A stretch of 40,199 nucleotides of DNA from Acidobacteriota bacterium. GTDB taxonomy: Bacteria > Acidobacteriota > Blastocatellia > Pyrinomonadales > Pyrinomonadaceae. Under the pieces are notes generated by a model that was not told the DNA's origin, made no database searches, and saw nothing but the letters and a program-made list of their open reading frames with translations. Where the stretch lies: contig JAKQII010000148.1 of assembly GCA_029557535.1 (NCBI GenBank), positions 1 to 40,199 on the forward strand, written 5' to 3'. The translations under genes were made by a program, and so were the position numbers. Shown in pieces: positions 1 through 40,199 of this stretch; the first letter of the stretch is position 1, and each line of letters starts with the position of its first letter.

Positions 1-156
1 CGCGAATAAAATTGCTGCAAGATTCAACTGGTTCCAACGGTCTTGCTCTGCCTGATTCGCGTTCATTGGCGCAGATTCGCGGGCAGAACTTTTCTTCCAA
101 TGCGTAATCTGGGTTCAATCCGGACCCATCGCCGGGGCCGATTACTTAGACAACTC

Positions 157-198
157 CGGCTTGTCCGGTCGAATCAGTCGATCCGATCGGACAAGCCG
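157..198. repeat. 11-bp perfect inverted repeat downstream of gltX
   Basis: CGGCTTGTCCG (157-167) / CGGACAAGCCG (188-198), 20-nt spacer, no T run on either strand. Confidence 0.8.
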
Positions 199-219
199 AA
201 TCTTGGTGAATTCAAAATC

Positions 220-1710
220 CTACAAATTCCACGCAACCTGACTCTTGAGGCGCATGATCGAACGTTCCTTTCCGAGAATCTCGAAAACGGCGATCATTGA
301 CGGTCCGACGGCAACCCCGGAAAGCACCGCGCGCGCCCCGTTCATGATGACTCCGAGTTTGGTTCCGTTTTCCTCAGCAAAGGCCGCGACGAGATTGTAG
401 ATCGGATCATGCGTCCATTCGTTGAGCGATTCCAGACGTTCGCCAAGCTCCGGAAGCCATGTTCGGAGATCCGGAAACTTCTTCAGATTCTTGTCGAGCG
501 CCGCCTGGTCAAAATCGAAGTCCTCGCTGAAATACGCGCGGCCCTGCATCGAAAAGTCCTTGAGCGTGAAGAACCGCTCGCGAATGATATCGATCGTCGT
601 TTCGAACCAGGTCTTTTCGTCGTCTTCGTATTCGTCGCGCCAAAGCTTCGCGGACTTCAGCTCGTCCTTAACGAACGGCAGCAACTCCCCGAGCGGCATC
701 GTGCGGATGTACTCCGCGTTCATCCAGATCGCCTTGTCGTCGGTCCAACGCCGCGGGTTGTTCGAGTCGAAGTTGAAGGTCGCGTTCGACTGATGGATCC
801 GGTCGAGCGAGAACTTTTCGATCAGTTCTTCCATCGAGTAGATCTCGCGTTCCTCACCGGCGGACCAACCGAGCAGCGCAAGAAAATTGCGAAACGCAGC
901 CGCCAAAAAGCCGGCGTCACGATAGGTCGTCATCGAAACGATCTCGCCGTGGATCCGTTTCGAAAGCTTTTTGCCGCCGGGAGCAAGGATCAGCGGCAGG
1001 TGCGCGAATCGCGGCGGAGCCGCTCCGAGCGCTTCATAGATCAGGATCTGCTTATGCGTGTTCGTCAAATGGTCCTGACCGCGAATTACATCGGTGATCC
1101 CCATTTCGATGTCGTCGCAGACGACCGCAAGGTTGTAAAGCGGATGACCGTCCGAACGGAGGAGAACCAGATCCTCGATCTCGTCATAATTCCGATCGAG
1201 CGGACCGTAAACCGCGTCGGTGAAGCTTGTTGTGCCGTCCATCGGGACCTTCAGCCGGATCGCAAACGGCTCGCCAGCCGCCGCACGCGCGTCCGATTCC
1301 GCTTTCGGGAGATCGCGATATTCATTGTCCCGAAGATTCTTGACGCCTTGATTGGCGCGGGCGCGTTCGACGATCGCTTCCTTGATCGACTTGTCGCCCG
1401 TTTCGATCTTCGGCGTAAAATCGCGGTACGCCTTTCCTTCGTCGAGCAATCTCGCCGCGGCCGCGCGATGCTTCGGCGCATTCTCCGATTGATAGACGAT
1501 CTCTTCGTCGGGCGCGAATCCGAGCCACGCGAGGCCTTCGAGAATCGAACGGGTCGATTCCTCGGTCGAGCGTGCGATGTCGGTATCCTCGATCCGCAAC
1601 AGAAACTTTCCGCCGACATGCCTGGCGTAAAGATAGTTGAACAACGCGGTGCGCGCCGATCCAATGTGCAAATATCCCGTCGGTGACGGTGCAAATCTAA
1701 CTCTGATCAT
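220..1710 (-). CDS. gltX: Glutamyl-tRNA synthetase
   Basis: RFAPSPTGYLHIGSARTALFNYLYAR (HIGH motif), LLRIEDTD, GGKKLSKRIHGE (KMSKS-like); full-length 496 aa. Confidence 0.97.
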   Translation of the reverse strand: MIRVRFAPSPTGYLHIGSARTALFNYLYARHVGGKFLLRIEDTDIARSTEESTRSILEGLAWLGFAPDEEIVYQSENAPKHRAAAARLLDEGKAYRDFTPKIETGDKSIKEAIVERARANQGVKNLRDNEYRDLPKAESDARAAAGEPFAIRLKVPMDGTTSFTDAVYGPLDRNYDEIEDLVLLRSDGHPLYNLAVVCDDIEMGITDVIRGQDHLTNTHKQILIYEALGAAPPRFAHLPLILAPGGKKLSKRIHGEIVSMTTYRDAGFLAAAFRNFLALLGWSAGEEREIYSMEELIEKFSLDRIHQSNATFNFDSNNPRRWTDDKAIWMNAEYIRTMPLGELLPFVKDELKSAKLWRDEYEDDEKTWFETTIDIIRERFFTLKDFSMQGRAYFSEDFDFDQAALDKNLKKFPDLRTWLPELGERLESLNEWTHDPIYNLVAAFAEENGTKLGVIMNGARAVLSGVAVGPSMIAVFEILGKERSIMRLKSQVAWNL

Positions 1711-2314
1711 AGATCTCTCTCATCAGGTCGGCGACCTGACGCTCGTTCGCGTCGCCCGCCGAAAATGCGTCGATCACCCGGCGCGCATCATCCGCGGATT
1801 TGTTCTGATTCATTTTTTTCTTGCCCTGAAGTTCATCGACGACCAGTTCAAAACCGACCACTGCGCGGGCGCGGCTCAACTTGTATTCTTCGTCGATCGA
1901 TCGCCAGTTGCCAACGAAATAGTCGGGATCGAACGCTTCAACCATGCGGGTGATAAGCGCGAGATTCTCTTCGGGCGATTCTATTGTCGCCGCGCGGCCG
2001 TAAGCGTGAACGGCCGCATAATTCCAGGTCGGAAAGTTTTGCGGCTCGCCGTAAAGCCGGGGCGTCACATACGCATGCGGTCCGCTGAAGATCACCAGTG
2101 CCGGGCCGTACGCAAGATCGCGCCACTGCGAATTCGCCCGCGCCATGTGTGCGACCAGAACGATCTGATCGTCGCGGTCTTCGACGATGAAAGGCAGGTG
2201 CGTCGCCGTGGGAAGGCCGTCCGACGCGGTCACGAGCGTCGCGAAATTGAACGCCTTCATGAACCGTATGCATTCTTCGCGCTCATTCGCTGCAAAAAAC
2301 TTCGGGGTATACAT
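1697..2314 (-). CDS. FMN-binding negative transcriptional regulator, PaiB-like
   Basis: MYTPKFFAANEREECIRFM...GPHAYVTPRLYGEPQNFPTWNYAAVHAYG is typical of PaiB; overlaps gltX by 14 bp. Confidence 0.9.
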   Translation of the reverse strand: MYTPKFFAANEREECIRFMKAFNFATLVTASDGLPTATHLPFIVEDRDDQIVLVAHMARANSQWRDLAYGPALVIFSGPHAYVTPRLYGEPQNFPTWNYAAVHAYGRAATIESPEENLALITRMVEAFDPDYFVGNWRSIDEEYKLSRARAVVGFELVVDELQGKKKMNQNKSADDARRVIDAFSAGDANERQVADLMREIYDQS

Positions 2315-2646
2315 CAGTCTTCGTATTTCCGCGCCAGGGCTTTCGGCGCCTTGGCGCGATACGCGATCCGCAAGGCGTGCTCGAAAACGTCTTGCCTCAC
2401 GCGATCGATCTCAAAATGCGTCGAACCCTTCAGTCCCCAACCGCCCGGAACCGGCCTGATCACGTCTCCATCAACGAAAAGCGACTGTTCGACCGGGGTC
2501 AAAGCGATCATCACAAGCCGCTTTTCCACGTCCATGGTCGCAAAGATCTTCTTCCCTATCCGGAACGAAGTCAGATGAAAATGCGGCAATTCGACCGCTT
2601 CGTCAAATGCGAGCGCAAGCTCCCTTACATGTTCAACCGTCAGCAT
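2314..2646 (-). CDS. MmcQ/YjbR family protein
   Basis: 110 aa, FRIGKKIFATMD...GWGLKGSTHFEID pattern; GAGG ribosome-binding site upstream; stop overlaps the PaiB start. Confidence 0.85.
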   Translation of the reverse strand: MLTVEHVRELALAFDEAVELPHFHLTSFRIGKKIFATMDVEKRLVMIALTPVEQSLFVDGDVIRPVPGGWGLKGSTHFEIDRVRQDVFEHALRIAYRAKAPKALARKYED

Positions 2647-2654
2647 CCGTCCTC

Positions 2655-2692
2655 AAAAACACGAAAAGCTATCAAACGGCATGTTTGATAGC
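2655..2692 (-). terminator. Rho-independent-type terminator downstream of tRNA-Ser
   Basis: 10-bp perfect stem GCTATCAAAC/GTTTGATAGC (2668-2677/2683-2692), 5-nt loop; minus-strand T-rich tail TTTTCGTGTTTTT. Confidence 0.8.
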
Positions 2693-2699
2693 CGACAAA

Positions 2700-2727
2700 T
2701 TCAAAATCCAAAATCACCAATCCAAAA
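2700..2727. repeat. Heptamer array (4 units)
   Basis: TTCAAAA|TCCAAAA|TCACCAA|TCCAAAA in exact 7-bp register, 6 nt from the tRNA 3' CCA. Confidence 0.75.
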
Positions 2728-2733
2728 TCGATG

Positions 2734-2824
2734 TGGCGGAGACAACAGGATTCGAACCTGTGAAGGGCTTTTGACCCTTAACGGTTTAGCAAACCGCCGC
2801 TTTCAGCCGCTCAGCCATGTCTCC
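2734..2824 (-). tRNA. tRNA-Ser (anticodon GCU)
   Basis: Acceptor stem GGAGACA/TGTCTCC, anticodon loop TTTGCTAA, T-loop GGTTCGAATCC, long variable arm, encoded CCA. Confidence 0.97.
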
Positions 2825-2849
2825 GCACGAGCGTTCAAAGCAAGTTTCA

Positions 2850-2877
2850 ATTCTAGACGATGAGCAAACTTTGTCAA
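2850..2877 (-). promoter_or_regulatory. Promoter of tRNA-Ser
   Basis: Minus strand TTGACA - 16 nt - TAGAAT; -10 lies about 25 bp upstream of the tRNA 5' end. Confidence 0.75.
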
Positions 2878-3051
2878 GCAACATCGCATCATAGCCTTTG
2901 TCCAAAAAAGGCCGAATGCTTGACACATTTGCCATTACCGCAGAAAATATGTTGTTGTTCGGAATGGTCGCTTTGATTCGACGGCCGCGAAGGAGAGTCG
3001 CCACCCCAAGCTCAAGCTGACGTTCGGTCGTGTTTGACGGAAGAGATTTTG

Positions 3052-4770
3052 ATGAGATTGTCCGCTGCCCCTAAAACGGAGTTCAGAAAGTTGCTCGTCG
3101 CAGTCTTCGCGTTTGCGGCCTTTTTCGTCATGGTAGACAGTGCGGGTGCAACGTCTCGTCGCGCCGGCGGACTCGGAACGATCAAAGGCATCGTCAAAGA
3201 CCAGCTTGGGAATCCTATTGCCAATGCTTACGTATTGATCACGAGCGTTGAATCCGCGCGCCTTGTAAAGCAGGTTCGATCGGCCGCAAACGGCAATTTT
3301 CTTGCTCGTGTCGTTCCCGGAACATACAAGCTTCTGGCAGTTGCGGAAGGTTTCAATCCAACGGTTCTTTCGGATGTCGAGGTGAACCGATCGGGTGAAT
3401 CGTACTACGGGTTCAAGCTCGAACGGGCAGGGAGCGGAAACACGCTTCCCGAGAAACGGCTCGACCGAAATTCTTCGAAATGGAGCATCCGTGCGTCGGC
3501 GATAAGAAATTCCATCTACCAGAATACCGAGGGCGACTCACCGGTTCCGGAACAGTCCGATGAGCTTGCCGAAGAGGAGCCGGACAAAGCGCTCAAACCG
3601 CAGACAGCCGTCGAGGCTTTTTCCGCGAATCGGGACGGCGAAATGTTCGGCGGCGTAAATTTTGCGACACTGGTTCCGCTAAACGAGAATTCTGAGGTTG
3701 TCCTCGCCGGTCAGACAACGACCGGGGCTCGTTCGCCGCAGCGCTTTGAAGTCCGATACACGCTCCGTCCGAACGAATCGCATCAGGTCCGCGTCAACGC
3801 GAGCATCGCCAAACTCGGCTCGGTCGAGATCGGGAAAAGCGAGAAACCGATCGGACAACTGTCGTTGCAGGCGACCGACGAATGGCGCGTGAAGAACGGC
3901 GTCATCGTGGTGGTCGGCCTCGACTACTCGCGGTTCATCGGAGCCGGAGACGACTTCTCGATCAGCCCGCGGCTTGGCCTTCAGTACGACATCAACTCGC
4001 GAACCAGACTGCGTTCGGCGTTCACCACGCAATCCGAAGAATCTTCGTGGGCCCGCGCGATCGAACTTGAGGGTACGACCGTACTGTTCCGCGAACCGAC
4101 GTCCATGACGGACGTTTTTGTCGAAAACAACAAGCCTAAACTTAACAAGAGCAGTCGATTCGAGTTCGGCGTCGAGCGGATCCTCGACCCGAGTTCAACG
4201 ATAGAAGCGAACGTCTTCTTTGATCTGACAAACAGCAAGGGCGTCGGATTGGTGAACGTTCCGTTCGAATTTGCCGGCGGCGAGATAAACAACCTAATCG
4301 CGAACCAGCAGGGCCGCGCGCAGGGAGTGCGCGTCGTTTATTCGCGGCGATTGAACGGGCTTTTCAGCACGTCGGCCGGATACGCGTTCGGAAACGGCCA
4401 GAAACTGTCCCGGAAGGCACTGACGACCCCGGCGGAGGCGTTTGACGACGCGTTCTTCCAGACGTTCTTCGGACAGTTCGACGCCGCGCTCCGCAGCGGA
4501 ACCCAGGTAAGAACGATCTATCGGCTGTCGTCTCAGGCGACGGTCTTCGCGATCGACCCGTTTCAAGGCCGGATGATGATCTATGATCCGGGATTGAGCG
4601 TTGTGGTCACTCAATCGTTGCCGACGTTGGGTCTGCCGATTCGTGCGGAAGCGGTCATCGATGCCCGCAACCTTTTTGATCTTCCGACCGGAGTCCTGGG
4701 CGAGGAAGGAAGCCTCCGACTAGCTTCACAAAAACGCGTCGTGAGCGGTGGAATCATGGTCAGATTCTGA
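3052..4770 (+). CDS. Carboxypeptidase-regulatory-like domain / TonB-receptor-type outer-membrane beta-barrel protein
   Basis: Signal peptide; GTIKGIVKDQLGNPIANAYVLI (CarboxypepD_reg-like); barrel-like alternating strands; C-terminal ...GGIMVRF ends in Phe. ATG at 3052 preceded by GGAAGAG (the ORF track starts at TTG 3034). Confidence 0.8.
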   Translation: MRLSAAPKTEFRKLLVAVFAFAAFFVMVDSAGATSRRAGGLGTIKGIVKDQLGNPIANAYVLITSVESARLVKQVRSAANGNFLARVVPGTYKLLAVAEGFNPTVLSDVEVNRSGESYYGFKLERAGSGNTLPEKRLDRNSSKWSIRASAIRNSIYQNTEGDSPVPEQSDELAEEEPDKALKPQTAVEAFSANRDGEMFGGVNFATLVPLNENSEVVLAGQTTTGARSPQRFEVRYTLRPNESHQVRVNASIAKLGSVEIGKSEKPIGQLSLQATDEWRVKNGVIVVVGLDYSRFIGAGDDFSISPRLGLQYDINSRTRLRSAFTTQSEESSWARAIELEGTTVLFREPTSMTDVFVENNKPKLNKSSRFEFGVERILDPSSTIEANVFFDLTNSKGVGLVNVPFEFAGGEINNLIANQQGRAQGVRVVYSRRLNGLFSTSAGYAFGNGQKLSRKALTTPAEAFDDAFFQTFFGQFDAALRSGTQVRTIYRLSSQATVFAIDPFQGRMMIYDPGLSVVVTQSLPTLGLPIRAEAVIDARNLFDLPTGVLGEEGSLRLASQKRVVSGGIMVRF

Positions 4771-4791
4771 CGACTCGTGAAACGGGTATGG

Positions 4792-4828
4792 AAATCCAAA
4801 GTCGGCGTTACGGACTTTGGATTTTTTT
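4792..4828 (+). terminator. Rho-independent terminator
   Basis: AAATCCAAAGTC-ggcgttacg-GACTTTGGATTT followed by a T run, 22 bp after the stop codon. Confidence 0.9.
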
Positions 4829-4999
4829 GTCTCCAAAATCTTGGATGATGAAGCAAAAAACTGTATCAAAATTCAATGGCTGCGTAAGTTGCTGCAGCGA
4901 AGGACTTGATTTTTCGAGTTTATCGTCGGTGACCCGCGCTCGGACCAATTGGAACGCGTATTGCGTGAATTTTTGTTCGGTTTGTTGCGTCATTCACAC

Positions 5000-7963
5000 A
5001 TGACGGGAAAAGTCCTGACAAGTTGGAGCCTGATCTGGCTGTTGGCGACCGTGCTGTTCGTCGCCGGCGGAGCCCTGAACCTTTCTCAAAGGGCCCTGCA
5101 GAAGCTCCCGCCGGTTGACGGCGTCGACTGGGTGATGAGGTCTGACGGCGGGATCTATGCCGAAACGGTCCGTCCCGGATACGCCGCTTCGCGCGCCGGG
5201 ATCGCGGGCGGCGATCGTCTGATCGGAATCGGTCTTGACGGCGACGAAACCGAGGAGATCACATCGCCGAACGACGTTCAGATGTACCTCGAAACGGTCG
5301 GCGTCGGAGGCCATCTTACCTACTTTTACCAACGCCCTTCCTACACGTTCGCGAACAACTTTTACTACGCCGATCTCAAGAACATCGACAGCATTCCGCG
5401 TTGGACCCCATCGGTCGTCATGATCGGTGTGGTCGGGCTGATCTGGCTCGGCGTCGGACTCTTTGTGCTTTTCAAACAAGGCAGTCGCTCACCGTTCGTG
5501 CTTCACTTCGCAACGGTCTGTCTCGCCGCGTTCGTGTTCCATGTTTATCGGCAGATCGGATTCGGCGAAGACTTTGACCTTGCGGTCAAGCTTATCGACA
5601 ACATCGCGTTCGCCTTCTTCGTTCCGCTCTTCGTTCATTTTTGCCTTCGGTATCCGATCCGAAGCGAGGTCTTTCTTGGCGACGGACGCTGGAGAACGTA
5701 CGGAATTTACGTTCCGGCGGCGCTGATTTCGCTGACAATGATCGTCGTCTCCGTGTTTCCGCAGTTGTTCCCTCAAACGGCGCTCGCGGCATGGTTCGGC
5801 AGTCTCGATTCGAGGTTCCAGCTGACCAACGGCCTGGACGATCTGAACCTTTATCATTTCATTCTCGGCACCACGTTCGGCGCGGTGGTCCTCGTCCGGC
5901 GTTTCTTTGTCAACCGCCAGCCGCTCGTCCGTCAACGCCTTAAGTGGGCAATGTGGGGAACGATCGCAGCGATCGTGCCGATCGTAATGTTCCAGTTCGC
6001 CAAACGTATCGTCGTGCTGCCGGATGACGCCTACACGGCGGCGCTGAGAACGCTTCCGCTAGCGCTGATACCGCTCAGTTTCGGCCATTCGGTCGTTCGG
6101 TACCGTTTGATGGATGTCGATGTCGTCGTGCGGCGGACGCTGGTCTACGCGATGACGACGATCGCGATCGCGATGATGATCGGCGCCGTGGCGCTCGGAC
6201 TCGTCTTTCTCGCGGTCGGCGATAATCTTTCGACGACTGAGATCTCGTTACGCGCGCTTATCGCGGTCCTCGCGATGGCCGGGATCGTGATGCTCAGCGA
6301 GCCGCTCAAGAACTTCCTTCAGGAGCGCGCGGACCGCTTTTTCTACGGTGAGCGCTACGATCTGCGCCGCGGACTTCTTGACTTCGGACGGACGTTGTCG
6401 GCGACGACCGCGCTCGAACCTCTCCTCAATGCGCTGACGGAGCGTCTCCGGCAGGTTCTCGATGTCGAAAAGGTCGCTGTCTTTATTGAGGACGACGAGT
6501 CGACGGGACATTACAGGCTCGCGAAGTCGATCGGTCTGGGCGAGTATCGCGTTCCGGGCGATTTCAGGCAGATGATCCGCCAGAAAAGCGCAAAAAAAGG
6601 CGTTGTCCGGGCCGACGAGCTCGACCTGATCGAGATTGAGACAGGTGCCGCGAACGGTCATAACGGCGGTTTGGTCAGACAAGAACTTCATTATTTCGTA
6701 CCGTGCGTCGCGCGCGGGAAGATGATCGCCGTGATCGGATTGGGACGCGCGTCGGACGGTTCGTTGCTTTCCTCGGAAGACATCGACATCCTGCAGACCG
6801 TTTCCGGCTATGTCGCCGTCGCGATCGAGAATTCACTTCTCTATCAGGAGCAGGAGAAACGCGCCGAAGAGCTCGCGCTCTTGAAGGAATTCAATGAATC
6901 GATTGTCGAATCCGTGAACGTCGGGCTGCTGGCGGTTGACGAAGCGGGGCGGATCACGAGGTGCAATTCAACGTTTGAAGAGATGCTGTCGCTCAAGCGC
7001 GAAGAGGCGGTCGGAAAGCGGGTTGAGGACATTTTCGACGAAGGGTTCGTCATGAACCTCGAGAACATCCTTGGTAGCTCGCGTTGGCATTTGACCGAGA
7101 TCCGCCACGCGTACAAGATGCACACGACGTCCGCGACCGGGAAATCGCTGATCCTCAACGTCGCCGTGGCGCCGCTCCGGTCGGTATCCTCAAGCCAGTC
7201 AGGCGGAATCGTCGTTTTCGAGAACGTCACATCCCGCGTCAAACTCGAAGAAACGCTCCAGCAAAGCGAAAAACTATCCTCGATCGGACTCCTAGCGGCT
7301 GGTGTCGCCCATGAGGTCAACACGCCGCTGACCGGAGTCTCGAGTTACACGCAGATGCTTTTGGGCATGATTCCCGACACTGATCCGAAGCATGCGCTTC
7401 TCAAAAAGGTTCAGAAACAAACCGAACGTGCATCGAACATCGCCAGCAATTTGCTCAACTTCTCGCGCACGGGCGGTTCGGCGGACTTTACCGAACTTGC
7501 GGTCAACAAGCTGCTTGACGACACGCTTCAACTGCTCGAGCCGCAGATGAGGAAGTCGAAGATTGAGATCTTCCGCCAATATGCCGACGGCTTGCCGGCG
7601 ATCTTCGGAAATGCGGGCAAGCTCCAGCAGGTCTTCACCAATCTCGTCTTGAATGCCCGTGACGCGATGTTCGACGGCGGAAGCATCACGCTCGAAACCG
7701 GTTCAACGGAAGAAGGTGACGTCGTTATTACCGTTACCGACACTGGCGATGGGATCGCACCCGAGAACCTGAAGAAGATCTATGATCCGTTCTTCACTAC
7801 AAAGAGCGTTGGGAGCGGTACCGGTCTGGGGCTGGCGGTGACTTACGGCATCGTTCAGGAACACTCCGGTACGATCGAGGCGCATAGCGAAGTCGGGTCC
7901 GGCACATCCTTCCGACTGACATTCCCGGTCGCTGAGCGCGAAGTTCAAAGAGCTGTCAGCTAG
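5000..7963 (+). CDS. Membrane sensor histidine kinase (PDZ-like N-terminus, multi-TM, GAF, PAS, HisKA, HATPase_c)
   Basis: PGYAASRAGIAGGDRLIGIG (PDZ-like); several TM segments; VAHEVNTPLTGVSSY (H box); DTGDGIAPENLKKIYDPFFTTK (N/G boxes). Start uncertain: ATG 5000 or TTG 4949. Confidence 0.9.
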   Translation: MTGKVLTSWSLIWLLATVLFVAGGALNLSQRALQKLPPVDGVDWVMRSDGGIYAETVRPGYAASRAGIAGGDRLIGIGLDGDETEEITSPNDVQMYLETVGVGGHLTYFYQRPSYTFANNFYYADLKNIDSIPRWTPSVVMIGVVGLIWLGVGLFVLFKQGSRSPFVLHFATVCLAAFVFHVYRQIGFGEDFDLAVKLIDNIAFAFFVPLFVHFCLRYPIRSEVFLGDGRWRTYGIYVPAALISLTMIVVSVFPQLFPQTALAAWFGSLDSRFQLTNGLDDLNLYHFILGTTFGAVVLVRRFFVNRQPLVRQRLKWAMWGTIAAIVPIVMFQFAKRIVVLPDDAYTAALRTLPLALIPLSFGHSVVRYRLMDVDVVVRRTLVYAMTTIAIAMMIGAVALGLVFLAVGDNLSTTEISLRALIAVLAMAGIVMLSEPLKNFLQERADRFFYGERYDLRRGLLDFGRTLSATTALEPLLNALTERLRQVLDVEKVAVFIEDDESTGHYRLAKSIGLGEYRVPGDFRQMIRQKSAKKGVVRADELDLIEIETGAANGHNGGLVRQELHYFVPCVARGKMIAVIGLGRASDGSLLSSEDIDILQTVSGYVAVAIENSLLYQEQEKRAEELALLKEFNESIVESVNVGLLAVDEAGRITRCNSTFEEMLSLKREEAVGKRVEDIFDEGFVMNLENILGSSRWHLTEIRHAYKMHTTSATGKSLILNVAVAPLRSVSSSQSGGIVVFENVTSRVKLEETLQQSEKLSSIGLLAAGVAHEVNTPLTGVSSYTQMLLGMIPDTDPKHALLKKVQKQTERASNIASNLLNFSRTGGSADFTELAVNKLLDDTLQLLEPQMRKSKIEIFRQYADGLPAIFGNAGKLQQVFTNLVLNARDAMFDGGSITLETGSTEEGDVVITVTDTGDGIAPENLKKIYDPFFTTKSVGSGTGLGLAVTYGIVQEHSGTIEAHSEVGSGTSFRLTFPVAEREVQRAVS

Positions 7964-8024
7964 ATCACTTCCTCGCTCCGAGGTTCCAGATTCAATCCAA
8001 AGTACCCGGCGGGACACCGATTTC

Positions 8025-8810
8025 ATGAAGCAGGTTTCCGAAATATCGTGCTCCTCGAATGCCGCACTGTACGGCTGCGGGATCTTCACGACGATCGCGA
8101 TCGTCCGCGGAGAACCGTTGTTTTGGGACCGACATGTCGCCCGCCTGCAGGCAAACGCGAACGCGACCGGAATCTCGATGCCCGGCAATGAAGCCCTGCT
8201 CGCCGCCCTCAGATCAAGATTGGCCGAATCGTCTTTGTCCGACGGTCGGGCCCGCATTACGCTCTATGAGAACTCCGCCGCCGGTATCTGGCCAGGCTCG
8301 TCGGAACGCGAAACCGCGGTCGGGATCGTGGTCGGACCGCGGCGTAGCCTGCCGGTTTCACTGCGGATAGGGCGCTCGCAATTCAATGTCAACTCAAGTT
8401 CGCCGCTCGCCGGGATCAAGTCCTGCAATTACCTCGAGAATCTTCTGGTGCTCGCCGATGCACGGAACAACGGGTTCGACGAAGCGATTCGACTGAACGA
8501 GCGGGGCGAAGTGACGGCGGGAGCGTGCGCGAACATCTTTTGGATCAAGGGCGGTCGGGTCTTCACGCCATCGCTTGAGACGGGCTGCCTTGCCGGAACG
8601 ACGCGCGGGTTCATTGTCGATAACTTCGACGTTGAAGAAGTTCGGGCGGAAATCGACGCCGTCGCCTCGGCAGACGCAATCGTCCTGACTTCCGCCGGGA
8701 TCGGCGCTCGCCGCGCAGAATTCGAAGGTGTGCGGAACGGTTCAGACGAACTTGCCGACGATCTCATTGATGCGGTGAACCGGCACTTTGGACCCGCGCC
8801 GAAATCCTGA
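8025..8810 (+). CDS. Class IV aminotransferase (aminodeoxychorismate lyase-like)
   Basis: YGCGIFTTI...FWDRHVARLQ...KSCNYLENLLVLADARNNGFDEAIRLNERGEVTAGACANIFW...GCLAGTTR. Confidence 0.88.
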   Translation: MKQVSEISCSSNAALYGCGIFTTIAIVRGEPLFWDRHVARLQANANATGISMPGNEALLAALRSRLAESSLSDGRARITLYENSAAGIWPGSSERETAVGIVVGPRRSLPVSLRIGRSQFNVNSSSPLAGIKSCNYLENLLVLADARNNGFDEAIRLNERGEVTAGACANIFWIKGGRVFTPSLETGCLAGTTRGFIVDNFDVEEVRAEIDAVASADAIVLTSAGIGARRAEFEGVRNGSDELADDLIDAVNRHFGPAPKS

Positions 8811-9013
8811 GGGAGTGAATCGCAATTCAACCCGATCGACGAATTAGCCAAGCGGTCTTGGATCATTGCGCCCTGGCGTCTTTGCGTGAACACCTCGACT
8901 CGAAATTCAGCATCGGGTTTTCCCGCCAAGAAGCTGATGCGTACTCTGGCAACGGGACGGATGAGCGTGACGTCCGCAGCCTTTTGGCGGAGTTACAGAC
9001 CGGACTTCCGGGT

Positions 9014-9034
9014 ATCCGAAATCCCGAATCAAAA
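9014..9034. repeat. Heptamer array (3 units)
   Basis: ATCCGAA|ATCCCGA|ATCAAAA; the stop codon of the MBL-fold gene lies in the last unit. Confidence 0.5.
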
Positions 9035-9859
9035 AGCGATCCAATCCGTCGGGCGATGATGATATGAAACGGTGATCTTGGTGTCCGAGCGGAACAGGCC
9101 GGGCCGCATCTGAAGCGCGCTTTCGGCCATCAGACGGGCAAGATGCGGTTCGTTGGCGCGTTGCGAAAGGTGCGCCAGAACGATTTCCGAAGCGCCGCCG
9201 TCGTATTCGTTCTGCAGCCAGTCGGAAAGATCCTCGTTTGAGAGATGGCCGTTGCGTGAGGCGATCCGCTGTTTCAGCTCCCAAGTGTAAACGGAGCAAG
9301 TCTTCAGCATATCGCGGCTGTGGTTCGATTCGATGACGATCGCGTCGCAACCGCGAAGTCTTTCCTTGATCAGGGCGGTAATATATCCGAAGTCCATGAG
9401 CGTAGCGATCCGGACACCGTCTTTCTTCGCGACGAAACCAAAGTTGTCGGCCGCGTCGTGCGGAACACTGAAGGGTTCAAAATCGATGTCGCCGATCCTG
9501 AATTCGCGGCTCGACTCGATTCGTTCGGTCCGGTTGCGCAGCGCGTCACGGCGTTTCGCGCCTTCGCTGTCGCCGTTCCGGAAGCCGCGGCGCGTTGCGT
9601 AGAACGCTTCTTCGGTTTCCCCAGACACAAAGACCGGGCAGTTAACCGATTTCATCAGGACGCGCAGCCCGCCGGCATGGTCGCTGTGCTCGTGCGTGAT
9701 AAGAACAGCGTCAAGGTCTGCCGGATCCTCACCGACCGCGCTGAACCTCTCCAGGATCTGCTTCGCGCTCATTCCCGCATCGACGAGCACGCGGGTATTT
9801 TCGGTGCTGATGAGCACCGCGTTGCCTGTCGAACCGCTGCCGAGTACGGTTACTTTCAT
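9029..9859 (-). CDS. MBL-fold metallo-hydrolase (YycJ/WalJ-like)
   Basis: VLGSGSTGNAVLIS, ITHEHSDHAGGL (HxHxDH), DFGYIT..., ESNHSRDML, LSNEDLSDWL. Confidence 0.9.
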   Translation of the reverse strand: MKVTVLGSGSTGNAVLISTENTRVLVDAGMSAKQILERFSAVGEDPADLDAVLITHEHSDHAGGLRVLMKSVNCPVFVSGETEEAFYATRRGFRNGDSEGAKRRDALRNRTERIESSREFRIGDIDFEPFSVPHDAADNFGFVAKKDGVRIATLMDFGYITALIKERLRGCDAIVIESNHSRDMLKTCSVYTWELKQRIASRNGHLSNEDLSDWLQNEYDGGASEIVLAHLSQRANEPHLARLMAESALQMRPGLFRSDTKITVSYHHRPTDWIAF

Positions 9860-9870
9860 CTTACGGAAAT

Positions 9871-9917
9871 TCAGTAATCAAAATTCAAGAATGAATCAAT
9901 ATTTCAAGATTCAAGAC
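9871..9917. repeat. Heptamer array with indels
   Basis: TCAGTAA|TCAAAAT|TCAAGAA...TCAATAT...TCAAGAT|TCAAGAC; the SDR stop codon is the TCA at 9911-9913. Confidence 0.65.
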
Positions 9918-10711
9918 GTCGCCCCGGTATCGTCCGAGCCGTATTTCTCCCGTAACGCTTTTCCGATGACCCTCGAGATGATGCGGTCGGGAACAACGGT
10001 TCCGAGGATCGATCCGATGTAATTTGAAAAACCTGAAACGACGAGCGGCCTGCCCTTCTTGATCGCATTCAGGGCGGTCTCGACAACCTCTTCCGTTGTC
10101 TGCGTCCCTTTTACCATCATCGGCTCGTCAATACCGGCGTTTGTAAAAAAGTCCGTATCGGTCGCTCCGGGGCAAAGCGCGAGGATCTTGATTCCATATG
10201 TCCGGTTCTCTTCCGCGATCGCCTGACTGAACGAAGTCACGAACGCCTTCGTTGCCGCGTACGTCGCAAAATACGGGATCGCCTGAAAGCTCGCCGCCGA
10301 CGATAGATTGATGATCACGCCGTTTCGCCGCGCGCGCATTCCCTGAAGGTACCGGTGCGTTATCCCGACGAGCGCCGATATGTTCAGTTCGATCATGTTC
10401 AGCTCGCGGTCGAGATCGAGTTTCGAAAAATCGCCCATCGAGCCGAATCCCGCGTTGTTGATCAACCAGTCGATCTGGTAACCAAGCCTCTCGGTTTCTT
10501 CGAACAGCTTGCGATCCGCGTCATCCGATGTCAGATCGAGAACCACATAATGCGCGGTGATCTCGTGCTCGAGCATCAGCTCGTCGGTAAGTCGGTGAAG
10601 CTTCTCCTCCGACCGGGCAACGAGCACCAGATCGTGTTTCTCTTTTGCCAGGCGGCGCGCAAACGCTTCGCCGATGCCTCCGGACGCCCCGGTGATGAGT
10701 GTAAAACGCAT
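9911..10711 (-). CDS. Short-chain dehydrogenase/reductase
   Basis: LITGASGGIGEAFARRLA (TGxxxGxG), NNAGFGSMG, YAATKAFV (YxxxK); start set at MRFTLITG. Confidence 0.93.
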   Translation of the reverse strand: MRFTLITGASGGIGEAFARRLAKEKHDLVLVARSEEKLHRLTDELMLEHEITAHYVVLDLTSDDADRKLFEETERLGYQIDWLINNAGFGSMGDFSKLDLDRELNMIELNISALVGITHRYLQGMRARRNGVIINLSSAASFQAIPYFATYAATKAFVTSFSQAIAEENRTYGIKILALCPGATDTDFFTNAGIDEPMMVKGTQTTEEVVETALNAIKKGRPLVVSGFSNYIGSILGTVVPDRIISRVIGKALREKYGSDDTGATS

Positions 10712-10753
10712 ACTTAGTGGTTGGTCTCGAGTTCGGAGTCGATGGTCCAACGT
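10712..10753. repeat. Diverged heptamer array (6 units)
   Basis: ACTTAGT|GGTTGGT|CTCGAGT|TCGGAGT|CGATGGT|CCAACGT: each 7-mer ends in GT. Confidence 0.55.
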
Positions 10754-10775
10754 TCGTCTCCCGACCATCCAACTG

Positions 10776-11306
10776 CTAGTCGCGGTCAAACGAACGTCCT
10801 TCGTCGACCGAAAAAACGGAATAGTAAACCGAGCCGACGATCGCGGCGATCATGGTCAATGTTCCCAAAACCCGGATGAGTCCCGCAACTGCCGGTGTTG
10901 ATTTGATCAGGCCAAGCGTCGTGAGCATGTAGTTCCAATCATGAAAACTGCCCTCGCTGCCCGTTATTCCGCTGGTCAGCACGAGCTGCATCCGGACCGC
11001 GTCGTCGGCGTAGATAAAAACGTTGATCAGGCTTTGTCCGACCCAAAAAAGAACGATCGATGCGGAGAACGGCTTTTCATTCCAGACGAAATAACCGAAA
11101 AAGATCAGCGGCACAATGACCTGAAACAGCGAACCGCCGGCGACCATCATGAATTCGCCAAACGGTCGGAACAACAAATGCCCGGTCTCGTGGATCGGAA
11201 GATCGACGATGTCGAGGAAACTGCCGTCCATCGGTTTCAGCGCGATCCAAAGGAAGTAGACCGCGAATAGCCCGGCAAGTACCAGTTTCGGATAACTAAT
11301 GCGCAT
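10776..11306 (-). CDS. Integral membrane protein with HExxH motif (M50-like, uncharacterised)
   Basis: Multi-TM, LPIHETGHLLFRPFGEFMMVAGGSLFQVIVPLIFF. Confidence 0.6.
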   Translation of the reverse strand: MRISYPKLVLAGLFAVYFLWIALKPMDGSFLDIVDLPIHETGHLLFRPFGEFMMVAGGSLFQVIVPLIFFGYFVWNEKPFSASIVLFWVGQSLINVFIYADDAVRMQLVLTSGITGSEGSFHDWNYMLTTLGLIKSTPAVAGLIRVLGTLTMIAAIVGSVYYSVFSVDEGRSFDRD

Positions 11307-11820
11307 CGCTCCGATTTTCGAAATCCTCCCGCCTCACAGAATAATGTACGACCGGCAATCCGTAATGTACTTCCTCACCGTCGAATGTCATCCCGCACTT
11401 TTCCATGATCCTGATCGAACCGGCGTTGCCTTTGACTGCGACCGCGACGATCCGATCGAGCCCCACGGATTCGAATCCGAAACGAAGCCACGCTTTGGCG
11501 CATTCAAACCCGATCCCGCGTCCCCAAAATTTCTTAACAAGCCCATATCCGACCTCGATCTCGCCCGAATCTTCGAGCGGCTGAAGCCCGCTCCATCCGA
11601 TATTCTCGCCGGTCTCCTTCCAGATCATCGCACACGAACCGAACCCGTGTTCATCGTATGTCGCGATGTAAGCCCGAAGACGTTTCTCGATGAATTCGGG
11701 CGTCTGGAGTTCAAGGCCGCCGAGGTATCGCGCGACTTCCTCGTCGAGGCGCTGTTCGATCAGCGTCGGCAAATCGTCAAGCGTGAACTTGCGCAAGACG
11801 AGCCGTTCAGTTTCGATCAT
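11296..11820 (-). CDS. GNAT-family N-acetyltransferase (RimJ/RimL-like)
   Basis: METERLVLR-type start, GYGLVKKFWGRGIGFECAKAWLRFGF, VGLDRIVAVAVKGNAGSIRIMEKCGM. Confidence 0.92.
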   Translation of the reverse strand: MIETERLVLRKFTLDDLPTLIEQRLDEEVARYLGGLELQTPEFIEKRLRAYIATYDEHGFGSCAMIWKETGENIGWSGLQPLEDSGEIEVGYGLVKKFWGRGIGFECAKAWLRFGFESVGLDRIVAVAVKGNAGSIRIMEKCGMTFDGEEVHYGLPVVHYSVRREDFENRSDAH

Positions 11821-12322
11821 CGTTCATAAACTCCTTGCGGGTGATCGAATAATGCACGAGCTCGGCTTCGTAAAACCGCCCGATGTAATCGAACTGCATC
11901 CCGAGTTTTTCCATGACACGGCGCGACCCGAGATTTTCCTCCCGCGCGACGGCGACGATCTCGTCGAGCCCGAGATCTTCGAATCCGTACCGCAGAAATC
12001 TCTGCGCCGCCTCAAGTGCGTAACCGTTTCGCCAATGGTCTTTCGCGATCGCGTAGCCGACCTCGACCTCGTTTGTCTCGCTCAGCCGCCAGAGCCCGCA
12101 CCAGCCGACGAATTCCGTAGTCGATTTGTTGATGACGGAGCAGAACCCAAGACCGTGAGTTTCCCATTTCGACGAGACCAGTTTGATCCAGTTCGCCGCC
12201 TCTGCCCGATCTTGCGGCGGGCGTATGAAACGCATGACGTCGGCGTCCGACCGCATCGCGTGAATCTCGTCGAGATCGCGATCGTCCATCCTCCTGATCA
12301 TGAGTCTCCCGGTCTCGAACAC
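11807..12322 (-). CDS. GNAT-family N-acetyltransferase (RimJ/RimL-like)
   Basis: GYAIAKDHWRNGYALEAAQRFLRYGFEDLGLDEIVAVAREENLGSRRVMEKLGM; GTG start; 14-bp overlap with the downstream paralogue. Confidence 0.92.
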   Translation of the reverse strand: MFETGRLMIRRMDDRDLDEIHAMRSDADVMRFIRPPQDRAEAANWIKLVSSKWETHGLGFCSVINKSTTEFVGWCGLWRLSETNEVEVGYAIAKDHWRNGYALEAAQRFLRYGFEDLGLDEIVAVAREENLGSRRVMEKLGMQFDYIGRFYEAELVHYSITRKEFMNDDRN

Positions 12323-12410
12323 GATTGAAGTTTATTTGATTTGAAAAGAAATTGGAAGAATTGGGTCCGGCGTCACGTCCTACCGCCAGTTTCTGAAAAA
12401 GGAGGATCCG

Positions 12411-13373
12411 ATGATCAGTAAGCTGATTTCGGTCATTGTTTTCGCGACCATCTCCCTGTCGGCCATTTCAGCGATGGCCTGCGCGCAAAAGGACGAATAC
12501 AAATGGGAACTCGTTACCGCCGCGGCGGAATTTCCGACGGGCTACAACTATCCGGTTTTTGTTCGCGGCCGAAAGATGTTCGCCGTTCGCGACACGAGTT
12601 GGTTCTCGCCCGACGGCAAGAATTGGCGAAAAGGTGAACTCCCGTTCAGCGGGCTGAGTTCGGCGCTTCAGAAGTACGTCCAGTTCAATGATGCCGTTTA
12701 CGCGTTGGGAACGCAGACCGGAACGATCAAGCGAATGAAGCTGTCCTCAAGGATCGCCCGCACGGTGAACGGCCGCACCTGGGAAGTGCTGGCCGAGGAA
12801 TCCAACCTGCCGAAGCGTGTCTTTTATGGCGCAACGGTCTTCAAGGGGAAGATCTGGATATTCGGCGGGACTTACGAAAGCACCGACTTCGACGATGTAT
12901 GGAGCTCATCTGACGGGGTGAACTGGCAGCAGGCCGCGGAAAAGATGCCTTGGGGAAAGCGATCCGGCCTTCACGCGGTCGTCCTCAACGGTCGGATTTT
13001 CCTGATAGGAGAAAGCGACGTCTGGAGCAGCGATAACGGTGTCGATTGGAGGATCGAAACGCGCAGAATGGCCGAACAACGGGTCTTCGTCGGAGCGTAC
13101 TCGGTCGCCGTCTTTGACGGAAAAATATGGCTTGTCGGGATCAATCGGAACAACACTTTCGGAAGCGGGGTGTTGTGTTCCGCCGACGGCAAAACGTGGC
13201 GTGAGATGCAGGCGCCGTGGAGCCCGCGCGGAGCAGTCGCGGTATGGGTCGCCGACGGCAAGTTGTTCATGACAGGGGGAAAATACTCGTATGTCGACGG
13301 CCGCGGCGAAACCAAATTCGTTTACAGCAATGATGTCTGGGTGATGTCAAAACAGCCCGATCGCGAAATGTGA
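12411..13373 (+). CDS. Secreted Kelch-repeat-like beta-propeller protein
   Basis: Signal peptide; repeated WSSxDGxxW and GKIWxxGG motifs; AAAGGAGG ribosome-binding site. Confidence 0.75.
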   Translation: MISKLISVIVFATISLSAISAMACAQKDEYKWELVTAAAEFPTGYNYPVFVRGRKMFAVRDTSWFSPDGKNWRKGELPFSGLSSALQKYVQFNDAVYALGTQTGTIKRMKLSSRIARTVNGRTWEVLAEESNLPKRVFYGATVFKGKIWIFGGTYESTDFDDVWSSSDGVNWQQAAEKMPWGKRSGLHAVVLNGRIFLIGESDVWSSDNGVDWRIETRRMAEQRVFVGAYSVAVFDGKIWLVGINRNNTFGSGVLCSADGKTWREMQAPWSPRGAVAVWVADGKLFMTGGKYSYVDGRGETKFVYSNDVWVMSKQPDREM

Positions 13374-13458
13374 TCGGTTTCGGAAAACCCCGAACAGCAA
13401 ATGAATGGAAGAAGCCGGGCAGGCCGGCCGTCTCAACGAATCGAAGGAGAAAATATCG

Positions 13459-14085
13459 ATGCAAATGGAAAACAGACGCGAGTTCATATTCAGGTTCGGC
13501 GTGATCGCGCCGCTCCTGGTCGCCGGCTGCGGCGTGCGAGGTACGGCCCAGACGTCGGTTTTGAAATTGCTCAAAGCAAATGCAGTATCCGAACAGCTTG
13601 AATGGAACGGGGCAAAGGATGTGCCCGATACGGTATCGTGGCGTTCGGTATTGCCGCAGTCGCCCGGAGCCGAGCGGATGATCATCTCCGGGACGGTCTT
13701 CGAGAGCGACCGCAAAACAGTCGCACCCGAAGTCCTGATCTACTTCTACCACACCGACGCGGAAGGTTACTACGGACGCAACGGTGAGCCGCGGCACGGA
13801 CGCTTTCGGGGATGGCTGCTCACCGGCAAGGATGGCAGGTACGAGATCGAGACGATCCGCCCGGCGGCGTATCCGAGCCGGCGTGCGGCGGCTCATATCC
13901 ATATGACCGTCACGACGCTGAAAGAAAAGGAACATTGGATCGACGAGATCCAGTTCGAAGGCGATCCGCTCATTTCCGAGTCGTACCGACGTAAGACGGA
14001 AGGACGTGGCAGATTCAATCCGATCGTAAAACTTTTAAAGGGAACGGACGGTATCTGGCGCGGGGCGGTGGACATCGCCTTGTAG
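13459..14085 (+). CDS. Intradiol ring-cleavage dioxygenase-like protein, Tat/lipoprotein signal
   Basis: ISGTVFESDRK..VLIYFYHTDAEGYYG...GRYEIETIRPAAYPSRRAAAHIHMTV; NRREFIF plus LVAGC; GAAGGAG upstream of ATG 13459. Confidence 0.78.
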   Translation: MQMENRREFIFRFGVIAPLLVAGCGVRGTAQTSVLKLLKANAVSEQLEWNGAKDVPDTVSWRSVLPQSPGAERMIISGTVFESDRKTVAPEVLIYFYHTDAEGYYGRNGEPRHGRFRGWLLTGKDGRYEIETIRPAAYPSRRAAAHIHMTVTTLKEKEHWIDEIQFEGDPLISESYRRKTEGRGRFNPIVKLLKGTDGIWRGAVDIAL

Positions 14086-14124
14086 GGCTCTTCCGCAACC
14101 TCTGTCAAAAGCAAGGGTGATAGA

Positions 14125-14709
14125 ATGATGGCCCCAATGGAAAACGCCACGCGAAAATATGACGGCGAGGACGACGGAACCCTGCTTGCGGCCACGAGCC
14201 GAGGGGACGGAAGGGCGTTCGAAGCCCTCTACCGACGTCATCAACGCCGCGTATTCTCGATCGCATTCGGGTTTTTCGGCGGCGACCCGGACCGCGCCGC
14301 CGAGATCGCCCAGCAGGTCTTCGTTACGATCTTCCGCAAGAGTGACGTGTTCCGCGGAGATTCGGAATTCACAACGTGGGTCTATCGCGTCACGATCAAC
14401 GCGTGCATCGACGAACGACGCAGGCTCAGCCGGTTTTTCGGTTTGGACGGGATCCTCGGTTTACGCGATGAGCGGTGCCGCCCCGAAGACCTTGTAAGGC
14501 TCGCGCAAGCCTCGACGCACGTTCGGACGGCAGTCGCGTCGTTACGTCCGAAATACCGGATCCCGATCGTCCTTAAATACACGGAAGGACTCGGCTATCA
14601 GCAGATCGCGGAAGTGCTGGGAATTTCGATCGGAACCGTCTCGTCCAGAATCCACCGGGCGCACACGCTCCTTGCAAAGAAGCTCGAACATCTTCGGGAA
14701 AATATTTGA
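14125..14709 (+). CDS. ECF-type RNA polymerase sigma factor
   Basis: AFEALYRRHQRRVFSIAFGFFG...EFTTWVYRVTINACIDERRR (region 2) and GLGYQQIAEVLGISIGTVSSRIHRAHTLL (region 4). Confidence 0.95.
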   Translation: MMAPMENATRKYDGEDDGTLLAATSRGDGRAFEALYRRHQRRVFSIAFGFFGGDPDRAAEIAQQVFVTIFRKSDVFRGDSEFTTWVYRVTINACIDERRRLSRFFGLDGILGLRDERCRPEDLVRLAQASTHVRTAVASLRPKYRIPIVLKYTEGLGYQQIAEVLGISIGTVSSRIHRAHTLLAKKLEHLRENI

Positions 14710-14713
14710 AGTC

Positions 14714-15790
14714 ATGAAGGAACAGCACTTTAACGAAGAGATCTCGGCGTTCGTGAACCACGAACTCGATCCGGCGTTTCGTCAGGTGATCGGGGAACAC
14801 CTTCTTGCGTGCGGACACTGTCGGGAACTGCACGACAAGGTCAAGTTTGCCGCGAAGCTTTCGGGCACCGCGACGGGAGCGGATGCGCCGAACGAGGTCT
14901 GGACCCGGATCGCTGCCGAAACGGAACGATCAAGACCCCGATCCTCACGATACATTGTTCCAAAAGTCGCTTTCGCAGCGCTTGCGGTAATCGTGGCGTG
15001 CACGGGCGCTTGGTTCCTTCTCAGGTCCGAAACCGCTTCGGTCCCGGTCGCAGATATTTCCGGCTGGAAGATAGAAATGCTCTCGGGTGATCTTTCGCTT
15101 GGCAACCGTTCGACTCTCGCGCCGGGACAATCGCTCGAGACCGGCATCGACGATCGCGCAAGGATCCAGGTCGCGGATATCGGCAACGTCGAGATCGCAC
15201 CGAACTCGCGCGTCCGGCTCGTCGAATCGCGCAACGATCTGCATCGCCTCGCGCTTGAACGCGGTCGGCTTTCGGCCCGCATCCTCGCACCGCCGAGGCT
15301 CTTTATCGTCGATACGCCGTCAGCGGTTGCCGTGGATCTGGGCTGCGCCTACACCCTCGAGGTTGAGGATAACGGCGACTCGCGGCTACACGTCACTTCC
15401 GGTTACGTAGCGCTCGAACGCAACGATCATGATGTGATCGTACCCGCAGGAGCGGTTGCGGTCTCGAAGAAAGGAATCGGAATCGGAACGCCGTTCGCCG
15501 AGAATGCTTCGGAGGAGTACAGGTCGACGCTATACAAGATCGACTTTGAAAACGGTGATCAGGCGAGTCTAAAGCGGCTCGTGGCGGTCTCGGGCAAGTC
15601 CGACTCGGTGACCTTGTTCCATCTGATTCGGACCGTACCCGCCAGCGACCGCGGAATGGTACTCGCGCGACTGACCAAATTCGTCAAGTTGCCCCAGGGG
15701 ACGACCGCCGCCGGTCTCATCGCGCTCGATCAGAAGATGCTCGATGATCTGTGGGAGCAGATCAACGTGGCCGGAATCGGTGGATTTTGA
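14714..15790 (+). CDS. Anti-sigma factor (zinc-finger) fused to FecR-like domain
   Basis: HLLACGHC (HxxxCxxC), single TM, FecR-like central region; 4 bp downstream of the sigma factor gene. Confidence 0.8.
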   Translation: MKEQHFNEEISAFVNHELDPAFRQVIGEHLLACGHCRELHDKVKFAAKLSGTATGADAPNEVWTRIAAETERSRPRSSRYIVPKVAFAALAVIVACTGAWFLLRSETASVPVADISGWKIEMLSGDLSLGNRSTLAPGQSLETGIDDRARIQVADIGNVEIAPNSRVRLVESRNDLHRLALERGRLSARILAPPRLFIVDTPSAVAVDLGCAYTLEVEDNGDSRLHVTSGYVALERNDHDVIVPAGAVAVSKKGIGIGTPFAENASEEYRSTLYKIDFENGDQASLKRLVAVSGKSDSVTLFHLIRTVPASDRGMVLARLTKFVKLPQGTTAAGLIALDQKMLDDLWEQINVAGIGGF

Positions 15791-15795
15791 ATCGG

Positions 15796-17037
15796 TCAAA
15801 ACTGATGGATCAATAGTCCGTCGCGAAGTTTGGGTTCAAACCAGGTCGATTTCGGCGGCATGATCTGATCCTGATCGGAGACCTCGAGCAACTGCTCGAC
15901 CGTCGTCGGGAACATCGAAAACGCGATCCTCCAGGCGCCTGAGTCAACAAGTCTTTCGAGTTCCGACGTGCCGCGTATCCCGCCGACGAAGTCGATGCGT
16001 TTATCGGTCCGCACGTCGTCGATTCCGAGGATCGGACGCAGTATGAAGTTCTCCAATCGGCTGACATCGAGCGACTCGATGACGCTCGGCGCGATCAGAT
16101 AGGAAACATTGAAAATGAGTTTTCGCCAACGGCCGTCGAGATAGACGCAGATCTCGCCCGGATTCTCGGGTACCGGGTTGTCGGAATCCGTCACGACGAA
16201 TCCGGACTCCTCGATTTTCGCCAGAAACGCGTCTTCTGAAAGTCCGTTCAGGTCCTTGACGACGCGATTGTAGGCAAGGATTTGCAAGTGTTCGGCCGGA
16301 AAAAGGGCGGCGATCACGTAGTTGTACTCTTCATCGCCGGTGTGGTTCGGATTGGCGCCGCGCATGTGCGCCCGGGCCCGCGAACTACTCGCGGCGCGGT
16401 GATGGCCATCGGCGATGTAGATCGCCGGAACCACCTTGAACGCTTCCACTATCGAGTCTGGGGCGCCGAACCTCCAGATGGTGTTCCGGATCGAATTTCC
16501 GTTCACATCCCTGGCCGAAAAATCGTACAGCGGATCGTCTTTTGTGGCAGATTCGACCAATGCGTCGATCGCGTCCGTGCCGCGATAACAAAGAAAGATC
16601 AATCCGGTCTGAGCTTCGAGTTCGATCATGTGCCGCGTGCGGTCGTTCTCTTTATCCGGACGAGTCTTCTCGTGCTTCTTGATCCGACCGTCGTCGTATT
16701 CGTCGATCGAGCAGCAGGCGACGACACTCGTCTGCACCCAATCGCCCATCTGTTGCTGATAAACGTAGACGCTTGGCCGAGACTCCTTGACCAACAAGCC
16801 GTCGTCGATCAGTTTATGGAAGTTCTCCCGCGCTTTTGCATAAACCGTATCGGAATACGGATCAGTACCGTCCGGGAGGTCGATCTCCGATCGCGAAACA
16901 TGAAGAAAACTAAGAGGATTCGCGGCGGTCAGCGCGCGTGCCTCGGCGGTATTCAGTACATCGTACGGTACGCTCGAAACGTCCTTCGCCACGTTATGAT
17001 CTGGGCGCAACGCGCGAAACGGTCTGATATTTGCCAC
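15796..17037 (-). CDS. DUF1015-family protein
   Basis: ANIRPFRALRPDHNVAKDVSSVPYDVLNTAEARALTAANPLSFLHVSRSEIDLP...ADGHHRAASS; GTG start at 17037 with GGAGG upstream (ORF track over-extends to 17601). Confidence 0.9.
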   Translation of the reverse strand: MANIRPFRALRPDHNVAKDVSSVPYDVLNTAEARALTAANPLSFLHVSRSEIDLPDGTDPYSDTVYAKARENFHKLIDDGLLVKESRPSVYVYQQQMGDWVQTSVVACCSIDEYDDGRIKKHEKTRPDKENDRTRHMIELEAQTGLIFLCYRGTDAIDALVESATKDDPLYDFSARDVNGNSIRNTIWRFGAPDSIVEAFKVVPAIYIADGHHRAASSSRARAHMRGANPNHTGDEEYNYVIAALFPAEHLQILAYNRVVKDLNGLSEDAFLAKIEESGFVVTDSDNPVPENPGEICVYLDGRWRKLIFNVSYLIAPSVIESLDVSRLENFILRPILGIDDVRTDKRIDFVGGIRGTSELERLVDSGAWRIAFSMFPTTVEQLLEVSDQDQIMPPKSTWFEPKLRDGLLIHQF

Positions 17038-17048
17038 ATTTCCTCCGG

Positions 17049-17546
17049 TTACTTGTTTGTGTTTGAGTTCGTGCGCGATTCGTCGCCAACTCCGCGAACG
17101 ATTCGTTCGCGTTCCTCGTTCGCCTTTTTCAGGATCGATTCGATCTGCTTGTCGCGAGCCAGTTTCCACTCGCCGTCCTCGCGGACGAACGGATAGACAA
17201 GATCGAAGTCCCCGCTTTGGTGATCGCGGACTTCGACGGTGGCCGTGTCGCCTTCGATCTTTTCGTTCCGCGTCTCGGGAAGCGTCGCGATACGGACCTT
17301 GGTTTCTTCGAGAAGTACGTCTTCCACCGTCTTTCCACGTGATCGCGCAATCGTCTCGATAAACGCGATCGAGGATTTCGACAGCAACCGCTTCATCGTC
17401 GCGACGTCGCCTTTCTGCTGCGCAGTGACATACCTCTTCAACGCATTGGTCGGCGTATCTTCGGACGGCGCGCCGGACGAGCAACCGGCGATCGCCAGGA
17501 CGATGGCCAGTGAAAAAAGGCGCAAGAATGTTGAGACATTTTGCAT
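17049..17546 (-). CDS. Putative lipoprotein
   Basis: MQNVSTFLRLFSLAIVLAIAGCSS lipobox; TNALKRYVTAQQKGDVATMKRLLS. Confidence 0.75.
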   Translation of the reverse strand: MQNVSTFLRLFSLAIVLAIAGCSSGAPSEDTPTNALKRYVTAQQKGDVATMKRLLSKSSIAFIETIARSRGKTVEDVLLEETKVRIATLPETRNEKIEGDTATVEVRDHQSGDFDLVYPFVREDGEWKLARDKQIESILKKANEERERIVRGVGDESRTNSNTNK

Positions 17547-17592
17547 TGATTCTGTTCGCGCTCCGCCCGTTGCAAGCGGGACGCTGCGCTCC

Positions 17593-17627
17593 AATCCGCA
17601 ATCCCGAATCCTAATTCCGAAATGCTA
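17593..17627. repeat. Heptamer array (5 units)
   Basis: AATCCGC|AATCCCG|AATCCTA|ATTCCGA|AATGCTA, ending exactly on the stop codon CTA (17625-17627). Confidence 0.75.
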
Positions 17628-18077
17628 TTGTTTCCCCTCGTTGATGATCCGATCGAGCTCTTCCTGACTCTTTTGCACATCCTGCTCTATCTGTTTCGCG
17701 AACCCTCTCTTGTCGATCTTCCAGACCCCGTCTTCGCGGATGAAATGGACGGTGTTCCAAAGTCCTAGCGAGTCCTCCATTTCGATCGACGCCGTGTCCT
17801 CTTCCTCGCGGACATTGCGGTATCTGACCGTCGATTGCGAGTCGTTGAACAGCGTCTCACGTGTGACGATCTCGTCCACCGTCACGCCCTGGGCCTTCGC
17901 CTCTTCCTCAGCCATCTTGATCGATTCCTGCGACAGAAGGAGTTTCATTTGCGTCGTGTCCTTCTTCTTGATTGCCTTTATGTAAGCCTGGAGCGTCTCG
18001 AGCGGCGACGGCGCCGGCGGTCTTACCGTGCATCCGAAAGTGAGGGCGACAAAGAGAATCAATGTAAGAAGACGCAT
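17625..18077 (-). CDS. Putative lipoprotein, paralogue of the 17049-17546 product
   Basis: MRLLTLILFVALTFGCTV lipobox; ETLQAYIKAIKKKDTTQMKLLLSQESI resembles the neighbour's ALKRYVTAQQKGDVATMKRLLSKSSI. Confidence 0.75.
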   Translation of the reverse strand: MRLLTLILFVALTFGCTVRPPAPSPLETLQAYIKAIKKKDTTQMKLLLSQESIKMAEEEAKAQGVTVDEIVTRETLFNDSQSTVRYRNVREEEDTASIEMEDSLGLWNTVHFIREDGVWKIDKRGFAKQIEQDVQKSQEELDRIINEGKQ

Positions 18078-18154
18078 TGTTTGAAAACGGAATTCCTGAA
18101 TCTATATACTGAAAAGACTGAATTATAACCCAAACGACGGAGGCGGAAAAACGG

Positions 18155-18436
18155 ATGGAACGCAGAAAACTCAACCCCTACGAGATCGGAGAGAAGTTGG
18201 CGGGACTTACCGGATGGGGGGAAGCCGACGGCTTTCTGAGAAAGAGATTCGAATTCGCGAATTTCTCCGATAGCCTCGAATTTGTGAACAAGGTCGGCGA
18301 GATAGCCGAACGCCACGACCATCATCCGGACATCACTTTTGGCTGGGGATACGCCGAGATCGCACTAACAACGCACGACCGCGGCGGCATCACCGACTTC
18401 GATTTCGCCGTCGCCGGCGATATCGAATCGATCTGA
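18155..18436 (+). CDS. Pterin-4a-carbinolamine dehydratase
   Basis: FANFSDSLEFVNKVGEIAERHDHHPDITFGWGYAEIALTTHDRGGITDFDF. Confidence 0.95.
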   Translation: MERRKLNPYEIGEKLAGLTGWGEADGFLRKRFEFANFSDSLEFVNKVGEIAERHDHHPDITFGWGYAEIALTTHDRGGITDFDFAVAGDIESI

Positions 18437-18437
18437 A

Positions 18438-18986
18438 TTACTCTTCCCGGGCGGTAAAGACGAGTTCACGGACGTCGTCGTTGACCTCGATCAGCAGTAC
18501 CGAGTTCGCGAACGTGAACCGCTTCGACGTGATCGTCAGGACGTATGTCGACCCGACTTCCAATTCGGCGAAGCTGAAGTAGCCGAGCGAGCCTGTCGTC
18601 GTCGACCGAAATTCTCCGAGCGGCGACGCAAAGGTCAGTACCGCATTCCGGACCCCACGGCCACTTGCCGTGATCACGCGTCCGCTGATCGACGCGGTCG
18701 CCGCGGTCGGAACAAGATCGTCCGGCGTCCAGAATCCGGAATACAGCTGAAACGGGCCGCCCGCCGAACGCGTTCCTGAGATCGGCTGTCCGCCCGTGCC
18801 TTGCTGCACGAACGCCGATTGGGTCATCGAATTCCCGCCGCCGGCAACGATTTGCTTTTCGAGCGCGAACTGTCCGCCGCTTGCAACGATCCCCAGCGAC
18901 TGACCGCGCGAGACCGCGACGAACAGGATGAAGAGTATCAGAGCAAGGATGAGGACCGAAACGATCGGTTCAAGGAGCTTTTTCAT
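18438..18986 (-). CDS. Membrane-anchored protein with carboxypeptidase-regulatory-like domain
   Basis: N-terminal TM; ASISGRVITASGRGVRNAVLTFASPLGEFRSTTTGSLGYFSFAELEVGSTYVLTI; 4-bp overlap with upstream gene. Confidence 0.75.
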   Translation of the reverse strand: MKKLLEPIVSVLILALILFILFVAVSRGQSLGIVASGGQFALEKQIVAGGGNSMTQSAFVQQGTGGQPISGTRSAGGPFQLYSGFWTPDDLVPTAATASISGRVITASGRGVRNAVLTFASPLGEFRSTTTGSLGYFSFAELEVGSTYVLTITSKRFTFANSVLLIEVNDDVRELVFTAREE

Positions 18987-20977
18987 TTCTCACCTCCCTG
19001 CTGCGAGCAAACCGGCGCGGTCTTGTTCGCTCCGCAGATCAGTGCTTTGAGCGCGTCGATCTGATCCTGCTGGCGTTTGAGAAGGCCGCGGAGCCGTTCG
19101 ATCTCATCCTGCTGTTCGTTGACGGCGTTGACGAGGACTGTCGTCACCTGTCCGTATTTGACGCCTTCGATCTCTCCGCCGGAGTTGAAATTGTTGAACA
19201 GCGGCTCAACTTCGTTGACCTCTTCCGCGACAAACCCGATGTCGCGCATTCCGCCGGATTTCCAGTTGAACGTCACCGGTCGAAGCCGGCGGACGATCTC
19301 GAGCCCACCGGTAAAGGTCTCGATGTTGTCCTTGTAACGGCGGCTTGAGGAACATTCGGACAGAAAGCGCGGGTTGCTCCCGTTCGGAGCCTGGATGCAA
19401 AGCGCGACGTTGCCGCCGACGTTAATGTGGCTCACTCCCAGATAATAGGCTGTCAGATTGCCGCTGAAATCGCCGCTGGAGCCGCTGATATCGCCGGTGA
19501 CGATCCCGCCGGCGATCGAAGCGCCGCTGGTTACGACGAGCGAATTGCCTTTGAGAACCGATCCCTGAACCGTGCTCGGGGTCGTGATGCTGCCGAACGA
19601 CCAGATCCCGTTCCCGGGCACCTTGACCTTCGCGCTGAGATTTCCGAGCACGATCGCGTTCGATTCGTCCGCCACCGCGCCGGTCCCGATCGCTACTGAA
19701 TTATTGATTCCGTTCGTGACCGAAGCGCTGAAACCAAGCACCGTGTTTCCTGTGCCGTTTCCTCCGTTGACCTGATAACCGACCAGTGTGTTGTTGCTGC
19801 CGAGCCCGCTCGTTGCCGATCCGACGAAGGTGTTGTTCGATCCGGTTTGATTCCCGGCGCCGGTTTCATATCCCAAATAGACGTTGTAGTTGCCGGAAAA
19901 CGTGTCCTTGCCCGATCTGAGTCCGAAGTACGAATTGAAGGTCCCGGTCGTGTTCTTCTCGCCCGAGAACGATCCGAAAAACGAGTTTCCGCCACCGGTG
20001 TTGGTCTTCCCTGCACTGAACCCGAACATCGCGTTGTTGGAAGCGAGCACGTTGCCTTGTCCCGACGAAACCCCGAAATACGAATTGTTCGTTCCCGAGG
20101 TGTTCGAGAACCCGGACGCGCCGCCGAAAAAGGCGTTCGAACTGCCGTCCGTGTTCGAACCGCCGGAATTGACGCCGAAGAACGAGTTCGAGTTCCCGGT
20201 TGCGTTCGAAGAACCCGCGTACGATCCGAAAAACGAGTTCGAGGCGCCCGTCGTGTTCAGCTTCCCCGTACGCGACCCGAAGAATGCATTGAATCCGCCC
20301 GTCGTCACGGCACCGGAATCGAATCCCGCGAAGAGGTTTTCGTTTCCCCCGGCGCTCAGAACGCGCGACCCGCCGAGATTGTACTGTGTTGTCGCGTCGA
20401 AGATGTTCGAGCGCCCCGTACCGCTGATGTTGAAGTTTGACGCTGCCTGCGGATTCTGAGTGTTTTGAATATAGTTGGGACTGTCAGGAAGCGGGTTCCG
20501 GTCGTCGGACATTCGGGGATCGGTCGTGACGACGTATTCTGCGGCCGGGATACCCCCGAGGTTCGCGGAGTCAATCGCGATGTTCGCCTGATTCGCGCTC
20601 AGCGAGCGAACCGCGTACGGCGTGGAGCTCACCGGCTGGCGCGGCGTCAGAATGGTGTACGGCAAACCGCTCCCGTTGAGCCGGACCCCGATCTCAAGAA
20701 AGCGCGCTGAACCGTCGAAAGCGGCGGCGCCGAAGTCGAGATCCACGGCAAAGATGCCGTTCGTGACCGTTGCCGCCAAGCCGGTGATGGTTTGTCCGAC
20801 CTGAGCCCCGGCCGACGCGGAGTCAAAAAGCCTGAACTCGAACTGATACGTACCATTCGCGGCGATGCCTGCATCCTGAAGTTTTCCTTGATAAATGAAC
20901 GACGATGTTTGAGACGCAGCCGGAATGGCCGCGGCGACGAAAATGACGAAGACAATAGCAATAGATTTGATATTCAT
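18983..20977 (-). CDS. Secreted repeat protein: YadA-head-like 17-residue repeats plus C-terminal S74 intramolecular-chaperone domain
   Basis: Signal peptide; tandem N[SA]xFGxxSGxxNTTGxx units; NSVAIGTGAVA; SSRRYKDNIETFTGGLEIVRRLRPVTFNWKSGGMRDIGFVAEEVNEVEP (S74). Confidence 0.85.
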   Translation of the reverse strand: MNIKSIAIVFVIFVAAAIPAASQTSSFIYQGKLQDAGIAANGTYQFEFRLFDSASAGAQVGQTITGLAATVTNGIFAVDLDFGAAAFDGSARFLEIGVRLNGSGLPYTILTPRQPVSSTPYAVRSLSANQANIAIDSANLGGIPAAEYVVTTDPRMSDDRNPLPDSPNYIQNTQNPQAASNFNISGTGRSNIFDATTQYNLGGSRVLSAGGNENLFAGFDSGAVTTGGFNAFFGSRTGKLNTTGASNSFFGSYAGSSNATGNSNSFFGVNSGGSNTDGSSNAFFGGASGFSNTSGTNNSYFGVSSGQGNVLASNNAMFGFSAGKTNTGGGNSFFGSFSGEKNTTGTFNSYFGLRSGKDTFSGNYNVYLGYETGAGNQTGSNNTFVGSATSGLGSNNTLVGYQVNGGNGTGNTVLGFSASVTNGINNSVAIGTGAVADESNAIVLGNLSAKVKVPGNGIWSFGSITTPSTVQGSVLKGNSLVVTSGASIAGGIVTGDISGSSGDFSGNLTAYYLGVSHINVGGNVALCIQAPNGSNPRFLSECSSSRRYKDNIETFTGGLEIVRRLRPVTFNWKSGGMRDIGFVAEEVNEVEPLFNNFNSGGEIEGVKYGQVTTVLVNAVNEQQDEIERLRGLLKRQQDQIDALKALICGANKTAPVCSQQGGEK

Positions 20978-21098
20978 TCCTGTACTCCTCACACGCGCTG
21001 CGTGTTTTTCACAGGAAGATTAGCCGCGTTCGACGGTCGCTTCACCACGTGTTTCGGTAGCAAACTGAAACGGCGGGCTTTTTTAGGGCCCACCGTTT

Positions 21099-21188
21099 GC
21101 GGCGACGATCTTGGTTGCGGACAATTGCGGAACAAGCGGCTGGAATTGTTCGGGCGGCTGTTTGCGGCTACTTGCGGATTACTTGCGG
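21099..21188. promoter_or_regulatory. Helically phased CCGCAA/TTGCGG boxes
   Basis: GCGG core starts at 21099, 21117, 21127, 21136, 21154, 21164, 21174, 21185 (spacing about 10 bp or 18 bp). Confidence 0.5.
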
Positions 21189-21270
21189 ATCTTCCCAGGT
21201 GTCGCATGTCGTCTACCTTACCGTGCGGCCGGGTCACCGAAAAAGACACCCGCGACAAACAAAAACCGTC

Positions 21271-21930
21271 CTATTTGATCAAACCGTCCCGAAATGCCTT
21301 TGCGACGGCCTCGCTCTTCGAATGGACCTGCAGTTTTTCATAGATGCTCTTCAGATGGAAAGAAACCGTGTTGACCGAGACGCCGAGGTCGCGGGCCGCG
21401 GTTTTGTACGAATGTCCGTCGACGAGCAATTTCAAGAGTCTCGTTTCATGCGGTGTGAGATCGTAGTTCACTTTTTCGGGCGGGCGATAGTTCCTGAAAA
21501 CGGTGATGACCTTTCGCGCGACCTCAGGTGACATCGGCGAACCGCCGCCCAGGGCCTCGCGTATGGCATCGAGGATCTTCGCCGGCGGCGTGTTCTTAAG
21601 CAAATATCCGACGGCGCCCGCGCAAAGCGCCTCAAAGATCCGTTCGTTGTCTTCGTAAACGGAGAGCATGAGTATCGTCACCTCGGGATGCTGCTCCTTT
21701 ATCAGACCGATTCCCTCGATCCCATCCATTCCGGGAAGACCGATATCCGACAGAACAACGTCCGGCGCGCGGTGGCGCATCGACGCGAGCGCTTCCTCCA
21801 TCGAGCCGTATTTTCCGACGCATTCGAATCCTTCGGTGAATCCGATCAACATCGACAGGCCTTCGCGGATCTCCCTTCGATCCTCGATAATCGCGACCCT
21901 TACCGTCGAACTCTGTTGCGATTGTTCCAT
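21271..21930 (-). CDS. NarL/FixJ-type response regulator
   Basis: REC domain (VVLSDIGLPGMDGIEGI), LuxR-type HTH (LTPHETRLLKLLVDGHSYKTAARDLGVSVNTVSFHLKSIYEKL). Confidence 0.95.
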   Translation of the reverse strand: MEQSQQSSTVRVAIIEDRREIREGLSMLIGFTEGFECVGKYGSMEEALASMRHRAPDVVLSDIGLPGMDGIEGIGLIKEQHPEVTILMLSVYEDNERIFEALCAGAVGYLLKNTPPAKILDAIREALGGGSPMSPEVARKVITVFRNYRPPEKVNYDLTPHETRLLKLLVDGHSYKTAARDLGVSVNTVSFHLKSIYEKLQVHSKSEAVAKAFRDGLIK

Positions 21931-21991
21931 TCGTCGAATTTATTATGACGCGATTTCGCGCGATTCCGACTACGTATTCAGGTAGTTGATC

Positions 21992-24900
21992 CTACACCCT
22001 GCCGTCGCGTCGGGCGCGCACCCGTTTTTCAAGCGGTACCGATATTCGTACGGACGACCCCTCACCGGGCGCCGAGGTGATCGAGAACGATCCGCCGAGG
22101 GCTTCCGTGCGGCGGCGCATGTTCGCGATCCCGTTTCCGCCGAAATCGATCCGATCGCCGTCATCCTTCATTCCGCAACCGTTGTCGGCGACCCCGATGT
22201 TCATCGACCGGTCCTCAACCTCCACGGAAATATCGGATTGCGACGCGCCCGAATGCTTCGCGACGTTGTTCACTGCCTCCTTGAAGATCAAATAGATCTC
22301 CCGCCGGATGTCCGCTCCGAGCGTAACGTCGGAATCAGGTGCGCCGAACCGGAGTTCGATACCCTTTGCTTCAAGAACATCGCCGGCAAAGCGGCGCATC
22401 CGATTGACCAGATCATGAAGACTGTCCTTTGCGGGGTTGATCGCCCACACGATGTCGCTCATCGAATCGACCATCTCGCGCGACGTTTCGGCGATCACGT
22501 CAAGCGGTTCGCTCGCGACGTTGTCTCCGACTTGCTGGCGGACCACTTCCGACATGATCGCGATCTGCGACAACGACGATCCGATATCGTCGTGAAGATC
22601 GGTCGCGATGCGCGTCCGAACGCGTTCCAGCTCAACCAGGCGCCGAAGCCGGCTCCGGTAGATCGAATATGCGGCAAGGCCGACGACGATCGCGACGAGC
22701 ATCAGAAACCACCAGCGTTGCCAGACCGGTCGGGCGATCGAAAATGAAACGGTGGCCGGCGTCTCGCTTTTCTCTCCGTCGGCGGTTACGGCCTGTACCT
22801 GGAAGTCATAACTGCCCGGGGCGAGGTTCAGCGTGATCGTTCGCTGGGCGATCGGGGCGCTCCATTGTTCGTTTCCGAAACGGTAACGGTAACGTATCGT
22901 TTCCGCGGTGCCGAAGCTCAGGGCAAAGAAGTCGATCTGAATCTGACGCTGATCGGTCCCGAACGACAATCCCGTGACCGAGGACTGCCCGAGCTCGGAG
23001 ATTTCCGGAATCCTCTCTCCGTTGACCTTCACGTCGGAGATGTAGATCGGCGGAATCGGTGTTTTCGTGCCCGGCTCCGCCGAAAGGCGAGCGATCGTAA
23101 AGCGGTGTGCGAACCAGGGATCGCCGTTCGAATCACTGGCGCATCGGCTGATCCGTGCTCCGGGCAATCCGTCTGCATGCGTGTAGATCTTGACGCGACC
23201 GGTATCTGGATCGATGCGGTTGATCCCGCGCGCGGTACCGACGTAAATTCGGCCGAACCGATCTTCAGTGACGCAGTTGGCGAGGTCGCTCGAAAGACCG
23301 TCTGCCGTCGTCAGGTTGTCGAATGCGGGTGCAACGGCGGTCGGATCATCGATCCGGATGATTCCGCTGTTCCCGGTCGCGACCCAAAGGCGCCCCTTTC
23401 GATCGCGATGGATCGAGTTTACGATTCCGGGCGGAAAACGATCGGGCGCGCGGAACATCTCGAAATTCCCGTTCGCCAGCCGTCCGATCCCGCCGGAATA
23501 GAATCCCAACCAGATCCGTCCGGCCGCGTCCTCGGCGATCGCCGTGACGCTGCTGTCCGCCGGCAAACCGAGATCCGGCCCATAAGCGACGATCCTCTCA
23601 GTTCCGCGATCAAGCCGCATCAGCGCGGCGATAGAGATCGTCGAAAACCACAGATCTCCCCGCGAGTCTTCGAAAAGCCGGAAGATGTCTTCCGCTGCCA
23701 ACCCGTCAGGCTTCCCGTAAACGCGGATCGGCGGCGTGCGCCGGAGATCTTCGAATCTGCGAACCGCGGCGTATCGCAACAACCCGAAATTCGTGGGCAC
23801 CCACCATTGCCCGTCGACCGCGGAACGGAGGTCGAGCTGATTCGAACCCCAGGTCCTGAACCGAACGCCGGCGGGTTCGAACCCAACGAACTTCTCGCCG
23901 TCGAACCTGAGCAAATCGGAGTTGCTCGACGTAACGAACATTTCGCCGTCTCGACCCGCAAAGAGCGAGGTTACGGCGACAAACGGCTTTTTCTCCGGAA
24001 TCTCAAAAAAAGTGAAGCTGCCGCGGGTGATCTTGAAGGCACCCTGTGCGGCCGTCCCGATCCAAATGTTTCCGGCGATGTCTTCCTCAACCGAGACCAC
24101 ACCGACGTCGAAGAGTCGTCGGAAAAGCGGTTGGCCGGCGGGTGCGTCGGGAACATATTCGCACAGTCCGTTGCGGATCCCCGCGATGATCCGGCCGTCC
24201 TTCGTCTCAAGAATCGCGTGGATCCAAATGTCGTCCGTAAGTCCGTCCGCGGTCGTGAACGCTCTTTGGAGGACAGGAAGATCGGAACCGTCGGGGTAAG
24301 AATAGTATGCGAGTCCGGGACGATCGCTGCCTGACGAGACCCAGATCCGCCGTTCGCGGTCCTCGAGAATGTTCGTGACCGACATCTTGCTGAAGAGCCT
24401 GACAGTACCGTCCGCCGCGCTCCGGAGAAAAAGGCCCAGGCTCGTCGCGATCCAGAGATTTCCGCGGTGATCTTCCGCAGTCCGTGCGAATTCGATGTCC
24501 TTTGCCGACCACACGTCGCTCTCAACCCGTTCGAACCGCAGGTCAAGACCTGAAACAACCGCGCGAAAAAGTCCCCGGAACGTCGAAACGTAAACCGTAC
24601 CGCTCGGCGTGCGGTCAATGCCGCTAACGACGATCGATCGGTCCGCTTCACCAAGCCTCAGCTTTCGGAACAGATCAGACGCGCCGGACCGGTGATCGGG
24701 ATCGAAAACGACAAGTCCGTCATCCGTTCCGACCAGGAAAAGACGCGTATCCATCTCAAGGATAGCGTTCACGCCTTGATGCGGCAGTCCGTCGGCCTTG
24801 CCGAACGTGCGGAATTCAAATCCGTCGAAACGGGCCAGTCCCTCGGTCGTGCAAAACCAAAGAAATCCGCTCGAGTCACGGTAAATCCTGTTTACGCGAT

Positions 24901-25030
24901 CGCTTGCAAGACCATCGGCAGTCGTGAAGTTCTTGAACGGAAGCGTCGCGGCGTAGGTTGAGACCGCGATCAGGATCAGAAAATGAATGATCGCCGCGCG
25001 GATGGGTAGCGATGAGCTGCATCGTCGCAT
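21992..25030 (-). CDS. Two-component sensor kinase: regulator-propeller repeats, Y_Y_Y, TM, HisKA_3, HATPase
   Basis: FTTADGLASDRVNRIYRDSSGFLWFCTTEGLARFDG repeats; LAPGSYDFQVQAVTADG; ERVRTRIATDLHDDIGSSLSQIAIMSEV. Start ATG 25030 or TTG 25075. Confidence 0.92.
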   Translation of the reverse strand: MRRCSSSLPIRAAIIHFLILIAVSTYAATLPFKNFTTADGLASDRVNRIYRDSSGFLWFCTTEGLARFDGFEFRTFGKADGLPHQGVNAILEMDTRLFLVGTDDGLVVFDPDHRSGASDLFRKLRLGEADRSIVVSGIDRTPSGTVYVSTFRGLFRAVVSGLDLRFERVESDVWSAKDIEFARTAEDHRGNLWIATSLGLFLRSAADGTVRLFSKMSVTNILEDRERRIWVSSGSDRPGLAYYSYPDGSDLPVLQRAFTTADGLTDDIWIHAILETKDGRIIAGIRNGLCEYVPDAPAGQPLFRRLFDVGVVSVEEDIAGNIWIGTAAQGAFKITRGSFTFFEIPEKKPFVAVTSLFAGRDGEMFVTSSNSDLLRFDGEKFVGFEPAGVRFRTWGSNQLDLRSAVDGQWWVPTNFGLLRYAAVRRFEDLRRTPPIRVYGKPDGLAAEDIFRLFEDSRGDLWFSTISIAALMRLDRGTERIVAYGPDLGLPADSSVTAIAEDAAGRIWLGFYSGGIGRLANGNFEMFRAPDRFPPGIVNSIHRDRKGRLWVATGNSGIIRIDDPTAVAPAFDNLTTADGLSSDLANCVTEDRFGRIYVGTARGINRIDPDTGRVKIYTHADGLPGARISRCASDSNGDPWFAHRFTIARLSAEPGTKTPIPPIYISDVKVNGERIPEISELGQSSVTGLSFGTDQRQIQIDFFALSFGTAETIRYRYRFGNEQWSAPIAQRTITLNLAPGSYDFQVQAVTADGEKSETPATVSFSIARPVWQRWWFLMLVAIVVGLAAYSIYRSRLRRLVELERVRTRIATDLHDDIGSSLSQIAIMSEVVRQQVGDNVASEPLDVIAETSREMVDSMSDIVWAINPAKDSLHDLVNRMRRFAGDVLEAKGIELRFGAPDSDVTLGADIRREIYLIFKEAVNNVAKHSGASQSDISVEVEDRSMNIGVADNGCGMKDDGDRIDFGGNGIANMRRRTEALGGSFSITSAPGEGSSVRISVPLEKRVRARRDGRV

Positions 25031-25071
25031 CGTGCTTTCAACGCGTATTTTGCAATTGGTTCGGTTCTGTT

Positions 25072-26241
25072 TCAATCAGGAAGGTTTTCGGCGAGAAACA
25101 TTGCCGTGTTTCCGCCCATGATCGCCCGAATATCGGCGTCGGCGAAGCCGGCCCGGAGAAGGGCGTCCGTGATCAGCGCCATTCCCGACGCGTCGAACGG
25201 CGTCGTCACCGAGCCGTCGAAATCGGATCCGAGCGCGACGTGATCGACCCCGGCGACAGCGGCCGCGTGTTTGATCGCCCTGACAATGGCGTCGGCGTCC
25301 GTCCCGCAGACCGCCGTGTCCCAGAATCCGATCCCGATCAAGCCTCCTTTCCCGGCGATCGCACGGATCTGATCGTCGGTGAGATTGCGTTGATTGTCGC
25401 ACGTACCGCGGACACCGGTGTGCGAGACGACGATGGGACGCGTCGCGATCGCAAGAACGTCGTCGATGGTTTTTGACGAAGCATGCGCGAGATCGACGAT
25501 CATTCGCCTCTCTTCCATTCTCCGGATCATTTCCCGGCCGGCCTCGGTCAATCCGTACTTTTCGGCGCCGTGCGCCGAACCGCCCATTTCAGTGTCGAAA
25601 AAATGCGATGGCGACATCATGCGGAACCCGGCGTCGAAGAGAACATCGACGTTTTCGACCTTTCCGTTGAGCGCCTGCGCACCCTCGATACCGAGCCAAC
25701 CGCCAACGATTTTCGCGTTCCGGCGTCGTTCGAAAAAGGCCGCGAGATCCGCCTTTGATTTGATCACGACGAGCTTTCCGCGTGATTCAGCGGCGTATTT
25801 GTGCAACCGCGACGCCTGCCAGACGGCACGCTTCGTCAAACTCGTCAGGTTTTCGAGCGGCTGCCGCTGCGCGAGCGCCAACCAGAAGATGTTGTCGGTT
25901 CTGCCGGAATTCGACTCAATGTTCATCCCGCGCGGCGTCTTTGTAACAACGGTGAACGCCTGCAGGGCGACATTCCCGTCGAGGAGCCGCGGGACATCGA
26001 CCTGATTTGTCGACTGCCGCTCGTTCAGGTCGTAGTTCCAGAGCAGCGAGTCGGCATGAAGATCCGCCACGGTGAGAGTCTCATGAAGCCGTTTCACTTG
26101 GTCCGAAACGGCGTACGGCGGAAGATTGATCACGACATTCAGTCGGTTCGCGATCAACTTTGGCGCGAAACCGAAGAAGAAGACCAAGAACGCCGCGATC
26201 AGCAGCGCGCCGACGATCGAAATTCGGGCGATCCATTTCAT
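25072..26241 (-). CDS. Membrane dipeptidase (peptidase M19)
   Basis: TVADLHADSLLW, GIEGAQALNG, DLAHASSKTIDDVLAIATRPIVVSHTGVRG, VALGSDFDGSV. Confidence 0.95.
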   Translation of the reverse strand: MKWIARISIVGALLIAAFLVFFFGFAPKLIANRLNVVINLPPYAVSDQVKRLHETLTVADLHADSLLWNYDLNERQSTNQVDVPRLLDGNVALQAFTVVTKTPRGMNIESNSGRTDNIFWLALAQRQPLENLTSLTKRAVWQASRLHKYAAESRGKLVVIKSKADLAAFFERRRNAKIVGGWLGIEGAQALNGKVENVDVLFDAGFRMMSPSHFFDTEMGGSAHGAEKYGLTEAGREMIRRMEERRMIVDLAHASSKTIDDVLAIATRPIVVSHTGVRGTCDNQRNLTDDQIRAIAGKGGLIGIGFWDTAVCGTDADAIVRAIKHAAAVAGVDHVALGSDFDGSVTTPFDASGMALITDALLRAGFADADIRAIMGGNTAMFLAENLPD

Positions 26242-26250
26242 GAATGAAGC

Positions 26251-26277
26251 AAAAGGCCGGGCGTTGGCGGCCCGGCC
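26251..26277 (-). terminator. Terminator-like hairpin between FG-GAP gene and dipeptidase gene
   Basis: GGCCGGGC/GCCCGGCC 8-bp stem, 7-nt loop, short T run on the minus strand. Confidence 0.65.
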
Positions 26278-26285
26278 ACGTCAAC

Positions 26286-29200
26286 TCAATGATTCTGACG
26301 ACCCGGAATCGGTACGTCGCCGTTTACGCCGAATTGGCTTTCGCCCGGAACACCCGTCGAACTGTACATGACGTACCACCTTCCGTTCGAAGGCCGGAAG
26401 ACGGCCGGATCGGTCTTGCCGTCGCCGTCATAGTCGCCGCGTGACGGAATGTCGTCCGACAGCCCGAACTGCGTGATCACGATCCCGCTGAGGGTTCCCG
26501 ACATGTACCAGACGCCGTTAGACGGACGCCAGACAGCGACGTCGGCGAGCGAGTCGCCGTCGTAGTCACCGACCACCGGCACGTCTCCGGTGCCTCCGAA
26601 AGAATATGACAGAACTCCGAGATCCGACGTTTTGAGGACATAGAAATCTGCATCCGTCGGCGAATCGGACGGCCGGAAGACCGCGAAATCAGCCTTACCG
26701 TCTCCGTCGAAGTCGCTCGGGACCGGAACATCGCCGGCAAGTCCGAAGGTCTGGATCGTGTACCCGAAATCCGATGTCCGGTGAACATACCAGACTCCGT
26801 TGCGGTACACCGAAAGGTCCGCCTTACCGTCGCCGTCGTAATCGTTCGCGACCGGGCTGTCTCCGGCGATCCCGAACTGCTCGATCCGCGCGACGGAGTT
26901 CGAACTGTTCAGAACGAACCAAACGCCGTTGCGGTAAACGGCAAGATCGGTGCGCGAGTCGCCGTCGAAATCACCAGGTGTGACCGAATCCGTCGAGATC
27001 CCGAACTGATTTATCAAAGTGCCGCCGTTCGAACTGGTCGTCCGGAACCAGGTGCCGATCGACGGCCTGTAAACCGAAGGATCGGACTTGCCGTCACCAT
27101 CGAAATCGCCCTCGGCGCGCCGCACAGGCGTCCGCAGGTTGTATTGGTACATTCCCCGGCCGTGGGTCGCGATCCTCAGGACGCGGAATGCATTCTGCAA
27201 TTCCATTCCGAAAACCGCCACGCGAGGCAACCCGTTGCTGAACGGATTCCAACTCGCGCCGCCGTCGTCGGACCTGAAGACCCCGATGTCCGTTCCGGCG
27301 AACAGCGTGTTCGGGTTGCTTGGATCGACAACAAAGGCATTCGTCGGAACGTCGGGTATTCCGCTTCCCGATGCGGTCCAGGTCGGCGATCCGCTGAGCA
27401 GGTTTGTCGTTTTCCAGACATGCTGCCCGGCCGCCAATCCGAAACCGTTGAGCGCCACGTAGGCGATATTGGCGTTGGTCGGGTCGATCGCGACGCGGCC
27501 TACGTATCGTCCGGGTATCGAACCCGAAACATTGTTCATCGTCGTCGAGCCCGGGGCCGTCGAGAGATAAACGGCGCCGGTCGTCAACCCGACCAGCCGG
27601 ATGTTGTCATCCTGAGGCGAGATCGCGATCGCGCTGATCCGCGCCGGCAACGTACCGCTTACGCTTGTCATCGTCGTGCCGCGGTCGGCCGATCGATACA
27701 GGTTCGTCGTTCCGAAATAGAGCGTGTTGTTCGGTGATCCGGGACCACCGACCATCGGAGCATAGAAAAGGGTCGCGTCTGCACAGTTGATGCCGTTCGC
27801 CGTTCCGCCGCATCCCAGGAACCCGGTCCAGTTCGGATCACCGTTCGCGGTCGTTCCGGTAACAGTCGAAAACGCCCGCGTGAAGCCGATCTGCGAGCCG
27901 GAACTGTTGTAATAAGTGTGGTAAGCGGTCGTCTCGTTCGGCGAAGTCGAGTTTTGATCGATGACCGCGAACCCGCCGTCACCGCCGTCTGACCGGACCC
28001 ACGTCGATCCGTTCGGTGCGTAGTACTGCGTCCCGTTGTCCTGCGTGCCGCCGAGCGAATAGTTGCGGTCGGTCGGATGCAGAGCGATGCCCTGAAACTG
28101 CGTCGCGCTGATCGTCGAGTTGTTCAACGTCGTCCAGTTCACGCCCCCGTTGACAGACTTCCAGATTCCTCCGTCGCTGCCGAAGTAGATCGTATTCGGA
28201 TCGGACGGCGCAACCGCGATCGCGTGCGTGTCGACATGGAGACCGCTCGAACTGCTGGTAAAACTTGTGCCGCCGGTTGACGATCTTCCGAATACCAGAG
28301 TCGGGGATCCGCCGAGATAGACGTTGTTCGCGTTCGTCGGATCGACTGCGACGGCGATGTCGTAGAAGCACTGCGGATTGCAGAAATTGTTGGCGATCGC
28401 CGGCGTGAATGTCGCCCCGCCGTCGACGGACTTGTAGAGCGTTCCATTGGAGACCCCCGTTGCGGCGTAAACCGTGACGGTCGAGCCGGTCTTCTGGATG
28501 GCGAGTTCGGCGCGGCCGGTGCTGGTGGTAGTACCGGTCGCCTGTGTCCGCGTGAAGATCGGAACGGCGTCGAGCGCGTTCGTCGAGAGATAGATGCCGC
28601 CGTCGCCAAGCGCTTCGCTGTCGACCAAAGAAACGATCATACGGTTTGGATTGTCGGGCTCGATTACGGCGTCAACGATGCGCCGGCTGCCGCCATTAAG
28701 ACTCGAAACCGTGAGTTTCTCGAAAGTCGGCGACGCGGCCAGCGCGTTGCTCGTCCGGAACAGTCCGACGGTCGGCAGCGTCGCCCCCGAGGTCGTACCG
28801 CCGATCCCGGCGATCCCGGTCACCGTCGTCGCGAAAAGCACGTTCGGATTCGTCGGATGAACGACAATCTTGCTCACCGAGCGTCCGGTGAAAACATCCG
28901 CGTTCCCGGCGCCAAGATTTAGCGGTCCGGAAAGCACCGGTGTCGTGTCCGCGTTTGTGATCCGGTAGATCCCGACGCCGAAAAAGCTGTCACCGGAAAA
29001 TGCGGGTTCACCGGTTCCGACGAAGATCGTCGACGGATCTGACGGCAAAATGGCTATCGATCCGATCGAGATGCTCAGGGCGTCGTCCATGATCGGAGTC
29101 CAGACCGCGCCGCCGTTGAGCGAGCGGTAAACACCGCCCTGCGCAGCACCGACGTAAACGATATTCGGATTTGTCGGATGAACGGCGATCGCCGAGATTC

Positions 29201-29573
29201 GGCCGCTATACGACGTGGACGCGTTGACCGGAATCGGCGACGGACCGATCGGAACCCAGAGCGAATCCAGCGGCTGATTAAGTTCGCGGCGGCGGCGTTC
29301 GAGCGCATCCTCCGAACGTTGCATTTCAGTTATCGCTTTGCCGCGCGAATCAGGCTTGGCGGTGTCGAGCCCGCGCAGCCAGTCGATCTGTTCCTGCCTC
29401 TGTTTAAGGTAATCTTCTTTGTCGATGCGGGTACCCGGAAGCACGTCCTGGTCCTCTTCCTCGCCGCGCTCGAGATATTCCTTCATCGCCGGGTTTTCGG
29501 CTGAGACTTGAAATCCGACGAACACCGCCGAACATACAAGGACCGCAAAAAAGGCGTACTTAAGTAACTTCAT
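26286..29573 (-). CDS. Secreted BNR/sialidase-like propeller plus C-terminal FG-GAP/VCBS-like repeats
   Basis: HPTNPNIVYVGAAQGGVYRSLNGGAVWTPI repeats; about six DxDGDxxxDxAVxRxxxGxWY...QFGxxGDxPV repeats; ATG 29573 with GAAGGAG. Confidence 0.88.
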   Translation of the reverse strand: MKLLKYAFFAVLVCSAVFVGFQVSAENPAMKEYLERGEEEDQDVLPGTRIDKEDYLKQRQEQIDWLRGLDTAKPDSRGKAITEMQRSEDALERRRRELNQPLDSLWVPIGPSPIPVNASTSYSGRISAIAVHPTNPNIVYVGAAQGGVYRSLNGGAVWTPIMDDALSISIGSIAILPSDPSTIFVGTGEPAFSGDSFFGVGIYRITNADTTPVLSGPLNLGAGNADVFTGRSVSKIVVHPTNPNVLFATTVTGIAGIGGTTSGATLPTVGLFRTSNALAASPTFEKLTVSSLNGGSRRIVDAVIEPDNPNRMIVSLVDSEALGDGGIYLSTNALDAVPIFTRTQATGTTTSTGRAELAIQKTGSTVTVYAATGVSNGTLYKSVDGGATFTPAIANNFCNPQCFYDIAVAVDPTNANNVYLGGSPTLVFGRSSTGGTSFTSSSSGLHVDTHAIAVAPSDPNTIYFGSDGGIWKSVNGGVNWTTLNNSTISATQFQGIALHPTDRNYSLGGTQDNGTQYYAPNGSTWVRSDGGDGGFAVIDQNSTSPNETTAYHTYYNSSGSQIGFTRAFSTVTGTTANGDPNWTGFLGCGGTANGINCADATLFYAPMVGGPGSPNNTLYFGTTNLYRSADRGTTMTSVSGTLPARISAIAISPQDDNIRLVGLTTGAVYLSTAPGSTTMNNVSGSIPGRYVGRVAIDPTNANIAYVALNGFGLAAGQHVWKTTNLLSGSPTWTASGSGIPDVPTNAFVVDPSNPNTLFAGTDIGVFRSDDGGASWNPFSNGLPRVAVFGMELQNAFRVLRIATHGRGMYQYNLRTPVRRAEGDFDGDGKSDPSVYRPSIGTWFRTTSSNGGTLINQFGISTDSVTPGDFDGDSRTDLAVYRNGVWFVLNSSNSVARIEQFGIAGDSPVANDYDGDGKADLSVYRNGVWYVHRTSDFGYTIQTFGLAGDVPVPSDFDGDGKADFAVFRPSDSPTDADFYVLKTSDLGVLSYSFGGTGDVPVVGDYDGDSLADVAVWRPSNGVWYMSGTLSGIVITQFGLSDDIPSRGDYDGDGKTDPAVFRPSNGRWYVMYSSTGVPGESQFGVNGDVPIPGRQNH

Positions 29574-29664
29574 CAATTCGCTCCTTCGAATGGGATTTTG
29601 ACGCGACTGGTCGTTGTTCCGTCGCACTAACGAAAGAAAATGTAATACAAATCGACGGCTTTGG

Positions 29665-30756
29665 CTATGGGCGAACCGCGCAGCCGGCGCGGTCCGACCC
29701 GCGTGCCAGATCGAGAATCCGCTGCACGCGCAATCCGTCGTCAAAAGTGGCAGCGTTCTCGACCGTGGTTCCGCCCTTGCGCAACGCTTCGATCATTTTT
29801 GGCGCGAAGGCAACGAAAGCGCTCGGAAATCCGGAATCGAAGATCCCCGGAATCGATTCGCCGATCGTGACATCGACGTCGGTCCAACTGCCGTCGCCGG
29901 CGCGGGCGATCTGCACTTCGCCGCGATATAGAACTCTGATCGAACCGTCGGTGCCGACAAATTCGATCGTATGCTCATAATCGGGATACTCGATCATCGA
30001 GAGCGACATCGTACCGGTCGCATCGTCCGTAAGTTCGCTGTCGGCGAAGCGAAACGTCAGCAACGATTCATCGTCGGTCGTCACTGCACGGATCACGCCG
30101 GACTTGTCTGACCGATTCTTGACGTGGGTTTGGAGCTGGCACGAAAGCGACGAAATGTCGGTGTCGAGGAACCAGAAAAGCGAGTCGATCGCGTGCGAGC
30201 CGATCGCGCCGAGCGTACCGCCGCCGGAATTCTCGTCCGACCACCAATTCCATGGAACCGAGGCGTCACCGCGCATCGCGTTGCGGAACGAGTACTTAAC
30301 GTGCCGGACCTTCCCGATGTCTCCCGCGCGGAGCATCGCCTTTGCGCGTTGTCGTCCGGTCTGAAAGCGAAGTTCGTGATCGATCAACGCGAGGATGTTT
30401 GCGTCTCGGACGGCCTGACACATCCTTTCGGCTTCGCCGGCGTTCATCGCCATCGGCTTCTCACACAGAATGTGTTTTCCCCGCGACGCGGTGTAAAGAA
30501 CCTGTTCGGTGTGCTGGATGGGCGGCGTGGTAATGCAGACGAGATCGACGTGCGGATGATCGACCGCCTCGCGCCAATCGTCCGTGAAATGATCCGAGCC
30601 GAACTCCTTTGCGGCCGCTTCGGCGTTCTCGATCGCGGCGCTAGCAATCGACACGATCCGGCAACCGCCGGCCATTTGAAAGGCCGGCATTTGAACACGC
30701 CGTGCAAATCCGGTCCCGATAAAAGCGATGCCAACCATCTGATCGTCAGCCGTCAT
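29665..30756 (-). CDS. Gfo/Idh/MocA-family oxidoreductase
   Basis: VGIAFIGTGFARRVQMPAF; DLVCITTPPIQHTEQVLYTASRGKHILCEKPMAMN. Confidence 0.95.
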   Translation of the reverse strand: MTADDQMVGIAFIGTGFARRVQMPAFQMAGGCRIVSIASAAIENAEAAAKEFGSDHFTDDWREAVDHPHVDLVCITTPPIQHTEQVLYTASRGKHILCEKPMAMNAGEAERMCQAVRDANILALIDHELRFQTGRQRAKAMLRAGDIGKVRHVKYSFRNAMRGDASVPWNWWSDENSGGGTLGAIGSHAIDSLFWFLDTDISSLSCQLQTHVKNRSDKSGVIRAVTTDDESLLTFRFADSELTDDATGTMSLSMIEYPDYEHTIEFVGTDGSIRVLYRGEVQIARAGDGSWTDVDVTIGESIPGIFDSGFPSAFVAFAPKMIEALRKGGTTVENAATFDDGLRVQRILDLARGSDRAGCAVRP

Positions 30757-30785
30757 TCAAATCAGATTGACACGATTGCGCCGAT

Positions 30786-30821
30786 AAAAAAAATCGCGCC
30801 GGCCGAAGCTTCGCGCGATTT
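30786..30821 (-). terminator. Terminator downstream of PilZ gene
   Basis: AAATCGCGC/GCGCGATTT 9-bp stem, 13-nt loop, minus-strand T run. Confidence 0.8.
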
Positions 30822-30845
30822 CGTCTGATTCCCTATCTTTTTCTA

Positions 30846-31310
30846 TTAACCTTTGTCGATGCCGAGCTCAAGCCCACGGCGGCGGCGGCGATTACCGAAT
30901 TTCAAGAAGTGTTCGTATACTTCTCGCGAGTCCTCGGTCATGCTGTGAATCTCGGCTCCGACAAGAAACCTCGCCGTCGAGATATGTTCTCCCACCTGCT
31001 CGTAGCGGCGTCCGATGATCTTCATCCGGACCTTGCCGTCAGGAAGATCGAGTTCCGCATTCAGGACCCTTGATTCTCCAACCAAATAATTCTCGCGAAT
31101 CCTGATCGACGGCACGATGAAAGAGATCCCCGTTTTGCTAAGATCGTGCGTTTCGCCCAAAACCACCATGCCTTCCGTGGGCATTCGCAGCGCTCCGGTG
31201 TTGCGGCTCGGCTCAAACCAGATCTTGATCGGAGCTTCGACGGACTTCCGGGGCGACACCACGCTGCCAGTAATCGTCCGGTTCAGCTTTGCTACCCACT
31301 TACGAATCAT
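30846..31310 (-). CDS. PilZ-domain-like protein
   Basis: SPRKSVEAPIKIWFEP...THDLSKTGISFIVP...LVGAEIHSMTEDSREVYEHFL. Confidence 0.75.
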   Translation of the reverse strand: MIRKWVAKLNRTITGSVVSPRKSVEAPIKIWFEPSRNTGALRMPTEGMVVLGETHDLSKTGISFIVPSIRIRENYLVGESRVLNAELDLPDGKVRMKIIGRRYEQVGEHISTARFLVGAEIHSMTEDSREVYEHFLKFGNRRRRRGLELGIDKG

Positions 31311-31356
31311 CTGCTTTATTTTGTGTTACTTAGGGGAAACCACGTCAGACGAACAA

Positions 31357-31385
31357 CTTATAAACCTTTTTACACAAAATTTCAA
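31357..31385 (-). promoter_or_regulatory. Promoter of PilZ gene
   Basis: Minus strand TTGAAA - 17 nt - TATAAG in an AT-rich intergenic region. Confidence 0.65.
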
Positions 31386-31411
31386 CAAGTATTTTTTGTT
31401 TCATACAGAAT

Positions 31412-32299
31412 TTACTTTTTTAGTGATTGACCCTGAACGTCTTTAGAGGAAAACTTCGGAGTCTTTCCGTCGAATTCCAGCAAAAGTGAAAGCCGACCCG
31501 TTTTTCCATACGCTGCCGGAACGGCACTGGCGTGGTACTTCTTCTTATCGCCCGAAACAACCAGCGTGAACCGATAACCCGTAGATTCACTCGAATTCGC
31601 ATCTTCGGGCAAGAGTCCGGCTCCAATCAACTGCTGCATTTCGCCGAACGACCCGCCGTTTTGGAGAGCGAAAACCGTTTGCGATTTGTAGATCCGTTCG
31701 AGCATCGCCTTTGCTTCGGCCTCATGGGTCTCGATCCGCAGATTGAAGAAGTATCGATTGCCCTCCTTTTTGATCTGGGCTTCGAATGATTCGTCGACGG
31801 TAAGGATGATCCAGTAGTTTCCTTCCTTTCGAAGCCTGATCTCCTGGAGTTTGATCTCACGCGTCTCGTTGTCGGGAAGCTTCGCCGTAACGGTTGCGTA
31901 ATTTCCTGAAATGATCTCGCCGTTGATCTCGACCTCGGCCGGAACGCCGACGGCGATCTGTTCGAAATCGACCTTGAGGTCATCGAGTTCGGATTCGGTC
32001 AGCCCCTCGATCGCCGGCCGGAGATTCGTCAGGAACAACGCTTCACGAAATTTCTTATCGCGGAGATAGCCGTAAAAGACGCGGACCGTATCAGCAGGAC
32101 CGTTTTCCGTGATCTCGATCGTTGCATGCTTCGAATAGGAGGCCGCCGGATCGCTTTTCCTCGGACCGCTCAAGTCGGCTGCCGGACTGACGACGGGATC
32201 GGCAGCGGCGACCGGTCGGGCGCTGTCGCTTGAACAGCCCGCCAAAAGCGCCAACGCAACAACAAAGCAGATACCGCAAACAAGACGCATTTTGAACAT
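31412..32299 (-). CDS. Putative lipoprotein
   Basis: MFKMRLVCGICFVVALALLAGCSSD lipobox; C-terminal part resembles pilin-like/type IV minor pilin C-termini only weakly. Confidence 0.7.
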   Translation of the reverse strand: MFKMRLVCGICFVVALALLAGCSSDSARPVAAADPVVSPAADLSGPRKSDPAASYSKHATIEITENGPADTVRVFYGYLRDKKFREALFLTNLRPAIEGLTESELDDLKVDFEQIAVGVPAEVEINGEIISGNYATVTAKLPDNETREIKLQEIRLRKEGNYWIILTVDESFEAQIKKEGNRYFFNLRIETHEAEAKAMLERIYKSQTVFALQNGGSFGEMQQLIGAGLLPEDANSSESTGYRFTLVVSGDKKKYHASAVPAAYGKTGRLSLLLEFDGKTPKFSSKDVQGQSLKK

Positions 32300-32445
32300 A
32301 GTTGGTGATTGAAAAGTAGTTCTTCGATCGAAATGATCTCGGGGTCCAAGCGGCCGGGGAATTCGCCGCGCGTGAGAATTATAGCGCGGCGCGTACAAAA
32401 AGGTAAAACAAAAACTGAAGTTCTTTATGGATTGGCAATAAGGTG

Positions 32446-32574
32446 TCAAAATTCAACAATCAAGATTCAAAAGTCAAAATCCGTGGGGCGATCAAGAATC
32501 TTGAACTTTCAATTTTGAACCTTCAATCTTGAATCTTGAATTTTGAATCTTAAATTTCGAATCCCGAATCTTAC
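32446..32574. repeat. Opposing heptamer arrays (5 + 11 units)
   Basis: TCAAAAT|TCAACAA|TCAAGAT|TCAAAAG|TCAAAAT then ATCTTGA|ACTTTCA|ATTTTGA|ACCTTCA|ATCTTGA|ATCTTGA|ATTTTGA|ATCTTAA|ATTTCGA|ATCCCGA|ATCTTAC. Confidence 0.9.
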
Positions 32575-34451
32575 TCAACCTTCAGGTTCACCGTTTCCGT
32601 TTTACCGCTCTCGACGCTGACTTTCGTCGCATCTTCGAGGTGTTCGGCGAGCCAGGTTTTCCATTCTTCGCCAGTCGTCGTCTGCTGTGCCCCAACGACG
32701 ATCACCGCGTATTCGCCAGGTGCGACCTTCGCCTCAAAAGCTCCTTCGGTATCCGACTGAACGGTTCGCTGAAACGTATCGATCCGTTTCTTCGCGTCTG
32801 TCGGAACCAGAATTATCCGCACGCCCGAAGCCGGTTCCTTATCAGCGGTGAGAATCACACCCTTGATCGTTCCGACTCCCTTGCCCAGAACGATCCGTAC
32901 ATTTTCGAGCTTCTCGCCTTCTTTGAAATCGTATTCAGTCGTCAACAGATCGGTGGATCCGGCCATCGCACTCTTGACGTAGTAATCGCCGTCATCGACG
33001 CGGATCGTAAATTTGGTCTTGCCCGATGCGACGTTTTCGATCTTGAAATCGTGGTTCGGTTTGAGCGTCTGCGGCGTCGGCCTCGGGAGACGCGAGGTCG
33101 AAGATACCGCGACCTCAGCCGAGACGTCGTAATTCGTAACCGACGCCCGTGTGCTGAGCTCGGGCGTCTCGTGCTCGGCGCGAATACTCACGCTTCGGGG
33201 CATCTCGTTGATCAGATTCTCCACGGCGACGATTCCGGAAACAGTCGCTCCGTAGCCGAGTTCGATCGAAAGATCGAGCTGGTCGCGGTCTTCGACTATC
33301 ACCTCCTGTACCCGGCTCGAATACCGCGGTTCGGTTTTCGCGGGCGACGGTTTTGGTTTTGGGCGGCCTTCCTCGTCGAAATCGTCGGGATTGTAAACCG
33401 GATCGACGCGGGGGGTGACGACCAACTTGTACTTCCCTTTCGGCAGTTCCTTGAACGACCAATTCCCTGATGGATCGGTTTGGGCGCCCTGCATCCGCCG
33501 GCCGATCTCGCTGAAGATCGAAAAGAGCTTTTCGTCGCCGACCCTTTGGAGCGTGATCTCCGCTTTAACCGGAGTCTTGTTCGCCCGCGAAATAACGCGT
33601 CCCCCGAGTTTGAAAAGATAACGACTTGGGATCGTCACATTGACTTCGGTCATTTCCGTGCCGTATTCGACTTTGACCGGCTGTGCCGAAGCGGGATCGA
33701 GAGTATCCGGGTTGAAAACGGTCAGGAAAGAGCTCCCGCCTCCGAGGATCGTGCTTTCGAACGCTCCGCCGCGGCCTGATGAGTCGGAGTGACTGACGTT
33801 CTCAGTCGCCTTAACGATGTACTCGCCCGGCGGAAGTCCGGAGAAGCGAAATGCGCCTCGATCATCCGACTGGTACTGCCCGCCGCCGAACATACCTACG
33901 ATCGCCGAGAAGTTCGGGATCACGGAGAGGTACTTGTCGCCGACCTTTCTCAATACTTCAACACGGACGCCGACGGCCACGTCGCCGTCGTCGTAATAAA
34001 CGCGGCCGCTGATCGCTCCGCCGCGTTTGGCGGCGATTTGGACATAGGTGTCGCTGACTCCGTTGACGATTATTTTCTCAAAATCCTTGAACGCTTCCTG
34101 AAACGCGCTCTTCTCGGAGGCTCCGGGCCGCTCCATTTGCGAAAAGTCGAGGAAGGCCATCGGCGAGACGACTCCCGGCGCGTTCACCATCGGATAATAA
34201 GTGCCGGCGGGAACATCCTTCATTTCGAAGTTTCCCTCGTTGTCGGTCAGTGCGCCCGACTCGCCCGGACCGCCGCGCATCGTTTCCGCAATGAGCATTA
34301 CTGACGCCCGTCTGACGGGACGACCCGATTCGGCGTAAAAGACGCGGCCGCGGACCGTCGATTTCTGAATCGGCGTCGGAGTTGTCTCAGGATCCTGTCC
34401 GAATGTTGGAATACTGAAAAACAGGAAGATCGCGATTGTGTAGAATTTCAT
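32571..34451 (-). CDS. Secreted protein with carboxypeptidase-regulatory/Ig-like domains
   Basis: Signal peptide; STVRGRVFYAESGRPVRRASVMLIAE; GAISGRVYYDDGDVAVGVRVEVL. Confidence 0.85.
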   Translation of the reverse strand: MKFYTIAIFLFFSIPTFGQDPETTPTPIQKSTVRGRVFYAESGRPVRRASVMLIAETMRGGPGESGALTDNEGNFEMKDVPAGTYYPMVNAPGVVSPMAFLDFSQMERPGASEKSAFQEAFKDFEKIIVNGVSDTYVQIAAKRGGAISGRVYYDDGDVAVGVRVEVLRKVGDKYLSVIPNFSAIVGMFGGGQYQSDDRGAFRFSGLPPGEYIVKATENVSHSDSSGRGGAFESTILGGGSSFLTVFNPDTLDPASAQPVKVEYGTEMTEVNVTIPSRYLFKLGGRVISRANKTPVKAEITLQRVGDEKLFSIFSEIGRRMQGAQTDPSGNWSFKELPKGKYKLVVTPRVDPVYNPDDFDEEGRPKPKPSPAKTEPRYSSRVQEVIVEDRDQLDLSIELGYGATVSGIVAVENLINEMPRSVSIRAEHETPELSTRASVTNYDVSAEVAVSSTSRLPRPTPQTLKPNHDFKIENVASGKTKFTIRVDDGDYYVKSAMAGSTDLLTTEYDFKEGEKLENVRIVLGKGVGTIKGVILTADKEPASGVRIILVPTDAKKRIDTFQRTVQSDTEGAFEAKVAPGEYAVIVVGAQQTTTGEEWKTWLAEHLEDATKVSVESGKTETVNLKVE

Positions 34452-34487
34452 AGCTTAATCCCGTGGACGTTGCCCATGGTGAACAAA

Positions 34488-36308
34488 TTATTGCGCGGGA
34501 ATTTGCAGAACGACTTCGACCGTATCGCCGGCCCGAAGTTCGACCTCACGTGCATTCCGCAGCAACTCCTCGAACCGTGCCCGAGCCGAGGCCGGATCCG
34601 AAATCCGCGCAGTTGGCAAAAGAACTACACGATACGCGCCCGGCGCCACCCGAAGTTTGAACTTTCCGTCACGGCCGATCATCGTCCCGCCGACCGACGT
34701 GGCCGAGTCCGTTTTGGTCACAATGACGCTGTAACCGACATTCGGGTCGTAATTTTCAACGACGCCCGAAATAGTTCCCATTCCCTTTGAGACTATGATC
34801 GTCAGTCCTTTGATCTCGTCGCCCTCGCCGACCTTGAAGGTTTGATTGACAACATCGCCACCGCCAAGCGTGGCACTCACGAGATAAAAGCTCTGGCTCG
34901 AAACCCGGACCCGATAGGCGCCGGCCTCAAGCCTACCGAATCGGATGGTCTGATCAGTAGTAGCCGGTTTGGTCTGACCCGGACGCCGGTTCGATTGCAT
35001 GTCCGGACCGACACTTCGCTTCGTCTTTTCGTTCACGAGAAACACGCCGAACGTCGAATCGACAACCTTTCCGTTCTCGTCGCGAACCGTCGCGACAACG
35101 CTCGATTCGACCGGCATCTCGATCGAGAGACCGCTGACGTCGCTTTCGGCGAGTTCGATTTCCTTGCGAACCGTTGCATAGCTCCGTTTGACGGGTTCCC
35201 TTTGGCTTTGTTGGGTCTGGGGCTGCGCGGGAGCGCGGTAACCTTCAACGACGGTGACACTGTATTTGCCCTGCGGCAGATTGGTGACTCTCCATTCGCC
35301 GGATCCGTCGGTTGTCACATTGGTCGAGTTTCCTGTCCCGTCAATCACGCCGCGATCGATGTTGTCCGCCCGCGTAATCGTTACCAAAAAACCGGCGAGA
35401 GGCTCCTTGGTTCCTTTGAACACAACGGTCCCGGAAATCGCAAAGAGCTTCCGGTCGGGGAGCGTGATGTCCACGGACTGGATCTCTTCGCCGAGTTGGA
35501 TCTTCATCGACGTCGCCGATTCCGAGAGGTCGCCGTTTGGATAGTAAGTGTGGAGCATCGAGCTCCGCGCCGGGAAGTAGTTGTAGCGTTCGGTCGTTTC
35601 CTGATGACGATACGGCTCGACCGCGCGAACGATGTACTCACCTTCGGGCAAACCGGTGATTCTGTACGCACCGCGGTCGTCGGTGGTCGCCAACCGCGAG
35701 GCCATGAACGAGCCGACAAATGTTCCGCCGTCCTTTCTCATGGCTTCAACCCTGACACCGACGGCAGGCTCGCCGTCAGCATAGAAGATCCGACCGCCGA
35801 TCGAAGCCGCGCGCACCGCCTGCAGTGCGATCTGAATCTCGCCGTTGCCGATAACATCGAACGGAACGAAGAATGCCTTGAAATCCTCAGGGTTCGCACG
35901 GCGCATGTACGACATCGCATCACGTCCGAGAATCCCATCGGACCGGATATTGGCGACGTACGTGCCGGGCCTCACGTTCTTGATGACGAATTCACCGTTC
36001 TGGTTCGTCAGGCCGCTCGCTTGGGAGCCGCCGTCGGTGAACATTACGCCGCTCCCGTTGCCCAATCCGGAACGGGGTGTCGTCGACTGCTCGCGCCGTT
36101 CGGGAATCAACTCGATCGTGACAAACCTCACCGGTCGCCCCGAATCCGAATAGACCACGCGGCCGCGGACCATCGCCCCGGCCTTGGACGGGTCTTCGGC
36201 CGGCCTCGGAGCGGGCGTCGAACGCGGATTGATTTGAGAAAGGGCGAACGTCGGGAAACAAATCAAGAAAGCCAGGAAGATCGTCGCCGGGACGAGGAGT
36301 CGAAACAT
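34488..36308 (-). CDS. Secreted protein with carboxypeptidase-regulatory/Ig-like domains (tandem paralogue)
   Basis: AMVRGRVVYSDSGRPVRFVTIELIPE; ASIGGRIFYADGEPAVGVRVEAM; ATG 36308 with GGAGG (ORF track starts upstream at 36329). Confidence 0.85.
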   Translation of the reverse strand: MFRLLVPATIFLAFLICFPTFALSQINPRSTPAPRPAEDPSKAGAMVRGRVVYSDSGRPVRFVTIELIPERREQSTTPRSGLGNGSGVMFTDGGSQASGLTNQNGEFVIKNVRPGTYVANIRSDGILGRDAMSYMRRANPEDFKAFFVPFDVIGNGEIQIALQAVRAASIGGRIFYADGEPAVGVRVEAMRKDGGTFVGSFMASRLATTDDRGAYRITGLPEGEYIVRAVEPYRHQETTERYNYFPARSSMLHTYYPNGDLSESATSMKIQLGEEIQSVDITLPDRKLFAISGTVVFKGTKEPLAGFLVTITRADNIDRGVIDGTGNSTNVTTDGSGEWRVTNLPQGKYSVTVVEGYRAPAQPQTQQSQREPVKRSYATVRKEIELAESDVSGLSIEMPVESSVVATVRDENGKVVDSTFGVFLVNEKTKRSVGPDMQSNRRPGQTKPATTDQTIRFGRLEAGAYRVRVSSQSFYLVSATLGGGDVVNQTFKVGEGDEIKGLTIIVSKGMGTISGVVENYDPNVGYSVIVTKTDSATSVGGTMIGRDGKFKLRVAPGAYRVVLLPTARISDPASARARFEELLRNAREVELRAGDTVEVVLQIPAQ

Positions 36309-36320
36309 CAGAAAACCTCC

Positions 36321-36364
36321 AAAAAACAAACGAGCCGTCCTGCGATGTTATCACAGAACGGCTC
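36321..36364 (-). terminator. Terminator downstream of OPT transporter gene
   Basis: GAGCCGTcCTG/CAGaACGGCTC stem with one mismatch; T-rich minus-strand tail. Confidence 0.75.
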
Positions 36365-36389
36365 TGGCCAAAGACGGTTTGCCCGAGGA

Positions 36390-38741
36390 CTACTCCTCTC
36401 GCTTGCGTCCCGAAAGGAAGATCTCGCGACCGACAAGATAGAGAACAACCGTCAGGATCAGGAACGGGATCATGCCCAGGATGTTAGCGTAATCGCCCGC
36501 GAAAAACGGATTGCCAGTCTTCGCCCATTTTTCGGCCGCGTCCTTGATCGCCTTGAGCGACTGCAGGAACGCCGGCTTGTCGAGACTGAACAGCGCGACC
36601 ATGATTCCGGCGATCGCGCCGCCCGCAATGTAGCCTGATGCGAGCAGGACGCCGTTCGACTTGTCCGTCTCGGCATCGATCTGTTCCTTGCTCAGATCCT
36701 GTTTCGCGAACTTCTTGCGCAGGTAGATGTCGACCAGCCAACGGACCGCGCCGCCAAAGAAGATCGGCGTCGAGGTCGAGATCGGCAGGTATAGCCCGAC
36801 CGCGAACGCGAGGCTCGGAACGCCGGCGACCTCGAGCATGATGGCGATCATCGCGCCGATCAGCACCAACCCCCAAGGCAGTTCCTGGCTCAGAATTCCC
36901 TTGATGATATAACTCATCAGAGTCGCTTTCGGCGCGTCGTAACGGGTCAGTTCCTTGCCGTCCTCGTCCTTCTTGATCTGACCGTTGATGCCCGGATCGA
37001 CGAGATAGACGGGACGTCCCTGAGTGTCGATCAGGTACTTTCCGACGGGTCCCGAACCCGGATCCGTATTCTGCCAAACGCGGTATGTATTGTCGTCTGC
37101 GTCTTTGTACTTTCCGGTGACGATCTTCTCGCTCTTGAACTCGCCGTGCTCGCGGAACAGCTGCTCTTCCTTGACGCGGAACTCGGCCGCGAATTCCTGA
37201 TCGCTGACCTTGTGATAGTAGGTTTCGACGTTGTTCAACGTGACGAGCAGCCAACCGAGCACGAGCGCCGACGCAAGCGCTCCGAAGAGGATCGCGATCT
37301 GCTGGTTGCGCGGCGTTCCGCCGACCCAGAACCCAGTCTTAAGATCCTGCGACGTCGTGCCGCCGTTCGAAGCGGCGATGCAGACGATACCGCCCACGCA
37401 CAGCGCGGTGACGAAGTACGGATCCGACGCCGTCCAGCCGAACATCAGGAAGACAAGCGACGTGATCAGCAAGGTTGCGACAGTCATTCCCGAGATCGGG
37501 TTCGACGAAGATCCGATCTCGCCCGTCAAACGCGACGAAACCGTGACGAACAGGAATCCGAGAACGAGGATCAGGATCGCGCCGACGATCGAGACCTTGG
37601 GATCGGTGAAAATCGAAAGTCCGAGCTGCGGCAGCAAGAGAATTCCGGCGATCAGGCCGATGATCCCGACGATCACCCATTTCATCGAGATGTCCTGATC
37701 GGTCCGCGGCAGGCTTGAGCCTTCCTTGTGCGATCCGCCGGTCAGATCGGCGAGTCCGGAACGAAGTCCGCTCCAGATCGTCGGCAGGCTCCGCGCGAGC
37801 GAGATGATACCTGCCGCGGCGACCGCGCCGGCTCCGATGTAAAGAATGTACGAACCGCGGATCTGGCCCGGCGACATGTCGTGGATCGTCTTGCTGAGTT
37901 CGGGAGCGATCGGCGCCGCGGCCGTGTCGCCGAAGAACTTGATCATCGGGATCAGCACGAGGTACGACAAGATACCGCCGCCGAGCATGATGCCCGACAC
38001 GTACGGTCCGATGATGTAGCCGACGCCGAGCAGCGCCGGGTTGTTCTCGAGCGAGACCGAGCCGCCCTTGATCGTTTCGTCGCTGAATTCCTTCTCCGGG
38101 TCCGGTTTCCACAGACTGAAGACCTGCATCAGCACGTTGTAGACGAACCCGATCGCGAACCCGAAACCGATGATCTTCCCGCCCTGCAGCGCGGCACTGT
38201 CGTCGGCATGCGTGTCGCCTTCGTGCGACGCGTCGCGCGACTCTTTCGAAGCGCCCGCCTTAAGCACCTCGGCGCACGCGGTGCCCTCCGGATACTTCAG
38301 ATAGCCGTGCTGGTCGCGGATGAGCGCGCGGCGGAGCGGGATCATCAGCAGGATCCCGAGCAATCCGCCGAAGACCGCGACGAGCGTCGACTGCAGCAGA
38401 TCAAGGTCAAAGCCGAGGATCATGATCGCCGGCATTGTGACGCCGACGCCGAACGCGATCGATTCACCGGCCGAACCCGCGGTCTGCATGATGTTGCCTT
38501 CGAGGATCGTCGCATCGCGCATGCCGAGCTTCGAGAGCAGCCGGAACAGGGTGATCGCGATGACCGCGACCGGGATCGAGGCCGAAACGGTGAGACCCGT
38601 CTTCAGGACAAGATACAGCGATGAGGCGCCGAAAATGATGCCGAGCAACGTGCCGACAACGAGCGGCAGGATCGACAGCTCGCGCAATTTGGTCGCGTCG
38701 GGAATGTATGGGCGGAAATTCTCTAGAAACGGGTTCTTCAT
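36390..38741 (-). CDS. OPT-family oligopeptide transporter
   Basis: Polytopic 783 aa; YLVLKTGLTVSASIPVAVIAITLFR, KYPEGTACAEVLKAG, GIVCIAASNGGTTSQDLKTGFWVGGTPRNQQIAILFG. Confidence 0.93.
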   Translation of the reverse strand: MKNPFLENFRPYIPDATKLRELSILPLVVGTLLGIIFGASSLYLVLKTGLTVSASIPVAVIAITLFRLLSKLGMRDATILEGNIMQTAGSAGESIAFGVGVTMPAIMILGFDLDLLQSTLVAVFGGLLGILLMIPLRRALIRDQHGYLKYPEGTACAEVLKAGASKESRDASHEGDTHADDSAALQGGKIIGFGFAIGFVYNVLMQVFSLWKPDPEKEFSDETIKGGSVSLENNPALLGVGYIIGPYVSGIMLGGGILSYLVLIPMIKFFGDTAAAPIAPELSKTIHDMSPGQIRGSYILYIGAGAVAAAGIISLARSLPTIWSGLRSGLADLTGGSHKEGSSLPRTDQDISMKWVIVGIIGLIAGILLLPQLGLSIFTDPKVSIVGAILILVLGFLFVTVSSRLTGEIGSSSNPISGMTVATLLITSLVFLMFGWTASDPYFVTALCVGGIVCIAASNGGTTSQDLKTGFWVGGTPRNQQIAILFGALASALVLGWLLVTLNNVETYYHKVSDQEFAAEFRVKEEQLFREHGEFKSEKIVTGKYKDADDNTYRVWQNTDPGSGPVGKYLIDTQGRPVYLVDPGINGQIKKDEDGKELTRYDAPKATLMSYIIKGILSQELPWGLVLIGAMIAIMLEVAGVPSLAFAVGLYLPISTSTPIFFGGAVRWLVDIYLRKKFAKQDLSKEQIDAETDKSNGVLLASGYIAGGAIAGIMVALFSLDKPAFLQSLKAIKDAAEKWAKTGNPFFAGDYANILGMIPFLILTVVLYLVGREIFLSGRKREE

Positions 38742-38839
38742 CAATCGAAAGCCTCCGGAATTATTGAATCAGGGGAAAGTGTTGAAAAGAAACTGCCTTA
38801 ATGTAGCTTTGAATCGGATAAATCGCAAGACTTCGTAAT

Positions 38840-38874
38840 TCAAGATTCAAAAATCAAGAATCAAGATTCGAGTT
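38840..38874. repeat. Heptamer array (5 units)
   Basis: TCAAGAT|TCAAAAA|TCAAGAA|TCAAGAT|TCGAGTT. Confidence 0.8.
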
Positions 38875-38916
38875 TGGCGTCCCGCCTTCAGGCGGCCTCC
38901 GCATTTGCGATCTTCG

Positions 38917-39054
38917 ATTTGCGATCGCAGGACGATGCCAACTCGTCTGAGCTGCGCGTTCACGCGTGACTATTCAATTTCGATTTGCACTTGCGATCGT
39001 CGGATCACATCAACTCGTCTGAGTTACGCGTTCATGCGTGATCACTCAATTTCG
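38917..39054. repeat. Imperfect tandem duplication, 66-bp and 72-bp units
   Basis: 38917-38982 and 38983-39054 share ATTTGC...CAACTCGTCTGAG.T.CGCGTTCA.GCGTGA...TCAATTTCG. Confidence 0.8.
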
Positions 39055-39112
39055 ATTTGCGATTTGCAATTTTCGATTGGCGGGCGATTCTTAATTTGGC
39101 CCCGGCCGACAA

Positions 39113-39162
39113 GCCATCGCAGATGGCGAAAGCATAAAGCCATGGGCGTGAGTCCGTCGTGG
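39113..39162 (+). repeat. REP-like two-hairpin element, copy 1 (second stem degraded)
   Basis: GCCATCgcaGATGGC-GAAAGCATAAAG-CCATGGGCGTGAGTCCG... Confidence 0.8.
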
Positions 39163-39180
39163 CCAGTCAGAGAATGATCA

Positions 39181-39227
39181 GCCATCGCAGATGGCGAAAG
39201 CATTAAGCCATGGGCGTGAGCCCGTGG
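39181..39227 (+). repeat. REP-like two-hairpin element, copy 2
   Basis: GCCATCgcaGATGGC-GAAAGCATTAAG-CCATGGGCgtgaGCCCGTGG. Confidence 0.88.
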
Positions 39228-39251
39228 TCAACGGTCGAATAATGTTTGGAG

Positions 39252-39589
39252 CTGTCGAAGAGCGACAGATCACAGACCGTTCAACTCTGCCGCTCGCCTC
39301 GCGAGCTCGATTCTCGGTTACCGCCGCGCCCCGGGCTTTATTCAAACGTCCGCTCCGCGGACTCTGACATGTGAGTTTCACGGCTCCGTTCGCCGAAGGC
39401 GATAAATGCTGAAGCCTGGGGGGAAGGGAAGCGAACCCCAGGAATTGTTCCCGAAATATCCGCCGTCGCTGAAAGCGACCTTTCGTCACCCGTTTTGAGG
39501 TCGCCTTCAGCGACCGGGTCTGCGAACTGCCGACACCCGGGGTTTGTTTCGCTGCACCCCGGGGCTTTCTCAGGCATCGCCTTCGGCGA
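39252..39589. repeat. Mosaic of about ten short palindromes
   Basis: E.g. GCTCGCctcGCGAGC (39292-39306), GTCCGCtccGCGGAC (39348-39362), TCGCCgaaGGCGA (39390-39402), GTCGCTgaaAGCGAC (39465-39479), GGTCGCcttcaGCGACC (39499-39515), TCGCCttcGGCGA (39577-39589). Confidence 0.85.
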
Positions 39590-39639
39590 CACGACTCATT
39601 CTTCACCATTTCCGGAATTCGCAAATCCGCCGATGCACG

Positions 39640-39668
39640 TTAGGCGGCGTTCAATACGACCCGCCTAA
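39640..39668. promoter_or_regulatory. Inverted repeat upstream of HigA-like gene (candidate operator)
   Basis: TTAGGCGG - 13 nt - CCGCCTAA, 34 bp before the ATG. Confidence 0.5.
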
Positions 39669-39702
39669 ACAACTCAAACCCGGCCTGAGCGAGGTGACAG
39701 GA

Positions 39703-40104
39703 ATGGCTTACAACCTGAAAGCGTACGGCAAGCTGCTGGCTGAAACCCTGCCTGCGGTGATTGATTCGGACGCGGAATACGATAGGCTGGAAGGGGTCTT
39801 CAATCAATTGCTTTCAAAGGGCGAAGATCGCCTGTCGCCTGAGGAATCGCGACTTCTGGCTCTGCTGGCGACGCTCTTGGAGAGCTACGAAAGCAAACGG
39901 CTTTCCGCTCTGCCGGACTCGTCGCCGTTGGTCAGATTGAAATTCCTGATGGCGGAAAACAACTTGCGTCAAAAGGACGTTGTTGAAATTTTCGGCAATC
40001 AAAGCGTGGCGTCCGAAGTGCTGAGCGGAAAGCGAAAAATCGGCCGCCAGCATGCTCTCAGGCTCGCGGAACGTTTTTCGGTTTCGGTTGATCTGTTTCT
40101 TTGA
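39703..40104 (+). CDS. HigA-like HTH antitoxin (orphan in this window)
   Basis: LVRLKFLMAENNLRQKDVVEIFGNQSVASEVLSGKRKIGRQHALRLAERFSVSVDLFL; layout matches E. coli HigA. Confidence 0.85.
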   Translation: MAYNLKAYGKLLAETLPAVIDSDAEYDRLEGVFNQLLSKGEDRLSPEESRLLALLATLLESYESKRLSALPDSSPLVRLKFLMAENNLRQKDVVEIFGNQSVASEVLSGKRKIGRQHALRLAERFSVSVDLFL

Positions 40105-40136
40105 ACGGCGAACCGTTGGAGCGTCGCCGACAATTA

Positions 40137-40183
40137 GCCATCGAAGATGGCGAAAGCATAAAGCCACGGGCGCGAGCCCGTGG
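40137..40183 (+). repeat. REP-like two-hairpin element, copy 3
   Basis: GCCATCgaaGATGGC-GAAAGCATAAAG-CCACGGGCgcgaGCCCGTGG. Confidence 0.9.
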
Positions 40184-40199
40184 TCAATCGCGAAAAACG

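Follow-up and report, generated by a model that had tools for sequence, protein, structure and literature searches.

To our knowledge, why heptameric repeats are over-represented in bacteria has not been explained. The cyanobacterial STRRs of Calothrix and Nostoc, which include GGGGA(C/T)T, are intergenic tandem heptads with several units per genome. The REP/BIME elements of Enterobacteria are extragenic palindromes in 3′ regions, and they are absent between divergent genes. In Xanthomonas, Rehm et al. (2015) described GGGAATC heptads with a strong noncoding bias and no known function, which they read as G-quadruplexes (PMC4692102). Each Xanthomonas genome has 70–75 inverted pairs of this unit, in a 'convergent' orientation; most of the repeats downstream of genes lie within 50 bp of the stop codon, some even overlapping it, while they are rare between divergent ORFs, and after stops the G-rich strand is the coding strand (PMC4692102). 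The same authors found few inverted pairs in Nostoc (PMC4692102). In the Beggiatoaceae, the heptad TAACTGA forms abundant intergenic arrays of a single unit in direct repeat, located just upstream of start codons, with an inverted repeat in one case only (PMC4679880). Finally, the passages that describe multicopy classes 1–3 of Geobacter metallireducens present them as tandem 7- or 8-mers paired on opposite strands at variable distance, with a fixed consensus for each class, and propose them as IHF/HU sites (PMC2700814).

The array studied here lies in a window of 40,199 nucleotides from the draft assembly of an uncultured acidobacterium (4.77 Mb in 404 contigs), whose nearest named relatives are MAGs. 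It is 129 bases long and consists of two heptad arms of opposite sense. The left arm (32446–32480), which is the 5′ arm on the plus strand, has five TCAAAAT-type units of the GATTCAA/ATTCAAG family, in the order TCAAAAT, TCAACAA, TCAAGAT, TCAAAAG and TCAAAAT. The right arm (32498–32574) keeps strictly to the 7-bp register over eleven units of the ATCTTGA type, namely ATCTTGA, ACTTTCA, ATTTTGA, ACCTTCA, ATCTTGA, ATCTTGA, ATTTTGA, ATCTTAA, ATTTCGA, ATCCCGA and ATCTTAC. A sequence-only reading of this DNA had described five and eleven opposed heptads without a register slip, and a check unit by unit bears this out, although the spacer between the arms (32481–32497, CCGTGGGGCGATCAAGA), the loop region of the hairpin, is 17 bp and not 18 bp, as had been claimed. 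As also described there, the left arm, when reverse-complemented, agrees with part of the right arm at 29 of 35 positions, and the right arm runs into the TAA stop codon of a 626-aa gene. The matching part is 32512–32546, and the stop codon lies on the minus strand at 32573–32571, inside the last heptad.

The left and right arms have TRF scores of 51 and 70. The maximal lag-7 segment score of the array is 23, whereas the entire 40-kb window reached no more than 12 in 60 dinucleotide shuffles, and the lag-7 match over 32446–32575 is 0.63, compared with a window mean of 0.25. The minus-strand RNA of the array folds with −39.3 kcal/mol, compared with −29.4 ± 3.4 for shuffled sequences (z = −2.9), a low energy that is partly inherent in selecting inverted pairs. 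A comparison with Rfam families across the window gave a tRNA as the sole match. Elsewhere in the window, an AAATCCA heptad array directly adjoins a tRNA gene (2697–2729 and 2737–2824, minus strand).

A BLAST search of the window array against its own genome gave 110 matches at E values up to 10. Lag-7 arrays were counted in a 0.78-Mb sample of the source genome, partly chosen around arrays, with genes called by a simple codon-usage model that gives exact stops and approximate starts. As in Xanthomonas, the tandem 7-bp unit has a strong noncoding bias, with 110 arrays in 130 kb of noncoding DNA compared with 4 in 654 kb of coding DNA, and third-order Markov controls contained no lag-7 arrays. 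In a subset of 0.27 Mb that was not chosen for arrays (271 kb, including about 14 kb of N), there are 19 noncoding arrays and 0 coding arrays. The excess of lag-7 periodicity in intergenic DNA and its scarcity in coding DNA, on which the sequence-only reading had staked its proposal, are thus both seen, and the shuffle and Markov-control comparisons together rule out a chance origin of the array. Almost no arrays were found at lags 4–6 and 10–13 in the same 0.78-Mb count; the noncoding arrays at lag 8 number 14, and those at lags 14 and 21 are harmonics.

The arrays are not built from one unit. The source genome has families with GATTCAA, GATTTGG/GATTTGC, GTGGTCA, GTGAGCA, GTAGACA, AAGTAAA and others, as well as arrays of 8-mer units such as AAAAGGGG and AAGATTCC, and three relatives (G003, G008 and G025) have additional families such as GGATAAT, AGAGGTT and GAAAGGC. 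The unit is lineage-specific, and a phylum-wide pattern search accordingly recovered exact ATTCAAR hairpins from just 2 of 396 genomes. We know of no published STRR unit with the sequence of the window unit, and a text search of papers for the unit strings gave no relevant match. The arrays share with STRRs the intergenic tandem heptanucleotides and the presence of several families in one genome, but the unit sequences differ and the host belongs to the Pyrinomonadaceae rather than to the cyanobacteria. STRRs, which had been named as the nearest precedent, are therefore a precedent but not the nearest one, since the GGGAATC heptads of Xanthomonas are also inverted and located at gene ends (PMC4692102).

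What is common to these arrays, if not the unit? Adjacent arms in the source-genome sample are inverted in 37 cases and direct in 11, compared with a random-pair null of 18% for each, and the corresponding counts in the three relatives are 26:0, 13:1 and 16:2. Furthermore, the order of the arms is fixed. In the A family, ATTCAAG is followed by CTTGAAT in 16 pairs and the opposite order is seen in 1, while in the B family an ATTTGGG-type arm is followed by its complement in 13 pairs and preceded by it in 1. Searched over the whole genome, exact patterns matched 14 times in the favoured order and 0 times in the reverse one; for the second family, the counts were 1 and 0. Over all inverted pairs, G averages 23.5% and C 10.3% in the left arm, and these proportions are reversed in the right arm (9.8% G). 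These paired, convergent arrays (37:11 for inversion, and 14 to 0 for polarity) resemble those of Xanthomonas. They differ from the start-proximal direct repeats of the Beggiatoaceae, which are likewise intergenic heptads, since the arrays described here are inverted and at gene ends. Many other arrays are single-armed; among these, a G-outward orientation is weakly favoured, and only beside stops (40/58, compared with 277/504 in the control).

The two arms of a locus also fit each other better than they fit arms of the same family at other loci, in 21 of 29 loci for family A, 18 of 21 for B, 9 of 10 for C and 6 of 7 for E. On average, the arms become less complementary when the heptads within them are permuted (Stouffer 4.8, in phase); since the effect is significant at few single loci, however, we treat it as supporting only. 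Some hairpins are composite, with two heptad families in mirrored, nested arm order, as at L114 1613–1783 (AAAAGTG...GATTCAA / CTTGAAT...TTTTTAC), L115 3150–3364, which is similar, and L108 17551–17646. Inverted arms, fixed polarity and complementarity within loci thus show that it is the stem, and not the unit, that is kept across loci. From the stop codon outward, the architecture common to the population starts with a 5′ arm that is richer in G, followed by a short spacer and a 3′ arm that is richer in C. In this respect, the arrays closely resemble the Xanthomonas GGGAATC heptads, which we take as the closest precedent; new here are the many families and the units with no G-tract, such as that of the window, in place of one G-rich unit, together with the composite nested arms, the within-locus test of complementarity and the different phylum.

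The mirrored arms could also have a near-neutral mutational origin, with no cellular function. Heptads would expand by polymerase slippage, intrastrand template switching at a hairpin seed would make the second arm as a copy of the first, as in quasipalindrome-type mutagenesis, and the result would persist in the region just past the stop, which is free of promoter and coding constraint. Units do vary freely among loci and genomes, which fits this origin, and the composite arms at L114 and L115 are the expected trace of inverted copying. However, the fixed polarity of the arms requires an additional assumption. We consider such an origin quite possible, although we lean against it, and the placement of the arrays bears on it further.

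Of 81 divergent gaps, 4 contain arrays, as do 61 of 247 tandem gaps and 25 of 65 convergent ones. The median distance of the arrays in tandem gaps is 6 nt to the stop and 63 nt to the next called start, and roughly every second array in tandem and convergent gaps starts no more than 6 nt from a stop codon. Both the closeness to stops (the median of 6 nt in tandem gaps) and the rarity in divergent gaps (4/81, compared with 25/65 for convergent gaps) are features of the Xanthomonas repeats as well. Depletion between divergent genes is also predicted by promoter avoidance under a neutral origin. As a control for promoters, which might keep arrays at a distance from starts, the 80 nt preceding the next start were left out, and 15 of 31 arrays in tandem gaps were still within 5 nt of the stop, with 2.0 expected. 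Convergent gaps should contain no promoter of a flanking gene, and there 12 of 25 arrays are at most 5 nt from a stop, with 4.6 expected. This adjacency is far sharper than promoter avoidance alone would give, and placement at the stop and fixed polarity speak against pure neutrality. Smaller samples from the three relatives point weakly in the same direction, and the gene-end rule is therefore firm for the source genome only.

We suggest that the arrays probably mark or protect gene ends. Our proposal for the window array, to which we give about an even chance, is a gene-end hairpin built of heptads, a 3′-UTR stem-loop that acts on the upstream mRNA and is kept by selection on its structure. 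Slippage would lengthen or shorten the arms in increments of 7 bp, and the stem could survive such changes, since two periodic arms could pair in many registers. The stem-loop in the 3′ UTR may end, insulate or protect the upstream mRNA, and selection on the hairpin would maintain polarity and complementarity. The sequence-only reading had likewise proposed a structured 3′ element, maintained by slippage, that may stabilise or terminate the mRNA. The structured element is supported by stop adjacency, depletion in divergent gaps, inverted arms, polarity and complementarity, but termination fares less well: 32150–32800 contains 0 sites resembling an intrinsic (rho-independent) terminator, with a G+C-rich stem and a T-run. 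Transcription, if it ends here, must thus end by another route. Terminator-like sites are present at 8–9% of gene ends with arrays and at 11–15% of other ends, which is not clearly different. More tentatively, and in our view rather unlikely as a general statement, the stem-loops may form a sequence-independent class that marks a sizeable share of the gene ends of this family, ending or protecting transcripts under selection for structure. In such a class, only the 7-bp periodicity, the complementarity of the arms and the G-first polarity would be conserved, while slippage and inverted copying would turn over the sequence and a slippage-proof 3′ hairpin would persist.

The neighbourhood of the window array can be compared with that in related MAGs. 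The 626-aa gene (32571–34451, minus strand), whose TAA stop abuts the array, encodes several carboxypeptidase-regulatory-like or prealbumin-like β-sandwich domains; genomes of the same genus with a match to this protein show only 46–50% identity. The next gene downstream (31412–32299, minus strand) encodes 295 aa from an ATG at 32299, the listed 345-aa ORF beginning at an upstream TTG, and is preceded by a promoter-like site on the same strand, TTTACC-18-TATAAT, at 32378–32407. Homologues of the 295-aa protein that are 60% identical are found in the related MAG loci L073 and L081, both of which also have TTTACC and a TATA-type element between the corresponding genes. The first of these, from MAG cam-2, keeps the gene order OPT, 613/626-aa homologue, 295-aa protein, PilZ and GFO/IDH, but it contains no array: just 10 nt separate the stop from a TTTTACC...TATAAT promoter-like site of the next gene. 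The window array is thus about 130 bp of extra DNA between an intact stop codon and the next promoter. L124 and L125 likewise lack arrays behind the homologous genes, and for other arrays, 11 of 51 homologous gene ends share occupancy, which is not evidently above background. The array site is not conserved between relatives, and the empty site in MAG cam-2 counts in favour of a neutral origin and against our proposal. A 613-aa paralogue of the 626-aa gene (34488–36329, minus strand) lies directly upstream of it, and since L073 has one such gene where the window has two, a tandem duplication is likely. The closest homologues of the OPT transporter (86%) come from Pyrinomonadaceae MAGs, which places the uncultured host in this family. 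The gap upstream of its gene contains heptad arrays at 38838–38869 (ATTCAAG) and at 38903–38925 and 39049–39082 (ATTTGCG in both), which are among the few cases between divergent genes. An imperfect inverted repeat that is not heptad-based, with 92-bp arms, a 16-bp loop and 67 matches, is located at 39390–39589.

Paired 7-mers on opposite strands could instead act as DNA, as sites for a regulatory or nucleoid protein; this has been proposed (IHF/HU) for classes 1–3 of G. metallireducens, which likewise have paired tandem hepta- and octanucleotide sites on opposite strands (PMC2700814). We found no gene-end rule in the passages that describe these classes, while the arrays of the source genome are at gene ends and not at promoters. 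Furthermore, the unit sequence varies so widely between loci that a single sequence-specific protein would not tolerate it, and we regard protein binding as improbable. A mobile palindromic element, REP/BIME- or MITE-like and moved by a RAYT/Y1 transposase, seems to us more improbable still. The whole source genome does have ten Y1_Tnp (RAYT/IS200-like) matches above the family cut-off, but heptad arrays, short or weak ones, occur within the ±1.5-kb flanks of 3 of the 10, which is not evidently an enrichment, and the loci have neither a common core sequence nor constant ends. REP/BIME elements have a conserved palindrome sequence, whereas these are tandem heptads; in the absence of both a conserved palindromic core and a supported RAYT link, we do not assign them to the REP/RAYT group.

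The best-studied case of inverted heptads was interpreted as G-quadruplexes, and the same has been proposed for Nostoc GGGGA(C/T)T. The unit length, the placement at gene ends and the inverted pairs are as in Xanthomonas (PMC4692102), and the GATTTGGG subfamily carries G-tracts. However, the ATTCAAG unit has no G-tract, and yet its architecture and polarity equal those of the G-rich families. Since the window unit, ATTCAAG/CTTGAAT, has none, G-quadruplexes do not explain the window array, and we dismiss them as the general cause; that they account for the arrays is the least probable of the explanations considered and very improbable. Shared architecture and gene-end placement with units that have no G-tract make the hairpin, and not the quadruplex, the common factor. 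The question thus becomes testable, by contrasting loci that have different units and equal structure. If the gene-end hairpin is functional, it would be a 3′-end element recognised by structure alone; if it is neutral, it would be evidence that a mutational process generates periodic palindromes where genes end.

Other repeats were observed along with the heptad arrays. Octad arrays, in which CTTTTCCCC is mixed with CTTTTTCAC, are found at L122 3–340, L099 13896–14163, L090 15165–15299 and L064 9536–9665, and in the first of these, two arms, each 112 bp long, are opposed and match at 96 positions. Inverted repeats of other short motifs (ATCCGCG..., CACGAAG...) are located at L098 16774–16916, L098 19097–19194 and L084 12397–12597. 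There is also a dispersed, MITE-like family of imperfect palindromes of about 300 bp that begin with GAGCCTGTCGGAATAA, with copies at L089 1709–2018, L096 17314–17617, L113 143–452 and L095 13412–13670.
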